Shown here one piece after another: positions 1 to 64,000 of a stretch of 64,000 nucleotides of DNA. Location of the stretch: positions 2,680,001-2,744,000 of the forward strand of contig NZ_CP083239.1 in NCBI RefSeq assembly GCF_022836935.1, read 5' to 3'. Below the pieces are notes generated by a model. That model saw only the letters and a program-made list of their open reading frames with translations, did no database searches and was not told the origin of the DNA. Within the stretch, counting starts at the first letter, position 1; the number at the start of each line of letters is the position of its first letter. Made by a program: the position numbers and the translations under genes. The DNA comes from Ancylobacter polymorphus. GTDB lineage: Bacteria > Pseudomonadota > Alphaproteobacteria > Rhizobiales > Xanthobacteraceae.

Positions 1-516
1 GAAGGCCCAGGCGACATCGGTCGGCCGGCCCCACAATTCGCCATTGATGAAATTCGCCAGCCGCCCCAGGAACAGGCCGACCGGCACCACCGAGGCGGCG
101 ATATCCAGCATGGAGACGAAGGGCAGGCCGCGCCGCCGGCAGAACAGGTACATGGCGAGGATGGAGCCGAGGAAGCCGCCATGGAACGCCATGCCGCCAT
201 GCCACAGGGTGAAGGCCTGCAACGGATTTTCGGCATAGAAGGGCAGGTTGTAGAACAGCACATAGCCGATGCGCCCGCCGAGGATGACGCCGACCGCGAT
301 CCACACCACCGCGTCGTCGAACTCCTCCGGCTTGATCGGCGCCTGCCCGCCCCACAACGCCGGGCTGGAACACAGACGCTTGGCCATCCACCAGCCGAAC
401 AGCAAGCCGCCAATATAGGCCAGCGCGTACCAGCGTATGGCGAAGGGGCCGAGCTCGATCAGCACCGGGTCGATGTTCGGGAAGGGCAAAGCGAGCAGCG
501 GCGGTGTGAGCAGCAT
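1..516 (-). CDS. lgt: Prolipoprotein diacylglyceryl transferase, 5' part (runs off the window)
   Basis: N-terminal 172 codons of Lgt, the inner-membrane enzyme that moves diacylglycerol from phosphatidylglycerol to the lipobox cysteine of prolipoproteins. Seen: a hydrophobic start (MLLTPPLLALPFPNIDPV), the segments IRWYALAYIGG and GGRIGYVLFYN, the conserved HGGMAFHGGFLG stretch and the family motif GRLANFINGELWGRPTD. The first methionine codon is at 516-514. The 3' end lies before base 1, so the protein is truncated by the window, not by mutation. The divergent ubiK-ybjN-proC block is the usual alphaproteobacterial neighbourhood. Confidence 0.95.
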   Translation of the reverse strand, partial: MLLTPPLLALPFPNIDPVLIELGPFAIRWYALAYIGGLLFGWWMAKRLCSSPALWGGQAPIKPEEFDDAVVWIAVGVILGGRIGYVLFYNLPFYAENPLQAFTLWHGGMAFHGGFLGSILAMYLFCRRRGLPFVSMLDIAASVVPVGLFLGRLANFINGELWGRPTDVAWAF

Positions 517-721
517 CGGACCTCTCGGCGGAAGGGCGCGCGGCCGGCGGCGGACGTGCGGAAGGCGGCATCTTCGCTTTGCCCCCGTTGCGTGACGGGA
601 TCAAGGCGCCTGTGGCCGCCGCGCACCGCGCAAAGGCCGCTCCCCTTGCGATCACCGCCCGGCCGCCCCATTGTTTCTGCAAAGGCACGGCATAGTACCG
701 GCCTCATCCCGGGAGATGACC

Positions 722-1009
722 ATGACCCAGACCACCGGCCGGATCTTCGACGATTTTGCCAAGCTGATGAACGACGCGGCCGGCGTCGCCACCGGCGTGC
801 GCCGCGAGGCGGAAGGCGTGATGCGCGCCCAGGCCGAGCGCATCCTGCGCGAGCTCGATGTCGTCACCCGCGAGGAATTCGAGACGGTGAAGGAACTCGC
901 CGCCGCCGCGCGCGAGGAGAATGAGCGGCTCGCCGCCCGCATCGCCGCGCTGGAGGCCCGCGAGTCGAAGCTTGAGGCGACGATCGATCCGCCCGATTCG
1001 CTTGGTTGA
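722..1009 (+). CDS. ubiK: Accessory factor UbiK family protein (BMFP/YqiC-like)
   Basis: 95-residue, highly charged, helical protein: an N-terminal amphipathic part (GRIFDDFAKLMNDAAGV) followed by a coiled coil (EEFETVKELAAAAREENERL). This is the layout of UbiK/YqiC, a membrane-associated trimer that assists the soluble ubiquinone-biosynthesis complex. Two in-frame ATGs exist at 716 and 722. GGGAG at 711-715 sits 6 bases before 722 but abuts 716, so 722 is chosen. It is divergent from lgt. The family is recognised from composition and helix pattern rather than catalytic residues; some doubt remains because coiled coils look alike. Confidence 0.85.
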   Translation: MTQTTGRIFDDFAKLMNDAAGVATGVRREAEGVMRAQAERILRELDVVTREEFETVKELAAAAREENERLAARIAALEARESKLEATIDPPDSLG

Positions 1010-1267
1010 GCCGTTCATCCGCCTGGCTTGTGGACGCTTCGACACGGCGCTTGCCGCGCCGGGCCGAATCCCGCGACAAGTCAATGGTGCCAATTTTCGC
1101 CATGGCCCGTTTTTATACGGACCATGGTACAACGGTCGTAGCGAGGTACGGATTCAGCGCGATATAGTTGGGACGACGGCGATTCGTTCGATTCTTGAAC
1201 GGCTTGCCTCAGCCGTCGCGTTGCGTGCGTTCGACCCCCTCCGCGTCCCACCCTCGCGAGGTCGAGC

Positions 1268-1768
1268 ATGACCCATACTAGTGACTTCGAGACCGACATC
1301 AGCCTCAACCCGCTGGATCTCGTCGAGCGCATGGCCGCGCTCAACGAATGGGCGTTCGAGCGCTCGGCCGAGGACGAGATCACCATCTCCCTCGAAGGGC
1401 GGTGGACGGATTGCCATGTCTCGTTCCAGTGGATGGACGAGGTCGAGGCTCTGCACATCGCCTGCGCCTTCGACCTGAAGGTGCCGGAGAAGCGCAAGAC
1501 CGAGGTGCTGCGCCTGCTCTCGCTCATCAACGAGCAGATGTGGGTCGGCCATTTCGATCTCTGGTCGAAGGAAGGCGTCATCATGTTCCGCCACGCGCTG
1601 CTGCTGGCCGGGGCGGAAGCCACCGACCGCCAGTGCGAGGTGCTGATGGAATGCGCCATCGAGGCGGTGGAACGCTATTTCCCCGCCTTCCAGTTCGTCG
1701 TCTGGGCCGGCAAGACCGCCCGCGAGGCGATGGACGCCACCCTGTTCGAGACGGTGGGCGAGGCCTGA
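1268..1768 (+). CDS. YbjN domain-containing protein
   Basis: 166-residue acidic soluble protein of the YbjN family, related in fold to type III secretion chaperones; its molecular role is not established. Seen: an N-terminal part ending in RMAALNEWAFERS, then a central part with the motif WTDCHVSFQW and LINEQMWVGHFDLWSKEGVIMFRH, which is characteristic of alphaproteobacterial YbjN proteins. It lies 127 bases upstream of proC on the same strand, an order conserved in Hyphomicrobiales. No signal peptide or membrane segment. The 258-base gap before it shows no clear regulatory element. Confidence 0.88.
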   Translation: MTHTSDFETDISLNPLDLVERMAALNEWAFERSAEDEITISLEGRWTDCHVSFQWMDEVEALHIACAFDLKVPEKRKTEVLRLLSLINEQMWVGHFDLWSKEGVIMFRHALLLAGAEATDRQCEVLMECAIEAVERYFPAFQFVVWAGKTAREAMDATLFETVGEA

Positions 1769-1895
1769 CGCACAGGCCCGCCGATCCGGCGCACACTCCC
1801 ATTGCCAAAGCGGCGCGACGGCGGCAGTAAGACCGCTGACGGCGCGCATTCGCGCGGATGAAGACGCGCGCTCGCGCGGGCAGGGGAGTTCCACA

Positions 1896-2720
1896 ATGGC
1901 CACACTTTCCGACATTCCCGGGCGGGTGCTGCTTGTCGGCGCCGGCAAGATGGGCGGTGCCATGCTGGAAGGCTGGCTTGATCTCGGGCTCGATCCGGCG
2001 CGGGCGGCGGTGATCGACCCGGCGCCGCCGGCGGAAGTTGCTGCCCTCATCGAGGCGCGCGGCGTGGCGCTGAACCCGCTCAATGGCGGCCCGCCGGCGG
2101 TGATGCTGCTGGCGGTGAAGCCGCAGGTGGCCCCCGACGTGCTCGCCCGGGTGGCCGGGCTGGCCGATGCCGGCACGCTCATCGTCTCGGTCATGGCGGG
2201 GCGCACGCTCGGTTTTCTCGAATCCTATTTTCCCGCCGGGGCGGCCGTGGTCCGCTCCATTCCCAACACGCCGGCGGCGATCGGGCGCGGGGTGACGGTG
2301 GCGGTAGCCAATGGCGCCGTGAGCCCCGACCAGATGAACATCGCCGACGCGCTGCTGCGCGCCACGGGCGGGGTGGAATGGGTGGAGGACGAGGCGCTGA
2401 TCGATGTCGCCACCGCCGTTTCCGGCTCCGGCCCGGCCTATGTGTTCCTGCTGGCCGAGGCGCTGGCGGCGGCGGGGGCGCAGGCGGGCCTGCCCGCCGA
2501 CATGGCCGACCGGCTGGCGCGGGCGACGGTGGCGGGGGCGGGCGAGCTGATGGTTCGCACCGGCATCGACCCGGCGCAGCTGCGCCGCAATGTCACCTCG
2601 CCCAACGGCACCACGGCGGCGGCGCTCGCCGTGCTGATGGACGAGGACAAGGGCTTCGGCCCGCTGCTGTCCGAGGCGGTGGCGGCGGCGGCGCGGCGTT
2701 CGCGCGAACTCGCAGGCTGA
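1896..2720 (+). CDS. proC: Pyrroline-5-carboxylate reductase
   Basis: 274 residues, the usual length. It catalyses NAD(P)H-dependent reduction of 1-pyrroline-5-carboxylate to L-proline, the last step of proline synthesis. Seen: N-terminal Rossmann motif VGAGKMGGAML, the LLAVKPQ strand, the family region RSIPNTPAAIGRGVT, and the C-terminal dimer/active-site region VSGSGPAYVFLLAEAL followed by NVTSPNGTTAAAL. GGGGAG lies 8 bases before the ATG. It follows ybjN and precedes a TetR-type regulator. Nothing odd was seen. Confidence 0.97.
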   Translation: MATLSDIPGRVLLVGAGKMGGAMLEGWLDLGLDPARAAVIDPAPPAEVAALIEARGVALNPLNGGPPAVMLLAVKPQVAPDVLARVAGLADAGTLIVSVMAGRTLGFLESYFPAGAAVVRSIPNTPAAIGRGVTVAVANGAVSPDQMNIADALLRATGGVEWVEDEALIDVATAVSGSGPAYVFLLAEALAAAGAQAGLPADMADRLARATVAGAGELMVRTGIDPAQLRRNVTSPNGTTAAALAVLMDEDKGFGPLLSEAVAAAARRSRELAG

Positions 2721-2832
2721 GCGCTCCCGCTTTCGTGCGCGAACCCTGCCGGGATTTGCCGCGCGGGGGCTTCTCCCGTGCGGTGCCGCACCCTACATCA
2801 GGGTGAGGCAACGTTCAGGAATGGAGGTCATC

Positions 2833-3534
2833 ATGGCACGCTCCCCGGGAACGAAAGCGACCACCGAGAAGGTGAGCGAGGGGCGCGCCCTCGCCCTCGA
2901 CAGCTTCATGCGGCTGCTGGCGCGCAAACCTTTCGAGCGCATCAGCCTCGGCGAAGTGGCGGACGAGGCGAAGATGCCGCTTGCGGAGCTGCGCGCCGCC
3001 TTCGGTTCCACCTTCGACATGCTCTCCGGCTTCCTGCGCGAGGTCGATTCCAAGGTGCTGGCCGCCCCCACCGACGACATGGCGGACGAGCCGGCCCGTG
3101 ACCGTCTGGTCGATGTGCTGATGCGCCGGCTCGACGTGCTGGCGTCGCACAAGGCGGCGCTGCGTTCGCTGATGGACTCGGCGCGACGCAACCCGTTCTT
3201 CGCCCTTGCGCTGAACAAGCTTTCCGTGCGCTCGCAGCAATGGATGCTGGCGGCGGCGCGCATCGACACCGCCGGCCTGAAGGGCGCGGTGCGGGCGCAG
3301 GGACTGGCGCTGGTGTTCGGCCGGGTGCTGCAGACTTTCCTCTCCGACGACGATCCCGCGCTCGCCCGTACCATGGCGGCGCTGGACCGCGAGCTGGCGC
3401 GCGGCGAGCGGGCGCTCGGCCTGATCGAGGGAGCGGTGTGCCTCGCCACCGGCGGACGCCGTGGGAGCCGGGGAACCGACGCACCCGCCGCGCCGGAGAC
3501 CCCGGTTCCGCCGGACGCGCCCGTGATGGCGTGA
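2833..3534 (+). CDS. TetR/AcrR family transcriptional regulator
   Basis: 233 residues. The N-terminal 50 form a TetR-like helix-turn-helix ([38 protein letters not shown]). The rest is helical with a Pro/Ala-rich tail ([14 protein letters not shown]), the type of ligand/dimerisation domain found in TetR proteins; the ligand is unknown. GGAGG at 2823-2827 lies 5 bases before the ATG at 2833, which decides this start over an upstream in-frame codon at 2803. It lies between proC and csaA on the same strand with no obvious dedicated target. Confidence 0.85.
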
Positions 3535-3628
3535 CAGCGACGCCGGGCTTTCGCGTAGACTGACCGCCGGAATCACCTCGCGCCGCCTCTGGTGCGGGGT
3601 TTGTGGCGTTCAGCTTGAGGCGTTCATC

Positions 3629-3982
3629 ATGAGTCTTGCCCCCATCGAACAGATCACGATCGCGGACTTCCTCAAGGTCGATATCCGCGTCGGCACCATC
3701 ATCCAGGCCGAGCCCTTCCCGGAGGCGCGCAAGCCGGCGATCAAGCTGGTGATCGATTTCGGCCCGCATATCGGCTGCAAGAAATCCTCGGCGCAGATCA
3801 CCGTGCATTACGCGCCGGAGGATCTTATCGGGCGGCAGGTGGCGGCGGTGGTGAACTTTCCCCCGCGCCAGATCGGCCCGATCATGTCCGAGGTGCTCAC
3901 CCTCGGCTTTCCCGACGCCGACGGCGCGGTGGTGCTGTTCAAGCCGGACCAGGATGTGCCCAACGGCGCGCGGTTGTTCTGA
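3629..3982 (+). CDS. csaA: CsaA-like tRNA-binding domain protein
   Basis: 117-residue single-domain protein of the EMAP-II/Trbp111-type OB fold. CsaA was described as a secretion-related chaperone and binds tRNA; its physiological role is uncertain. Seen: [14 protein letters not shown] at the N terminus, the family motif [20 protein letters not shown], and the C-terminal [26 protein letters not shown] pattern. The full family length is present. It converges with a histidine kinase gene only 9 bases downstream, leaving no room for an ordinary intrinsic terminator. Confidence 0.92.
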
Positions 3983-3991
3983 GGCTCGCGT

Positions 3992-5395
3992 CTACACCGG
4001 AATCCGGATCGTCGCCCGCAGGCCGCCGAGCGGGCTTTCGCCGAGAATGACATCGCCGCCATGGGCGCGGGCGGCGTCGCGGGCGATGGTGAGGCCGAGG
4101 CCGGAGCCGCCAGCATCCTGATTGCGCGCCTCGTCCAGCCGGAAGAACGGACGGAACACATCCTCGCGCAGATCGGGCGCGATGCCCGGCCCGTCATCGT
4201 CGACGGTGATGGTGAGCCAGCGCTCGTCGCGCGTGCCGGTGATTTCGATGCGCGCGGCATGCCGGCCGGCATTGCCGACGAGATTGGCGAGGCAGCGGCG
4301 GAAGGCGTCGACGCGCACCATCACCAGCGGGTCGCCGCTATAGCTGGCGCTCACCCGCGCCCCCTGCCGCTCGGCGTTGAACCGCGCCTCCTCGATCAGC
4401 CGCGCCATGTCGGCGAGCGCCGGCGTTTCCGCCACATCCTCGCGGGCGAAGGCGAGATAGGCCTCCAGCATGCTCTGGAGATCGTCGACATCCTTGCGCA
4501 GCGCCTCGGTGTCGGCGCTGTCGCCGAGCAGCGCCAATTCCAGCTTGAACCGGGTGAGGATGGTGCGCATGTCGTGGCTGACGCCGGCGAGCATGGTGGT
4601 GCGCTGCTCGATCTGCCGTTCGATGCGCCGCTTCATTTCGAGGAAGGCCAGCGCCGCGCCGCGCACCTCGCGCGCGCCGCGCGGGCGGAAGCCGGGCACG
4701 TCGCGGCCCTTGCCGAAGGCGATGGCGGCATCGGCCAGCGCCTCGATCGGCTTGATCTGGTTGCGCAGGAACAGGATGGCCACCGCCATCAGCACCAGCG
4801 CGGTGCCCACCATCCACAACAGGAAGATGTGCGAATTGGAGAGATAGGCCTGGCTGCGGCGGGCAAACACCCGCAGCACCATGTCGTCCAGCTGCACCCG
4901 CACCTCGATGAGGTTGGAATTGCCGACCGTGTCGGTCCAGAACGGCCGGTGCAGGCGCTTGGCCAGTTCGCTGGTGAAGGCGGAATCGAGGGTGGAGAAA
5001 AAGGGCTTCGGGCCGGGCGGCGGCAGGCGCTCCCCGGGCAGGAAATCCACGGTGAGGCCCAATGTGAGCTGGGCGATGCGCTTGATCTTGTCCTGGTCTT
5101 CCTCGGTGGGGAAGGCCACGGCGAGCTGGGTGACGGCGGTGATGTCCTGCGACACCGCCGCGGAGAGGCGTCGCGTCACCGTGTTGTAGTGCCGCTCCAT
5201 GAACACGAAGGCGAGCACCGATTGCAGGATCACCACCGGGGTGACGATGATGATCAGCGAGCGGGCGAACAGGCCCTTCGGCATGACGCGGTTGAACCAC
5301 GCGCCGAAGCGGGCATTGTTCTCCCGCATGCGGCGCTGGGTGAGGCGCAGGCGCGCCCGCGCGGCGCCCACCACGCTGGTGTCGCGGGGGCTCAA
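3992..5395 (-). CDS. EnvZ-type sensor histidine kinase
   Basis: 467-residue inner-membrane kinase. Order: cytoplasmic N terminus; first membrane helix near 42-65 (SLIIIVTPVVILQSVLAFVF); periplasmic sensor to about 190; second helix near 192-210; HAMP; dimerisation domain with the H-box AGVSHDMRTILTRFKLEL; ATPase domain with N-box NLVGNAGRHAARI and the G boxes DDGPGIAPD and GGSGLGLTIAR. This is the EnvZ/PetP arrangement. The first possible start is a TTG at 5395 that overlaps the regulator's stop codon (TTGA), implying coupling; an ATG at 5329 is the alternative. The signal sensed cannot be read from sequence. Confidence 0.92.
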   Translation of the reverse strand: MSPRDTSVVGAARARLRLTQRRMRENNARFGAWFNRVMPKGLFARSLIIIVTPVVILQSVLAFVFMERHYNTVTRRLSAAVSQDITAVTQLAVAFPTEEDQDKIKRIAQLTLGLTVDFLPGERLPPPGPKPFFSTLDSAFTSELAKRLHRPFWTDTVGNSNLIEVRVQLDDMVLRVFARRSQAYLSNSHIFLLWMVGTALVLMAVAILFLRNQIKPIEALADAAIAFGKGRDVPGFRPRGAREVRGAALAFLEMKRRIERQIEQRTTMLAGVSHDMRTILTRFKLELALLGDSADTEALRKDVDDLQSMLEAYLAFAREDVAETPALADMARLIEEARFNAERQGARVSASYSGDPLVMVRVDAFRRCLANLVGNAGRHAARIEITGTRDERWLTITVDDDGPGIAPDLREDVFRPFFRLDEARNQDAGGSGLGLTIARDAARAHGGDVILGESPLGGLRATIRIPV

Positions 5396-6132
5396 GGAGC
5401 GACGACCAGCCGGTAGCCGACGCCGCGCACCGTCTGCACATAGGCCGGATTGGCCGGGTCGCGCTCGATCTTGCGGCGCAGCCGGTTGACCTGCACGTCC
5501 ACCGCCCGGTCGCCGGCGGCGACGCCGGGGGCCACGAGGTCCTGACGCGGCACGGTCTGGCCCGGCGCCTCGCCCAGCACCCGCAGCATGTCGCGCTCGC
5601 GGTCGGTGAGGCGCACCAGCTCGCCGTCGCGGGTGAGTTCGCCGCGCGCGAGATGGAAGGTGAAGGGGCCGAAGCGCACGGCCTCGATGGCCTGCGCCGG
5701 CGGCGGGGCGGCGCGCTTGATGATGTTGCCGATGCGCAGCAGCAATTCGCGCGGCTCGAACGGCTTGGCGAGATAATCGTCGGCGCCGATCTCCAGCCCC
5801 TCGATGCGGTCGCCCGGCTCGGAGCGGGCGGTGAGCATGAGGATGGGCACGGGGGAATCGGCGCGCACCGAGCGGGCGAGGTCGAAGCCGTTCTCGCCCG
5901 GCATCATCACGTCGAGGATCAAAAGGTCGAAGGCGAGGCCGCCGAGCCGGGCGCGCGCATCGGCGGCGGATTCCGCCGTGGTGACGCGGTAGCCATGCTC
6001 GGTGAGGAAGCGCGACAGCAGGTCGCGAATGCGGCGGTCGTCATCGACGATGAGCAGGTGGAAGGCGTCGTCGGCAGGCATGGTGCGGGATTCCCTTGCC
6101 GCTTCGGCCGGGCTCAGGCGGGCGTCGAGCAT
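5392..6132 (-). CDS. OmpR/PhoB-type response regulator
   Basis: 246 residues. Receiver domain near 20-135 with the acidic pair in LIVDDDRRIRD, the phosphoacceptor in LLILDVMMPGENGFDL, Thr in LMLTAR and Lys in YLAKPFEPRELL. The C-terminal winged helix (LTDRERDMLRVLGEAPGQTV to RKIERDPANPAYVQTVRGVGYRL) is typical of OmpR/PetR. GGGAGGA lies 6 bases before the ATG at 6132, better than that of an internal ATG at 6081. It is upstream of and overlaps the kinase gene, so the two form one two-component system, resembling the PetR/PetP pair of alphaproteobacteria by domain layout. Confidence 0.94.
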   Translation of the reverse strand: MLDARLSPAEAARESRTMPADDAFHLLIVDDDRRIRDLLSRFLTEHGYRVTTAESAADARARLGGLAFDLLILDVMMPGENGFDLARSVRADSPVPILMLTARSEPGDRIEGLEIGADDYLAKPFEPRELLLRIGNIIKRAAPPPAQAIEAVRFGPFTFHLARGELTRDGELVRLTDRERDMLRVLGEAPGQTVPRQDLVAPGVAAGDRAVDVQVNRLRRKIERDPANPAYVQTVRGVGYRLVVAP

Positions 6133-6145
6133 GGCGGTCCTCCCG

Positions 6146-6727
6146 TCAGCCGGCCGTCCGGCCGCGGGCGGCGCTGCGCGCCTCCACGGCCTGGTCGGCG
6201 CGGGCGATCAGCTTCTCGGTCGAGCTGCGATCTTCCGGGTCGATCATGGCGACAAGAAAGCGGCGCACCAGCTCGCGCGACTCGCCGCCGCTCTCCTCCA
6301 GCGCCCGGCGGATGCGGCGGGACTGGATGGCGACGAATTCCTGGGTCAGCGCCTCGCCCTTGGGGGTGAGGTAGAGCAGGCGCTGGCGGCGGTCGGACGC
6401 GCCGGCGCGGCTGTCGATGAAGCCCTGGTCCACCAGCTCCCGCAGCACCCGGCCGAGGCTCTGCTTGGTGATGCGCAGAATGTCGAGCAAGTCGGTGACG
6501 CGCATGCCGGGATGGCGGTTGACGAAATGCAGCACCCGGTGATGCGCCCGGCCGAAGCCGAAGCCCTGCAGGATCTCGTCGGGATCGCTGACGAAATTGC
6601 GATAGGCGAAGAACAACAGCTCGATCAGGTCGAGCATCGGCTCGCCCTCGGAGGACGACGAGCCACGCGCCGCCCCCGGCTCGCTCTTGCCGGTGCGCGC
6701 TGTCAGCGAGACATTTATGTCAGCCAT
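6146..6727 (-). CDS. MarR family transcriptional regulator
   Basis: 193 residues from the ATG at 6727 (MADINVSLTAR). The winged helix lies in the middle: HHRVLHFVNRHPGMRVTDLLDILRITKQSLGRVLRELVDQGFI, followed by the wing ASDRRQRLLYLTPKG, the standard MarR signature. The frame stays open further upstream, but that stretch runs through the divergent promoter region and has no plausible domain. It is divergent from ilvE with a 252-base shared region, so control of ilvE or itself is plausible. A short inverted repeat (GACAT-TT-ATGTC, 6710-6721) overlaps its first codons. Confidence 0.9.
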   Translation of the reverse strand: MADINVSLTARTGKSEPGAARGSSSSEGEPMLDLIELLFFAYRNFVSDPDEILQGFGFGRAHHRVLHFVNRHPGMRVTDLLDILRITKQSLGRVLRELVDQGFIDSRAGASDRRQRLLYLTPKGEALTQEFVAIQSRRIRRALEESGGESRELVRRFLVAMIDPEDRSSTEKLIARADQAVEARSAARGRTAG

Positions 6728-6979
6728 GTTGACTTTTTTCGTTATGATCGTTACCCAGATGTCCCGTTCAACGAAAGGATCGTTCGGCACGCCGCCCGAT
6801 CCGCCTCGGAACAGGACAAAGTCGTACCCGCTCGTGCCGAGCGGCGACGATAACGGGACTTCGGCCGCGAGGCAAAGCGTTGCGCTCTCGCCGGACAGGC
6901 CGTAGCCACCATGCCGAAGGAAAGAAGGGCTCCGGCGCCTCCCCATGGCGCGCCGGCGCACCGGTTGGGAGACTTAACC

Positions 6980-7870
6980 ATGGCGAGCGAACCTTTCGAC
7001 AAACGCAGCGGCTGGATCTGGTATGACGGCGCCTTCGTGCCCTGGCAGGACGCGCAGGTCCACGTACTGACCCACGGGCTGCACTATGGCAGCTGCGTGT
7101 TCGAGGGCGAGCGCGCCTATGGCGGCGAGATTTTCAAGCTCGACGAGCACACGACGCGTCTGAAGCACAGCGCCGAACTGCTCGACTTCGAGATTCCCTA
7201 CAGCGAGGACGAGATCAACGCCGCCTGCCGCGAATTGCTGACCCGGCAGAAGCTGGTGGACGCGTATCTGCGCCCCGTCGCCTGGCGCGGCTCGGACATG
7301 ATGGGCGTTTCCGCCCAGCACAACCAAATCCACCTCGCCATCGCGGCGTGGGAATGGCCGAGCTATTTCGACCCGGCGCAGCGGCTCAAGGGCATCCGCA
7401 TCGGCATGGCGAAGTACCGCCGTCCCGACCCGCAGACCGCGCCCTCGACCTCCAAGGCCGCCGGCCTCTACATGATCTGCACCATCTCCAAGCACGCCGC
7501 CGAGCGCGAGGGCTTCGCCGACGCGCTGATGCTGGACTGGCGCGGCCGTGTCGCCGAATGCACCGGCGCCAATGTGTTCTTCGTCAAGGACGGCGTGGTC
7601 CACACGCCAGAAGCCGACGCCTTCCTCAATGGCATCACCCGCCAGACGGTGATCGCGCTCGCCAAGCGGCGCGGCATCGAGGTGGTGGAGCGGGCGATCA
7701 TGCCGGAGGAGCTGGCGAGCTTCGACGAGTGCTTCATCACCGGCACCGCCGCCGAGGTGACGCCGGTGTCCGAGATCGCCGGCCAGCACTTCCAGCCCGG
7801 CCCGGTGACCAAGACGCTGCTGGAGGACTACATGTCCGAGGTGCAGCCGAAGAAGGCGGAAGCGGCCTGA
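6980..7870 (+). CDS. ilvE: Branched-chain amino acid aminotransferase
   Basis: 296-residue PLP enzyme of fold type IV. It transfers the amino group between glutamate and the 2-oxo acids of leucine, isoleucine and valine. Seen: WYDGAFVPWQDAQVHVLTHGLHYGSCVFEGERAY at the N terminus (beyond that, the motif RLKHSAELL), the lysine region STSKAAGLYM, and the C-terminal signature DRR-like EVVERAIMPEELASFDECFITGTAAEVTPV. The start at 6980 is supported by GGGAG at 6967-6971 and by the family N terminus; an earlier in-frame codon at 6911 would add unlikely residues. It ends at a clear intrinsic terminator. Confidence 0.95.
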   Translation: MASEPFDKRSGWIWYDGAFVPWQDAQVHVLTHGLHYGSCVFEGERAYGGEIFKLDEHTTRLKHSAELLDFEIPYSEDEINAACRELLTRQKLVDAYLRPVAWRGSDMMGVSAQHNQIHLAIAAWEWPSYFDPAQRLKGIRIGMAKYRRPDPQTAPSTSKAAGLYMICTISKHAAEREGFADALMLDWRGRVAECTGANVFFVKDGVVHTPEADAFLNGITRQTVIALAKRRGIEVVERAIMPEELASFDECFITGTAAEVTPVSEIAGQHFQPGPVTKTLLEDYMSEVQPKKAEAA

Positions 7871-7893
7871 GGGCTGCTGAGAGCGCATGATGG

Positions 7894-7921
7894 AAATGCC
7901 GGCCCTCGGGCCGGCATTTTT
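7894..7921 (+). terminator. Intrinsic terminator after ilvE
   Basis: Stem AAATGCCGGCC / GGCCGGCATTT-type with a 4-base CTCG loop, followed by TTTTT, 23 bases after the ilvE stop. Strong GC stem plus T-run on the plus strand. Confidence 0.9.
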
Positions 7922-7936
7922 CGTTTGCCTGGGCTC

Positions 7937-7956
7937 CTGCCGTCATCCCGGCCGAA
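7937..7956. repeat. Half-copy of a REP-like intergenic repeat
   Basis: A 20-base stretch identical to the left end of the palindromic repeat at 45391-45410 (starts CCTGCCGTCATCCCGG). Only the left arm is present here, between ilvE and moaE, so this looks like a truncated copy of the same family. Confidence 0.65.
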
Positions 7957-7974
7957 GGGCGGAGGCAAAATCGG

Positions 7975-8433
7975 CTAGTTCCAGCGCTCCGCCGCGTCGT
8001 CGTCTTCGTCCTTGGCGACGACCCAGGCGGTGCCCTCGTCGCGCTCTTCCATCTTCCAGAACGGCGCGCTGGTCTTCAGCCAGTCCATCAGGAATTCGGC
8101 CGCCTCGAAGGCGGCGGCGCGGTGGGCGGAGGCGGTGACGACGAGCACGATATTGTCGCCCGGCACCATGCGGCCATAGCGGTGAATGACGGTGGCGCCG
8201 ATCAGCGGCCAGCGGGCGCGGGCCTGCTCGACCAGCCGGCCGATCTCCTCCTCCGCCATGCCGGGATAATGCTCCAGCGTCAGCGCGATGAGCGGGGCGC
8301 CGCCGGGGGCGTCCTGCGCGCGGCACAGGCCGGTGAAGGTGACGACGGCGCCGACGTCGGTGCGCCCCTTCGACAGGGCGGCGGCCTCCTGCGCGGGGTC
8401 GAAATCCTGCGCCTGGATGCGGACGGTGAACAT
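7975..8433 (-). CDS. moaE: Molybdopterin synthase catalytic subunit MoaE
   Basis: 152 residues from ATG 8433. With thiocarboxylated MoaD it inserts two sulfurs into cyclic pyranopterin monophosphate to make molybdopterin. Seen: VGAVVTFTGLCR, LTLEHYPGMAEEEI, the catalytic-region pattern VIHRYGRMVPGDNIVLVVTASAHRAAAFEA (in two parts) and KTSAPFWKMEE with the conserved Lys residues. A GTG at 8439 is also in frame, but GAGGTGA just ahead of 8433 serves as ribosome site for the ATG. It follows moaD by 15 bases in a pgsA-moaD-moaE operon. Confidence 0.95.
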   Translation of the reverse strand: MFTVRIQAQDFDPAQEAAALSKGRTDVGAVVTFTGLCRAQDAPGGAPLIALTLEHYPGMAEEEIGRLVEQARARWPLIGATVIHRYGRMVPGDNIVLVVTASAHRAAAFEAAEFLMDWLKTSAPFWKMEERDEGTAWVVAKDEDDDAAERWN

Positions 8434-8448
8434 GCTCACCTCGCTGGT

Positions 8449-8700
8449 TCAGCCGCCCGTCATGGGCGGGAAGAAGGCAATCTCGCGTGCGTCGCCCAGC
8501 GGCGTGTCGGGCCGTGCGTGCCGCCGGTCGAGCGCCGCGCGGACGATGCGCGGATTTTCGAAGGCGCGGGCATAGCCCTCGCCGCGGGCGGCGAGATGGG
8601 CGGCGAGTTCGGCGACGGTGGCGACGCCTTCCGGCACCGCGACCTCCTCCGCCTCCAGCCCGATGCGCTCGCGCACCCAGGCGAAATACAGCACCTTCAC
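8449..8700 (-). CDS. moaD: Molybdopterin synthase sulfur-carrier subunit MoaD
   Basis: 83-residue ubiquitin-like protein. Seen: VKVLYFAWVRERIG at the start, IAFFPPMTGG at the end; the terminal Gly-Gly is adenylated by MoeB-type enzyme and thiocarboxylated. The start is a GTG at 8700 that overlaps the pgsA stop (GTGA), so translation is probably coupled. Length and termini match the family. The insert EEVAVPEGVATVAELAAHLAARG is the normal beta-alpha core. Confidence 0.94.
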   Translation of the reverse strand: MKVLYFAWVRERIGLEAEEVAVPEGVATVAELAAHLAARGEGYARAFENPRIVRAALDRRHARPDTPLGDAREIAFFPPMTGG

Positions 8701-9338
8701 GCGTCGTCCCCGATCAGATGGCGGGCGCCGGCGCGGAAATAGTCCCAGCCTGTATAGAGTGTCAGCAGCGCCGCGATCCACAACAGGCCGATGCCGAACA
8801 AGGTGATGCCGGGCACCACGAGGTCCGCCGCCGGGCCGGCCAGCAGCACGCCGACCGCCACCAGCTGGGCGGTGGTTTTCCATTTGGCGAGGCGGGTGAC
8901 GGGAACGCTGACGCGCAGTTCGGCGAGAAATTCGCGCAGGCCGGAGACAAGAATCTCGCGGCACAGAATCACCAGCGCCGCCCACAGCGACCAGCCGCGA
9001 ATCGTGCCGTCGGAGGCCAGCATCAGCAGCGAGGCGGAAACCAGCAGCTTGTCGGCGATCGGGTCGAGCATGCGGCCGATGGCCGATTGCTGCGACCAGG
9101 CGCGGGCGAGATAGCCGTCGAAGAAATCCGTGATGGCCGCGACCGCGTATAGGGCTACGGCGACCCAGCGCAGCCACAGGCCGCCTTCGAGAATGTCGGA
9201 CCAGAACAGGCAGGCGGCCACCAGCGGCACCGCCACGCAGCGGCCATAGGTGAGGATGTTGGGCAGCGACATGGCGTGTCCGCGCGTCACCTTGGCCGGC
9301 TCCCGATCCGTCTGCGGGTTAGATGCGACATCGACCAT
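8697..9338 (-). CDS. pgsA: CDP-diacylglycerol-glycerol-3-phosphate 3-phosphatidyltransferase
   Basis: 213-residue membrane enzyme making phosphatidylglycerol phosphate. Seen: SLPNILTYGRCVAVPL start of the fold, several hydrophobic helices, and the CDP-alcohol phosphotransferase motif D-G-x2-A-R-x8-G-x3-D-x3-D (DFFDGYLARAWSQQ ... GRMLDPIADK). A first ATG at 9338 has GAGGGAG about 11 bases upstream; an ATG at 9272 would start right at the conserved domain and is also possible. It lies downstream of uvrC and overlaps moaD, an order conserved in Hyphomicrobiales. Confidence 0.94.
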   Translation of the reverse strand: MVDVASNPQTDREPAKVTRGHAMSLPNILTYGRCVAVPLVAACLFWSDILEGGLWLRWVAVALYAVAAITDFFDGYLARAWSQQSAIGRMLDPIADKLLVSASLLMLASDGTIRGWSLWAALVILCREILVSGLREFLAELRVSVPVTRLAKWKTTAQLVAVGVLLAGPAADLVVPGITLFGIGLLWIAALLTLYTGWDYFRAGARHLIGDDA

Positions 9339-9482
9339 ACTGCGCCGGCTCCCTCACAGGCAGGTAAACATGCGAGCCGGCCGCGTCAATCGCGTCCCGG
9401 TCCCCAGCCTTGCCTGCCGCAGGCTTATCACGATGCGTCAGGGCTGTGGCCATCGCATGACGCGCATGGCCGTTCCAGTCCT

Positions 9483-11609
9483 TCATGTCGCCTTGGCATG
9501 AAAGAAGTCGTAAACCGCCCGCGCCGTCGCCGCGTTCACCCCCGGCACGCCTTCGAGATCGGCGAGCGAGGCGCGTTCAATGGCTTTGAGCGTGCCGAAA
9601 TGGTGCAGCAGCGCGCGCTTGCGGGTCGGGCCGATGCCGGGAATTTCCTGCAGCCCGGCCTGGGTCAGGTCCTTCTTGCGCCGCGCGCGGTGCGAGCCGA
9701 TGGCGAAGCGGTGCGCCTCGTCGCGCAGGCGCTGGACGAAATACAGCACCGGGTCGCGCGGCTCCAGCCGGAAGGGCTCGCGCCCCGCGACATAGAAGGT
9801 CTCGCGGCCGGCGTCGCGGTCCGGCCCCTTGGCGACGCCGACCATCGGCACATCGGTGACGCCGAGGCCGGCGAGGGTTTCCTGCGCCGCCTTCAACTGG
9901 CCGGGGCCGCCGTCGATGAGCAGAAGGTCCGGCCAGGCGGAGGAGGCGGCGGACGGCATGTCGTCGGCTTCCCTCTCCCCGTCGGGGAGAGGTGGCCCGC
10001 GAAGCGGGTCGGTGAGGGGGGGCGCGCGTGCCGGTTCCGGAGGCGGCTCCCCCTCACCCCAACCCTCTCCCCCAAGGGGAGAGGGGGAAGGGAGGGGCAC
10101 CGCCCGCGGATTCTCCTTCAAGAGGCGGGAGAAGCGGCGGGTCAGCACTTCGCGCATCATGCCGTAATCGTCGCCCGGGGTGAGTTCGGTCGAGCGGATG
10201 TTGAACTTGCGGTACTGGCTCTTGGCGAAGCCTTCCGGCCCGGCGACGATCATGCCGCCGACGGCGTTCGAGCCCATGATGTGGCTGTTGTCATAGACCT
10301 CGATCCGCTTCGGCGGGCCCTGGAGCGCGAAGGCGCGGGCGAGCTCTTCCAGCAGCCGGGCCTGGCTGGCGCTTTCCGCCAGCTTGCGGCCGAGCGCCTC
10401 GCGGGCGTTCTGCAGCGCGTGCTCGACCAGCTCGCGCTTCTCGCCGCGCTTGGGAGCCGCGATCTCCACGCGATGGCCGGCGCGGGTGGAAAGCGCCTCT
10501 TCCAGCAGCTCGCGCTCGGCAATGTCATGGCTGAGCAGGATGAGGCGCGGGCAGGGCTTGTCCTCGTAGAACTGGGCGAGGAAGGATTCCAGCACCTCGC
10601 CGATCTCCAGCGTCCGGTCGGCGCGGGGATAGAGCGCGTGGTTGCCCCAGTTCTGGCCGGTGCGGAAGAAGAACACCTGCACGCAGGTCGCCCCGCCTTC
10701 CTGATGGATGGCGAACACGTCCGCCTCTTCCACCGAGCGCGGGTTGATGCCCTGCGTGCCCTGCACGGCGGAGAGCGCCGCGAGGCGGTCGCGCAGGGCG
10801 GCGGCGCGCTCGAATTCAAGCTCCTGCGAGGCGGCTTCCATCTCCCGCGCCAATTGCTCCTTCACCGCCTTGCTGCGGCCGGAGAGGAAGTCGCGCGCCT
10901 CGCGGACATATTCGGCATAGTCGGTGTGGCTGACCTCGCCGGTGCAGGGGCCGGCGCAGCGCTTGATCTGGAACAGCAGGCAGGGGCGGGTGCGCGCCTC
11001 GTAGAAGCTGTCGGAGCAGGAGCGCACCAGAAACGCCTTTTGCAGCGCGTTGATGGTGCGGTTCACCGCCCAGACCGAGGCGAAGGGCCCGTAATAGTCG
11101 CCCGGCCGGTTGCGGGCGCCGCGATGCTTGGTGATCTGCGGCGAGACATGGTCGCGGGTGATGAGGATATAGGGAAACGACTTGTCGTCGCGCAGCAGCA
11201 CGTTGAAGCGCGGGCGCAGCTGCTTGATCAGGTTGGCTTCCAGCAGCAGCGCTTCGGTCTCGGTGCCGGTGGAGACGAATTCCATCTCGGCCGTGGCCGC
11301 CACCATGCGCATGATGCGGGCGGTCAGCCCGGTCGGGCGGGTATAAGCGACGATGCGGCGCTTGATGCTCTTGGCCTTGCCGACATAGAGCACCGTGCCG
11401 TCCGGCCCCAGCATGCGGTACACGCCGGGCCCGCTCGGCGCGTGCTTGAGGGCGCGCGCAATGGCGGCGCGGCCCATGGCGACGGAGCCCGGCGCGGGCT
11501 CGGCCTCCTCGGCTAGGTCGGCAATGAGGGCCTCGTCCTGGTCGAGCTCGGCGATGTCGGCATCGTCGGTGTCGAGGTCGGGCATGTCGCGGGTCGGTCG
11601 GGCAATCAT
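9483..11609 (-). CDS. uvrC: Excinuclease ABC subunit C (with repeat-derived internal insertion)
   Basis: 708 residues; UvrC makes the 3' and 5' incisions in nucleotide excision repair with UvrA/UvrB. Order: acidic N-terminal extension; GIY-YIG nuclease near 58-135 ([18 protein letters not shown]); Cys-rich segment [16 protein letters not shown] helix ([13 protein letters not shown]); C-terminal RNase H-like nuclease ([17 protein letters not shown] ... [11 protein letters not shown]); and helix-hairpin-helix ([16 protein letters not shown]). Between LLKENPRA and [10 protein letters not shown] lies a 45-50 residue low-complexity stretch rich in Pro/Gly/Glu, encoded by an intergenic-type palindromic repeat (see repeat entry). 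Catalytic parts look intact, so the gene is probably functional. Confidence 0.95.
9965..10100. repeat. Palindromic repeat inserted in frame inside uvrC
   Basis: Two hairpins share the core CCTCTCCCC-NNN-GGGGAGAGG: 9972-9992 (spacer GTC) and 10063-10085 (longer arms, spacer CAA). They flank a proline-coding linker. Such CTC/GAG-rich palindromes are usual in intergenic DNA of high-GC proteobacteria. Here the element keeps the reading frame and lies in a non-conserved linker of UvrC, encoding peptides such as [18 protein letters not shown]. The element borders are approximate. Confidence 0.85.
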
Positions 11610-11981
11610 GTGTCCCTAGATACGCATCTGCGGCGCGGGCGAACAGGGGGCGGGTGCCTCTTCCCCGCGCCTGTTTCCGTTGCGGCATAGGGCTGGAACA
11701 TGCGCCGGGCGCCGGAAACGACGCCGTCTTCGCTCTCCGCCGCCGATTGGCGAGACCCCTGATACCCGGGGGAATCGGCGGTCGGGATTTGGTGTATGGA
11801 CCGACGCGCCCGAGAGGTGCCGTTCGGCGTTCTGCCGCTGAAATCCCTGGCTGAACTCATCGCTTTCCCGGCAGTGATTTGCTGGTGGAACTTGTCGCCG
11901 GGAATAAAAAGCGGCTTAGTGTTCTTCCCATTTTACCTGTCGGCAATGGCGATACCGGCCTTATCGGAGCCGCATACGGGC
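11610..11981. other. Intergenic region between uvrC and the accessory island
   Basis: 372 bases with no convincing gene. It holds the left copy of the 44-bp direct repeat (11672-11715). From about 11880 on it has a lower GC content than its surroundings. An ATG-initiated extension of the next gene (from 11796) is open but has no recognisable domain and mixed hydrophobic content. Confidence 0.6.
11672..11715 (+). repeat. Left copy of 44-bp direct repeat bounding the island
   Basis: Matches 21636-21679 at 42 of 44 positions, in the same orientation. The shared blocks are a 16-base block at 11672, a 16-base block at 11689 and a 10-base block at 11706, separated by single C/T differences. Inside it TGTTTCC and GGAACA form an imperfect inverted repeat. 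The two copies lie 9,964 bases apart. Confidence 0.85.
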
Positions 11982-12905
11982 ATGCGCTTCAGTCTATTCC
12001 GCTCCCGCCGCACGAGACCTCTCATTCTCGTCCTTGGCATGCATCGCAGCGGGACGTCGGCGACCACGGCCGTTCTGGGCAAGCTGGGGTTCGCCATGCC
12101 CAGGATCCCTATGGCGCGGCATGAGGACAACCCAACCGGCTATTGGGAGTCGGCGCGTCTATGCGCGTTGCATGACGATATGCTGAGGGAGGCCGGCAGC
12201 CGATGGGACGACTGGACGGCGCTGCGGCTGGTGGCTAACCGGGCCCGCACCCGCAAGCTTTTGGCGGTGCTGGGAAAGGAATTCGATCTGAGCCGCATCA
12301 GCACCGTGAAGGACCCTCGCATCTGCCGGATGGTGCCCTTTTGGCTGGATGCCCTGGCGACCGGCGGGCTCAGCCCGCGCATCGTGATCCCCTACCGGAA
12401 TCCGCTGGAAGTGGTCGCCTCCCTTGCCAAGCGTGGCGACGCAATGACCACGGAACATGGTCTCCTCCTCTGGCTCCGCCATGTCCTGGACGCGGAGGCC
12501 GAGACACGCGATCAGCGCCGGGTGTTCCTGCGCTACGACCGGTTGATCGAGGATTGGCCCGGCACAATGGCACGGGTGGGGCGGGCGCTTGAACTGGAAT
12601 GGCCGGTCGCGCCCGCAGAAGTCGCCACCGAGATCGACGCCTTCCTCGACAAACGCCTTCGGCGCCAGATGGTGACGGAGCCGGAACTGCGCCTGTTCAA
12701 CCCCTGGCTGGCCGACACCTTTGACGCTCTCGATATCCTCAGCGACGAGAGCCGCGACCCGACCGTGGCGACGGAGACGCTCGACCGGATACGCCACGCA
12801 TTCAACGCGATGTGCGCGACCCGGCGGGACGAACTGCCGTTCCTCATCCGGTCGCAGGCCGCCTCCGCTCCTTCCGATACCGCGTTCGCGCCCCCGAGCG
12901 GCTGA
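11982..12905 (+). CDS. Stand-alone PAPS-dependent sulfotransferase family protein
   Basis: 307 residues from the ATG at 11982. It has the 5'-phosphosulfate-binding loop LVLGMHRSGTSATT near residues 16-28 at the start of an alpha/beta fold. Later come KDPRICRMVPFW and IPYRNPLEVVASLAKR, which resemble the 3'-phosphate-binding Arg/Ser strand of the family (R-N-P). Proteins of this type transfer sulfate from PAPS to glycans or small molecules; the acceptor is unknown. An upstream in-frame codon at 11796 would add 62 residues without a domain, so the start just before the P-loop strand is preferred; GGAG at 11966-11969 is a weak ribosome site. It is separated from the following operon by 174 bases. 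Confidence 0.82.
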   Translation: MRFSLFRSRRTRPLILVLGMHRSGTSATTAVLGKLGFAMPRIPMARHEDNPTGYWESARLCALHDDMLREAGSRWDDWTALRLVANRARTRKLLAVLGKEFDLSRISTVKDPRICRMVPFWLDALATGGLSPRIVIPYRNPLEVVASLAKRGDAMTTEHGLLLWLRHVLDAEAETRDQRRVFLRYDRLIEDWPGTMARVGRALELEWPVAPAEVATEIDAFLDKRLRRQMVTEPELRLFNPWLADTFDALDILSDESRDPTVATETLDRIRHAFNAMCATRRDELPFLIRSQAASAPSDTAFAPPSG

Positions 12906-13038
12906 GGCGACGACCGGGCGACGGCAGAAAGGGCGGGAAGGGCGTGACGTTCCGCCGAAGCCTCGGTGCCGACCGACACGCGGGAGCGGTGACGTTACCA
13001 TCTGCGGTGTTCCGATCTGGCGTCCCGACGGTGGCTAT

Positions 13039-13044
13039 TATAAT
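13039..13044 (+). promoter_or_regulatory. Possible -10 element of the island operon
   Basis: TATAAT within the AT-rich patch 13036-13047, strikingly low in GC for this genome, 36 bases before the oxygenase ATG. No good -35 box lies 17 bases upstream, so this is only a candidate. Confidence 0.35.
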
Positions 13045-13079
13045 AATCGAACGAAAATCACCGGAGTTCGGTAGCTGCC

Positions 13080-13892
13080 ATGGTGGATGTAACGATCGCC
13101 CCGCCCGGTGCCTGCGTTGCGCAACTGCATCGCGACCCCTTTCCTTATGGCTGGATCGACAATTATCTGCCCGCCGACATCTATGAGGCGCTGGATCGCC
13201 GCTTCGTCATGCCCGACCAGCATCCGGCTCTCGACACGCTGAAAATGGGCAAGAAGCGGATCCTGTTCCGCATGCCCCCCGTCCCCACGCTGCTCGATGG
13301 CATCGATCCGCTGTGGAAGGGTTTCCTCCACGCGCTGTCAACGCGTGATTTTCTCAGCCATTGCCTGGAATGGACGAAGCAACTCGTTCCGCTCGACACG
13401 CTGCCCGCCGGTCCGTATCGCGAGCTGTTCAGCCTTCGCCAGAAGCTGACGCCCGAACAGGTGGAACTTCAATGCGAGTTTTCGAGCATCGAAGACGGTG
13501 CCTTGCTGCCGCCGCACTCCGACTCCGTCGACAAGCTGCTGATCTTCGTCCTGTATTTCGCGCAGCCCGATTGGCGTGAAGGCTGGGGCGGCGCGACCGA
13601 ACTTTATCGCCCGCTCAACCCGGCGCAGGAGATCAATTTCAGCAATTTCTTCCTTCACCGGGAACAGGTGGAACTGATCGGCTCCAGCGCCTTCCGCCCG
13701 AACCGCCTGTTCTTCTTCGCCAAGACGGACCGTGCGTGGCATGGGGTTTCCGCCCTCGATCCCGCCGCCGCGCTTCCCCGGCGTTCGTTCAATTTCAGCC
13801 TGCGGATCCGGGCCGACGCCACGGTCGATCCCGCCATGGGGCGCCTGCAGGAAACCATCCGCACGCATGAGCAGCGGGCCTTTGCGGCGTGA
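13080..13892 (+). CDS. 2-oxoglutarate/Fe(II)-dependent oxygenase (prolyl-hydroxylase-like)
   Basis: 270 residues. The iron ligands are readable: H146-S-D148 in LPPHSDSVDK and distal H221 in AWHGVS. The 2OG-binding Arg follows about ten residues later in LPRRSFNFSLRI. The strands between them (LLIFVLYFAQPDW, WGGATELYRP) match the double-stranded beta-helix of the 2OG-FeII_Oxy family. Expected chemistry is hydroxylation or related oxidation with succinate and CO2 as by-products; the substrate is unknown. Its last four bases overlap the GTG of the next gene (GTGA), tying it to the synthetase fusion and suggesting that it tailors a carrier-bound or released product. Confidence 0.85.
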   Translation: MVDVTIAPPGACVAQLHRDPFPYGWIDNYLPADIYEALDRRFVMPDQHPALDTLKMGKKRILFRMPPVPTLLDGIDPLWKGFLHALSTRDFLSHCLEWTKQLVPLDTLPAGPYRELFSLRQKLTPEQVELQCEFSSIEDGALLPPHSDSVDKLLIFVLYFAQPDWREGWGGATELYRPLNPAQEINFSNFFLHREQVELIGSSAFRPNRLFFFAKTDRAWHGVSALDPAAALPRRSFNFSLRIRADATVDPAMGRLQETIRTHEQRAFAA

Positions 13893-16765
13893 GCGAGCCG
13901 GCGGACGCTCTCGGTTGGCACACACTGGAGCTGTGGGCGCGCCGGCAGCCGCAAGCGGCCGCCATGCTCGCCACAGGAGACCGGCCGCCGCTGCGCTGGG
14001 GGGATCTGCCCGCCTGCATCGCAGGGCTCGCCCGCCGGCTTGAACAGGCCGGGGCGGGGCGGGGCGCGCGCATTGCCTTTCTCGTGCCGGCGGGCGCGGA
14101 AGCGGCGACGCTCTGCCTCGCGGCGATGCGCACCGGCATTGCGGTGCCGCTCAACCCGGAACTCACCGCCGCCGAGATCGCCTCGGCGCTGCGGCGCCTG
14201 CGCCCGCATCTGCTCGTTTTCCGGCCGGGGCTGCCCGGCACGCCCGAAGCCGTTGCCGCGTCCTTCGGCGTCCCCACCCTCGCCGTCGAATGGTCGCCGG
14301 CTGATGTCGCCGGCTGGCCGCGCCTCGGGCCCGCCTCGGGAGAGGCGCTTGCCGTCGACGGCGACGATCCGCTGGCCGCTCCCGCCGGCACGCGGATGAT
14401 CCTCCAGACCTCCGGAACGACGGCGCAGCCCAAGCTGGTGCCTCTCACCGAGACGAACCTGTTTGCCGCCGCCGCTGCGCTGATCGGATCGCTCGGCCTG
14501 ACCGCGCGCGACCGCGGCCTGAACCTGCTTCCGCAATTTCATATCGGCGGCCTGTGGGACCTGATCGCCGCGCCGCTTCTCTCCGGCGGAAGCGTCATCT
14601 GCGCCGGCGCGTTCTCGCGGGCGGCGTTCGAGGCCGGCTGCGGGCTGGCGCCGACCTGGACCCAGCTGGTGCCGAGCATGATCCGCGCGCTTGTGGATGC
14701 GCCGCTCGCCGCCGGTGTGCCGCCGTCCTCGCTCCGGTTTCTACGTTCAGTCTCGGCACCCTTGCCGCCCGCGCTGAAGGACGAGGCGACCGAAAAGCTC
14801 GGCGTTCCAATCGTCGAGATTTACGGCATGACCGAGACCGCCGGGGTCATCGCCAGCAATCCGCTGGAGCCGGCGCTCCAGCGCGCCGGATCGGTGGGGC
14901 GGTGCGTGGGGCCGGACATCGTCATCCGCCGCCCCTCGGGAGAGGTGGCGGCGCCGGGCGAGGAAGGCGAGGTCGTGGTGCGCGGGCCGCAGGTCTCCCC
15001 CGGCTATCTCGCCGCCGCGGCCGGTGATGCCGCCGTCTTCGGAGCTGACGGGTTCCACACCGGCGATCTCGGGCGGCTGGATGCGGATGGCCATCTGTGG
15101 CTGCTCGGGCGGCTCAAGGATCTCATAAATCGCGGCGGCGAGAAGATCAGCCCGGCGGAGATCGAGGCGGCGCTGCTGTCGCTGGACGGCATCGCCGACG
15201 CGGCCGCCTTTGCCGTGCCGCACCCAATGCTCGGCGAGGAGATCGAGGCCGCTCTCGTCCCCGCGCCTTCGCTGGTCGGAACCCTCAATCGCGACGCCCT
15301 CCGCGCCGCGCTTCGCCCCCTGCTCGGGCATGGGCGGGTGCCGGCGCGGCTGCATGTTGTCGAGGCGATCCCGCGCACCGCCGGCGGCAAGCTGCAGCGT
15401 CACCTTCTGGTCGAGCGCTTCGCCACGGCCCCGGCGGCGCCGGCCGCGCCCGCATCGCCGCCGCAGGACTGGCCGCGACGGCCTCTGGCCCGCTGGGTCG
15501 CGGGAATCTGGGCCGGGGTGCTCGGCAAGGACACGATGGGCGGCGAGGAAGACTTCTTCCAGTGCGGGGGCACGTCGCTTCAGGCGGCGCAGGCCGCTAC
15601 CCTCATCCAGGCCCGTTTTCCCGAGCACATTCTTTACGTCTCATCGGTCTATGAGGCGCCCACGCCGGACCTTCAGGCGACGTTCCTCGCCACGCATTAT
15701 CCGGAACTCGCCGCGCGTGCCATCGGACAGGAATTTCACCGACGGGACATCGTCCTCCCGCCGGTGACGGATGCCGAACGCGCGGTGTTTCGCCGTGCGC
15801 TGGCCGATCCGCTGCCGTCGCGTCGCGCCGAGGCTTCCCGCAATCCGCCAGCGGTGTTCGTTCTGAGCCCGCCGCGCTCCGGCTCGACGCTTCTGCGTGC
15901 GATGCTGGCCGGCCACACGCAGCTCTTCGCGCCGCCCGAACTCTATCTGCTGAGCCATCCCGATCTCGCGGCGCGGCGGGCATGGTATGGCGCCGCCCAT
16001 GGCTCGCAGCTGGAAGGGTTGCCGCGCGCCTTTGTCGGGGCGATGGGGCTCGGGCCGGATGAGGCCGCCGCGCTGGTGGACGAGATGGAAAGCGCGGGTG
16101 CGTCGGCGGCGGAGGTCTATGGGCGATTGCAGGCCGCGATCGGCACCCGGCGGCTGGTCGACAAGACGCCGTTCTATGGGCTTTATCCGCATGTTCTCGA
16201 TGCCGCCGAGACGGTGTTCGATAACGCGGTCTATATTCATCTCAGCCGCCACCCCTATGGGATGATCCGTTCGTTCGACGAGGCACGGCTCGGCCAGTTG
16301 TGGTGGCCGCGTCTGGCGGGTCCCGGGGCTGACGCGACCTGTCCGCTGCCCTCGCACCAGCTGGCGGAACTCATCTGGGCCAGCATCCACGCCAATGTGC
16401 TCGGCTTTCTCGACGGTATCCCGGACGCGCGGCAGGTGCATCTGCGCTACGAGGACCTTGTCGAGCAGCCCGAGGCGGCGTGCGCGCGGCTCTGCACGGC
16501 GCTCGGCCTGGACTTCGAACCCGCCATGCTCGACCCGCTTGGCGACCCCGCGCAGCGCATGACCGATGGGCTGCGGCCGGGCTCGCGCATGATCGGCGAT
16601 CCCAAATTCCACGCGCATCGCGGCATCGAGCGGGAGAGCGCCCATCGCTGGAAGCGCGATTATGACCGCGACTTCCTCTGCGAGGAGACGTGGCGCCTCG
16701 CCGAGCGCCTCGGCCATGGGGAGCGCCTTGCGGATGGCGCAGATCGCATCGTTTTCGAAATATAA
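13889..16765 (+). CDS. Adenylation - carrier protein - sulfotransferase fusion
   Basis: 958 residues, GTG start overlapping the previous stop. Domain 1 (about 1-505): adenylate-forming enzyme of the acyl-CoA-synthetase type, with the P-loop TSGTTAQPK (T174), YGMTE (Y312), TGDLGRLD (D393), the hinge region [20 protein letters not shown], and catalytic Lys501 in TAGGKLQR. Domain 2 (about 520-600): carrier protein with phosphopantetheine site [10 protein letters not shown] (S563). Domain 3 (about 650-945): sulfotransferase with PAPS loop [10 protein letters not shown] (661-667) and the strand [15 protein letters not shown]. It should activate a carboxylic acid, tether it to S563 and sulfate the bound or a partner substrate. 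The A domain looks more like FadD-type ligases than amino-acid A domains, so the substrate may be an acyl or aryl acid. Inferred, not shown. Confidence 0.88.
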
Positions 16766-16844
16766 CTCACGCATGGGAAAGCAGGCGATTGACCCGCTTC
16801 CTGGCTCGTCGCACAAGGCAGTGGGGTAGGGCGGCCTTAGGGCC

Positions 16845-19646
16845 GTGTGCAGCTCGTTGGCGGGGGCGTCAGTGCACGGGTTGGTGGGGGAGTCGTCGGG
16901 CCGCGGAGCAACGGGTGCGTTGCGCCTGCTCGAAGAACTGGGCGAGAGCGGCATTCGCCTGTGGGTCGAAGACGGGCGGCTGTGCTGCAGTGCGCCGGCC
17001 GACCGGCTTGACGACACGCTGCGCACACGGCTCAAGGCCGAGCGAGAGGCGCTCATCGCGCTGCTTGCCCCTTCCGGGGCGGCCGAAATTCCGGCCTCGG
17101 CCGGCGTAACGCGTCGGCCTGCTGAGGCGCCGCGCGCCTTGACCTTCGCGCAGGAGGCATTGCTTGCGCTCGCGCGCGCCCGCGCCGCAGACGGTGTCTA
17201 TCACGTCCCGGTCGCGATCGACCTGGCGGGCGCCTTGAACCCCAACGCCCTCTACAATGCGGTGAACGCGCTTCATGACCGGCACGAAGCGCTGCGGTTC
17301 TGCTTTCCCGCCGAGGCTGCGGGGCCCGTCCTGCGGCCGCGCATGGCGCGGATCACCATTGAGGAGTCCGTGGCCTTTGCGGCGACGGCGACGCGCGGGG
17401 GCGAGGGCCTGCCGGCTGAGGTGGCGCAGGCGCTTCGTCGTGCCACGGCGCGGCCGTTCGATCTGGAGCGCGGGCCGCTCTGGCGCTATTGCGTGTTCAC
17501 GCTCGGCCCGGCGCGCACCGTCCTCCTCTTCGTCTTTCACCATCTCATCTTCGACGGCTTCTCGCGCGACGTGTTCCTCTCCGAACTGTCGGAACTGCTG
17601 GCGATGCCGACCATCGCTCTTGCGCCTCCGCCGGCCGCGTCGCCGCCGCGTGTCCAGTGCGCGGATATCGCGGCCTGGGAACGCCAGATGGCCGAAGGCC
17701 CGCGCGGGCAGCACTCGCGCGTGTGGTGGGGCGAACGCTTCCCGGAGCCCCATCCTCCCGCTTCCTTGCCGGGTCTGGCCGGCCCGCCCGAGGCCGACGG
17801 CTCCGTGCGCATCACCTTCGCGCCCGATCTTGCCGAGGCGCTGCGGGCGCGGGCGGGGGACATCCGCCAGCCGGTCGGTGCGCTGGCGCTGACCGGGGCG
17901 GCACTGGCGCTGCACCGCGTGACCGGTCAGAACCGCGTCCTGTTGTGCACCCCGCTGGCCAATCGCGATCAGCCGGAAGCGGCGGAGGTGATCGGCTATC
18001 TCAGCCGCCTCGTCCCCCTCTCCGTGCCGCTGCCGCCGGCCGCCACGGCCTCGGACATCGTGGCGGAGCTGGCACGCGGCCTTTTTGCCGCCAACGGTCA
18101 TCGTTTCCTGTCCGGTGCCGAGATGATGGCGGCGCCCGGGCTGGCGCGCACCCCGATCAACCATGTCATGGCGGCGTGGCAGGAGCGCCGTCAGGGCGCG
18201 CTGCGGATCAACGACAGGCCGGTTGCGCTTGTGCCGGTGGAGCGGGAGAGCGCGGATTTTGCCCTCGCTCTCCAGTTCGAGGCCGATGGCACCGCGTTGT
18301 CCTGCCAGATCAGCTATCGCGGCGATGTCATGGGCCGCACCGGGGCTCTGGCCTTCGGCGACCTGCTTGGCGAGGTGCTCGCCGCCGTCGCGGGCGATGA
18401 CTCCCACCTGCCGATTGCGGAACTCGCCCCGCCTCAGGTGTCCTGTGATCGGCTCAGGACGCTGCTGACCGGCCATCCCGGCGTCGACGATGCGGCCGTG
18501 CTCGCGGATGAGGCCAACGGCACGCTGTCGGCCTGGGTCGTGTTGAACGAGTTCAACCGAACCTCGGCGGACGAACTGAAGGCATGGCTCGGCGAGGCGA
18601 TCGGCGGGCTGCTGCCGGCGATCGAACTCACCTCGCTCGCCGCGCTGCCGCGCACGCCGGAAGGTGCGGTGGACCTTAAGGCGCTGCGCGACAGCGCGCT
18701 GACACGCCGGCAACGCCCGTTCCTCGCGCCGCAATCCGCTCTCGAAGAGACGATCGCGGAACTCTGGCGCGAGATAATGTGGCTGGAGCGTCCCGTCGGA
18801 CGCGACGAGCATTTCAGGGATCTGGGCGGCCATTCGCTGCTCGCGGTCCGGATGCTCGCCGATCTGGAACAGCGCCTTGGCCGGCGGCTTTCCGCCGAGG
18901 TGCTCATGAAGCTGGGAACGGTGGCGGCCTTTGCTGCGGCCATCGAGGGCGACGACGGCATCGGTGACGGGCCCCCTGTGGTGGAGAGTGGCCTCGACCC
19001 GGAGATTCTTGCCCGGCTGCATGCCTATACGGCGAGCTGGAAAGGAGAGCGCCCCTTCCCGGGCGCCCTCATCGTCGGGCTCAATCTGCGCGGAAAAAGG
19101 CGGCCTCTGTTCTGGTGCCTGCAGAACGGGACCGAGTTTGAGCAACTGGCGCGATATATCGGCGACGATCAGCCGGTGTTCGGTATGCGTTCCGGTCACG
19201 AGGCGATGGTCAAGTCGCCGGAGAATATTGACCGGCTGGCCGCCCATTATGCCGGCGAGATCATGCGGACCGTGGCGCAGGGGCCGCTCTTCATCGGCGG
19301 CAACTGCCAGGCGGCGACCATCGCCTTCCACGTCGCCCGCCACGTCGTTGCCGCCGGACGGGAGGTCGCGCTGCTGGTGCTGCACGAGAAGATGGTGCCG
19401 GAGCGCTATGGCGGGCGGGTGGCCCTGAGTTTCGGGCGCGAGAGCAGCCGCAACCCTTATCTCTGGAACGAAGACCCCGCCGCCGAATTCCGCGCGCATT
19501 TCGTCGGCGATTTCACCATCGATCTGGTGTCGGGGGGGCATGGGCAGTTCTTTCACGAGCCGCACATTTTCGATCTGGTCGAGATGATCCGCCGCCGCCG
19601 CGATGAGGTGCCGGCGTTGGAACCGCAGGGTCGGGGCGGCAGATAG
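16845..19646 (+). CDS. NRPS-like protein: TubC docking - condensation - vestigial A - carrier - thioesterase
   Basis: 933 residues from a GTG at 16845 (GTGs at 16872 and 16884 are possible; no clear ribosome site). Order: TubC-type N-terminal docking domain near 26-68 (LLEELGESGIRLWVEDGRL); condensation domain near 97-530 with the HHxxxDG motif (H232-H233 ... D237-G238); a leftover of the adenylation C-terminal subdomain near 540-620, ending PRTPEGAVDLKAL where the usual catalytic Lys of G-K is Ala608; carrier domain with DLGGHSLL (S664); thioesterase near 725-920 with GGNCQA (Cys821 at the nucleophile position) and GGHGQFF (His899). It has no complete A domain, so its carrier must be loaded by another enzyme. 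It probably joins two building blocks and releases the product. Confidence 0.88.
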   Translation: MCSSLAGASVHGLVGESSGRGATGALRLLEELGESGIRLWVEDGRLCCSAPADRLDDTLRTRLKAEREALIALLAPSGAAEIPASAGVTRRPAEAPRALTFAQEALLALARARAADGVYHVPVAIDLAGALNPNALYNAVNALHDRHEALRFCFPAEAAGPVLRPRMARITIEESVAFAATATRGGEGLPAEVAQALRRATARPFDLERGPLWRYCVFTLGPARTVLLFVFHHLIFDGFSRDVFLSELSELLAMPTIALAPPPAASPPRVQCADIAAWERQMAEGPRGQHSRVWWGERFPEPHPPASLPGLAGPPEADGSVRITFAPDLAEALRARAGDIRQPVGALALTGAALALHRVTGQNRVLLCTPLANRDQPEAAEVIGYLSRLVPLSVPLPPAATASDIVAELARGLFAANGHRFLSGAEMMAAPGLARTPINHVMAAWQERRQGALRINDRPVALVPVERESADFALALQFEADGTALSCQISYRGDVMGRTGALAFGDLLGEVLAAVAGDDSHLPIAELAPPQVSCDRLRTLLTGHPGVDDAAVLADEANGTLSAWVVLNEFNRTSADELKAWLGEAIGGLLPAIELTSLAALPRTPEGAVDLKALRDSALTRRQRPFLAPQSALEETIAELWREIMWLERPVGRDEHFRDLGGHSLLAVRMLADLEQRLGRRLSAEVLMKLGTVAAFAAAIEGDDGIGDGPPVVESGLDPEILARLHAYTASWKGERPFPGALIVGLNLRGKRRPLFWCLQNGTEFEQLARYIGDDQPVFGMRSGHEAMVKSPENIDRLAAHYAGEIMRTVAQGPLFIGGNCQAATIAFHVARHVVAAGREVALLVLHEKMVPERYGGRVALSFGRESSRNPYLWNEDPAAEFRAHFVGDFTIDLVSGGHGQFFHEPHIFDLVEMIRRRRDEVPALEPQGRGGR

Positions 19647-19658
19647 GGGGCAGGTAAG

Positions 19659-20792
19659 GTGTCGAGGGTCTGGTACGAACAGCTGCGGCAGGGGGTGCGT
19701 CGCGGCGGCGGGATGTTCAACGCGCATTTGCACCTCGACCGAGCCGGCACTTTCGATGACCGGTACCTGCCCGGCACGGGGCATCGCATGGTGGAGGACT
19801 TCCACGTCTCGCTGAAGCGCAAGCATGCGATGATCGCGGACCTGCATGCCGGGCCGGCCTTTGATCGCGACGACTTCTTTGCCCGTGTGGAGGACGCGCT
19901 GGCGGAGATGGTCGCGGTGGACACACGCCGGGCCGACACCATGGTCGATGTCACGCCCAATCCGCGCGTCGGCCTCAAAGATCTCGGCTGGATGCAGGAG
20001 ATCAAGGTGCGCTGGGCGGACCGGATCGATCTGCGGCTGGGGGCCTATACCCCTTTCGGTTTCGACGATGCCGACCCCGCCCGCTGGGAGATTTTCGCCG
20101 AGGGCGCGCGGCGGGCCGATTTCATCGGCTGCCTGCCGGAGGCGGACGATATTGACGATTATCCCAGCCATATCGGTTTCACCGAGCACTGCCGGCGCGT
20201 GCTGGAACTGGCGCAAGAGCTCGGCAAGATGCTCCACGTCCATACGGATCAGCGGTTCGAGGCCGGCGAGTGCGGCACGGAGCGGCTGATCGAGACGATC
20301 CGCCGCCATGGCGCGCCGCAATCGCCGGAGGGCGAGCCCATGGTGTGGGCGGTGCATATGGTCTCGCCCTCGACCTATGACGACGCCCGGTTCTGGCGCC
20401 TCGCCGACGCCATGGCCGAACTGAACATCGGTCTCATCGCCTGCCCCTCGGCGGCGCTGGGCATGCGGATGCTGCGCCCGCTGCAGGCCCCGACCGGCAA
20501 TTGCATGCCACGTATCCTCGAACTGCTGAGCCGCGGGGTCGCGGTGCGGCTGGGGTCCGACAATATCGCCGACATCTGCTCGCCCAGCACCACGCCCGAC
20601 CTGGTGGACGAAGCCTTCGTGCTCTCGGCGGCGCTGCGCTTCTACCAGCCGGAGATCATCGCCCGGCTGCTGTGCGGCCAGCGGCTCGATGCCTCCGAGC
20701 GGGCCTTCGTCACCGAGCATCTGCGCCGCAATGACGAGGAGATCCGCTACGCGCTGGGCAAGAAGCGCACGGCCGCGCCGGGCTTGGACTGA
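19659..20792 (+). CDS. Amidohydrolase-superfamily metalloenzyme (cytosine-deaminase/N-acyl hydrolase-like)
   Basis: 377 residues, GTG start 12 bases after the NRPS-like gene. Metal-binding residues of the amidohydrolase superfamily are visible: H23-x-H25 in FNAHLHLD, a later His pair in LHVHTDQ, His in VWAVHMVSP, and the acid in RLGSDNIADI. The H-x-H near residue 24 and the G-S-D signature fit the deaminase/chlorohydrolase branch, which hydrolyses C-N bonds. There is no signal peptide. Its place inside the operon suggests that it acts on a precursor or removes an amino or protecting group; the substrate is unknown. Confidence 0.78.
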   Translation: MSRVWYEQLRQGVRRGGGMFNAHLHLDRAGTFDDRYLPGTGHRMVEDFHVSLKRKHAMIADLHAGPAFDRDDFFARVEDALAEMVAVDTRRADTMVDVTPNPRVGLKDLGWMQEIKVRWADRIDLRLGAYTPFGFDDADPARWEIFAEGARRADFIGCLPEADDIDDYPSHIGFTEHCRRVLELAQELGKMLHVHTDQRFEAGECGTERLIETIRRHGAPQSPEGEPMVWAVHMVSPSTYDDARFWRLADAMAELNIGLIACPSAALGMRMLRPLQAPTGNCMPRILELLSRGVAVRLGSDNIADICSPSTTPDLVDEAFVLSAALRFYQPEIIARLLCGQRLDASERAFVTEHLRRNDEEIRYALGKKRTAAPGLD

Positions 20793-20824
20793 ACACGACC
20801 GATCGGATGCCTCAGGGGGCGGGT

Positions 20825-21562
20825 ATGTTTCTGCACGTGAACTGCTTCAAATGGGGCGATCTTTACAGCGCCGATGATGTCAACCGGCTGCGGGCGATGT
20901 TCCTTCGGCACCTCACCGTGCCGCACGTCTTCCACTGCGTCACGGACGATCCGGAAGGGCTGCGGCCGGATATCGAGGTGCACCCGCTGCCGAGCTACGA
21001 TTTCTGCGACTGGGACCTCGGCAATGGCCGCAAGCTGCTGCTGTTCAGCGATAACTATCTCGGGCTGAACGGCGAACTCGTGGTGCAGACCGATATCGAC
21101 ATGGTGCTGATCGGCAATGTGGACTTTCTCGCCGATCGTCCGGAGGAGGATTTCCTCATCGTGCGCGGCCGAAACCAGAGCGGCAATACGCGCGGGCATG
21201 CGGCGATCCTTCGCCACCGCATCGGGACCCTTACCCATGTGTGGGACCGGCTGGTGGCGGATCCGGCGATGGCGGTGGCGACCTGCCAGCACCATCGCGG
21301 CGCTCCGGGGCATATCTCCGACCAGCGCTGGCTCGACCGTAACCTCGACGAGATGCCCTTCTTCGAGGAGGGCCGGGTGGTTTATTTCCGCCAGGACTGC
21401 AACGCCTATGCCGACCACGACAACCCCAAGGGGGAGGCCATGCCCCCGGCTGGGGCGCGCATCGTCTCCTTCGCCGGCAAGATGAAGCCGCAGCATGTCA
21501 TGCAGGGCAGCTACCAGAATTGCCGGCACGCGCCTTTCGTGGCGGTTCACTGGCGCGAATAG
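20825..21562 (+). CDS. Putative glycosyltransferase-like protein
   Basis: 245 residues from ATG 20825 (G-rich ribosome site just upstream; an ATG at 20807 is also in frame). It begins with FLHVNCFKWGDLYSADDVNRLRAMFLRHLTVPHVFHCVTDD, an alpha/beta nucleotide-sugar-transferase-like opening. A D-x-D motif, VVQTDIDMVLIG, sits on the predicted central strand. Similar small proteins are annotated as GT8-like or hypothetical in alphaproteobacteria; activity is inferred only from the pattern. It is the last gene of the island operon, followed by the right copy of the direct repeat. Confidence 0.6.
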   Translation: MFLHVNCFKWGDLYSADDVNRLRAMFLRHLTVPHVFHCVTDDPEGLRPDIEVHPLPSYDFCDWDLGNGRKLLLFSDNYLGLNGELVVQTDIDMVLIGNVDFLADRPEEDFLIVRGRNQSGNTRGHAAILRHRIGTLTHVWDRLVADPAMAVATCQHHRGAPGHISDQRWLDRNLDEMPFFEEGRVVYFRQDCNAYADHDNPKGEAMPPAGARIVSFAGKMKPQHVMQGSYQNCRHAPFVAVHWRE

Positions 21563-21635
21563 GACAGGGGCGGGCGCGCCGGGGGCACGGCTTTTCGCGG
21601 TCGAGGCCGGCAGGGCCCGGCGCGTCTTCCCGCGC

Positions 21636-21679
21636 TGTTTCCGTTGCGGCACAGGGCTGGAACATGCGTCGGGCGCCGG
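21636..21679 (+). repeat. Right copy of 44-bp direct repeat bounding the island
   Basis: 42 of 44 bases identical to 11672-11715, same orientation, in the 173-base gap between the glycosyltransferase-like gene and the EamA transporter. Similarity continues weakly upstream (CTTCC, CGCGC) with single-base gaps. Confidence 0.85.
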
Positions 21680-21735
21680 GCCGTCCTGCGCCGGGGGAGG
21701 GTGCGTGGGCGGGAAAAAGCGCCTATGGGAGCTTC

Positions 21736-22671
21736 ATGTCCGCATCGAGCCAAGCCGTCTCCACCCCGCCGCTGCCTTGGGCCGGCTATGCCTTCGGTGC
21801 CGCCGGGGCGACCCTGTTCGCGTCCAAGGGCATCATCATCAAGCTCGCCTATGCCGAGGGCATCGACCCGGAGACGCTGCTGGCGCTGCGCATGGCATTC
21901 TCGCTGCCCTTTTATCTCGTCATCGGCGCGCTGGCGCTGCTGCGCCTGCGCGGCATGGGCGAGCCTCTGCCGGGCGGAAAGCTGGTGGTGCAGTCCATGC
22001 TGGTGGGCGCGCTCGGCTACTGGCTGGCGAGCTATCTCGACTTCGCCGGGCTGCAATATGCCTCGGCCTCGTTCAGCCGGCTGATCCTCTTCACCTACCC
22101 GATCTATGTCGCGCTGTTCGGCGCGCTGCTGTTCGGCCAGCCGATCCGCCCCAAGGCGATGCTGGCCTTCGCCGTGTGCTATGGCGGGCTGGCGCTGATC
22201 TTCCTGCAGAATGTCAGCGTCATGGGCTCGGATGTGGTGAAGGGCGCGGTGCTGGTGACGCTGGCGGCGATCAGCTTCGCGCTCTATCTGCTGTGCGCCC
22301 GCTCGCTGCTGCAGAAGGTCGGCTCGGCGCTGTTCACCTGCATCGCCATGATTGCGGCCTCGGTGATGGCGATCGGCCAGTTCGCGCTGGTACGGCCGGT
22401 GGACGCGCTGATGGTGTCGCCGCACGGGCTCATGCTGGCGGTGATGGTGGCCATCGGCGCCACGGTGCTGCCCACCTTCTTGATGAACGCGGCGCTGAAG
22501 CGCATCTCGGCGCAGGCCAATTCCATGATCAGCACGGTGAGCCCGGTGGCGACCATGGTGCTGGCGGTGCTGTTTCTCGGCGAGAGCGCCAGCCCGGCGG
22601 AAATCGCCGGCGCGGTGCTGGTCATGACCAGCATCGGCTGGTTCACGCTGAGCGACGCGCGCAAGCGCTGA
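21736..22671 (+). CDS. EamA/DMT-family transporter
   Basis: 311 residues with about ten hydrophobic segments in two EamA repeats (first ending near LALIFLQNVSVMG, second from VLVTLAAISFALYLL). Typical signatures are LLALRMAFSLPFYL, ASYLDFAGLQYASASFSRLI and the C-terminal VLAVLFLGESASPAEIAGAVLV. Drug/metabolite transporters of this family export amino acids or other metabolites; substrate unknown. The start at 21736 follows GGGAG at 21727-21731. It lies outside the right repeat copy, so it may not belong to the island, though export of the island product cannot be excluded. It converges with an SDR gene 9 bases away. Confidence 0.9.
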   Translation: MSASSQAVSTPPLPWAGYAFGAAGATLFASKGIIIKLAYAEGIDPETLLALRMAFSLPFYLVIGALALLRLRGMGEPLPGGKLVVQSMLVGALGYWLASYLDFAGLQYASASFSRLILFTYPIYVALFGALLFGQPIRPKAMLAFAVCYGGLALIFLQNVSVMGSDVVKGAVLVTLAAISFALYLLCARSLLQKVGSALFTCIAMIAASVMAIGQFALVRPVDALMVSPHGLMLAVMVAIGATVLPTFLMNAALKRISAQANSMISTVSPVATMVLAVLFLGESASPAEIAGAVLVMTSIGWFTLSDARKR

Positions 22672-22680
22672 GCCCCGGTC

Positions 22681-23463
22681 TCAATCCTCTTCCACGTCGG
22701 GGGTGCGCCAGGCGAGGTGCTGGCCGCCATCCACCGCGATCATCTGCCCGGTGACGCTGGCCGCACGGGCGAGATAGGCGACGGCGTCGGCAATCTCCTC
22801 CGGTTGCGGGCCGCGCCCCAGCAACACCGAGGCGGACTGGCGGGCGAAGGCGCTGTCGTCTTGCCGGCCATTGGCCAGCGTCGGGCCGGGGCCGACGGCA
22901 TTGACCCGCACGCGCGGCGCAAGCGCCTGCGCCATCATGCGGGTGGCGGACCACAGCGCCTCCTTGGCAACGCTGTAGGAGAAATAGGCCGGTGTCGGCT
23001 TCAGCACGCGCTGGTCGATGATGTTGACCACGCCGCCCCGCGCGCCCTCCGGCAATTGCGCGGCGAAGGCGCGGGCGAGCTGCACCGGGGCGCGCAGATT
23101 TGCCGCCATGTGCCGCTCCCACCGCGCGAGGTCGAGCGTCTCCAGCGTGTCGGGCTGGAATTCCGAGGCGTTGTTGACCAGCAGGCTGAGCTTTCCCAGA
23201 GCCGCAACAGCGGCGGGAATGAGCGCGTCCACCGCCTCCGCCTCCGCCAGTTCGGCGGGGAGGACGACCACGCGCCCGCCCAGCCCCACGATCTCCGCCG
23301 CCGTGGCCTCGGCCGCCGGGCCGGGCCGGCGCACATGCAGGGCGATGTCATAGCCCTCTTGCGCAAGCCGCAGGGAGATGGCGCGGCCGATCCGCACCGC
23401 GCCGCCGGTGACGAGGGCGACGGGGCGGGGAGAAGCCGGGGCGGAGGCGGGGGAATAGGACAT
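22681..23463 (-). CDS. Pteridine-reductase-like short-chain dehydrogenase
   Basis: 260 residues. Rossmann motif ALVTGGAVRIGRAI with the R-I-G variant found in FolM/pteridine reductases, NNASEF in place of the usual NNAG, and the catalytic Y-x3-K in YFSYSVAKEALW. The residue before the active-site loop is Asp in VVNIIDQRVLKP rather than the usual Ser, again as in FolM-type enzymes. Likely role: NADPH-dependent reduction of a dihydropterin or related compound in the cytoplasm; ordinary SDR activity on another substrate is possible. The ATG at 23463 is followed by a Pro/Ala-rich lead of about 12 residues. Confidence 0.83.
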   Translation of the reverse strand: MSYSPASAPASPRPVALVTGGAVRIGRAISLRLAQEGYDIALHVRRPGPAAEATAAEIVGLGGRVVVLPAELAEAEAVDALIPAAVAALGKLSLLVNNASEFQPDTLETLDLARWERHMAANLRAPVQLARAFAAQLPEGARGGVVNIIDQRVLKPTPAYFSYSVAKEALWSATRMMAQALAPRVRVNAVGPGPTLANGRQDDSAFARQSASVLLGRGPQPEEIADAVAYLARAASVTGQMIAVDGGQHLAWRTPDVEED

Positions 23464-23857
23464 GCGGTCTCAGGGGTGTTGGCGGGGCAGGGTAGGGCGA
23501 CGCCTCGCCCGAACAACATTACGGGCGAGTCGCGGTAGTGGATGACGGCGCGGGGTGCGGATAGGTATTTTCCTGCCGCGCCTTGGTACTTCGGTGCCCG
23601 AAAGGCGCGCATTCTTACCGTTCCACGCGTCGCGAGGCCATAGAGCGCCTGCGCCGGGATCTTGGCCGGTGGTCCAAGACGTGAACCATGCGGAGGTACT
23701 TCCGTATACATGAAGTATACGGTCTATTAAGCATAATATTGTCTTCCAGAATTCCGCGAGATTTCAGCCGCATCTTTGTCGTCTCTTCGGAATTGTTTCA
23801 GCGCAGGCGAGAGTTGTTGGCTCGCCGGCGGCTGAGCCAGGATTTCAGGAGACGACC
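23464..23857. other. Divergent intergenic region upstream of outer-membrane protein gene
   Basis: 394 bases, no gene seen. The AT-rich stretch 23700-23745 contains the inverted repeat listed separately and a TAATAT-like -10 candidate near 23734. AGGAG lies just before the ATG at 23858. Confidence 0.6.
23702..23722. promoter_or_regulatory. Candidate operator: perfect 8-bp inverted repeat
   Basis: CCGTATAC and GTATACGG separated by 5 bases, in an AT-rich patch about 140 bases before the outer-membrane protein gene. The symmetry and spacing suit a dimeric regulator; no T-run follows, so it is not a terminator. Confidence 0.5.
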
Positions 23858-24472
23858 ATGAACAACAGCATCCGTGCCGGTCTCGGGCTTGTAGCCCTGA
23901 TGGCCGTTCCTGCCGCGGCGGCGGACATGTCCTATCCCGCGCCCGCCCCGGTGGCCTCCTACGCGCCGGCGCCGGTGTTCACCTGGACCGGTTTCTATCT
24001 CGGCGCCAATGCCGGCTATGGCTGGGGCGAGGCCGACGCCTCGCCGGATGTCGACGGTTTTCTCGGGGGCCTGCAGGCGGGCTATAACTGGCAGGGCGCC
24101 GGGCCGCTGGTGTTCGGCGTCGAGGCCGACATCCAGTATGCGGATGTGTCGAGCTCGGTGTTCACGCTCGATTATTTCGGCACGGTGCGCGCCCGCATCG
24201 GCTACGCCTTCGACCAGTTCCTGATCTACGGCACCGGCGGCTTCGCCTATGGCGGCGGCAGCTACCAGCTGCTCGGCCTGTCCAACGACCGCAACCATCT
24301 CGGCTGGACCCTCGGCGCCGGCGCCGAATATGCGCTGGGTGGCAATTGGAGCGTCAAGGGCGAGTATCTCTATATCGACCTCGGCGACGAGACCTATGCC
24401 AGCTTCTTCGGCCCGCGCGATGTCGGCATGAGCGCGAATGTGCTGCGCGCCGGCGTCAATTACCGTTTCTGA
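23858..24472 (+). CDS. Outer-membrane beta-barrel protein (Omp25/Omp31 family)
   Basis: 204 residues. Signal peptide to about residue 21 (LGLVALMAVPAAAADM), a Pro-rich linker, then an eight-stranded barrel of the alphaproteobacterial porin-like family: FTWTGFYLGANAGYGWG, VFGVEADIQYADV, DYFGTVRARIGYAF, WSVKGEYLYIDLGD, and the terminal aromatic NYRF needed for BAM recognition. Small structural or immunoreactive surface proteins belong here; pore activity is not assured. It is a clear paralogue of the next gene. AGGAG precedes the ATG. Confidence 0.93.
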   Translation: MNNSIRAGLGLVALMAVPAAAADMSYPAPAPVASYAPAPVFTWTGFYLGANAGYGWGEADASPDVDGFLGGLQAGYNWQGAGPLVFGVEADIQYADVSSSVFTLDYFGTVRARIGYAFDQFLIYGTGGFAYGGGSYQLLGLSNDRNHLGWTLGAGAEYALGGNWSVKGEYLYIDLGDETYASFFGPRDVGMSANVLRAGVNYRF

Positions 24473-24833
24473 GCCCCAGCGGGGCGCGTGGGCGCCCCGA
24501 TTCCGCGCCGTCGCCCTGCCGTGCGGCGGCAAAGGCCCTAAATTTGTGACATGCACGACACACCCTTTCTGGGATCGTCAGTCGATCATGGCGGAATTGT
24601 TGCGCCGCTCACGGTTCTGTGAATGGCCGCCAAGGGCGCGAAAACCGTTGCATGCGAACGGTTTTCTGCCCCTTCCGGCCTCTCACTTGGAGGGTGGGGG
24701 CCGGAAATGCGGCGAGGCTGCCCCAATCCAGCCCTTGGCCTGCCCATCTGCGCTTCTACTTCATGCTCCGAGACGCAAGCCCAAGGGATTGCGCACGCCT
24801 TTCCTGGTTTCAGGACTCTTTCGGAGAATAGCC
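24473..24833. other. Intergenic region between two Omp genes
   Basis: 361 bases without a credible gene. At 24641-24665 a perfect 9-bp inverted repeat (AAAACCGTT / AACGGTTTT, 7-base loop) could end transcription in either direction, although it lies 170 bases past the first gene's stop. Nothing else is evident. Confidence 0.55.
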
Positions 24834-25484
24834 ATGAAGAAGATCCTCTGCTCGGGCGTCGCTGCGGCCGCCCTCCTCGCCGCCGCCCCCGCCTTCGCGG
24901 CCGATCTGGCGCGGCAGCAGCCCTATCCCACCAAGGCGGCGCCGATGATCGTCGAGCCGGCCTTCACCTGGACCGGTTTCTATCTCGGCGCCAATGCCGG
25001 CTATGCCTGGGGTTCGGGCGAAGGCGGCGCGGGCATCGTCAATCTCGATCCGTCGGGCTTCCTCGGCGGCGGTCAGATCGGCGTGAACTACCAGTTCGCC
25101 AACAATGTCGTGGTGGGCGTCGAGGCCGACTTCCAGGGCTCCGACATCAAGGACACCTATGCCGGCTATGAGTCCAAGATGGACTATTTCGGCACCGTCC
25201 GCGCCCGCCTCGGCTATGCCTTCGGCAACATCCTCCCCTACGTGACCGGCGGTCTCGCTTACGGCCACACCGAAGTGCGCGACAACCTGTTCGGCCTGTC
25301 CACGGACAAGACCCAGACCGGCTGGACGGTCGGTGGCGGCGTGGAATACGCCCTCACCAACAACTGGACGATCAAGGGCGAGTATCTCTACATGGATCTC
25401 GGCGAGGACTATTACGACAGCATCGGCTACAAGACCGGGCTGACCGCGAACATCGTCCGCGCGGGCGTGAACTACAAGTTCTGA
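24834..25484 (+). CDS. Outer-membrane beta-barrel protein (Omp25/Omp31 family), paralogue
   Basis: 216 residues. Signal peptide MKKILCSGVAAAALLAAAPAFA cleaved before ADLARQQ (shown as two parts: Lys-Lys start, Ala-rich core, AFA box). The barrel has FTWTGFYLGANAGYAWG, VVVGVEADFQGSDI, DYFGTVRARLGYAFG, WTIKGEYLYMDLGED and C-terminal NYKF. GGAG at 24823-24826 fixes the start 7 bases downstream; the longer open frame is noncoding. A tandem duplicate of the preceding gene by domain layout, followed by a strong terminator. Confidence 0.94.
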   Translation: MKKILCSGVAAAALLAAAPAFAADLARQQPYPTKAAPMIVEPAFTWTGFYLGANAGYAWGSGEGGAGIVNLDPSGFLGGGQIGVNYQFANNVVVGVEADFQGSDIKDTYAGYESKMDYFGTVRARLGYAFGNILPYVTGGLAYGHTEVRDNLFGLSTDKTQTGWTVGGGVEYALTNNWTIKGEYLYMDLGEDYYDSIGYKTGLTANIVRAGVNYKF

Positions 25485-25510
25485 TGCGCGGCTGACGCTG
25501 CCTCAAAGAG

Positions 25511-25544
25511 AAAGGCCCCGGATCGGCGATCCGGGGCCTTTTTC
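25511..25544 (+). terminator. Intrinsic terminator after second Omp gene
   Basis: A 14-bp perfect stem (AAAGGCCCCGGATC and its complement) with a 3-base loop and a TTTTT tail, 26 bases after the stop codon. The flanking A-run could also let it work for the convergent minus-strand GST gene. Confidence 0.93.
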
Positions 25545-25581
25545 ATGGCCGGGTGGCGGTCCGAAAGATCAGGGTGAAAGA

Positions 25582-26190
25582 TCAGGCTTGCGGCGTCGTT
25601 GCCTCGAAAGCGGGCACACGCGCGGCAAAGGCGTCGAGCCAGGCCACCAGCGCGGGATGGCCGGCGCGCCAGGCGCCGGCAAAGCGCAGGTCGAGATAGC
25701 CGAGCGCGCAGGCGACCGCGACCTCGCCGATATGCGCAGCACCGCTGACCGGCAGTGGCTGTGGCGGCGCGGCTTCCAGCGCCGCCAGCCCGCGCGCCAC
25801 CTTGCCCGCCTGATGGTCGAGCCAGCGGGCGCTGTGGGTGTCGGGGTCGCGGAAGCGGCTCTCATAGATCTGCAGCAGCGCGGCGTCGGAAATGCCGTCG
25901 CCGAGCGCGAGCATCGTCAAGGCCGTGATGCGGTCCTCGCCGCTCACGGGGATCAGCACGCCGCCGCCCGCCACCATGTCGAGATACTCGACGATGACGC
26001 GGGAATCGTAGATCGCCGGCCCGTCCTCGCGCAGCAGCACCGGAATCTTGCCGAGCGGGTTCTGCTCCCGCAGGGAATCGGTGGGGTCGGTCGTGTCGGC
26101 CGGCACGACATCGAGATGGATGTCGCACAGAATGGCGCCGATCTTGACCTTGCGTCCGAACGGAGACAGCGGGGAGGAGCGAAGCTTCAT
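25582..26190 (-). CDS. Glutathione S-transferase family protein
   Basis: 202 residues from ATG 26190 (a GTG at 26202 is also in frame; AAGG lies ahead of the ATG). The N-terminal thioredoxin-like domain has the opening KLRSSPLSPFGRKVKIG with Ser in the catalytic-site loop, the cis-Pro region GKIPVLL and the Asp of YDSRVIVEYLD. The C-terminal helical domain follows from about 85. Such proteins conjugate or reduce electrophiles with glutathione; the substrate is unknown. Length is normal for a bacterial GST. Confidence 0.9.
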   Translation of the reverse strand: MKLRSSPLSPFGRKVKIGAILCDIHLDVVPADTTDPTDSLREQNPLGKIPVLLREDGPAIYDSRVIVEYLDMVAGGGVLIPVSGEDRITALTMLALGDGISDAALLQIYESRFRDPDTHSARWLDHQAGKVARGLAALEAAPPQPLPVSGAAHIGEVAVACALGYLDLRFAGAWRAGHPALVAWLDAFAARVPAFEATTPQA

Positions 26191-26291
26191 CGGGTTCGGC
26201 ACCTTCTGAGGGGCCAGCCGCCGCCGTTCCGGATGCCCGGTGACGCCTGCGCCCGGCCGCGGCGGCGCCGCAGCTTCGGCCGGCAGGCTTA

Positions 26292-26507
26292 TCAGTCGGC
26301 CGGCTGCAGGTCGATGGCCTTCGGCCCTTTGCCGCGCTTGTCCGGCTCGATCTCGAAGCTCACGCGCTGGCCTTCCATCAGCGTTCCGAGGCCGGAACGG
26401 GTGACGGCCGAGACATGCACGAACACGTCGCGCCCCCCATCATCCGGCCGGATGAAGCCATAGCCCTTGTCGGTGTTGAAGAATTTGACGGTGCCCATCG
26501 TCGCCAT
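26292..26507 (-). CDS. CspA-family cold-shock protein
   Basis: 71 residues, one cold-shock domain. RNP1-like KGYGFIRP and RNP2-like VFVHVSAV are present after TVKFFN; the typical end [19 protein letters not shown] is seen. It binds single-stranded nucleic acid as an RNA chaperone. AAGGAG lies 7 bases upstream of the ATG at 26507. The coding sequence is followed by about 90 bases of GC-rich spacer before the GST gene. Confidence 0.95.
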
Positions 26508-26606
26508 GCGCCTGCTCCTTACCCCCGGACGGGCGTGCCCATCCGCCGGTTACGTCGGTTCGGGCCAGGGTGAAGCAAGACCGATGCCGGATGATGACGC
26601 GGCGGG

Positions 26607-27497
26607 CTACAAGGCGCCGGATCCGCGCTCCGGCGTCAGCCAGCCGACGCGCACGCGCCCGGCGCCGTCCGTTGCCAGCACGGGGGCGAGGGCGCCGAGC
26701 ACGCTGCGCAGTTCCTCGGCGAGGGTGAAGGGCGGGTTGACCACGATGAGGCCACAGCCGGTCATCGTGTCGGCCTGCCGCACGGCGCGCAGGTCGAACT
26801 GGATGTTCAGCGTCTTCGGAATGCCGGCGCGCTCGATCTCGCGGCGGAAGGCGTCGACCGCGCGCACATCCTTGATCGGGTACCACAGGAGATAGATGCC
26901 GCCCGCCCAGCGCCGATGCGCCTCGGCGAGTCCCTGGGCGAGGCGGTGGAACTCGCCCGGCTCCTCGAAGGGCGGATCGACCAGCACCACGCCGCGCCGT
27001 TCCTTGGGCGGCACATAGGCGCTGAGCGCCTGCCAGCCATCGGTGGCAAGCACCTTGGCGCGGGCGTCGCGGCCGACCGATTCCTCCAGCGCCGCGCGCA
27101 CGCCGGGCTGGGTCTCGCACAACAGCAGCCGGTCCTGCGGACGGGTCAGCGCCTGGGCGATGAGCGGCGAGCCGGGATAGCGGGAGAGCGCGGCGGCCAG
27201 CGCGGCATCGTCCGCCGCCGGCGGGTTCACCGCCCGCACCGCGTCGAGCCAGGGGGCGAGCAGTTCGGTCACCGCCGGGGTGAAGCGGGCGCGCAGGACC
27301 GCGCCGATGCCGCCCTCCCACTCGCCGGTGCGGCGGGCCTCGTCGCCGGTGAGGTCGTAGAGGCCGGCGCCGGCATGGGTGTCGATGACGCGATAGGCGG
27401 CATCCTTGTGCCCGAGATAGGCAAGGATGCGCGCAAGCACGACATGTTTGACGACATCGGCGAAATTGCCGGCATGGAAGGCGTGGCGGTAGTTCAT
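26607..27497 (-). CDS. rlmJ: 23S rRNA (adenine(2030)-N(6))-methyltransferase
   Basis: 296 residues, full length. SAM-dependent enzyme methylating A2030 of 23S rRNA. Seen: MNYRHAFHAGNFADVVKH at the N terminus (diagnostic of RlmJ), DTHAGAGLYDL as SAM motif I, and the catalytic D-P-P-F in VLVDPPFEEPGEF. The C-terminal VNPPFTLAEELRSVL is also typical. The start codon overlaps the stop of the RNase T2 gene (ATGA), so the two are probably translated from one transcript. Confidence 0.96.
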   Translation of the reverse strand: MNYRHAFHAGNFADVVKHVVLARILAYLGHKDAAYRVIDTHAGAGLYDLTGDEARRTGEWEGGIGAVLRARFTPAVTELLAPWLDAVRAVNPPAADDAALAAALSRYPGSPLIAQALTRPQDRLLLCETQPGVRAALEESVGRDARAKVLATDGWQALSAYVPPKERRGVVLVDPPFEEPGEFHRLAQGLAEAHRRWAGGIYLLWYPIKDVRAVDAFRREIERAGIPKTLNIQFDLRAVRQADTMTGCGLIVVNPPFTLAEELRSVLGALAPVLATDGAGRVRVGWLTPERGSGAL

Positions 27498-28177
27498 TCG
27501 GTCCTCTGTGGCGCGCCCTCGCCCTCGCGCTGCGGCGGCATCGCCACCCGCTCCGCGCGGCAGGCGCGGCGGTCGACATCCGGGCAGGGGGCGAATTCCA
27601 GCGTCCGGCTGAGGCAGATGCGCACTTCGGTCAGCCGACGGCCGTCGCAGGCGACGGCGATCATGTCTGGCTCCAGGCCCGGATTGGCGGCGCGGAGGGC
27701 GGCCTCAACCTCGCCGGGGGAGACCATGCGGTAGTCGTCGAGCCGGCGGAAGGCCTCGGGAATTGTCACGCGCTCGTAAGCGCGGCGGACGGTGGCGAAA
27801 TAGGCCGCCGAATCGGTGCCGTCGCAGGTGCCGTGCTTGCGCCACTGGTGCAGCACCAGCCGGCGGCTCGGCATCACGTCGAGCATGGAGCGCAGCAGCG
27901 GCTCCGGGAGGAAGGGGGCGGGGGCGACGCAGTTCTCCGGCCAGCCCCGCTTATATTGCGGCCACAGCCCGTGGATGACGAAGGCGAAAGGCCGGGCGGT
28001 CGCACATTGCGCGGGCTCGGCGCGCGCGCCCATGGCTTCGCAATAGGAGGGCGACCAGGAGAGGGCGAGAACGTAATGGTCGAACTGGCCGGGTTCGCCC
28101 TTGGTCTGGGCGCTGGCGGCGAGCGGCGCGAAAAGCAGCGCGGCGAGGGCAAGCCCCGCCGCCCGCGCCCGCCTCAC
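27494..28177 (-). CDS. Secreted ribonuclease T2 family protein
   Basis: 227 residues from a GTG at 28177 that overlaps the stop of the upstream gene (GTGA). Signal peptide AAGLALAALLFAPLAASAQ, then the two T2 active-site blocks: CAS I in FVIHGLWPQYKRG and CAS II in HQWRKHGTC, each with its catalytic His, plus several Cys for disulfides (SYCEAMG, ENCVAP). It would cut single-stranded RNA through a 2',3'-cyclic phosphate in the periplasm. A longer open frame upstream lies inside the neighbouring gene and lacks a signal peptide, so the GTG is chosen. Confidence 0.93.
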   Translation of the reverse strand: MRRARAAGLALAALLFAPLAASAQTKGEPGQFDHYVLALSWSPSYCEAMGARAEPAQCATARPFAFVIHGLWPQYKRGWPENCVAPAPFLPEPLLRSMLDVMPSRRLVLHQWRKHGTCDGTDSAAYFATVRRAYERVTIPEAFRRLDDYRMVSPGEVEAALRAANPGLEPDMIAVACDGRRLTEVRICLSRTLEFAPCPDVDRRACRAERVAMPPQREGEGAPQRTE

Positions 28178-28791
28178 GGACGGGCCATGCGACAATTCGG
28201 GGCGTAGGTCCAGGAGCGGTCGAAGCCTTCGACGCAGAAATCCACGCCCCAGGAGGCGCCGAGGAAGCCGCCATCCTCGATGATCGAGTACCACACGGTG
28301 TGGGTGCGCGGCAGGCCGGGCGCCTTGCCATGGGCCTTGCCCACCGGCTGAGCCGCCGCCTTGCCGGTCATGTGGCCGTCATAGGCGCCGCTGCCATAGG
28401 CCCCCTCGCTCTCGAAATGCGGTGTGCCCTCGATGCCGGAGATAACGACTTCGGCGCGGCAGTAGCGGCGGGGAATATACTGCTCGCCCCACGGGCGGAA
28501 CGCCACCTCGCGCACATCGTCGATGCGGTCGATGGTGAGCTTGGAGTTCCAGAAGCGCGATTCGGTGGTGGCGAAGTCGCTCCGGATCTTCGACAGCGCG
28601 CCGGGCGTGTCGCAGGCCGGCACGTTGCCGCTGTAGTTCGGGCCGGACAGCCAGAAGTTCTTCTCGAAGAAATTCGCGGCCTCGGCGCTGCCGAGCGAGG
28701 CGGCGAGCAGGAAGAGCGCGCCAGCGCCGGCCGCGGTCCGCGCCATCGCCCGCGTCACCCGTCCCTTGGCATGCTTCATGTCGGCCGGCAT
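28174..28791 (-). CDS. Conserved exported protein of unknown function
   Basis: 205 residues. A signal peptide is likely (RTAAGAGALFLLAASLGSAEA, cut before NFFEKNFW). The mature part has aromatic motifs NFWLSGPNYSGNVPACD, FWNSKLTIDRIDDVREVAFRPWG, YCRAEVVISG and near the end WYSIIEDGGFLGASWGVDFCVEGFDR, with four Cys that may pair in the periplasm. No catalytic motif recognised. Its coupling with the RNase T2 gene by a 4-base overlap suggests a related envelope role. An alternative start is the Met at residue 5. Confidence 0.75.
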   Translation of the reverse strand: MPADMKHAKGRVTRAMARTAAGAGALFLLAASLGSAEAANFFEKNFWLSGPNYSGNVPACDTPGALSKIRSDFATTESRFWNSKLTIDRIDDVREVAFRPWGEQYIPRRYCRAEVVISGIEGTPHFESEGAYGSGAYDGHMTGKAAAQPVGKAHGKAPGLPRTHTVWYSIIEDGGFLGASWGVDFCVEGFDRSWTYAPNCRMARP

Positions 28792-28887
28792 CGCGCGTCT
28801 CCTACAGAGTCTGCGGCGAAGATGCGTCGCGCCTGCCGCGCGGTCAATGACGGCAAGGCCACACTTCGCCGGATTTGCGCACCGCCG

Positions 28888-29241
28888 TCAGATGAGGCGG
28901 ATGACATAGTGCTTGCGGGTGGTCTCGACGACTTCCCACACGCCCTTGAAGCCCGGCCGCAGGGCGAAGGTGTCGCCCGCCTTCACCGTCACCGGCGCCT
29001 CGCCGTCCTCGTGCAGGATGGAGACGCCTTCGAGGATCGAGCAGAACTCCCACTCCTCATAATCCACCCGCCAGGCGCCGGGGGTGGATTCCCAGATGCC
29101 GGCGAACAGCGCGCCGTCCGGCAGCGTCTCGGCGTTCCAGGTGCGGTGGCGGGGATCGCCGGAGAGGAGGCGGTCGGCGGGCGGGGCGGTTTCCTCCGGC
29201 GCGCCGAGTGTGGCCGGGTCGAAGGAAAGCAGGAACGACAT
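28888..29241 (-). CDS. Cupin domain protein (DUF861-type)
   Basis: 117 residues from the ATG at 29241 (GAGG just upstream). One cupin barrel: ESTPGAWRVDYEEWEFCSILEGVSILHEDGEAP and AGDTFALRPGFKGVWEVVETTRKHYVI (in parts), the pattern of the EutQ/(S)-ureidoglycine aminohydrolase-like cupins. The usual metal-binding His residues are not clearly present in motif 1, so catalysis is uncertain; a ligand-binding role is possible. It lies downstream of a purine-type permease and a nitrogen-type hydrolase on the same strand, hinting at nitrogenous-compound metabolism. Confidence 0.8.
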   Translation of the reverse strand: MSFLLSFDPATLGAPEETAPPADRLLSGDPRHRTWNAETLPDGALFAGIWESTPGAWRVDYEEWEFCSILEGVSILHEDGEAPVTVKAGDTFALRPGFKGVWEVVETTRKHYVIRLI

Positions 29242-29379
29242 GGAGACCTCGCGGACGGCAGGGGCGGGAGCGGTCCGGCTTCCGAAAGGGGCCGGAAGCA
29301 AGAGCGGCGCGGGACATCCTGCGGGATGTGCCGCGCCGTCTCAAGCTGCTTCGATACCCCCCAGCATCGAAGCGAAGGT

Positions 29380-30996
29380 CTATTCCGCCGGTGCCGGCTG
29401 CGGCCCGGCCGCCGTCTCTCCGGCGGGCGCCCCCTGCAGCGCCGCGTATTTGGCGCAGGCGAAGAGGAAGCCGGCAACCAGAAGGTAAGCAAATGCTACC
29501 CCCGGTGTCACGCCGAATCCGACACTTTCCCCGTGCATGAAGCCGAAAAAGGTGAGGACGGCGCCGGCGAGGGCGAAGGCGGCGGCATTGACGAACTGCC
29601 GTTCGACCACGAACACGCCGATGGCGCCCAGCACCAAGCCGACCAGAATGGCGCCGCCGCCCATCACTTCCAGCCCGTGATAGAGCACGCCGACCGCGCC
29701 GAGCTTCTCCAGTCCCAGAGTCGCGGCTGAGGTGCCGGCCACGGCCAGCGAATTGTCGATCAGCAGCTTGGTCCAGGCGGCGAGGTGGGGCGTGAGCGCC
29801 AGCACCACGGCGGGGGCGTGCTTGGCCGGCGTGGTCTGGAACGCCTGCGCCCCGATGAGCATGCCGATGTACAGAAGGATCGGCGAGATGGCGACGACCG
29901 GGATCAGCGCCAGCAAAAGGGCGATGATGCCGAACCAGGACAGCACGATGACCATGAGCCCGGTGGCGGCGGAATAGCCGATGCGCCCGCCCATCGACTT
30001 CCAGCCGGGGTGGCCGATATAGACCGCGTTGATGAAGGGGTTACCCATCAGGCAACCGATGAGGCTGACCACGCCATCGGCGGTGAGCACGCGGGTGGTG
30101 GGGTAATGGTCACCCGCCGCCTCGGCGCTCTCCACATTGTCCATCGCCTCGACGAGATCATAGATGCCGAAGGGGATGGCGGTGACGAGGATGACGCCGA
30201 GATAGCTGAAGCCGTGGAACACATGGTCGAAGGCTGGCAGCGGCACCGCGAAGCCGAAGGTGGCGAAGGCGGCGCCGACATTGGCGAGGCTCATACCGCC
30301 ATAGTTGAGCCCGACGAGGTTCGAGCCCCAGGCGATGGCCATGCCCACCGCGATGGCAATGAGGCCGGCGGGGATGCCGCGCGGGTACTTCACCCCGCCG
30401 AACCAGCTCACCATGATGATGGCGAAGCAGGTGAGGCCGATGACCGGCGTGGCGAAGATCTCGAAGGCGGGGCGCATGGAGATGAAGGCGATGGACACGC
30501 CCGCCAGCGTGCCGAGCAGCGCCGCGCGGGGGGTGATCTTGCGGATATAGGGCGCGACGAAGCCGCCGATCATCAGGATGAAGCTCTGGAAGAACACCCA
30601 GACCAGCCCCGCTTCCCAGCCCTGGATCGGATCGCCGGTCGCCGCGCCGATGGGCAACATGATGACGAAGGTGACGACGAACATGTGCGGCACGGAGATG
30701 CCGGAGGGCAGGGCGCAGACATCGTCGCGCCCGGTCTGCTTGGCCAGTTGGTAGCCGAGCCAGGCGTAATAGGCGGTGGAGAGGAACATCATCAGCCCCA
30801 CCGCCGGCAGGATGCGGCCGAAGACGATGTCGGGCGGCATTTTCAGCACGAATTGCAGCAGGCCGGTCAGCACAAGCATGTTGACGAGGATGTTGGTGCC
30901 GAAGCCGAACAGGGCATTCCAGTCACCGCGCGTCCACAGGGTCGGGCGCATGCCGGTGCGGGCGGGTGAGATCGGGGTCATTTCAGTCGCGGACAT
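29380..30996 (-). CDS. NCS2/AzgA-like nucleobase-type permease
   Basis: 538 residues with about 12-14 membrane helices. Typical of the xanthine/uracil permease superfamily: GFGTNILVNMLVLTGLLQFV near the N terminus, the LPSGISVPHMFVVTFVIMLPI stretch, and the acidic motif IYDLVEAMDNVESAEAAGD where AzgA-type proteins bind substrate. Likely proton-coupled uptake of a purine, pyrimidine or related ring; substrate unknown. It sits between the isochorismatase-like hydrolase (upstream) and the cupin (downstream), probably one operon. Confidence 0.88.
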   Translation of the reverse strand: MSATEMTPISPARTGMRPTLWTRGDWNALFGFGTNILVNMLVLTGLLQFVLKMPPDIVFGRILPAVGLMMFLSTAYYAWLGYQLAKQTGRDDVCALPSGISVPHMFVVTFVIMLPIGAATGDPIQGWEAGLVWVFFQSFILMIGGFVAPYIRKITPRAALLGTLAGVSIAFISMRPAFEIFATPVIGLTCFAIIMVSWFGGVKYPRGIPAGLIAIAVGMAIAWGSNLVGLNYGGMSLANVGAAFATFGFAVPLPAFDHVFHGFSYLGVILVTAIPFGIYDLVEAMDNVESAEAAGDHYPTTRVLTADGVVSLIGCLMGNPFINAVYIGHPGWKSMGGRIGYSAATGLMVIVLSWFGIIALLLALIPVVAISPILLYIGMLIGAQAFQTTPAKHAPAVVLALTPHLAAWTKLLIDNSLAVAGTSAATLGLEKLGAVGVLYHGLEVMGGGAILVGLVLGAIGVFVVERQFVNAAAFALAGAVLTFFGFMHGESVGFGVTPGVAFAYLLVAGFLFACAKYAALQGAPAGETAAGPQPAPAE

Positions 30997-31071
30997 GCTC
31001 GTTATCCCTCGAAGAACGAATGACGGGGACGCGGTGAAAGCGGCGCCGGGCGCCGGAGGCGGCAGGCGGGT

Positions 31072-31788
31072 TCAGGCGGCGCTGGCGGAGGTCGCCGTCG
31101 CTTGTGAGGTGTCGAGCGCGGCGAGCAGGGCGGCGGAATCCGACACCCAGCCGAAAATGCCGCCCTGCGCCTTGATCATCTCCAGCCCGACGCGGTGGAA
31201 TTCGGGGATGTAGGAGGCGCAGCAATCGGCCAGCGCAACGCAGCGATAGCCGCGGTCATTGCCCTCGCGGATGGTGGTGTGGACGCAGACCTCGGTGGTG
31301 ACGCCGGCCACCAGCAGCGTGTCGATGCCCCGGTTCTTCAGCATCAGTTCGAGATCGGTCTGGTAAAACGCGCCCTTGCCGGGCTTGTCGAGCACCGGCT
31401 CGCCCGGCGCGGGGGCGAGTTCGGCGATGATGTCGTGGCCGGGCTCGCCGCGAATGAGGATGCGCCCCATCGGCCCGGCGCAGCCGATGCGGGCCGTGGG
31501 GGAGCCGCGCTCCACCTTGGCCGGCGGCGCGTCCATCATGTCTGGGCGATGGCCCTCGCGGGTGTGGATGACGAGCAGGCCGGCGGCACGGGCGGCGGCG
31601 AGCACGGCCTTGCACGGCTCCACCGCCGCCTGCAGCCGCGACACGTCATTGCCCAGCGTCTCGCCGAAGCCGCCCGGCTCCAGGAAATCGCGCTGCATGT
31701 CGATGATGATGAGCGCCGCGCGGGCCGGGGCGAAGGCGAGCGGTGCCGGCTCGGCGGCGAGGAGGGCGTGGGACGGTGTTGCGGGCAT
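31072..31788 (-). CDS. Isochorismatase-like cysteine hydrolase (biuret/ureidoacrylate amidohydrolase type)
   Basis: 238 residues. Catalytic triad readable: Asp in [16 protein letters not shown], Lys in [15 protein letters not shown], Cys in [19 protein letters not shown]. The insert [17 protein letters not shown] and the glycine-rich G-G-F-G-E opening resemble biuret hydrolase and RutB-like amidohydrolases rather than true isochorismatases. It would hydrolyse an amide or ureide, releasing ammonia or carbamate. The link with a nucleobase-type permease and a cupin supports ring-nitrogen or ureide scavenging, but the exact substrate is inferred. Confidence 0.85.
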
Positions 31789-31807
31789 GAGCGGCCTGCC
31801 TTGTTCG

Positions 31808-31828
31808 TTGCATGCAATGGTGCATGCA
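31808..31828. promoter_or_regulatory. Candidate operator: two TGCATGCA palindromes
   Basis: TTGCATGCAA at 31808-31817 and TGCATGCA at 31821-31828, centres 12 bases apart, 20-40 bases before the hydrolase start. Spacing of about one helical turn suggests cooperative binding by a dimeric regulator, for example of the GntR family; no such gene is adjacent. A further short inverted repeat GATAAT-TC-ATTATC lies at 31864-31877. Confidence 0.45.
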
Positions 31829-32063
31829 GAAAGCGTGCCGCTTCTGAATGAAAAAGAAATCCTGATAATTCATTATCTTAATGAGATGTCGCGTCGTCCT
31901 TCTCGGCGTAGAGGCTGCTTGAGAGTCGGTTTGACGGGTCAATATTGTATAAAAAAGCGGCAAATAGAATTCGGTGGCAGCTTCTGGTGCCCTGCTGCCG
32001 AAATGCCTTGAGTAGTATGTGGCGGTTGTGCAACCTTTGGGTGTTTCAACCTTGGGGGCTACA

Positions 32064-32723
32064 ATGAAGGCGTTCATTCCGGTCGTGATAGCCGCAGGCC
32101 TGTGTCTCGGCGGGTGCAAAACTCCAATCATTCCCGGCTCAACGAATATCGAGCCGCCGACCAAGGGCATTTATGTCGGCGGGCTCTACAAGCCGATTGG
32201 CGGTAGCCGCCGTGGCTCGGCGCCGGTCAATCTCATCCGCATCTGCACCGTTTCCACCACACTCAGCGAGTTCGGCGTGCCGGCGCCGGAGGGCAACGCC
32301 ATCGCGGATATCGATCTGTTGGCGACGCGGACGCTCTCGGCGTCGGTATCCGGGCTGAACGTCGCCGTCGCCAAGGCGGGCCTTTCCGGCACGATCTCCG
32401 ACTATTACGAATACAAGATCGTCAATGCGTCCTCCTATGAACTGGGCCTCGCCGATGCGAGCACAGTCTTCGCCAAGCTGATGAAGAAGGCCGACTGCCG
32501 CACGCAGGTGGCCGAAGAACTCGCCGGCGGCTCGGTCGTCCAGGTCACCAAGGCCTATGTCGGCGACATCGTCTTCCGCAGGAAGACCGGGGCCAGCCTC
32601 TCCGGCGAACTGAGCGCGCCGGCGGTGCAGGCGGCGCTGTCGCGCGAGACCGACCTCCGCTTCAAGGGCAATGGAATGGTCTTCGCCTTCGTCGGCAAGA
32701 CCAAGACCGGCACCGGCTACTGA
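32064..32723 (+). CDS. Putative lipoprotein of unknown function
   Basis: 219 residues from ATG 32064, preceded by GGGGG at 32054-32058. Lipoprotein signal: Lys-Ala start, [11 protein letters not shown], then the lipobox LGGC with Cys near 17. The mature part has [19 protein letters not shown] and a conserved-looking soluble body ([39 protein letters not shown]). No family was recognised. The 275-base upstream region is AT-rich for this genome (31840-31980), possibly a promoter. It lies alone, just before uvrB. Confidence 0.7.
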
Positions 32724-32785
32724 AACGCGGCACGGCGGTCGCGGCGGGGCTTTCCACCGTCGCGGCCGCACCCCATATTGCGGCC

Positions 32786-35383
32786 ATGGCCAAAGCAGCA
32801 CGTCCCGGCGGGTTCTCCGAGCGCTCACAGCGCGCCTTCGAGCCCGCGCAATCCGCCACGCTCGATCCCGCCCTTGCCGAAAAGCTCGGCGTGGCGCCGA
32901 CCTCGGGCGCCTCCGCCACCGTCGCCGCGCTCTCGGCGCTGATCGAGAGCGGCCGGCCCGAAGTGGACGGCCAGATCTGGGTGCCGCATCGGCCGGCGCG
33001 GCCGGAGAAGTCCGAAGGCGGCGTCAAATTCGTGCTGAAGTCCGACTACACGCCCAATGGCGACCAGCCGCAGGCGATCGAGGAACTGTGCGCGGCGGCG
33101 AAGCAGGGCGAGCGCGACCAGGTGCTGCTCGGCGTCACCGGCTCGGGCAAGACCTTCACCATGGCCAACGTCATCCAGCGGCTGCAGCGCCCGGCACTGG
33201 TGCTGGCGCCGAACAAGACGCTGGCGGCGCAGCTCTATGGCGAGTTCAAGAGCTTCTTCCCCGACAATGCGGTGGAGTATTTCGTCTCCTATTACGACTA
33301 CTACCAGCCCGAAGCCTATGTGCCGCGCACCGACACCTTCATCGAGAAGGAATCGTCGATCAACGAGCAGATCGACCGCATGCGCCACTCCGCCACGCGC
33401 TCGCTGCTGGAGCGCGACGATGTCATTATCGTCGCCTCGGTCTCGTGCATCTACGGTATCGGCTCGGTCGAGACCTATGCCTCGATGACCTTCAAGATCG
33501 AGGTGGGCGAGCGCATCGACCAGCGCGCCCTGCTCGCCGATCTCGTGGCGCTGCAATACAAGCGCACCCAGGGCGATTTCGGCCGCGGCACCTTCCGTGT
33601 GCGCGGCGACGTGATCGAGATTTTCCCGGCGCATTATGAAGACCGTGCCTGGCGCGTCTCGCTGTTCGGCGACGAGGTGGAGAGCATCCAGGAGTTCGAT
33701 CCGCTGACGGGTCAGAAGTCGCAGGACCTGAAATTCGTCAAGCTCTACGCCAATTCGCATTATGTGACGCCGCGCCCGACGCTGATTCAGGCCATCCAGG
33801 GCATCAAGGCCGAGCTGAAGATGCGGCTGGACGAGCTCAACGCCATGGGGCGGCTGCTGGAAGCGCAGCGGCTGGAACAGCGCTGCACCTTCGATATCGA
33901 GATGATGGAGGCGACGGGAAGCTGCGCCGGCATCGAGAACTATTCGCGCTGGCTCACCGGCCGCCAGCCGGGCGAGCCGCCGCCGACCCTGTTCGAATAT
34001 GTGCCCGACAACGCGCTGATCTTCTGCGACGAAAGCCATGTCACCGTGCCGCAGATCGGCGCGATGTATCGCGGCGACTTCCGCCGCAAGGCGACGCTGG
34101 CGGAATATGGCTTCCGCCTGCCGAGCTGCATGGACAACCGGCCGCTGCGCTTCGAGGAATGGGAGGCGATGCGCCCGCAGACGGTGCATGTCTCCGCCAC
34201 CCCCGGCAAATGGGAAATGGAGAAGACGGGCGGCGTCTTCGTCGAGCAGGTGATCCGCCCCACCGGCCTCGTCGATCCGGAAGTGGAGGTGCGCCCGGCC
34301 CGCACCCAGGTCGACGACCTGCTCGGCGAGGTGCGCGCCACGGCGGCGAAGGGCTACCGCACGCTGGTGACGGTGCTGACCAAGCGCATGGCCGAGGACC
34401 TGACGGAATATCTGCACGAGAACGGCATCCGCGTGCGTTACATGCATTCGGATATCGACACGATCGAGCGCATCGAAATCCTGCGCGACCTGCGCCTCGG
34501 CGCTTTCGACGTGCTGATCGGCATCAACCTGCTGCGCGAGGGCCTCGACATTCCCGAATGCGGGCTGGTGGCCATTCTCGATGCCGACAAGGAAGGCTTC
34601 CTGCGCTCGGAAACCTCGCTGATCCAGACCATCGGCCGCGCGGCGCGCAATGTCGATGGGCGGGTGCTGCTCTATGCCGACACCATCACCGGCTCGATGG
34701 AGCGGGCGATGGCGGAAACCCAGCGCCGGCGCGAGAAGCAGATCGCCTGGAACACCGCGAACGGCATCACGCCGGAGACGGTGCGCAAGGCGATCGGCGA
34801 CATTCTCAACAGCGTCTATGAGCGCGACCATGTGACGGTCGATACCGGCCTCGCCGAGGGCGCGGCCACCTATGGCAACAACCTCGCCACCGTGATCGCC
34901 GACATGGAAAAGCGCATGCGCAAGGCGGCGGCCGATCTCGATTTCGAGCAGGCCGCGCGGCTGCGCGACGAGATCAAGCGGCTGCAGGCGACGGAACTGG
35001 TGCTCTCCGACGATCCGCTGGCGCGGCAGGACAGCGTGGACGAGCGCACCGGCGGCTATCGCGGCGAGCGCAAATATGGCCGCGCCGCCAATCTGCCGGA
35101 GAAGAAGGGCAAGAGCGGCGCGTCCGGCCGGCGCTCCTCGCCCGGTCACGTCTCCTCCGGTCATGAGGCGCGGGCCGACGAGGCGCAGGCCGTCTACGAG
35201 CCGGGCGAGCCTTCCATGTTCGCCTCCGGCACCTCGCGCATCGTCAAGCCGTCGCTGGACGATATGGGCCCCGGCACCGACCGTGTGGAGCCGCTGCGAG
35301 TGGAGGACTGGGTGCGCCCGGAACGGCCGGACCCGATGACCAAGGGCTATCGCAAGGGCGGACGGCGCGCGCCGAAGCGGTGA
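32786..35383 (+). CDS. uvrB: Excinuclease ABC subunit B
   Basis: 865 residues. Damage-verifying helicase of nucleotide excision repair. Walker [16 protein letters not shown] near 112-120, the beta-hairpin region [15 protein letters not shown], helicase motif [23 protein letters not shown]-type [13 protein letters not shown] and QTIGRAARN, then the UVR helix [15 protein letters not shown] that binds UvrC. An N-terminal extension of about 75 residues and a basic, Ser-rich C-terminal tail of about 120 residues go beyond the E. coli protein; both are common in Hyphomicrobiales. The tail ends in K-G-G-R-R-A-P-K-R. Confidence 0.97.
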
Positions 35384-35393
35384 GGGCGGGCGC

Positions 35394-35807
35394 TCAGAAG
35401 CGCTTCTTCAACCAGATGTTGGCATGGCCGGGCGGATAATCGTCGATCTGTCCGAAGCGCTCATAGCCGTGCCGCGCGTAGAAATCCGGTGCCTGGAAGC
35501 TATAGGTTTCCAGATGTACCCCGGTGCAGCCACGCGCGCGCGCCTCTGCCTCGGCCGCGTTCAGAAGGGCGCTGCCGATCCCGCTGCCGCGCGCCTGCGG
35601 CGACACCCATAGCCAGGTGATGTGCATCCAGCCGAAATAGGTGCTGGCCTTGAGCCCGCCTGTCGCAACCCCGGCGTCATCGCGGGCGATGACCCAAAGC
35701 TGCGACGCCCCCAAAGGGCCGGCCTTGGCCTCGTTGAAGATATCGAGGCCACGGTCGATGAGATCGCGGACCTCGACGCCCGGGTCGGTTTCAATGGTGA
35801 TCTTCAA
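35394..35807 (-). CDS. GNAT-family acetyltransferase
   Basis: 137 residues from a TTG start at 35807. GGGAG at 35816-35820 is 8 bases upstream and the preceding reading has no domain, so TTG is preferred over the distant ATG. The acetyl-CoA motif is clear: LWVSPQARGSGIGSALLNAAEAEA, with Q-x-x-x-G-x-G replaced by A-R-G-S-G-I-G, then APDFYARHGYERFGQ. Acceptor unknown. It converges with uvrB, 10 bases apart. Confidence 0.85.
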   Translation of the reverse strand: MKITIETDPGVEVRDLIDRGLDIFNEAKAGPLGASQLWVIARDDAGVATGGLKASTYFGWMHITWLWVSPQARGSGIGSALLNAAEAEARARGCTGVHLETYSFQAPDFYARHGYERFGQIDDYPPGHANIWLKKRF

Positions 35808-35915
35808 AAGCCGCTCTCCCGCAGACCGGCGCCGGGCGAGGCGGCGCGGGGGATGGTGTTCCGCGCCTTTCGTGCCAAGAATATGGCTTCGCGCCAATGG
35901 GGCACGGGGGAAGAC

Positions 35916-36305
35916 ATGAGTTTCACGCAGGCGATTTCCAGCGTTCTCGGCAAGTACGCCACCTTTTCCGGGCGCGCGCCGCGCTCGGAATATTGGTGGT
36001 TCGTCGTTTTCCAGATTCTCGTCAACATCGCCGCCGGCGTGCTCGACACCGCCCTGTTCGGGGCGTTCTCGCTGCTGACCTTTGGCGAGATCGACGCCTT
36101 CACTCCGCTGACCACGCTGGCAACGCTCGCCCTGCTGATCCCCTCCATCGCGGTGAGCGTGCGGCGCTTCCACGACATGGACTTCTCCGGCTGGTGGCTG
36201 CTGCTGATCCTCACCGGCATCGGCGCCATCGTCATCTTCTTCTGGTTCATGGTGCGCGGCACGCGTGGGCCGAACCGCTTCGGCCGCGACCCGCTGGAAT
36301 TCTGA
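35916..36305 (+). CDS. DUF805 family membrane protein
   Basis: 129 residues with four hydrophobic helices. Family marks: KYATFSGRAPRSEYWWFVVFQ at the N terminus and VRRFHDMDFSGWWLLLILTG followed by RGTRGPNRFGRDPL at the C terminus. Small inner-membrane proteins of this family have no assigned function. Start at ATG 35916, with a G-rich ribosome site just before it. Divergent from the GNAT gene. Confidence 0.92.
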   Translation: MSFTQAISSVLGKYATFSGRAPRSEYWWFVVFQILVNIAAGVLDTALFGAFSLLTFGEIDAFTPLTTLATLALLIPSIAVSVRRFHDMDFSGWWLLLILTGIGAIVIFFWFMVRGTRGPNRFGRDPLEF

Positions 36306-36313
36306 CGCGCATG

Positions 36314-36340
36314 AAAAAGGGCGGCTCGCGGGCCGCCCTT
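36314..36340 (-). terminator. Intrinsic terminator of the Tim44-like gene
   Basis: Stem AAGGGCGGC / GCCGCCCTT with a 6-base loop. On the minus strand it is followed by TTTTT (the A-run at 36314-36318), 25 bases past the Tim44-like stop. On the plus strand there is no T-run, so termination of the DUF805 gene here is less sure. Confidence 0.75.
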
Positions 36341-36364
36341 CTCGTGTCTCGGATATGAGGCCGC

Positions 36365-37366
36365 TCAGCCCTGCTGGATGGCGCTGAGCTTCCATTGGCC
36401 GCGCGGGGGGCGGGCGAAGGTCCAGAACTCCACCGCCTGTTCCAGCCGGTCCGGATCACCCTGCACGACGCGGCCGGTGGCCTTGTCGAGCGTCACGTCC
36501 TTCAGCTCGTAGCGCATGGCGACGGTGGCGTACTCGGCGTCGCCTTCCGACCAGGCTTCCGACAGGTCGCCCTGCAGCAGCTTCACATCGGTGACGCGGT
36601 TCTCCAGCCCGTCGCGCGCCAGCTCGTCCAGCTCCTCGGCCATATAGCCAGCCATTTCCGGGGTCAGCAGCGTGGAAAGAGCGGCCTTGTCGGCGCGGCT
36701 ATAGGCGGCCTGCACCTCGGTGAGGGTGCGCTCGAACGTGTCGAAATCCGATCCTTCCAGCTTGAGCGGCTTGCCGCGCGGCGCGGTGCCGAAGCCCGCG
36801 CGCGGCGCGGCCGTGCCGCCGCCCATGGCACCGGGCTGCGGGCCCGGGCCGGCGCCGTTCATCGCATCCCGGTTTATCGGGTCGGGCCGCGCGCCGCCCG
36901 CATAGGACGGCTGGTTGCGCGAGCGCAGCCAGCCCATGACCAGCCGGACGACGATGAAGATGAGCGCCACCTGCAGCAGCAGGCCGAGAATGCCGGAGAG
37001 GCTGCCCAGGCCGGAGAAGAAGCCCGAGCCCATCAGCAGGCCGAAAAGGCCGGCGCCGAGCAGGCCGCCCATCAGCCCGCCCATGAAGCCGCCACGGTTG
37101 AAGAAGCCGCCGGGCTGCGCGCCGGGAGCGCGGGCCGCGGTAGCGGCCTGGTTCTGCGGCGTCGCGGAGCGCTGCAGCGGCTGGGCGGTGGGGGCGGTGG
37201 GAGTGGGGGCGGGCGTCGAATAGCTGCGCGTGCCACGGCTGCCGAAGCTGCCGCTGCGGCCGGCGCGGGCCTCGGCGAAGTCGGTGGCCACCAATACGCC
37301 GGCGGCAACAAACAGCGCGCCGATCATCAGACGCAGGGCGAAGGGACGCGAACGCGGGAAAAGCAA
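36365..37366 (-). CDS. Tim44-like domain protein, membrane-anchored
   Basis: 333 residues. An N-terminal signal or anchor (RLMIGALFVAAGVLVATDFA), a Ser/Pro/Gln-rich linker, a Gly/Phe-rich hydrophobic part (GGFMGGLMGGLLGAGLFGLL), a membrane helix (ILGLLLQVALIFIVVRLVMGWL), then the soluble Tim44-like alpha/beta domain from about 190 (DFDTFERTLTEVQAAYSRADKAALSTLLTPEM in parts; VTDVKLLQGDLSEAWSEGD). Bacterial homologues are thought to act in envelope biogenesis or translocation near the inner membrane; the role is not established. Ends at a clear terminator. Confidence 0.92.
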   Translation of the reverse strand: MLFPRSRPFALRLMIGALFVAAGVLVATDFAEARAGRSGSFGSRGTRSYSTPAPTPTAPTAQPLQRSATPQNQAATAARAPGAQPGGFFNRGGFMGGLMGGLLGAGLFGLLMGSGFFSGLGSLSGILGLLLQVALIFIVVRLVMGWLRSRNQPSYAGGARPDPINRDAMNGAGPGPQPGAMGGGTAAPRAGFGTAPRGKPLKLEGSDFDTFERTLTEVQAAYSRADKAALSTLLTPEMAGYMAEELDELARDGLENRVTDVKLLQGDLSEAWSEGDAEYATVAMRYELKDVTLDKATGRVVQGDPDRLEQAVEFWTFARPPRGQWKLSAIQQG

Positions 37367-37633
37367 GGGCTTGGCCTCTCTCGAAGGGTTTGGTGCGGAG
37401 TTGCCGCAACGTCACCCATATGGGAAGAGGCCGCCCGGAATCCAGTGCCTTGGGGCTGCGCCGCTGCCGCGCAGGGCCGTCAGGTCGCGGCGAGCCAGCG
37501 CAAAACCGCGCTTTGCGGGCGACACACAATCCTGTGATGAGGCGCTGCCGCCGAGGGGCAGGGGCTCATTCGGGATCGAAGCGCGGCGCCGGGGGTGGCG
37601 TCGCGCGGGAAGGGGTCCGCAAAGGGCGCGGCG

Positions 37634-37807
37634 TCAGAAGCCGAGCTGCGATTCGATCGCGGCGATCGAGCCCACGGGCACGTTCACGGCCTTCTTCTCG
37701 CGCGCGTCGGCGGGACGCAGCGGCGAGACGGCGCCGGTGTAGGAAGCCTTGGATTGGGGGGAAGCGAGGGGAGCCTGAACCTCGTTGCGGTTCATGACGG
37801 GGGGCAT
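37634..37807 (-). CDS. Small conserved-looking protein, 57 residues
   Basis: Too short for usual gene thresholds. ATG at 37807 with a strong purine-rich ribosome site (GGAAGGA) about 8-9 bases upstream. Product opens MPPVMNRNEVQAPL and ends VPVGSIAAIESQLGF; it is polar, has no membrane segment, and contains a charged turn ADAREKKA. Function unknown. Codon use is like the neighbours (C/G in third position). The gap to the Tim44-like gene is about 270 bases. Confidence 0.6.
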   Translation of the reverse strand: MPPVMNRNEVQAPLASPQSKASYTGAVSPLRPADAREKKAVNVPVGSIAAIESQLGF

Positions 37808-38220
37808 TTGGGTCGTCCTTCCTGATACGCGTTACGCAGTGAATTAAATCGGGCCTCGCGGCCCGGCTTATCGGGTCAACACGGCTTTCGGCCGGTTGTT
37901 TCGAAAAGCACCGCCGCAGGTCGGCGCTTCATGTGCTCTTTATGAACCCTCAACCATGAAGCTTTCCTGAGCATGGTGTTCATCCTGGCGGGGGATTCGT
38001 TCACAATCGCGGCGGCTCTGGGGCGAGCCTGAGAAACCTGTGGGTGTGTGGCCCGCAAGCCTCACCTTCCCGTGTGCCGCGCCATCCGCAGGTAACTCGA
38101 TCCGCCCGTGACGGTCTGCCGCCGCGATGCGCCCCGCCTTGCCGGGGATAAGCGCGCCCGCACGGGTGTCATCGACGGCATGCTAATTGCTAAGTTGTCT
38201 ACGCCTTAAGGAGTATCGCC
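37808..38220. other. Intergenic region between the small protein and ppc
   Basis: 413 bases with no gene seen. AAGGAG precedes the ppc ATG. The region has short inverted segments (TTCATG ... CATGAA around 37928-37961) but no convincing promoter or terminator. Confidence 0.5.
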
Positions 38221-41013
38221 ATGTCCGTTGCCCTGACCATCGCCCTTTCCGATGCCGAGCCTGAAGCCGATGGCGAACTCGACCTGTCGCTGCGTGAGGA
38301 CATCCGCATGCTCGGCCGCGTGCTGGGCGACACGTTGCGCGACCAGGAGGGCGAGGCGATCTATGAGCTGGTGGAGCACATACGCCGCGTCTCCACCCGC
38401 TTTCACCGCGAGGAGGACGAGGGCGCAAGGCACGAGCTGGAAGCGATCCTGAGCGATCTCGGCCCGGACCAGACCATTTCCATCGTCCGCGCCTTCTCCT
38501 ATTTCTCGCATCTCGCCAACATCGCCGAGGACCAGAACGTCATCCGCCGCATGCGCGCGGCGGCGGCCAATGGCAGCGCGGCCGGCCCCGCCACGGTGGC
38601 GCGGGCGCTGGAGCGGGCGCGCGAGGCCGGCATTTCCACCGACGATCTGCGCGCCTTCTTCACCACCGCGCTGGCGAGCCCGGTGCTGACCGCCCACCCG
38701 ACCGAGGTGCGCCGCCGCTCGACCCTGACGCATGAAATGAAGGTGGCGGAGCTGCTGGCCGACCGCGCCCGCCGCGACCCAACGCCGGAAGAGCAGGAAA
38801 TGGCGGCGGCGGAACTGCGCCGGCGCGTGCTGATGCTGTGGCAGACCAACCTGCTGCGCCGCACCAAGCTGACCGTGCTGGACGAGGTGGCGAACGGGCT
38901 TTCCTATTACGATTACACCTTCCTGCGCCAGCTGCCGACGCTCTATGCCGCGCTGGAGGACCGGCTGGCGGCAATGGAAGGCCGCACCGGGGAGGCGCCG
39001 GAAATTGCCTCCTTCCTGCGCATGGGCAGCTGGATCGGCGGCGACCGCGACGGCAATCCCTTCGTCACCGCCGAGGTGACGCGCGAGACGATGCGCATGC
39101 AGTCCGCGCAGGCGGTGCGGTTCTATCTGGAAGAGCTGGACAGCCTCGGCGCCGAACTCTCCATCAGCACCATCCGGGTAAGCGTGTCGAGCGACCTGCT
39201 GGCGCTGGTCGACGCGTCGCCCGATCTCTCGCCGCACCGGCGCAACGAGCCCTACCGCCTCGCGGTGACCGCCATCGCCTCGCGCCTGCGCGCCACCGCC
39301 TTCCGGCTGGAAGTTGCCGATCTCTTGGGCATTACCCAGATGCCTCCGGCCCGGCCCTATGGTTCGGCGGCCGAGTTGCGCGCCGATCTCGACATCATCG
39401 ACGCCTCGCTCAAGGCGCATAAGTCCGGCGTCATCGCCGGCGGCAAGCTGCGGGCCCTGCGCCGGGCGGTGGATGCGTTCGGCTTCCACCTCGCCGTGCT
39501 CGACTCGCGGCAGAACTCCGACGTGCATGAGCGCTGCGTCGCCGAACTGTTCGAAGTCGCCGCGCCCGGCACGAACTACAAGGCGCTGCCGGAGGGCACC
39601 CGCGTCGCGCTGCTGCTGCGCGAATTGACCACGGCGCGCCCGCTCACCTCGCCCTTCGCCGGCTATTCCGACGAGACGGTGGGCGAGCTCGCCATGCTGC
39701 GCACCTGCGCCCGCATCCACGACATCTACGGGCCGGAAGCGATCCAGACCTGCATCATCTCCAAGGCAGAGAGCGTCTCCGACATGCTGGAGCTGGCGCT
39801 GCTGCTGAAGGAGGTCGGCCTGGTCGACCCGGCCGGCGCCTCGGCGGTGCATATCGTGCCGCTGTTCGAGACCATCGGCGATCTGCGCAACGCCGCCAAG
39901 GTGATGGAGCAGATGTTCCGCCTGCCGGAATACCGCAAGCTGGTGGACAGCCGCGGCGGCGTGCAGGAAGTGATGCTCGGCTATTCCGACAGCAACAAGG
40001 ATGGCGGCTTCCTCACCTCCGGCTGGGAGCTCTACAAGGCCGAGATCGAGCTGATCGAGGTGTTCAAGCGCCATGGGGTGCGGCTGCGCCTGTTCCATGG
40101 GCGCGGCGGCTCGGTGGGGCGCGGCGGCGGGCCGAGCTACGACGCCATCCTCGCCCAGCCGGGCGGGGCGGTGCAGGGGCAGATCCGCATCACCGAACAG
40201 GGCGAGATCATCTCGTCGAAGTACTCGAACCCGGCGGTGGGGCGCGGCAATCTCGAAATCCTCGCGGCGGCGACGATGGAAGCGACGCTGCTTTCCGGCG
40301 ACGCCATGGCGCCGCGCGAGGAATATCTCACCGTCATGGAGGCGCTTTCCGACGCCGCCTTCGCCGCTTACCGGGCGCTGGTCTACGAGACCCCGCGCTT
40401 CGAGGACTATTTCTGGGAATCCACCGTCATCAACGAGATCGCGACGCTGAACATCGGCTCGCGCCCGGCCTCGCGCAAGAAGAGGCGGCGGATCGAGGAT
40501 CTGCGCGCGATTCCCTGGGTGTTTTCCTGGGCGCAGTGCCGGCTGATGCTGCCGGGCTGGTACGGCTTCGGCACGGCCGTCCGCCAGTGGCTGGACGCGC
40601 ACCCCGACGGCCTGCCGCTGTTGCAGGAGATGTACCAGGAATGGCCGTTCTTCCGCACCCAGCTGTCCAACATGGACATGGTGCTCTCCAAGAGCTCCAT
40701 CGCCATCGCCTCGCGCTACGCGGCGCTGGTGGAGGACGCGGAACTGCGCGAGAGCATTTTCGGCCGCATCCGCGCCGAGCATCAGGGCGCCATCGACGCG
40801 CTGCTGGCGATCTCGCAGCAGCCGGCCCTGCTCGGCTCCAACCCGCTGCTGGAACGCTCGATCCGCGCCCGCTTCCCCTATATCGACCCGCTGAACCATG
40901 TGCAGGTCGGCCTCTTGCGCAAATACCGCGCCAGCGATACCGACGAGAAGGTGCTGCAAGGCATCCAGCTCACCATTAACGGCATCTCCGCCGGGCTGCG
41001 GAACTCGGGATAG
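38221..41013 (+). CDS. ppc: Phosphoenolpyruvate carboxylase
   Basis: 930 residues, the usual length. Converts phosphoenolpyruvate and bicarbonate to oxaloacetate, replenishing the TCA cycle. Active-site signatures: [15 protein letters not shown] (catalytic His), [16 protein letters not shown], and the glycine loop [14 protein letters not shown]. The conserved tail [11 protein letters not shown] matches the family's C-terminal Gly that lies at the aspartate site. ATG at 38221 is 8 bases from AAGGAG. Followed within 5 bases by a cupin gene. Confidence 0.97.
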
Positions 41014-41018
41014 ACCTC

Positions 41019-41312
41019 ATGGCCTTCGCCTGCACCATTCCGGCCGTCGCGACCCAGCTGGCGGACGATGCGCGGGTGCGCATCACCCGCTGGGACTTCG
41101 CGCCGGGCGCCACCACGGGCTGGCACGAGCACGCGATGGACTATGCCATCGTCTTCGTCACCGACGGGCTGATGGAGATCGATGTCGACGGGGTGGTGAC
41201 GCAAATCGCCATGGCGGCCGGCGCCGCCTATTCGCGCCCCGCCGGCATCCGCCACGATGTGCGCAATGCCGGCGACGCGCCGATGAGCTTCGTCGAAGTG
41301 GAGATGAAATAG
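41019..41312 (+). CDS. Small cupin domain protein
   Basis: 97 residues, single cupin fold. Metal-binding motif 1 is visible: WDFAPGATTGWHEHAMDYAIVFV with H-x-H and the acid D; motif 2 is GAAYSRPAGIRHDVRNAG with His. Function unknown; small stand-alone cupins may bind metals or sugars, or act as isomerases/dioxygenases. It follows ppc by 5 bases and is probably co-transcribed. Confidence 0.88.
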   Translation: MAFACTIPAVATQLADDARVRITRWDFAPGATTGWHEHAMDYAIVFVTDGLMEIDVDGVVTQIAMAAGAAYSRPAGIRHDVRNAGDAPMSFVEVEMK

Positions 41313-41370
41313 GCGGCGCGGCGGGCCGGCTGTAGAGTGCCGGCAGCCGCCATCCCTGCCGGGGTTCGTC

Positions 41371-42003
41371 ATGTATACGCCGCCCGCCTTCCGCGAAGAC
41401 GACCCGACGATCCTGCGCAGCATCATGCGCGAGGCGCGGCTGGCGACGCTGGTCACCGCCACCGCCGAGGGGCTGATGGCGACGCCGCTGCCGCTGTTTC
41501 TCGACGCGAGCGAGGGGGAGCACGGCGTGCTTTACGGGCATCTCGCCCGGGCCAATGGCCAATGGAAAGCGGCGCCGATCGGCGAGGCGCTGGTGCTGTT
41601 TTCAGGATTGGACGCCTACATCACGCCCAGCTGGTACGCCGCCAAGGCCGAGCACGGCAAGGTGGTGCCGACGTGGAATTATGAGGCCGTGCACGCCTAT
41701 GGCGTGGCCGAGTTCTTCGACGATCCCGCGCGGCTGCTGGAGGCGGTGACGCGGCTCACCACGCTGTATGAGCAGAAGCGCGCCGAGCCCTGGTCGGTGA
41801 GCGATGCGCCGGAGGCCTTCGTTGCCGCGCAGCTTCGCGGCATTGTCGGGCTGCGGCTGCCGATCACCCGGCTGGAAGGCAAGCGCAAGATGAGCCAGAA
41901 CCGCTCCGAGGCCGACCGCGCCGGCGTGGCGGCCGGGCTGGCCGGCAGCGAGCGTCCGGACGAGCGGCGCATGGCGGACTTGATCCCGACTCGGCGCGGC
42001 TGA
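41371..42003 (+). CDS. FMN-binding negative transcriptional regulator (PaiB family)
   Basis: 210 residues. PaiB-like flavin-binding split barrel: MYTPPAFREDDPTILRSIMREARLATLVTA at the start, PLPLFLD, GHLARANGQWKAAP, then the diagnostic FSGLDAYITPSWYAAKAEHGKVVPTWNYEAVHAYG (in two parts). It ends KRKMSQNRSEADRAGV, conserved in the family. Bacillus PaiB affects sporulation and protease genes; in proteobacteria the role is unknown. Downstream of ppc-cupin, 58 bases on. Confidence 0.92.
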   Translation: MYTPPAFREDDPTILRSIMREARLATLVTATAEGLMATPLPLFLDASEGEHGVLYGHLARANGQWKAAPIGEALVLFSGLDAYITPSWYAAKAEHGKVVPTWNYEAVHAYGVAEFFDDPARLLEAVTRLTTLYEQKRAEPWSVSDAPEAFVAAQLRGIVGLRLPITRLEGKRKMSQNRSEADRAGVAAGLAGSERPDERRMADLIPTRRG

Positions 42004-42011
42004 CAGCAGCT

Positions 42012-42770
42012 TCACCCCGCCAGCGGCGGCACGGCTTCCGGCGGCAGGTTGGGCGGCACGCGGGCGAGGCGGAAGGCGGCCTTGATCAGCGCCGCATTAT
42101 CCGCCGCCTCGCTGCCATCGGGCAGATGCTTGCCGTCTTCCAGCCCGATACGCCCGTCGAGCCCGCGCATCAGCGCATCCTGATAGAGCGGCCAGACGGT
42201 CGCGTCATAGCCGTGCTGCAGCACCGGCACGTCGAGGCTCGCGCGGGCCAGCAGCTTGCGAATGGCGGCGGCGACGGCAAGCCCCTCGTCGACATCCTGC
42301 TCATTGATCTCGATGAGAATGCGCAGGCATTTCTTCGCTTCGGGCAGGGCGATGAAGCGCTCCGTATCCGCCACCGACCACAGCCCCGCCTCGACGCCGA
42401 TGCCGCGCGACAGCGCGAGCGCGATCATCTCGGGGGCGTCGTCCTCGATGAGATTGACCGACACATAGTCCGGCAGAACCGTCCAGCCCTTCACCGCCTT
42501 CAGCCGCGCCGCGCCGCCGGGGGCGATGCCGGCATGGGTGGACAGGCCGATGGGCACATCCGGCACGCGGGCGCGGATGGCCTCAAGCGCGGGGGCGACG
42601 GCGGCGGGGTCCAGCGTCTCGGCGCCGGAGGCGTCCCGCGGGTGCAGGTGCAGCTCGCTCGCCCCGGCGGCGACAACGGCGGCGGCGTCCGCCGCAAGCT
42701 CGGCGGGGGTCAGCGGCGTGTAGGCATGGAAGGCGCGGTCGCGCGCTCCGTTGAGGCAGGCCTGCAGCAT
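42012..42770 (-). CDS. BKACE-family (DUF849) beta-keto acid cleavage enzyme
   Basis: 252 residues. TIM-barrel of the 3-keto-5-aminohexanoate cleavage enzyme family: Zn-binding H-x-H in ELHLHPRDASGAETL, GLSTHAGIAPG, YVSVNLIEDDAPEMI, IEINEQDVDEG and the C-terminal GLEDGKHLPDG. These enzymes condense a beta-keto acid with acetyl-CoA to give a CoA ester and acetoacetate. Substrate not predictable here. Shorter than the usual 270-300 residues, but all core motifs seem present. Confidence 0.88.
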   Translation of the reverse strand: MLQACLNGARDRAFHAYTPLTPAELAADAAAVVAAGASELHLHPRDASGAETLDPAAVAPALEAIRARVPDVPIGLSTHAGIAPGGAARLKAVKGWTVLPDYVSVNLIEDDAPEMIALALSRGIGVEAGLWSVADTERFIALPEAKKCLRILIEINEQDVDEGLAVAAAIRKLLARASLDVPVLQHGYDATVWPLYQDALMRGLDGRIGLEDGKHLPDGSEAADNAALIKAAFRLARVPPNLPPEAVPPLAG

Positions 42771-42794
42771 CGGCGTCTCCTGGTTTCTGCCCCT

Positions 42795-43268
42795 TCAACC
42801 CGCCACAAAGCCCTTTCGTTTCAAACGCTGCACGGCGCGTTCCAGCGATTGGAGAAATTCCGAGCGGTCGCGCGGGGAGAAGGGGCGGGGTCCGCGCGTG
42901 ATCTCGCCGGCTTCGCGCAGATCGGCCATCAGATTGCGGGTGGCGAGCTGCATGCCGATGGAGGCGGCAGTGAAGGGTTTCCCCGTCGGGCCGATGGCCT
43001 CCGCCCCCTTCGCCACCACCCGAGCGGCGAGAGGCACGTCGGCGGTAATGACGAGGTCGCCCTCTTCCACCCGCTCGACGATCCAGCCATCGGCGACGTC
43101 AGGCCCGGCGGCGACGATGACGCGCTCGACCTCGGCGTCGCGCGGGATGGCGATCCAGGAATTGGCGACGAGAAACACCTTGAGCCGGTGGCGGGCGGCG
43201 ACGCGGTAGGTCTCGTCCTTCACCGGGCAGGCATCGGCGTCGATATAGATGAGGATCGGCTTCGGCAA
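42795..43268 (-). CDS. YaiI/YqxD (UPF0178) family protein
   Basis: 157 residues from a TTG start at 43268, with AAGGA a few bases upstream. The PIN-like opening [15 protein letters not shown] is diagnostic; [34 protein letters not shown] and [21 protein letters not shown] complete the family pattern. Function unknown, possibly nuclease-like by fold. Transcription from upstream would have to pass the terminator-like hairpin at 43306-43331 and two tiny ORFs (see those entries). Confidence 0.93.
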
Positions 43269-43305
43269 AGTAGTCCTTGCGGTAATGGGCGGGGAGACAA
43301 GAAAG

Positions 43306-43331
43306 AAGGGCTGCCCGCGAGGGCAGCCCTT
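43306..43331 (-). terminator. Terminator-like hairpin between leader ORFs and yaiI
   Basis: An 11-bp perfect stem AAGGGCTGCCC / GGGCAGCCCTT with a 4-base loop. On the minus strand it is followed by the T-rich CTTTCTTGT. It stands 35 bases downstream of the 8-residue ORF and 37 bases upstream of the yaiI start, the place expected of an attenuator or of the end of a small RNA. Confidence 0.75.
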
Positions 43332-43365
43332 CCCATGTCAGACCGCGGTTCGGTCCGGTAACTGC

Positions 43366-43392
43366 CTAGAAGGGCAGCGCGACGTATCGCAT
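43366..43392 (-). CDS. Tiny overlapping leader ORF, 8 residues
   Basis: ATG at 43392 overlaps the stop codon of the 25-codon ORF upstream (TGATG), then reads MRYVALPF and stops at 43366. Such a TGATG junction allows translational coupling. Far too short to judge by coding statistics; it is listed because of its position between a perfect ribosome site and a terminator. Could be chance. Confidence 0.35.
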   Translation of the reverse strand: MRYVALPF

Positions 43393-43469
43393 CACGCGGA
43401 ACGAACCTCAGAAGAGGCAAGCGTCCAGGTCACGGATACCGACGACCGCGGATCAAGACGATCAGACAC
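43392..43469 (-). CDS. 25-residue leader ORF with full-length Shine-Dalgarno
   Basis: GTG start at 43469, product beginning MSDRLDPRSSVSVTWTLAS and ending in SEVRSA. It is preceded by an unusually long ribosome site (next entry) at 7 bases spacing. It is Ser/Arg-rich with no membrane segment. It lies upstream of a second mini-ORF, then a terminator, then yaiI: an arrangement like an attenuated leader or a small dual-function RNA. No known family recognised. Confidence 0.5.
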   Translation of the reverse strand: MSDRLDPRSSVSVTWTLASSEVRSA

Positions 43470-43470
43470 T

Positions 43471-43484
43471 GGATCACCTCCTTT
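43471..43484 (-). promoter_or_regulatory. Extended Shine-Dalgarno matching the 16S rRNA 3' end
   Basis: On the minus strand AAAGGAGGTGATCC, complementary to essentially the whole anti-Shine-Dalgarno tail of 16S rRNA (GGATCACCTCCTTT). AGGAGG ends 7 bases before the GTG at 43469. Such length is rare at ordinary genes and would give very strong ribosome binding. Confidence 0.75.
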
Positions 43485-43622
43485 CGATTGTTGACGACAA
43501 CTGAAGCTTAGACCGATTCGCCAAAAGGTCACGCGCTTGTTGCAGTGCGGGGTGGGAATCGGCTGTTCACATCGCGTTACGGCGCGCAATCTTGAGTGCA
43601 CGACAGGCGGGAGGGGACGCAG

Positions 43623-45374
43623 ATGAAGCTGTGGCACGGGCTTATCGCCCTGGTGCTGACCATGAGCCCGCTACAGGCGCAGCAGGCTTCCGACGTGCGG
43701 GCGCCGGAGGCTGCCGGGGCGCTGGCCACCGCGCCAAAAGCCGCCACCAGCCGGAATTGGATGGTGACGGCGGCCAACCCGCTGGCGGCGGAGGCAGGCG
43801 CGCAGATGCTACGCGCGGGCGGCAACGTCGTCGACGCCATGGTCGCGGTGCAGCTGATGCTCGGCCTTGTGGAGCCGCAATCCTCCGGCCTCGGCGGCGG
43901 CGGCTTTCTGGTCTATTGGGACGCCGCGACCCGCACGCTCACCAGCTTTGACGGGCGCGAGACCGCGCCGCGCGCGGCGACGCCGACGCTGTTCCAGAAC
44001 GCGCAGGGCCAGCCGCTCGCCTTCATGGAGGCCGTGGTCGGCGGGCGCTCGGTCGGCACGCCGGGCACGCCGGCGCTGTTGGAGACGGTGCATCGCCGCT
44101 ATGGCCGCCTCGGCTGGGAGACGCTGTTCGCCCCGGCGCTGGAGCGGGCGGAGAACGGCTTTGCCGTCTCGCCCCGCCTTGCCGGGCTGATCGCCGGCGA
44201 TGTCGACACGCTGGCGCGCGATCCCGCTGCAAAGGCCTATTTCCTCGACGCCGCCGGCGCTCCACTGGCCGAGGGCACGGTGCTGAAGAACCCGGCCTAT
44301 GCGCAGACGCTGCGCAGCTTACGCGACGGTGGCGCGGCGGCGTTCTATGACGGTGCGCTGGCGACGGCGATCGTCGCGGCGGTGCGCGGCGCGGCCAATC
44401 CCGGCCTGCTGGAGGAGGAGGACCTCGCCGATTACCAGGTGAAGGAGCGCGCGCCCGTGTGCGGCGCCTATCGCGGCCTGGAGGTCTGCGGCATGGGGCC
44501 GCCGGGCTCCGGCGCACTCACCCTGGGCCAGATCCTCGGCCTGCTGGAACCCTATGATTTGAAGGCGCTCGGCCCGAGCTCGCCCGAGGCGTGGCGGCTG
44601 ATCGCGGATGCCTCGCGCCTCGCCTTCGCCGACCGCGAGCGCTACATGGCCGACAGCGACTATGTGCCGATGCCGACCAAGGGGCTGCTGGCGCGCGATT
44701 ATCTCGCCCAGCGGGCCAAGCTGCTGGAAGGCGACGACGCGCTGCCCGAGGTCGCGCCCGGTAACCCCACCTGGGACCACGCCGCCATCGTCCCGGAGCG
44801 TGCGGACGGGCTGGCGCCGGAACTGCCCTCCACCACGCAGATCACCATTGTCGATGCGCAGGGCAACATCGTCTCCATGACCTCGACCATCGAGGCGGGG
44901 TTCGGGTCGCGGTTGATGGTGGGCGGCTTCCTGCTCAACAACGAATTGACCGATTTCTCCTTCCGCTCCCAAAAGGACGGTGTGCCGGTGGCTAACCGGG
45001 TGGAGCCGGGCAAGCGGCCGCGCTCGTCGATGACCCCCACCATCGTGCTGAAGGACGGGCGCCCGGTGCTGGCGCTAGGTTCGCCCGGCGGCAGCCAGAT
45101 CATCGGCTATGTCGCCAAAACGCTGTTCGCCCATCTCGACTGGGGCATGAGCCTGCCCGATGCCATCGCCGCGCCCAATGTGCTGGCGCGCTTCGACGCG
45201 GTGGAGATCGAGGCGGGAACGGCGGCGGAGGCGCTGGCGCCGGGCCTCGCCGCGCTCGGCTTCAGCGTGAAGACCGGGGCGATGACCTCGGGCGTGCAGG
45301 CGGTGGCGATCACGCCCGACGGATTGCTCGGTGCCGCCGACCCGCGCCGCGAAGGCGTGGCGATTGGGGAGTGA
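43623..45374 (+). CDS. ggt: Gamma-glutamyltransferase, exported
   Basis: 583 residues from ATG 43623 (G-rich ribosome site AGGGG about 8 bases before). Signal peptide LWHGLIALVLTMSPLQAQ. Ntn-hydrolase proenzyme: large subunit with ANPLAAEAGAQMLRAGGNVVDAMVA and SSGLGGGGFLVYWD, and the processing site LPSTTQITIVD where the second Thr becomes the N-terminal nucleophile of the small subunit (usual T-T-H is T-T-Q here). Later GSRLMVGGFLLNNELTDFS and GSPGGSQIIGYV bind the glutamyl group. Periplasmic hydrolysis or transfer of the gamma-glutamyl group of glutathione. Confidence 0.95.
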   Translation: MKLWHGLIALVLTMSPLQAQQASDVRAPEAAGALATAPKAATSRNWMVTAANPLAAEAGAQMLRAGGNVVDAMVAVQLMLGLVEPQSSGLGGGGFLVYWDAATRTLTSFDGRETAPRAATPTLFQNAQGQPLAFMEAVVGGRSVGTPGTPALLETVHRRYGRLGWETLFAPALERAENGFAVSPRLAGLIAGDVDTLARDPAAKAYFLDAAGAPLAEGTVLKNPAYAQTLRSLRDGGAAAFYDGALATAIVAAVRGAANPGLLEEEDLADYQVKERAPVCGAYRGLEVCGMGPPGSGALTLGQILGLLEPYDLKALGPSSPEAWRLIADASRLAFADRERYMADSDYVPMPTKGLLARDYLAQRAKLLEGDDALPEVAPGNPTWDHAAIVPERADGLAPELPSTTQITIVDAQGNIVSMTSTIEAGFGSRLMVGGFLLNNELTDFSFRSQKDGVPVANRVEPGKRPRSSMTPTIVLKDGRPVLALGSPGGSQIIGYVAKTLFAHLDWGMSLPDAIAAPNVLARFDAVEIEAGTAAEALAPGLAALGFSVKTGAMTSGVQAVAITPDGLLGAADPRREGVAIGE

Positions 45375-45395
45375 GGGGAGCGGGTCTGATCCTGC

Positions 45396-45485
45396 CGTCA
45401 TCCCGGCCGAGCGTAGCGAGCGCCGGGACCGCTCTCCAATGTCCGCGCGATCCCGGATCGCACCTTTGGCGCGTCCGGGATGACG
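45396..45485. repeat. REP-like palindromic intergenic repeat
   Basis: Outer arms CGTCATCCCGG (45396-45406) and CCGGGATGACG (45475-45485) enclose smaller hairpins (TCCCGGC ... GCCGGGA near 45401-45427). It stands between ggt and the fmdB gene, which converge, and could also help end transcription. A half-copy is at 7937-7956. Confidence 0.8.
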
Positions 45486-45511
45486 CCGGTCCGGCATGGG
45501 CGCTCAGCGCC

Positions 45512-45868
45512 TCAATGGCTGATCATCCACGGCCGGGCGGAGGGGAAGCTCTTGGCGCCTGAGGCGGCGGTGGCGGTCTTGGATTTCTTCGAGCGGCTCT
45601 TCATGCCGCCCGTGCAGCAAGAACAGCTCGACGGGTGTTTCTTCGCCGCATATTCGCCCGTGGTCATCGGCGCGTGGCTGGCGCGCTCATTGGTGGCATG
45701 GGCGGTGAAGCTCTCGCGCGACATGCCGGAGAAATGCGGGGCGGTGAGCATCACGCGCGGGGCCAGTGCGCCGCAATCCGGGCAGGGCTGCGGGGCCTGA
45801 TATTCGCTCATCGGCCGCATCGCGGTGAAATCGCCGCAGCTTTCGCATTCATATTCATAGACGGGCAT
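45512..45868 (-). CDS. fmdB: FmdB-type zinc-ribbon protein
   Basis: 118 residues. AGGGA 7 bases upstream of the ATG at 45868 selects this start over an ATG at 45874. An N-terminal zinc ribbon with two Cys pairs (YECESCGDF ... QPCPDCGALAPR) is followed by MLTAPHFSGMSRESF and a Lys/Ser-rich tail. FmdB is a putative regulator of the formamidase locus in Methylophilus; it lies directly downstream of fmdA here, as there. Additional Cys (SCSCC) appear in the tail. Whether it binds DNA is unproven. Confidence 0.9.
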   Translation of the reverse strand: MPVYEYECESCGDFTAMRPMSEYQAPQPCPDCGALAPRVMLTAPHFSGMSRESFTAHATNERASHAPMTTGEYAAKKHPSSCSCCTGGMKSRSKKSKTATAASGAKSFPSARPWMISH

Positions 45869-46021
45869 CGGCATGTCCCTGTGTGCGGGTCTTGAGCGCG
45901 ACCCCTTGGGCGTTTCCTGAGAGGGAGCGGGGCGATGTCTTGGCATCGCCCTCATTTCTAAGATGAAGGGAGCGGGGCGACGCCTTGGCATCGCCCCGCA
46001 TGCACCGGACGTCAGAGGGGG

Positions 46022-47251
46022 TCAAAGGTCCGGTGACAGCGGCATGTCGATGGAGCCGTCGAGGAATTTCGTCGGTCCGGCCGCGGTGGGGTTGATGTCG
46101 AAGTCGAAGATCTCGGTCGGCAGCCACAGCGTGGCGCAGGCATTCGGGATGTCGACCACGCCGGAGATGTGGCCCTGCACCGGCGCCGTGCCGAGGATCG
46201 AATAGGCCTGGGCGCCGGAATAGCCGAACTTCTTCAGGTACTCGATGGCGTTGAGGCAGGCCTGGCGATAGGCGATGTGCACGTCGAGATAGTGCTGGCC
46301 GCCGGCCTCGTCGACCGAGATGCCCTCGAAGATCAGATAGTCCTTGTAGTTCGGCGTCACCGGCGAGGGCTTGAAGATCGGGTTCTTGATCCCGTACTTG
46401 GCCATGCCGCCCTTCAGCACCTCGACCTTGAGGTGCACCCAGCCGGCCATTTCGATGGCGCCGCAGAAGGTGATCTCGCCGTCGCCCTGGCTGAAATGCA
46501 GGTCGCCCATGGAGAGGCCGCCGCCTTCGACATAGACCGGGAAGTAGATCTTGGAGCCGCGCGACAGATCCTTGATGTCGCAATTGCCGCCATGCTCGCG
46601 CGGCGGCACGGTGCGCGCGCCGGTGGCGGCGGCGGCGTCCCGCGCGTCGCCGGTGAGCCGGCCCATATGGGCGGTCGCGGCGAAGGGCGGGGCGGCGAGC
46701 GGCGGCACGCGGGTCGGGTTGGTGTCGATCAGCGCCTGCTCGCGGGTGTTCCAGGTGTCGAGCAGCTTCGGGTCGGGCAGGCAGCCGATGAGGCCGGGAT
46801 GGATCAGCCCGGCGAAATTCACCCCCGGCACATGGCGCGAGGAGGTGTACATGCCCTTGAAGTCCCAGATCGACTTCTGCGCCAGCGGGAAGTGGTCGGT
46901 CAGGAAGCCGCCGCCATTCTTCTTGGAGAAGAAGCCGTTGAAGCCCCATTGGCTGTCCGGCATGGCGCCGATGTCGAGCAAATCGACCACCAGCAGGTCG
47001 CCCGGCTCGGCGCCCTTCACACCGATCGGGCCGGAGAGGAAGTGCACGATCGACAGGTCGATGTCGCGCACATCGTCGGCGGATTCGTTGTTCTTGATGA
47101 AGCCGCCGGTCCAGTCATAGGTCTCGACGATGAAATCGTCGCCCGGCTTCACCCAGGCCACCATCGGAATGTCCGGGTGCCAGCGGTTGTGAACCATGTC
47201 GTTGTCGTAGGCCGACTGGTTCAGGTCGATCTTGATCAGCGTTTCGGTCAT
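46022..47251 (-). CDS. fmdA: Formamidase / acetamidase
   Basis: 409 residues from ATG 47251 (GGAG about 8 bases upstream; an earlier in-frame ATG lacks family sequence). Hydrolyses formamide or acetamide to ammonia and the acid. FmdA/AmdA family: IDLNQSAYDNDMVHNRWHPDIP, VKPGDDFIVETYDWTGG, HPGLIGCLPDPKLLDTWN, PREHGGNCDIKDLSRGSKIYFPVYVEGG, SMGDLHFSQGDGEITFCGAIEM. It is the last enzyme of the urtABCDE cluster, 63 bases beyond urtE, so the transporter probably brings in short amides or urea. Confidence 0.96.
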   Translation of the reverse strand: MTETLIKIDLNQSAYDNDMVHNRWHPDIPMVAWVKPGDDFIVETYDWTGGFIKNNESADDVRDIDLSIVHFLSGPIGVKGAEPGDLLVVDLLDIGAMPDSQWGFNGFFSKKNGGGFLTDHFPLAQKSIWDFKGMYTSSRHVPGVNFAGLIHPGLIGCLPDPKLLDTWNTREQALIDTNPTRVPPLAAPPFAATAHMGRLTGDARDAAAATGARTVPPREHGGNCDIKDLSRGSKIYFPVYVEGGGLSMGDLHFSQGDGEITFCGAIEMAGWVHLKVEVLKGGMAKYGIKNPIFKPSPVTPNYKDYLIFEGISVDEAGGQHYLDVHIAYRQACLNAIEYLKKFGYSGAQAYSILGTAPVQGHISGVVDIPNACATLWLPTEIFDFDINPTAAGPTKFLDGSIDMPLSPDL

Positions 47252-47314
47252 GCGTCTCACTCCACGTGGGCAAGCTGGGATCTTTGGCAAAGGGTGAAGG
47301 CGGTCCGGCCGGGC

Positions 47315-48004
47315 TCACACCGACAGGAAGCGGGCGACCTTGGCCTCGTCGACATCGGCGCGCCGGTCCTCGTGGACGATCTCGCCGTTCTCGATCACCA
47401 GCACGCGGTCGGCGATGTCGAGGGCGAAGGACAGCACCTGTTCCGACACCACGATGGACAGCCCGCGCTCGTCGCGGATGCGCTTCAGCGTGCGGGCCAT
47501 GTCGCGGATGATCGAGGGCTGGATGCCCTCGGTCGGCTCATCGAGCAGCAGCACCTTCGGCGCGGTGGCGAGCGCGCGGGCGATGGCGAGCTGCTGCTGC
47601 TGGCCGCCGGAGAGGTTGCCGCCGCGCCGGCCCTTCATTTCCAGGAGCACCGGGAACAGTTCGTAAATGTCCGGCGGCACCTTGCTTTCGCCGCGCGGGA
47701 TCAGCCCGGTCTCGATGTTCTCCTGCACCGTCATGGTGGAGAAGATCATGCGGCCCTGCGGCACATAGGCGACGCCGTTCTTGACGCGCTCATAGCTCTT
47801 CAGCCGGGTGATGTCGGTGGCGCCGACGCTCACCGCGCCGCTCTTGGTCGGCACGATGCCCATGAGCGACTTCATGAGCGTGGTCTTGCCCATGCCGTTG
47901 CGGCCCATGATGGCGATGATCTCGTTCGGCGCCACGGTGAAGTTGAGGCCGTGCAGAACCTCGCTCTCGCCATAGGAGACGTGCAGCTTCGATACGTTCA
48001 GCAT
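47315..48004 (-). CDS. urtE: Urea/short-chain amide ABC transporter ATP-binding protein UrtE
   Basis: 229 residues, LivF-type ATPase. Walker A GRNGMGKTT, signature LSGGQQQQLAIARAL, Walker B KVLLLDEPTEGIQPSII (the E-G-I-Q-P form typical of UrtE), and H-loop replaced by Gln in VVSEQV, also usual for UrtE. It pairs with UrtD on the cytoplasmic face of the UrtBC permease. It lies 11 bases after urtD. Confidence 0.95.
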   Translation of the reverse strand: MLNVSKLHVSYGESEVLHGLNFTVAPNEIIAIMGRNGMGKTTLMKSLMGIVPTKSGAVSVGATDITRLKSYERVKNGVAYVPQGRMIFSTMTVQENIETGLIPRGESKVPPDIYELFPVLLEMKGRRGGNLSGGQQQQLAIARALATAPKVLLLDEPTEGIQPSIIRDMARTLKRIRDERGLSIVVSEQVLSFALDIADRVLVIENGEIVHEDRRADVDEAKVARFLSV

Positions 48005-48015
48005 GATCCGCCCCC

Positions 48016-48783
48016 TCAATGGCCGAGATAGACTTCGATGACCTTCGGGTCCGCCTGGACCTTGGCCATGGAGCCTTCCGAGAGAATCTTGCCCTGGTGC
48101 AGCACCGTCACCTTGTGGGCGATGTCCTCGACGAACTTCATGTCGTGCTCGATCACGATCACCGAACGGTTCTTGATGATGGTATTGAGCAGTTCGGCGG
48201 TCTTCTTGCGCTCGGAGACGCTCATGCCGGCCACCGGCTCGTCGAGCATCAGGAGTTCCGGGTCCTGGATCAGCAGCATGCCGATCTCCAGCCACTGCTT
48301 CTGGCCGTGCGAGAGATATTCGGCCCGCTGGTCGAGCTGGTCGGCGAGGAAGATGGTTTCCGCCACCTCCTGCACCCGCTCCTTCACCGCCCGGTCGCGG
48401 CGGAAGGTCAGCGCGCCAGGCACCGAGCGGCCCTTGGGATAGGAGATTTCGAGATTCTCGAAGACGGTGAGGTCTTCATAGATCGACGGGTTCTGGAACT
48501 TGCGCCCGACCCCGGCGCGGACGATCTCGTGCTCCTTCATCCGGGTCAACTCGCGTTCCTTGAACCGGATCGAGCCCGTGGTGGCCTTGGTGCGCCCGCA
48601 GATGAGGTCGAGCACCGTGGTCTTGCCGGCGCCATTGGGGCCGATGATGACGCGGATCTCGTTCTCGTCGACATAGAAGGACAGGTCGTTGACCGCCTTG
48701 AACCCGTCGAAGGAGACGGTGAGTCCTTCCACCGCCAGGACGAAGTCCTTGTTCATGGAGTCGGTGATGACTTGGCTGTTCAT
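48016..48783 (-). CDS. urtD: Urea/short-chain amide ABC transporter ATP-binding protein UrtD
   Basis: 255 residues, LivG-type ATPase. Walker A GPNGAGKTTVLDLI, the UrtD-type signature LSHGQKQWLEIGMLL, Walker B LLMLDEPVAGMSVSE, and H-loop IVIEHDMKF. The stretch GRKFQNPSIYEDLTVFENLE is also characteristic. It is 11 bases from urtC and urtE on either side, within one operon. Confidence 0.95.
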   Translation of the reverse strand: MNSQVITDSMNKDFVLAVEGLTVSFDGFKAVNDLSFYVDENEIRVIIGPNGAGKTTVLDLICGRTKATTGSIRFKERELTRMKEHEIVRAGVGRKFQNPSIYEDLTVFENLEISYPKGRSVPGALTFRRDRAVKERVQEVAETIFLADQLDQRAEYLSHGQKQWLEIGMLLIQDPELLMLDEPVAGMSVSERKKTAELLNTIIKNRSVIVIEHDMKFVEDIAHKVTVLHQGKILSEGSMAKVQADPKVIEVYLGH

Positions 48784-48794
48784 GGCTCCGGCTC

Positions 48795-49967
48795 CTATTC
48801 GGCGGCGGCGGGGGCGGCCGTCCCGGGGGACGGGGCGGCGGGCGGCGTCGCGGCGGGGGGCGTCCGGCGGGCGGCGCCGCCGAAGAGCGGGCCGAGGCGC
48901 GGGGCGATGTAGCTCTGCCAGAGGCCGGCAATGCCGTTCGGGAAGATCAGCACCACGGCGATGAACAGGCCGCCGAGGCCGAACAGCCAGAGTTCCGGGA
49001 AGCTCTCGGAGAACGAGGTCTTGGCCCAGTTCACCAGCAGCGTGCCGTAGATGGCGCCGAGGATGGAGAGGCGCCCGCCCACCGCGGTGTAGATGACCAT
49101 CTCGATCGACGGCACGATGCCGACGAAGGACGGCGACATGAACCCGACCTGCAGCGCGAACATGGCCCCGCCAATGCCCGACAGCGCCGCCGCCAGGCAG
49201 AAGACGAAGATCTTGAAGCTGGCCACGTCGTAGCCGGAGAAGCGGACGCGGTCCTCCTTGTCACGCATGGCGACGAGGATGCGGCCGAGCTTGGACGACT
49301 TCACGTAGAAGGCCAGCAGGATGCAGGCGAGCAGCAGGCCGACGCAGACGAAATAGAGGATCGTCTTGGCGCTGTCGGTGCGGATGTCCCAGCCGTGCAG
49401 GGTGCGCAGATCGGTGATGCCGTTGATGCCGCCGGTATAGCCCTGCTGGCCGATGATCAGGATGGTCATGATCGCGGCGAGCGCCTGGGTGATGATGGCG
49501 AAATACACGCCGCCCACACGCCGCTTGAACAGAGCGAAGCCGAGGATGAGGGCGAAGAAGGCCGGCACCAGCACGACGGCGACGGTGGAAAAGGTGAAGC
49601 TCTTGAAGGGCTCCCAGAACCAGGGCAGCGCGGTGATCTGGTTCCAGTCCATGAAGTCCGGAATGCCGGGCGTGGTCTGGATCTTGGTGTTCTCGACGCT
49701 GGAGGCTTCCAGCTTGAGGAACATGGCCATGCAGTAGCCGCCGAGACCGAAGAATACGCCCTGGCCGAGGGAAAGGATGCCGGCATAGCCCCAGCACAGC
49801 ACCAGGCCGAGCGCGACGAAGGCGTAGGTGAGGTACTTGCCGACGAATTGCAGGCGGAAATTGTCCAGCGCCAGCGGAAGCACGACGAGGAGGATGAAGG
49901 CCAGGATCGCGATCCCGATCATGTCCTGCGGGCGCAGGAAGAAGGTGCGGCCGGATGACTTGCTCAT
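48795..49967 (-). CDS. urtC: Urea/short-chain amide ABC transporter permease UrtC
   Basis: 390 residues, LivM-type permease with about ten membrane helices. Family marks: WGYAGILSLGQGVFFGLGGYCMAMFL (in parts), GINGITDL, FSGYDVASFKIFVFCLAAALSGIGGAMFA, EMVIYTAVGGRLSILGAIYGTLLVNW. The C-terminal tail (after about 355) is Ala/Pro-rich and not conserved. Forms the membrane channel with UrtB. The Met at 49967 is followed by a short hydrophilic lead. Confidence 0.95.
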   Translation of the reverse strand: MSKSSGRTFFLRPQDMIGIAILAFILLVVLPLALDNFRLQFVGKYLTYAFVALGLVLCWGYAGILSLGQGVFFGLGGYCMAMFLKLEASSVENTKIQTTPGIPDFMDWNQITALPWFWEPFKSFTFSTVAVVLVPAFFALILGFALFKRRVGGVYFAIITQALAAIMTILIIGQQGYTGGINGITDLRTLHGWDIRTDSAKTILYFVCVGLLLACILLAFYVKSSKLGRILVAMRDKEDRVRFSGYDVASFKIFVFCLAAALSGIGGAMFALQVGFMSPSFVGIVPSIEMVIYTAVGGRLSILGAIYGTLLVNWAKTSFSESFPELWLFGLGGLFIAVVLIFPNGIAGLWQSYIAPRLGPLFGGAARRTPPAATPPAAPSPGTAAPAAAE

Positions 49968-49977
49968 ATGCGCCTCC

Positions 49978-50904
49978 TCAGCGACGGACCTTGATGACGA
50001 ACAGGCCCTGCGGCCGCAGCATCAGGATGATGACCACGCCGAGCAGCGTGAGGACCTTGGCCATCGAACCGGAGAGGAAGAACTCCATGGTCGACTGGGC
50101 CTGCGAGATGGTGAAGGCGGAGGCGATGGTGCCGAGCAGGCTCTGCGCGCCGCCGAAGACGACGACCAGGAAGGTGTCGACGATGTAGAGCTGGCCGGAG
50201 GTCGGGCCGGTCGAGCCGATCATGGTGAAGGCCGAGCCGGCCACGCCGGCGATGCCGCAGCCGAGGCCGAAGGTGTAGCGGTCGATCTTCTCGGTATTGA
50301 TGCCAACGGCGCCGGCCATGACGCGGTTCTGCACCACGGCGCGCACCTGCTTGCCCCAGGCCGACTTGTACATCAGCAGGGCGACGGCAACGGTGATGGC
50401 GATGGTAAGGCCCATGACGAACAGGCCGTTGATCTGCACTTCGATCGAGTCGGTGAGCGAGATTGAGCCCATCATCCAGTTCGGCAGTTCCACGCCCACT
50501 TCGCGCGGGCCGAAGACGGAGCGGTAGACCTGCTGAAGAATGAGGCTGAGGCCCCAGGTGGCGAGCAGCGTGTCGAGCGGGCGTTTGTACAATCGCCGGA
50601 TCATCAGCCATTCCACCGCCATGCCGAGCGCGCCGGCGGCGAAAAAGGCGAGCACCATGGCGACAAAGAAGTAGGCGCCGAACAGGCCCGGCACATAGTT
50701 CAGGAAGAATTGCGAAGTGAAATAGGTGACATAGGCGCCGAGAATCATGAACTCGCCATGCGCCATGTTGATGACGCCCATCTGGCCGAAGATGATGGCG
50801 AGGCCGAGCGCCATGAGCACGAAGACCGAGAACAGGATGAGGCCGGCAAAGCCCTGCATCACGAAAATCGAGCCAAGCTCGGCCAGCGAATAGTCAGCGA
50901 ACAT
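49978..50904 (-). CDS. urtB: Urea/short-chain amide ABC transporter permease UrtB
   Basis: 308 residues, LivH-type permease, about eight membrane helices. Seen: FGQMGVINMAHGEFMILGAYVTYF, EWLMIRRLYKRPLDTLLATWGLSLILQQ, FGPREVGVELPNWM (typical of UrtB), and FGGAQSLLGTIASAFTISQAQSTMEFF. The gene is 98 bases after urtA, with a strong hairpin in the gap, which commonly leaves the binding protein more abundant than the permease. Confidence 0.95.
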   Translation of the reverse strand: MFADYSLAELGSIFVMQGFAGLILFSVFVLMALGLAIIFGQMGVINMAHGEFMILGAYVTYFTSQFFLNYVPGLFGAYFFVAMVLAFFAAGALGMAVEWLMIRRLYKRPLDTLLATWGLSLILQQVYRSVFGPREVGVELPNWMMGSISLTDSIEVQINGLFVMGLTIAITVAVALLMYKSAWGKQVRAVVQNRVMAGAVGINTEKIDRYTFGLGCGIAGVAGSAFTMIGSTGPTSGQLYIVDTFLVVVFGGAQSLLGTIASAFTISQAQSTMEFFLSGSMAKVLTLLGVVIILMLRPQGLFVIKVRR

Positions 50905-50959
50905 TCAGGAATCCCCCGGCGGGCGCGCGAGCGCGCGCTTGGCATCAACGGCGTGAAGT

Positions 50960-50986
50960 CCCGGAGAGGGCGCGGCCCTCTCCGGG
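50960..50986 (-). other. Hairpin between urtA and urtB
   Basis: A perfect 12-bp stem (CCCGGAGAGGGC and complement) with a 3-base loop and no T-run. Hairpins between a binding-protein gene and its permease genes often protect the upstream mRNA or cause partial termination; that role is inferred. Confidence 0.7.
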
Positions 50987-51002
50987 TGGGAGCGTCAGCC
51001 GA

Positions 51003-52286
51003 TCACTGGTAGCCCTTGGGGAACGGATCGGGCTCGATCAGGTCCGGGGTCTCGAACACCACCTTGAACTGGCCGTCCGGCTGGGCGAGGCCGACGCGGG
51101 TCTTCGACCAGAGGTGATGGTTCGGGTGGATCTTGACGTAGCCTTCCGGCGCCTTGGTGAACTCGATGCCGGGCGAGGCCTCGGCGACCTTGTCGACATC
51201 GAAGGAGCCGGCCTTCTCGACGGTGAATTTCCACAGCCACGGGCCGAGATAGGCGGCCTGCGTCACGTCGCCGATCACGGTCTTCTCGCCCCACATCTTC
51301 TTGAAGGCGGCGACGAAGTCCTTGTTGTTCGGGTTGTCGAGCGACTGGAAATACTTCATGCAGCTATAGGCGCCGGCGAAGTTCTCGCCGCCGATGCCGT
51401 CGATCTCGTCCTCGGTGACGGAGATGGTCAGCAGTGTCTGCTTGTTGAGGTCGATGCCGGCGGCCTTGAGCTGCTTGTAGAAGGCGACGTTGGAGCCGCC
51501 GACAACGGCGGCGTAGATCACGTCCGGCTTCTTCAGCTTGATCTTGTTGATGACGGAATTGAACTGGGTGTGGCCGAGCGGGAAATATTCTTCGCCGACG
51601 ACCGAGGAGTCCTTCAGGTGCCCTTCGATGTGCTTGCGGGCGATCTTCATCGAGGTGCGCGGCCAGATATAGTCCGAGCCGATGAGATAGAAGGTCTTGC
51701 CGCCCTTGGTCTTCTGCACCCAGTCCAGGCCGGCGAGAATCTGCTGCGTGGCTTCCTGGCCGGTGTAGATGACGTTCTTGGACTGCTCCAGACCTTCATA
51801 GAAGGTCGGGTAGTAGAGCATGCCGTTATACTGCTCGACCACCGGCAGCACCGCCTTGCGCGAGGCCGAGGTCCAGCAGCCCATGATGGCCGCGACCTTG
51901 TCGTTGACCAGCAGCTTCTTGGCCTTCTCCGCGAAGGTCGGCCAGTCGGAGGCGCCGTCTTCCTGGATGAACTTGATCTTGCGGCCGAGCACGCCGCCCA
52001 TGGCGTTGATCTGCTCGATCGCCAGCTTTTCCGCCTGCACCGAGCCGGTCTCGGAGATCGCCATGGTGCCGGTGACGGAATGCAGGATGCCGACGGTGAC
52101 TTCCGTGTCGGTCACGGCGAGACCAGTGGTGTTCACCGCCGATGTCGCCGGGGCCTGGGCCTGTGCCGGGGTGGAAAAAAGGCCGGTCGACGCAAGAACA
52201 GGCACGGCCGGGAGCGCGGCAATACCCATCAAGAGCTTGCGCCGCGTCGCTGAAAACGTGTTCGTCGGATCATTCTTCGAAGACAT
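51003..52286 (-). CDS. urtA: Urea/short-chain amide ABC transporter substrate-binding protein UrtA
   Basis: 427 residues from ATG 52286 (GGAGGGG about 8 bases upstream; an ATG at 52301 lies in that site). Twin-arginine-like signal ATRRKLLMGIAALPAVPVLA, cut near AQAQAP. The mature protein is a type I periplasmic binding fold: VGILHSVTGTMAISETGSVQ, GAS D-W-P-T-F, CWTSASRKAVLPVVEQYNGMLYYPTFYEG, and FYLIGSDYIWPRTSMK, which match UrtA/FmdD. It should bind urea or small amides in the periplasm. First gene of the operon; divergent from the transporter-like kinase. Confidence 0.95.
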   Translation of the reverse strand: MSSKNDPTNTFSATRRKLLMGIAALPAVPVLASTGLFSTPAQAQAPATSAVNTTGLAVTDTEVTVGILHSVTGTMAISETGSVQAEKLAIEQINAMGGVLGRKIKFIQEDGASDWPTFAEKAKKLLVNDKVAAIMGCWTSASRKAVLPVVEQYNGMLYYPTFYEGLEQSKNVIYTGQEATQQILAGLDWVQKTKGGKTFYLIGSDYIWPRTSMKIARKHIEGHLKDSSVVGEEYFPLGHTQFNSVINKIKLKKPDVIYAAVVGGSNVAFYKQLKAAGIDLNKQTLLTISVTEDEIDGIGGENFAGAYSCMKYFQSLDNPNNKDFVAAFKKMWGEKTVIGDVTQAAYLGPWLWKFTVEKAGSFDVDKVAEASPGIEFTKAPEGYVKIHPNHHLWSKTRVGLAQPDGQFKVVFETPDLIEPDPFPKGYQ

Positions 52287-52740
52287 ACGATTCCCCTCCA
52301 CGGGTTTGACGTGGCCTCAACAAGCTTCTCTTGTGCTTGCATTGGCCGGATCGTGGCGGGCGATGTCGCGATGCAGCAATACGTCGATTGACGTATAGGG
52401 GAAACGTCGTGTCTCGCGCACTGTGAAGGCGAAAATGGATCGTATGTCCGGCGCGGAGGTTTTTCCCTCGCGTCGAATAGGTTTTTTCGCGCGCGCGCGA
52501 GGTAAGTGTAGGGAAAGTGGACAGAACCGGCGCTGATTAGCCCGATTATTGGGCATTTAATGCTGTGATGGCGAAGGAAAAGGTAATTAAATGCGGGACA
52601 AGGCGCTGCGTTAATCTGTCTTCGGCCTGACCGGCGTGTGGAATGATTTATGCTTGGGGGTGGCGTCGGCGCGGGTGGCAACCCGCCGCCGTCGCGGTGC
52701 AACAAACAAGAAAATCCCTGGGGAGGGTGGGCACGGAAGC
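52287..52740. other. Divergent control region between urtA and the transceptor kinase
   Basis: About 450 bases with no gene. It contains the 7-bp inverted repeat at 52379-52396, a second perfect 9-bp inverted repeat GCATTTAAT (52553-52561) / ATTAAATGC (52586-52594), a CG-alternating tract near 52488-52500, and AT-rich patches around 52460-52600 that could hold promoters. Confidence 0.6.
52379..52396. promoter_or_regulatory. Candidate response-regulator site: 7-bp inverted repeat
   Basis: ATACGTC-GATT-GACGTAT, perfect symmetry, 93 bases before the urtA start. Its half-sites resemble the TACGTA-type boxes bound by FixJ/NarL-type regulators, and such a regulator is encoded at 56153-57085. Confidence 0.5.
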
Positions 52741-55700
52741 ATGTCTGGCGTTGGCACGGCGAGGCACACCCCCATGGCGGCGGAGCAGAAGATCGTTCGC
52801 GTTCGGCGTCGCTACAATCAGTGGGTCGTCAACGAGACGCTGGAGGATTACGCGCTCCGCTTCACGGCCAAGAGCGGGCGGCGCTGGTCGGCGCTGCGGG
52901 TCGCCAATACCGCACTCGGCGCCGTTTCCTTTCTGGCGCTGGAGGCCATCGGCGGCGCGATCACGCTCGCCTATGGTTTTGAAAATGCGGTGGCGGCGAT
53001 CCTTCTCGTCTGCGTCGTCATCTTCGCCGCCGGCCTGCCGATCAGCTATTACGCTGCCAAGTTCGGCGTCGACATCGACCTGCTGACCCGTGGCGCCGGC
53101 TTTGGCTATATCGGCTCGACGCTGACCTCGCTCATCTACGCCTCCTTCACCTATCTGTTCTTCGCCATCGAGGCGGCGATCATGGCGCTGGCGCTGGAGA
53201 TGTGCTTCGGCGTGCCGCTGATGGTGGGCTATTTCATCAGCGCGCTGGTGGTGATCCCGCTGGTGACGCACGGCATCACCTTCATCAGCCGGTTCCAGCT
53301 CTGGACCCAGCCGGTCTGGCTTGTGCTGAACATCATCCCCTTCGTCTTCATCCTCGCCCTCGACGACACCCCTTTCGCCGGCTGGACCGCCTATACCGGC
53401 CGCTTCGGCCATCCTGACGGCTCCTTCGATCTCGTGCTGTTCGGTACGGCGACGACGGTGGTGTTCGCGCTGGTGGCGCAGATCGGCGAGCAGGTGGATT
53501 TCCTGCGCTTCCTGCCGCGCCGGGCACCCGGGCGCACCGAGGCGCGGCGCAATGCGCTGTGGTGGGTGGCACTGCTCAGCGCCGGCCCGGGCTGGATCAT
53601 CCCCGGCGGCATCAAGATGCTGGGTGGTTCGTTTCTGGCCTATTTCGCCGTCACCCAGGGCATACCGTTCCTGCACGCGGCCGAGCCGACCCAGATGTAT
53701 CTGGTGGCGTTCAAGACCGTGTTCTCGCCCGAGGTGGCGCTGGCCTTCACCGGGGTGTTCGTCATCCTCGCCCAGTTGAAGATCAATGTGACGAATTCCT
53801 ATGCGGGCTCGATCGCCTGGTCGAACTTCTTCTCCCGCCTCACCCACAGCCATCCGGGCCGGGTGGTGTGGCTGGTGTTCAACGTCACCATCGCGCTGAT
53901 GCTGATGGCGCTCGGCATCTACAAGGTGCTGGAGCAGATCCTCGGCCTTTACGCCATCATCGCCGTGGCCTGGGTGGCGGCGCTGGTGGCGGATCTCGTG
54001 GTCAACAAGCCCATGGGCTGGAGCCCGCCGGGCATCGAGTTCAAGCGGGCGCATCTCTACGACATCAACCCCGTCGGCGTCGGCGCGCTGCTGGCCGGCA
54101 CGCTGGTGGGCGTCATCGCCTTTGCCGGCTTTCTCGGCCCGACGCTGAAGGCCTTCGCGCCGTTCCTCGCCCTGGTGGTGTCTTTCGTCACCGCCGCCAG
54201 CATCGCCTATGCCACAGGCGGGCGCTACTACATCGCGCGGCGGACGGCGAAGAACTGGGAGGCGCGCCACACGCTGAAATGCTGCATCTGTGAGCACAAA
54301 TTCGAGCCGGAGGACATGGCGCATTGCCCGGTCTACGCCGGGCCGATCTGCTCGCTGTGCTGCTCGCTCGATGCGCGCTGCAACGATCGCTGCAAGGAGG
54401 AGGCGCGCTTCCCCGACCAGATTCTGGCGGCGCTGCGGGCAACGCTGCCGGCCTGGATGGTGACGCAGCTCAATTCCCGCCTTGGCCACTATATCGGCGT
54501 GATGGCGCTGCTGGCGACCGTCATCGGTGGCATATTGGGCGTGATCTACTTCCAGTCGACCTTCGCCCCGCCGGATCAGGCGGAGACGGTCGGCAATGTG
54601 CTGTTCACGCTCTACTTCATCCTGCTCATCATCGCCGGCGTCGCTGCCTGGCTGTTCGTGCTGGCGCAGGAAAGCCGGCGGGTGGCGCAGGAGGAGAGCA
54701 ACCGCCAGACCGCGCTGCTGATGCGCGAGATCGAGGCCCATAAGCGCACCGACGCCAAGCTGCAAAAGGCCAAGGAAGCCGCCGAGGCCGCCAATCTCGC
54801 CAAGAGCCGTTATGTCGTCGGCATCAGCCACGAATTGCGCACCCCGCTCAACGCCATTCTCGGCTATGCCCAGCTGCTGGAGCGCGATGTCGCCATTCCC
54901 CCGCACCGGCGCGACGCCATCCGCGTGGTGCGCCGCTCGGCCGAGCATCTCTCCGGCCTGATCGACGGGCTGCTCGACATTTCCAAGATCGAGGCGGGCC
55001 GGCTCTATCTCACCCGGGACGAGGTGCGGATCGGCGAGTTTCTCGACCAGTTGGTCGACATGTTCCGGCTGCAGGCGACCGCCAAGGGCATCGATTTCGT
55101 CTATGTGCGGCCGGAGCGCCTGCCGGCGGTGGTGTTTACCGACGAGAAGCGGCTGCGGCAGATCCTCATCAACCTGCTGTCAAATGCCATCAAGTTCACC
55201 GATCGCGGCCGGGTGGCGCTGCGCGTTTCCTATCGCAACCAGGTGGCGGAGTTCGAGATCGAGGACAGCGGCATCGGCATTCCCGCCGCCGACCACAAGC
55301 GCATCTTCGAGCCGTTCGAGCGCGGGGAGCGGGCGGGCACCTATTCCACCGCCGGCATCGGCCTCGGCCTTACCATTACCAAGCTGCTCACCGAGATCAT
55401 GGGCGGGGAGATCGCGCTGAAATCGGCGCCGGGGGAGGGCAGCGTCTTCCGCGTCAAGATGATGCTGTCGGAGGTGACCAACCCCTCGCGCCTCGGCCCG
55501 ATCCAGCACCGCCATATCGCCGGCTATACCGGCCCGCGCCGCACCGTGCTGGTGGCCGATGACGATGTCGCCCATCGCGACCTCATGCATGAATTGCTGG
55601 TGCCGCTTGGGTTCACCGTGCTTGCCGCCGCCGATGGGGTGCAGGCGCTGGACATGGTGCGCGAATGGGAGCCGGACCTCCTTCTGCTCGACATCTCCAT

Positions 55701-56163
55701 GCCGGGGCTGAATGGCTGGGAGGTGGTGCGGCAGCTGCGCGACGAAGGCTTCGGCCGGCTGCGCATCATCATGATCTCGGCCAATGCCGGGGAAATCCAT
55801 GGCGACGGCCTCGCCCAGCATGACGACCATCTGGTCAAGCCGGTGCATCTGCGCACGCTGCTGGAAAAAATGGCGGCGCTGCTCGACCTCGAATGGGTGG
55901 GCGATGGCGAACTCGCGGCGCTGGTCGCTGGCGAGGCCGCCAAGCCGGGCGAGCTGCGGGCGCCGGCCGGTGTGCATCTCGACGATCTGATGAAGCTGGG
56001 GGAGATCGGCTATGTGCGCGGCATCCAGGCCAAGCTGCGGGAGATCGAAAGCGCCTCGCCCGACAGCAAGGCCTTCGTCGCCCATATGCGCGAGCTGATG
56101 GAAACCTTCGATCTCAAGCAATACATGTCCGTCCTGGAGGCGATGCGCGCCAATGATGCCTAG
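52741..56163 (+). CDS. NCS1-transporter-like / Cys-rich / hybrid histidine kinase fusion
   Basis: 1,140 residues from ATG 52741. Domains: an NCS1 purine-cytosine-permease-like membrane part (about 20-500, some 12 helices; YNQWVVNETLEDYALRF at the N terminus, VGYFISALVVIPLVTHG and KINVTNSYAGSIAWSNFFSR are family-like); a Cys-rich segment near 514-556 (CCICEHKF, HCPVYAGPICSLCC, CNDRC) that may bind metal; two more membrane helices (about 590-660); a coiled coil; HisKA with H697 in ISHELRTPLNAI; ATPase (NLLSNAIKF, DSGIGIP, GIGLGLTI); receiver with D984 in LLLLDISMPG; and a helical tail. It would sense substrate through a transporter fold, as CbrA does with another transporter family. An ATG at 52774 is an alternative start. 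Confidence 0.9.
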   Translation: MSGVGTARHTPMAAEQKIVRVRRRYNQWVVNETLEDYALRFTAKSGRRWSALRVANTALGAVSFLALEAIGGAITLAYGFENAVAAILLVCVVIFAAGLPISYYAAKFGVDIDLLTRGAGFGYIGSTLTSLIYASFTYLFFAIEAAIMALALEMCFGVPLMVGYFISALVVIPLVTHGITFISRFQLWTQPVWLVLNIIPFVFILALDDTPFAGWTAYTGRFGHPDGSFDLVLFGTATTVVFALVAQIGEQVDFLRFLPRRAPGRTEARRNALWWVALLSAGPGWIIPGGIKMLGGSFLAYFAVTQGIPFLHAAEPTQMYLVAFKTVFSPEVALAFTGVFVILAQLKINVTNSYAGSIAWSNFFSRLTHSHPGRVVWLVFNVTIALMLMALGIYKVLEQILGLYAIIAVAWVAALVADLVVNKPMGWSPPGIEFKRAHLYDINPVGVGALLAGTLVGVIAFAGFLGPTLKAFAPFLALVVSFVTAASIAYATGGRYYIARRTAKNWEARHTLKCCICEHKFEPEDMAHCPVYAGPICSLCCSLDARCNDRCKEEARFPDQILAALRATLPAWMVTQLNSRLGHYIGVMALLATVIGGILGVIYFQSTFAPPDQAETVGNVLFTLYFILLIIAGVAAWLFVLAQESRRVAQEESNRQTALLMREIEAHKRTDAKLQKAKEAAEAANLAKSRYVVGISHELRTPLNAILGYAQLLERDVAIPPHRRDAIRVVRRSAEHLSGLIDGLLDISKIEAGRLYLTRDEVRIGEFLDQLVDMFRLQATAKGIDFVYVRPERLPAVVFTDEKRLRQILINLLSNAIKFTDRGRVALRVSYRNQVAEFEIEDSGIGIPAADHKRIFEPFERGERAGTYSTAGIGLGLTITKLLTEIMGGEIALKSAPGEGSVFRVKMMLSEVTNPSRLGPIQHRHIAGYTGPRRTVLVADDDVAHRDLMHELLVPLGFTVLAAADGVQALDMVREWEPDLLLLDISMPGLNGWEVVRQLRDEGFGRLRIIMISANAGEIHGDGLAQHDDHLVKPVHLRTLLEKMAALLDLEWVGDGELAALVAGEAAKPGELRAPAGVHLDDLMKLGEIGYVRGIQAKLREIESASPDSKAFVAHMRELMETFDLKQYMSVLEAMRANDA

Positions 56164-57085
56164 CGTGGAGCGCCGCGACATCGTCCTTGTGGTGGATGAT
56201 TCGCCCGAAACCCTCAGCCTGCTCACCGACGCGCTGGAGGCGGCGGGGACCACCGTGCTGGTCGCGACCGAGGGCGCCAATGCGCTGGCGCTGGTCGAGC
56301 GTATCACCCCCGATGTGATCCTGATGGACGCGATCATGCCGGGGATGGATGGATTCGAGGCGTGCCGGCAGCTCAAGCGCAACAAGGCGGTGGCGCATGT
56401 GCCGGTCATCTTCATGACCGGCCTGTCGGAAACCGAGCAGATCGTGAAGGGGCTCGAGGCCGGTGGGGTGGATTATGTGACCAAACCGATCGCGCCGGAC
56501 GAGTTGATCGCCCGTATCCGCGTGCATCTCGCCAATGCACGGCAGACCCACAGCGCCCGTGCCGCGCTCGATGCCGCCGGGCGCTATCTGCTCTCGGCCA
56601 ATCGAGCCGGGCGCGTCCTGTGGTCGACGCCGCAGGCGACCACGCTGCTGACCGCGCTCAGCGCCGCCGCGCCGGGCGACAGCTTCACCCTACCGGAGCC
56701 GGTGCGTCGCTGGCTGGAGGGGCGCAACGGGGATGGCGGCAGCGGCGAGATGGCGGCGGTGGAGGTGTCGGTCGAGGGCTCGCCGCGCCGGCTGAAGCTG
56801 TCCTATGTCGGGCAGATCGGCCCGGAGGAGCTGCTGCTGCGCATTGTCGAGGATTCCGGCATCCCGCCGGAGCAGGTGCTGAAGTCCAAGCTCAATCTGA
56901 CGCTCCGCGAGGCGGAGGTGCTGGTATGGCTGGCGCGCGGCAAGGCCAACCGCGACATCGGCGAGATTCTCGGCCTGTCGCCGCGCACGGTGAACAAGCA
57001 TCTGGAGCAGATCTACGCCAAGATCGGCGTCGAGAACCGGGCGGCGGCCACCGCGCTGGCGGTGACGGCGCTGACGCCGCGCTAG
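56153..57085 (+). CDS. NarL/LuxR-type response regulator paired with the transceptor kinase
   Basis: 310 residues; start overlaps the kinase's last 11 bases. Receiver near 8-125: VLVVDDSPETLSLL, phosphoacceptor in VILMDAIMPGMDGFEA, Thr in VIFMTGLSE and Lys in DYVTKPIAPDEL. A middle linker of about 110 residues (PAS-like? LSANRAGRVLWSTPQATTLL) precedes the LuxR helix-turn-helix LTLREAEVLVWLARGKANRDI ... LSPRTVNKHLEQIYAKIGV. Overlap and order imply that it is the output partner of the kinase and a likely regulator of urtABCDE-fmdAB. Confidence 0.93.
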   Translation: MMPSVERRDIVLVVDDSPETLSLLTDALEAAGTTVLVATEGANALALVERITPDVILMDAIMPGMDGFEACRQLKRNKAVAHVPVIFMTGLSETEQIVKGLEAGGVDYVTKPIAPDELIARIRVHLANARQTHSARAALDAAGRYLLSANRAGRVLWSTPQATTLLTALSAAAPGDSFTLPEPVRRWLEGRNGDGGSGEMAAVEVSVEGSPRRLKLSYVGQIGPEELLLRIVEDSGIPPEQVLKSKLNLTLREAEVLVWLARGKANRDIGEILGLSPRTVNKHLEQIYAKIGVENRAAATALAVTALTPR

Positions 57086-57184
57086 AGAAGTTCCGGTAAA
57101 CTCACATTCACCGGAACGGCTCTAACTCTCTGATTAGACGCAATTCCTATCGCAAAACCGCGACGCACTTTTGCGGGACTTGCT
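57084..57184. repeat. RIME-like intergenic repeat
   Basis: Starts with a hairpin GTTCCGGT / ACCGGAAC (57090-57117), then CTCTAACTCTCTGATTAGA and a second hairpin-like part with GACGCAATTCC ... ACTTTTGCGGG. Order and wording resemble a repeat widespread between genes of Hyphomicrobiales. It follows the regulator stop directly and may serve as its terminator. Confidence 0.75.
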
Positions 57185-57198
57185 GTGGACCCCCGCGG

Positions 57199-57615
57199 TC
57201 AGGCGTCCGGGCCATAGGCGAGCGGGGCGAGGCGGTCCAGCTCTTCGTCGGTGAACAGCCGCGAGCGGGTGAGGAAGCGCACGTCGCGCCCGTTTTCCAG
57301 GCTGAACATGCCGCCCCGCCCCGGCACCACGTCGATGATGAGCTGGGTGTGCTGCCAATATTCGAACTGCGACGGGCTCATATAGAAGGGCGCGCCGCCG
57401 ATGATGCCCATCCGCACGTCGCGGTCGGCCAACATGTAATCGCCCTTCGCGTAGCACATGGGCGAGGAACCGTCGCAGCAGCCGCCGGACTGGTGGAACA
57501 GCAGCGGGCCGTGCTGCGCCTTCAAGGTTTCGATCAGCGCCAGTGCCGCCTCGGTGGCGAGGACGCGGGGGATGGTGACTTCAGTGGCCGACGGCGGCGC
57601 GGTCTGCGTGTCCAT
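57199..57615 (-). CDS. DUF779 family protein associated with aldehyde dehydrogenase
   Basis: 138 residues from ATG 57615 (AGGGAG 6 bases upstream). Family marks: TEAALALIETLKAQHGPLLFHQSGGCCDGSSPMC with a Cys pair, YMLADRDVRMGIIGGAPFYM and FEYWQHTQLIIDVVPGRGGMFSLE. DUF779 genes occur next to exaC/aldB-type aldehyde dehydrogenase genes; biochemical role unknown, perhaps metal-related given Cys residues. The dehydrogenase gene lies upstream across a repeat-rich 523-base gap. Confidence 0.92.
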   Translation of the reverse strand: MDTQTAPPSATEVTIPRVLATEAALALIETLKAQHGPLLFHQSGGCCDGSSPMCYAKGDYMLADRDVRMGIIGGAPFYMSPSQFEYWQHTQLIIDVVPGRGGMFSLENGRDVRFLTRSRLFTDEELDRLAPLAYGPDA

Positions 57616-57781
57616 GGGGGCTCCCTTCCTGTCCCTCATCCCGGGGACTGAACATCCGAGTGAGAGGTGGGGCGCCGGCAGGATCGGGTCAACGCCGGAG
57701 AAAGCGGTGAAGCGGTGCCGGCTCGGCGGAGGGCGGCGTGAGGGACGCCTTTCCATGCGAAGAGAGAAGTGGAGAGGTGGT

Positions 57782-57902
57782 GCGTCCTTCGAGGCCCGGC
57801 GGGGCCGGGCACCTCAGGATGACGAGGTAGTCCGAGACGGCGCCGTCCCAAATCCTCGTCATGCTGAGGAGCGGCGCGCCGCGCCGCGTCTCGAAGCACG
57901 CA
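57782..57902. repeat. Inverted pair of intergenic palindromic repeats
   Basis: 57782-57828 and 57854-57902 are inverted, similar copies (both read ...CTTCGAG...CGG...CCTCAG-ATGACGAGG inward). Together they make a long imperfect hairpin with a 25-base loop. They belong to the CCTCAGGATGACGAGG repeat type usual between alphaproteobacterial genes. The whole gap 57616-58138 holds only repeats like this and no credible gene. Confidence 0.75.
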
Positions 57903-57979
57903 GGCCGGTCCCCCTGGTCGTGAGGGCGAAGTGACATTGCGCGTCACCCATGGCCGTTTCGGCCAGATCAGGCGCATGT

Positions 57980-58016
57980 CCCCATCGTCCCCGGGACACA
58001 CCCGGGGACGATGGGG
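57980..58016. repeat. Perfect 16-bp inverted repeat
   Basis: CCCCATCGTCCCCGGG and its exact complement around a 5-base loop (ACACA). No T-run follows. It may block transcription from either side or be a REP-type unit. Confidence 0.8.
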
Positions 58017-58030
58017 GGAGCGCCCCCGCT

Positions 58031-58124
58031 TCCTCATCCCCGGGCTTGGTCCGGGGACCCAGCCTTCTGCCTGCGGGTCGTTAAGCCTGGGTGGCCGGGT
58101 CAAGCCCGGCCATGAGGGACGGCG
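58031..58124. repeat. REP-like element with two hairpins
   Basis: TCCCCGG / CCGGGGA (58037-58057) and GGCCGGG / CCCGGCC (58093-58111), a usual two-palindrome unit of intergenic repeats. It stands just beyond the aldehyde dehydrogenase stop and may act in its 3' end formation. Confidence 0.7.
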
Positions 58125-58138
58125 AGGGCGCCCTGGCC

Positions 58139-59656
<1,518 letters not shown>

Positions 59657-59685
59657 TGGATCCTCCCGATAGGGACACTCAAGAT

Positions 59686-59701
59686 TGCAGCGCCCGTGCC
59701 A
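59686..59701 (-). promoter_or_regulatory. Sigma-54-type promoter of the aldehyde dehydrogenase gene
   Basis: On the minus strand TGGCACGGGCGCTGCA: matches TGGCACG-N4-TTGCA except one base (C for T in the -12 box). GG and GC are at the required -24/-12 spacing. It lies 30-45 bases before the aldehyde dehydrogenase ATG, facing it, and next to a gene for a sigma-54 activator. Confidence 0.8.
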
Positions 59702-59862
59702 GCCGGCCTATCGCAGCGCAAAAAATCGTCGTTGCGACACGGCAAAATATTGAAATACCTCGCTTTAGACGAGTACTCGCGAGGGCGTGAGGATTCTACC
59801 GATAGACGCCGCCGGAAAACTTGGTAGAAACTGTCGGAAAGAACAACAAGACCTGCGACATG

Positions 59863-59879
59863 TGTGGCATTTTGCAACA
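59863..59879. promoter_or_regulatory. Candidate activator-binding palindrome, copy 1
   Basis: TGTGGCA-TTT-TGCAACA: arms match except one base, same 3-base spacer as the palindrome at 61781-61797. About 160-180 bases upstream of the sigma-54-like promoter, the range of enhancer sites, and directly before the activator's own ribosome site. Confidence 0.55.
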
Positions 59880-59894
59880 CTCCAGGAGGATCGC

Positions 59895-61733
<1,839 letters not shown>

Positions 61734-61780
61734 GCCGGTATTCCCGGCGGGCAGACGAGGGAACCGCAGGCGGCCCCGCT

Positions 61781-61797
61781 TGTTGCCTCTGGCAACA
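61781..61797. promoter_or_regulatory. Candidate activator-binding palindrome, copy 2
   Basis: TGTTGCC-TCT-GGCAACA, perfect 7-bp arms, 18 bases before the next small ORF. Same design as the site at 59863-59879, so probably bound by the same regulator. Confidence 0.55.
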
Positions 61798-61814
61798 CTC
61801 ATGGAGGCCCTACG

Positions 61815-62072
61815 ATGGTGCGCGATCCCCGTACGCTCGACCAGAACCCCGTCGTCGTCGACCCCGCCAATGTCGACGCCGTGCTCGATGACCGCACCAC
61901 GGCGGTCTCGAACCCTTTGACCCCGCCGCTGGACGAGGTGGACAATGACAATTCCCCGGTGGATGGCGAGCCCGCCCGGCGCGATGGTGGCCGATTCGCG
62001 CCGGAGACGCTGAACACGGTGGATGGCTCGGCGGACGGCACGCCGAAAAAGCCCGAGGATTCCCGCCGCTGA
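61815..62072 (+). CDS. Small acidic, probably disordered protein
   Basis: 85 residues, rich in Asp, Pro, Asn and Arg (NPVVVDPANVDAVLDDRTTA; DEVDNDNSPVDGEPARRDGG), no hydrophobic core, no Cys. Function unknown. ATG at 61815; GGAGG at 61802-61806 serves as ribosome site. The palindrome just upstream suggests that it could be in the aldehyde/AcoR regulon. It converges with the antiporter operon 6 bases away. Confidence 0.65.
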   Translation: MVRDPRTLDQNPVVVDPANVDAVLDDRTTAVSNPLTPPLDEVDNDNSPVDGEPARRDGGRFAPETLNTVDGSADGTPKKPEDSRR

Positions 62073-62078
62073 GGCGGT

Positions 62079-62441
62079 TCAGAGCTCGGTCGGCGCCGGG
62101 TCTTCCTTGGGCGCGGCGTCGTTTCCTTCCACCCGGTCGCGGTAGAGCGAGGCGCTGGCGAGCAGCATCAGCGTAACCGGGGTGGTGATGGTGACGAACA
62201 GGCCGATCAGCACTTCGTGGATCAGCGGCCGCTGCTGCAGCACGGAGAAGCAGATGATCGACCCGACCAGCATCGCCCCGGTGCCCAGCGTGGCGCCGAG
62301 CGAGGGGGCGTGCAGGCGGGCGTAGAAATCCGGCAGGCGCCACAGGCCGATCGAGCCGATGAGCGTCACCAGCGCGCCGGCGACGACGAAGAACGAGACG
62401 AGAATCGCCGCCCAGAGCGGCAGGTCGGGAGCGGCGCTCAT
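62079..62441 (-). CDS. mnhG: Monovalent cation/H+ antiporter subunit G
   Basis: 120 residues, three membrane helices. Family marks: AGALVTLIGSIGLWRLPDFYARLHAPSLGATLGTGAML (in parts) and VTITTPVTLMLLASASLYRD. Small accessory subunit of the multi-subunit Mnh/Mrp/Pha antiporter. ATG overlaps the stop of subunit F (ATGA). Highly charged C-terminal tail (DAAPKEDPAPTEL). Confidence 0.94.
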   Translation of the reverse strand: MSAAPDLPLWAAILVSFFVVAGALVTLIGSIGLWRLPDFYARLHAPSLGATLGTGAMLVGSIICFSVLQQRPLIHEVLIGLFVTITTPVTLMLLASASLYRDRVEGNDAAPKEDPAPTEL

Positions 62442-62719
62442 TCGATCACCTCGCCGCGCATGAGGAATTTCGCCAGCGCCACCGTGCCGACGAAGCCGAG
62501 CAGGCCGATGACCAGCGCCGCCTCGAAATAGAGCGTGGTGCCGCTGCGGATGCCGAGCGTGACCAGAAGCAGCATGGCGTTCACATAGAAGGTGTCGAGG
62601 CCGATGATGCGGTCCTGCGCGCGCGGGCCGCGAATGAAGCGCAGCGCGGCGCAGCCCATGGCGAGGGTCAGCAGCACCTGCGCCAGCGTGATCGACCAGC
62701 CGAGGATGGCGACGCTCAT
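62438..62719 (-). CDS. mnhF: Monovalent cation/H+ antiporter subunit F
   Basis: 93 residues, three hydrophobic helices. Family marks: LRFIRGPRAQDRIIGLDTFYVNAMLLLV (in parts) and ALVIGLLGFVGTVALAKFLMRGEV. Overlaps both neighbours by 4 bases (ATGA), so translation is coupled along the operon. Confidence 0.94.
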   Translation of the reverse strand: MSVAILGWSITLAQVLLTLAMGCAALRFIRGPRAQDRIIGLDTFYVNAMLLLVTLGIRSGTTLYFEAALVIGLLGFVGTVALAKFLMRGEVIE

Positions 62720-63213
62720 TCGAAGATCTCCATCAGCAGCCCCTCATAACGCCCCTTGATGGTGCGCACCCACTCCTTGTCGTCGACGAGATCGAGCACA
62801 TGCAGCAGCAGGAGCCCGGTGGCGGGATCGTAGCGCACCCATTGCGTGCCCGGCGTGCAGGTGAGCACGATGGCGAGGATGGCGAGGCCATAGGGGCTTT
62901 TCAAATCCAGCTTCAGCCGCATGAAGCCGGCATGGGTGCGCCGGTCCTCATTGCCGAGGATGATGCTGCCGACCGCAAGATTGGAGCGGAACACATCGAC
63001 GAACACCCGCCCGGCCAGACGCGCGGCGGCGGCGGGGCGACGCAGCCGGGCCGGTGGCGGATCGAGCGCGGTCATGGCCCAGCAGCCACCGAGCGCCACC
63101 ACCGCGCCGAGCAGAAGCTGGCCCAGCGACAGGCTCTGCGTCATCAGGAGCCACATGACCAGCAGGGCGAGAAACAGCAGCGGGTAGGGGATGACGCGGC
63201 GCAGCCCGTTCAT
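62716..63213 (-). CDS. mnhE: Monovalent cation/H+ antiporter subunit E
   Basis: 165 residues. Two N-terminal membrane helices (YPLLFLALLVMWLLMTQSLSLGQLLLG in parts) and a cytoplasmic domain with VFVDVFRSNLAVGSIILG, FMRLKLDLKSPYGLAILAIVLTCTPGTQWV and the C-terminal Glu. This is the MnhE/PhaE pattern. Overlaps subunit D and F genes by 4 bases each. Confidence 0.94.
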   Translation of the reverse strand: MNGLRRVIPYPLLFLALLVMWLLMTQSLSLGQLLLGAVVALGGCWAMTALDPPPARLRRPAAAARLAGRVFVDVFRSNLAVGSIILGNEDRRTHAGFMRLKLDLKSPYGLAILAIVLTCTPGTQWVRYDPATGLLLLHVLDLVDDKEWVRTIKGRYEGLLMEIFE

Positions 63214-64000
63214 GGCGTGGCTCCCGTCGTGTCGACCCCGGACGGGCCGTGGCCGCTGGCGCGCGAATCGCTCGTGCTATGGCCCGCCGGCTGGCTACCG
63301 AGCACATCGCGGGCATATTCGCTCGGCCAATAGAGGATCTGCGCCGTGGCTTCCATGTAGCGCATGGTCGGGCCCCCGGCGAAGGTCATCACCGCGCAGA
63401 GCAGCAGCAGCACCCCGACCGGAATAGCCTCGATGGCGCGCACGCGCGGAATGTCCGTCTCGGCCGGCACCCAGAGGGTACGGATGCCGTTGCGGGTCAT
63501 GGCGATGAGGGTGGCGAGGCCGGAGAGCATCAGCAGCGCGACGAACAGCCAGTGGTCGAAGGGGATTTCGCCCGCCTCGTTCAGCAGCGCCGACAGCATG
63601 GCGAATTTGCCGATGAAGCCGGAGAGCGGCGGCAGGCCGGCCAGCACGGCGGTGCAGGCGACAAAGCCGCCGCCGAGCACGGCGATGGTGGCGGGAATGG
63701 CGACGCCGACCTCCTCGTCCTCGTCCTCGATATCCTCCTCCGGATCGCCGAAAATCTCCAGCGTGACGGCGAGCACGTCGGCACCGGCGGCCTGGCCGCG
63801 TTCGATCAGTTCCACCAGCAGGAAATAGGCGCTGATGGCGAAGGTGGAGGCGACGAGATAATAGAGCGCGCCTGAGATCACCGCGCTGTTGCCGGTGCCG
63901 ATGGCGGCGAGCAGCGTGCCGGAGGAGATCAGCACGCTATAGCCGCCGAGCCGCTGCATGGATTGCGAGGCGAGCACGCCGATGCCGCCGAACAGCAGCG
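63210..64000 (-). CDS. mnhD: Monovalent cation/H+ antiporter subunit D, 3' part (runs off the window)
   Basis: C-terminal part of a proton-pumping-type subunit related to NuoL/M/N: LLFGGIGVLASQSMQRLGGYSVLISSGTLLAAIG (in parts), YYLVASTFAISAYFLLVELIERG, FVACTAVLAGLPPLSGFIGKFAMLSALL and IAMTRNGIRTLW. The His/Lys-bearing helices of the family are present. The insert with DPEEDIEDEDEEVG is acidic. The 5' end lies beyond base 64000; the internal Met at 63977 is not the start. Confidence 0.93.
   Translation of the reverse strand, partial: LLFGGIGVLASQSMQRLGGYSVLISSGTLLAAIGTGNSAVISGALYYLVASTFAISAYFLLVELIERGQAAGADVLAVTLEIFGDPEEDIEDEDEEVGVAIPATIAVLGGGFVACTAVLAGLPPLSGFIGKFAMLSALLNEAGEIPFDHWLFVALLMLSGLATLIAMTRNGIRTLWVPAETDIPRVRAIEAIPVGVLLLLCAVMTFAGGPTMRYMEATAQILYWPSEYARDVLGSQPAGHSTSDSRASGHGPSGVDTTGATP

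What the first reader, a model, noticed from the sequence alone, without database searches (positions are those of the whole stretch)
11672..21679. Uncharacterised sulfotransferase/NRPS-like island with a six-gene composition
The sequence shows two PAPS-type sulfotransferase modules, one FadD-like adenylation domain, two carrier proteins, one condensation domain, one thioesterase, a 2OG/Fe(II) oxygenase, an amidohydrolase and a glycosyltransferase-like protein, packed in one direction. Each family is known. I do not recognise this combination as a described pathway. Inferred product: a sulfated, probably hydroxylated acyl or aryl conjugate of an amine, alcohol or amino acid, perhaps secreted or displayed on the surface.
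Basis: partly seen in the sequence, partly recalled or inferred. Interest (0 to 1): 0.85.

Follow-up and report, generated by a model that had tools for sequence, protein, structure and literature searches.

The report
Split sulfotransferase-NRPS island in Ancylobacter
A six-gene island inserted between two ordinary genes of an Ancylobacter-type bacterium carries a small, split peptide-synthetase-like machine that appears to load an acid, add sulfate to it and join it to something else; its three-gene core recurs in distant bacteria, but its product is unknown.

Summary
Six co-directional genes lie at 11796-21562: ST1; a 2OG oxygenase (OX); adenylation-carrier-sulfotransferase (APST); docking-condensation-carrier-thioesterase (CPTE); an amidohydrolase (AMH); a glycosyltransferase (GT). 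The block is a discrete insertion: 45-bp direct repeats (43 of 45 identical) bound it, and in 27 of 28 congener loci the two flanks match within 1.2 kb of each other without it. None of the six genes is an integrase.

The core is APST upstream of CPTE, in 10 of 26 loci of a named-genome scan (directly adjacent in 8), from Proteobacteria to Akkermansiaceae and Pontiellaceae MAGs; AMH follows in 8 of 10. OX and GT were each seen in 3 of 10, ST1 in none. APST's sulfotransferase is nearest CurM's. APST ends in a docking-peptide-like tail; CPTE begins with a docking domain, has lost its adenylation core and ends in a nearly lidless Cys-thioesterase that fails sulfazecin-TE criteria.

Best reading: a two-subunit NRPS makes a carrier-bound, O-sulfated acid and transfers it to an acceptor, perhaps on a surface glycan. 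Substrate, acceptor and product are undetermined; the literature searches made found no description.

The parts
11671..11715 (.). left copy of the 45-bp direct repeat that flanks the island
   Evidence: 43 of 45 identical to 21635-21679; empty site in congeners
11796..12905 (+). ST1, stand-alone sulfotransferase (Sulfotransfer_3), likely start 11982; in the island but not conserved with the core
13080..13892 (+). OX, 2OG/Fe(II) oxygenase; its stop overlaps the APST start
13889..16765 (+). APST, adenylation - carrier - sulfotransferase subunit
13928..15391 (+). adenylation domain of APST (nearest solved structures: oxalate-CoA ligases); His at residue 218 in 38 of 39 aligned sequences
15491..15673 (+). 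carrier domain PCP1, Ser563 in 39 of 39
15848..16522 (+). sulfotransferase domain, CurM/OLS type, PAPS-site residues conserved
16730..16762 (+). C-terminal docking-peptide-like tail of APST (...RIVFEI)
   Evidence: docking class from PMC9113145
16845..19646 (+). CPTE, docking - condensation - adenylation remnant - carrier - thioesterase subunit; likely start 16872
16926..17066 (+). TubC_N beta-hairpin docking domain
17136..18395 (+). condensation domain, HHxxxDG residues in 21 of 21
18465..18665 (+). remnant C-terminal subdomain of a lost adenylation domain; A10 Lys absent in 20 of 21
18750..18944 (+). carrier domain PCP2, Ser664 in 21 of 21
19062..19619 (+). thioesterase with Cys821, Glu848, His899 and almost no lid
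19659..20792 (+). AMH, amidohydrolase related to cytosine deaminase
20807..21562 (+). GT, glycosyltransferase-like protein with a DID motif
21635..21679 (.). right copy of the 45-bp direct repeat

Best explanation
The island encodes a two-subunit NRPS-like assembly line. (1) APST's adenylation domain activates a carboxylic acid that is not an alpha-amino acid and loads it on PCP1 (inferred from the domain and its His at the A4 position). (2) Where OX is present, it adds or prepares a hydroxyl (inferred). (3) APST's CurM-type sulfotransferase moves sulfate from PAPS to that hydroxyl while the acid is on the carrier (inferred from homology). (4) The C-terminal tail of APST docks on the TubC_N domain of CPTE, and the condensation domain joins the sulfated acyl to an acceptor on PCP2 (docking parts seen, interaction inferred; how PCP2 is loaded without an adenylation domain is unknown). 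(5) The nearly lidless Cys-thioesterase releases or transfers the product. (6) AMH makes one further, strongly conserved hydrolytic step. GT and ST1 are accessory. The likeliest destination is a surface glycan or glycolipid, the weakest step. The confidence is for steps 1-4; the glycan destination alone I put near 0.25.
For: Domain content and intact motifs. ST domain nearest CurM ST (199 bits) and the olefin-synthase ST (184 bits); CurM ST sulfates a carrier-bound beta-hydroxyacyl (PMC6274090 passages; for the olefin synthase this is recalled). TubC_N on CPTE and a conserved C-terminal tail on APST. In L019 a TauD-type hydroxylase carries the same docking domain and sits between APST and CPTE. 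Identities of the three proteins are correlated across loci (r 0.961, 0.860, 0.835; Mantel p 0.0005 each). In samples of 399 genomes of the order of L020's genome, AMH and APST were each found in the same 2, one being the centre itself. Sulfate-activation or carrier-activating genes lie near the core in relatives; the own genome has an APS-kinase locus and two ACPS-family loci.
Against: No substrate, acceptor or product is known. PCP2 has no adenylation domain, and I saw no loading enzyme conserved with it. Two of 10 loci lack AMH nearby (L019 ends at the contig edge and its genome gave no match at 1e-40; L022 has none in its 22.7 kb, and its genome was not held). In L021 AMH lies in two frames and in L016 CPTE does. 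The bare G770 set has no OX or GT, so hydroxylation and glycosylation are not general. Glycan-type neighbours appear in 5 of 10 loci, two of these judged by eye only. Correlated distances can also come from shared vertical descent. The docking tail fits a loose pattern in 33 of 39 and a stricter one in 26 of 39.
Confidence: 0.5

Rival explanations
1. Sulfate is a leaving group, not a decoration: the sulfated hydroxyacyl is eliminated or displaced after condensation, giving an unsaturated or ring-closed product, by the logic of CurM. (Shares steps 1-4.)
For: The ST domain is of the CurM/OLS type, and in CurM the sulfate is lost in chain termination (PMC6274090); the TE is unusual.
Against: In the CurM-type ends the ST is followed by its own TE; here the ST ends the first subunit and the TE is on the second, after a further condensation step.
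Confidence: 0.2
2. A diffusible sulfated small amide or ester (signal, siderophore-like or antibiotic) rather than a glycan decoration. (Shares steps 1-4.)
For: The bare APST-CPTE-AMH set of G770 has no recognised glycan genes beside it; small NRPS products are usually released (general knowledge).
Against: Glycosyltransferase or sulfotransferase neighbours in several relatives, GT and ST1 in the island; no exporter is among the six genes (EamA is a core gene).
Confidence: 0.3
3. A sulfazecin-like monobactam cluster: sulfotransferase, oxygenase and Cys-TE form a beta-lactam.
Against: TE motif is Asn-Cys-Gln, not Gln-Cys-Asn; an acid sits after beta6 in 25 of 25, and the post-beta7 column holds an acid in only 14 of 25; CPTE has no adenylation core.
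Confidence: 0.03
4. A decayed NRPS: the loss of the CPTE adenylation core makes it non-functional.
For: A10 Lys lost in 20 of 21; in A. aquaticus CPTE lies in two reading frames.
Against: The same loss is shared across the family while C, PCP2 and TE catalytic residues are invariant in 21 of 21.
Confidence: 0.05

Closest known systems
CurM (curacin) and cyanobacterial olefin-synthase carrier-ST-TE ends
   Same: Homologous sulfotransferase placed after a carrier domain.
   Different: Here the carrier is loaded by an adenylation domain, no PKS domain was found, the ST is the C-terminal domain, and the TE is a Cys-type on another subunit after a condensation domain.
Sulfazecin NRPS (SulM) and its sulfotransferase
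   Same: NRPS with a sulfotransferase and a Cys-nucleophile TE.
   Different: TE motif and acid position differ; no terminal adenylation core.
Oxalate-CoA ligases (5ie0, 6qjz, 8aff)
   Same: Closest solved relatives of the APST adenylation domain (248.6 bits for 5ie0).
   Different: APST is fused to a carrier; the similarity does not fix the substrate.
Beta-hairpin (TubC_N) docking domains with C-terminal short linear motifs
   Same: TubC_N before the condensation domain and a conserved tail at the C-terminus of the upstream subunit.
   Different: The tail follows a sulfotransferase domain instead of a carrier.
Cytosine deaminase (CodA, 1k6w)
   Same: Related amidohydrolase; His23, His25, His195, His233 and Asp301 conserved in 17 of 17.
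   Different: The residue aligned with CodA Glu217 is Gln198 in 17 of 17.
C-A-PCP-TE proteins with the same TE lineage (L025, L027, L029, L030)
   Same: TE 40-49% identical to the window's.
   Different: By BLAST they keep a region like the adenylation core that CPTE has lost.

Membership tests
NRPS-like assembly line | adenylation, carrier, condensation and thioesterase domains with intact catalytic residues | tested here: met
   (A10 Lys501 39 of 39, PCP Ser 39 of 39 and 21 of 21, HHxxxDG 21 of 21, TE Cys and His 21 of 21)
NRPS-like assembly line | cis adenylation domain for the second carrier (usual, not obligatory: loading in trans is known, recalled) | tested here: not met
   CPTE keeps only a remnant, A10 Lys absent in 20 of 21
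CurM/olefin-synthase termination | homologous sulfotransferase | tested here: met
CurM/olefin-synthase termination | ST followed by TE at the end of a PKS protein | tested here: not met
   ST ends APST; no PKS domain in APST or CPTE
Sulfazecin-type monobactam TE | Gln-Cys-Asn motif and Asp after beta7 | tested here: not met
   Asn-Cys-Gln 25 of 25 (partly circular, see Tried and rejected), acid after beta6 25 of 25, acid at the post-beta7 column 14 of 25; criteria from passages of PMC11298585
Beta-hairpin docking pair | N-terminal TubC_N on the downstream subunit | tested here: met
Beta-hairpin docking pair | short linear motif at the upstream C-terminus that binds it | tested here: inconclusive
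   loose tail pattern in 33 of 39, stricter one in 26 of 39; binding not testable here
Cytosine deaminase | catalytic Glu217 (role recalled) | tested here: not met
   Gln198 in 17 of 17
Integrative mobile element | discrete insertion with flanking direct repeats and an empty site elsewhere | tested here: met
Integrative mobile element | own integrase or transposase | tested here: not met
   none of the six genes is one (ST1, OX and GT also against PHROGs); shorter ORFs were not examined
Anti-phage defence system | match to known defence proteins | tested here: not met
   PADLOC: one weak generic 2OG match for OX (23 bits), nothing for the other five

The most novel reading that the evidence does not exclude
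A widespread, undescribed class of split NRPS in which the starter is O-sulfated on its carrier and then handed, through a nearly lidless Cys-thioesterase, to a surface glycan or glycolipid, so that an assembly line decorates the cell envelope; the Gln-type amidohydrolase performs a fixed final step on that conjugate.
Probability: 0.25. Interest if true: 0.75.

Novelty: new variant of a known kind. Interest (0 to 1): 0.55.

Why it matters
The core recurs in distant groups with one strongly conserved enzyme, so it probably makes one conserved chemical feature that is sulfated while still on the machine. If so, it would extend sulfotransferase-on-carrier chemistry from PKS ends such as CurM to an NRPS family, and it poses a testable question: how a carrier without an adenylation domain is loaded. 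The island is also a clear case of a biosynthetic cassette inserted without a recognisable recombinase among its genes.

Tried and rejected
Monobactam idea (Cys-TE + sulfotransferase + oxygenase): rejected on the TE criteria read in passages of PMC11298585. Acid at the post-beta7 TE position: first thought conserved, then counted at 14 of 25 and dropped. EamA as exporter of the product: rejected, it is a core neighbour of uvrC in congeners. Defence island or prophage: no support (for all six proteins; for three of the six). Oxalate as substrate: not concluded; a search for a paper on the oxalate site gave a list in which I saw none to read. GT structure: model too poor (mean pLDDT 48.2) and not searched; the GT profile found one chain, a galactosyltransferase at E 0.41. 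Promoter scan: one site on the other strand, 0.9 expected by chance. Literature: searches showed no description of this cluster; I saw only listings with the start of abstracts, except passages of PMC11298585, PMC9113145 and PMC6274090.

Limits of the counts: the loci were found with two TE motifs (GGNCQAAxI and GxH[GA][QE]FFxEP), so motif conservation in alignment A3 is partly circular for 23 of its 25 rows; the window, and the G770 locus found through AMH, are not chosen that way, nor is A1, whose 20 other rows come. Searches list only the best 120 of 768, 413 and 917 proteins; only the candidates sharing most words were scored; I take rows P0121-P0144 (24) as true CPTE relatives, by domain make-up. 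Alignments A1, A2 and A6 are selections (20, 38 and 16 of 120 listed rows, plus the window); one A2 row (P0032) is an outlier at 28% identity. The samples contain L020's own genome by design, so only G770 is an independent co-occurrence; one search scored two candidates per genome. Four of the six genomes with a match matched without the sulfotransferase part. ST1-like matches over 60 bits did occur in two TE-only loci, L039 and L041.
Full report
What is there. Six genes run on the + strand from 11796 to 21562. Pfam finds Sulfotransfer_3 in ST1; a 2OG-FeII oxygenase in OX; AMP-binding, AMP-binding_C, PP-binding and Sulfotransfer_3 in APST; TubC_N, Condensation, AMP-binding_C, PP-binding and Thioesterase in CPTE. 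AMH matches amidohydrolase and cytosine-deaminase models of NCBIfam below their cut-offs, and GT matches a PHROG glycosyltransferase family. OX and APST overlap by 4 bases, the listed CPTE start lies 79 bases after the APST stop, and AMH and GT follow with 12- and 14-base gaps, so OX-to-GT looks like one operon; ST1 ends 174 bases upstream of OX.

It is an insertion. A 45-base direct repeat, 43 of 45 identical, lies at 11671-11715 and 21635-21679. The left neighbour is uvrC (9483-11609, named by me from its sequence, not by a call) and the right one an EamA transporter. EamA is present in 28 of 29 other genomes of the genus. In 27 of the 28 loci fetched, the uvrC-side and EamA-side matches lie within 1.2 kb of each other and the island is absent from the gap; the remaining one, L066, gave no uvrC-side match. 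In the nearest genome by EamA identity, G008, the two sides overlap by 68 bases, a stretch that contains the repeat. G+C is 68.1% against 68.9% and 67.1% in the flanks, so composition does not betray it. At E 1e-60 only 1 of 29 other congeners has full-length APST: G028, whose contig length of 2018560 equals that of Ancylobacter aquaticus DSM 101. There OX-APST-CPTE-AMH-GT sit in the same order at another place, without ST1, CPTE lies in two frames, and the uvrC-EamA site is empty (L048).

What is conserved. A scan of named genomes with the CPTE alignment gave 26 loci. In 10 of 26 (L016-L024, L026) CPTE has APST upstream, directly in 8 and with one gene between in L019 and L020; APST is cut by the contig end in L018. 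AMH follows in 8 of 10 (in L021 in two frames): L019 ends with its contig and its genome gave no AMH match, and L022 has none in its 22.7 kb. OX precedes APST in 3 of 10 (L018 is cut off) and GT follows AMH in 3 of 10, with a weak 26% match in L021. ST1 was beside the core in none of the 10 (matches over 60 bits); ST1-like matches were in L039 and L041. The other 16 loci share mainly the thioesterase lineage. In samples of 399 genomes of the order of L020's genome, AMH and APST were each found in the same two, one of them the centre itself. Among 385 alphaproteobacterial genomes AMH and full CPTE were found only in the window's own genome; G244 matched the CPTE thioesterase half. Of the best 120 APST proteins (119 with a contig length) and 120 AMH proteins, 20 exact contig lengths coincide, against a mean of 0.4 and a maximum of 4 in 1000 jittered draws. 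Pairwise identities of APST, CPTE and AMH are correlated across loci (r 0.961 on 12 sequences, 0.860 and 0.835 on 10; Mantel p 0.0005 each), which shared vertical descent could also give. AMH has the highest mean column identity (70% in 17 sequences) against 48% for CPTE (21) and 34% for APST (39); these sets differ in depth and make-up.

Neighbours in relatives. L020 has a group-1 glycosyltransferase, a Stf0 sulfotransferase, a CysN/APS-kinase protein, an inositol-phosphatase-family protein (the CysQ reading is mine) and a phosphopantetheinyl transferase (Pfam). L023 and L026 share the first two by BLAST, and L026 has a relative of the CysN/APS-kinase protein. Phosphopantetheinyl transferases lie near the core in L018, L020, L023 and L024 (Pfam for L020 and L024; BLAST for the others). 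Glycan-type genes in L021 and L024 were judged by eye. The own genome has an APS-kinase locus in a 646-residue frame and two ACPS-family loci, one about 10 kb from long NRPS-like frames.

Reading. These data support a two-subunit NRPS-like line that loads a non-amino acid, sulfates it on the carrier and condenses it with an acceptor. Shown: domains, motifs, co-conservation, insertion. Inferred: all chemistry. Unexplained: what loads PCP2, what AMH hydrolyses, and what the product is. The CurM comparison leaves open whether the sulfate stays or leaves. The glycan destination rests on neighbours only.

Novelty. I found no description of this combination in the searches (listings only, apart from the passages named above); most subscription papers, antiSMASH and MIBiG were not available. 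I rate it a new variant of a known kind: every domain is known, but the split A-PCP-ST / docking-C-(A lost)-PCP-CysTE / amidohydrolase set is not one I could match.

Noticed in passing
L016:9989-12788: In Ancylobacter aquaticus DSM 101 the CPTE gene lies in two overlapping reading frames (141 and 798 aa), so that copy may be broken or carry a sequencing error.
   Followed up: no
L019:8671-9972: A TubC_N docking domain fused to a TauD-type 2OG oxygenase sits between APST and CPTE, suggesting a hydroxylase that docks on the same subunit tail.
   Followed up: partly
L036:4689-8495, L037:9962-13839, L038:3439-7002: In three loci from Rhodobacter, Amylibacter and Cypionkella MAGs a stand-alone protein of the same Cys-TE lineage lies near an AMP-ligase-like ORF and a third ORF of 323-340 aa, as if another small system shares this thioesterase; likeness of the third ORFs was judged by eye.
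   Followed up: no
L050, L052, L053, L056, L059, L062, L063, L064, L067: In these nine congener loci about 0.98-1.2 kb not matched by the window lies between the uvrC and EamA sides, so the site may accept other short inserts.
   Followed up: no
L020:9203-12361 and CPTE homologues P0137-P0143: These CPTE proteins carry a C-terminal extension of about 120 residues that the window's CPTE lacks; the L020 protein showed no Pfam match there.
   Followed up: no
P0083: A partial Thermoanaerobaculia MAG protein holds condensation, carrier and sulfotransferase domains with a 48% identical match to APST's carrier-sulfotransferase part, so this sulfotransferase also occurs in other NRPS settings.
   Followed up: no
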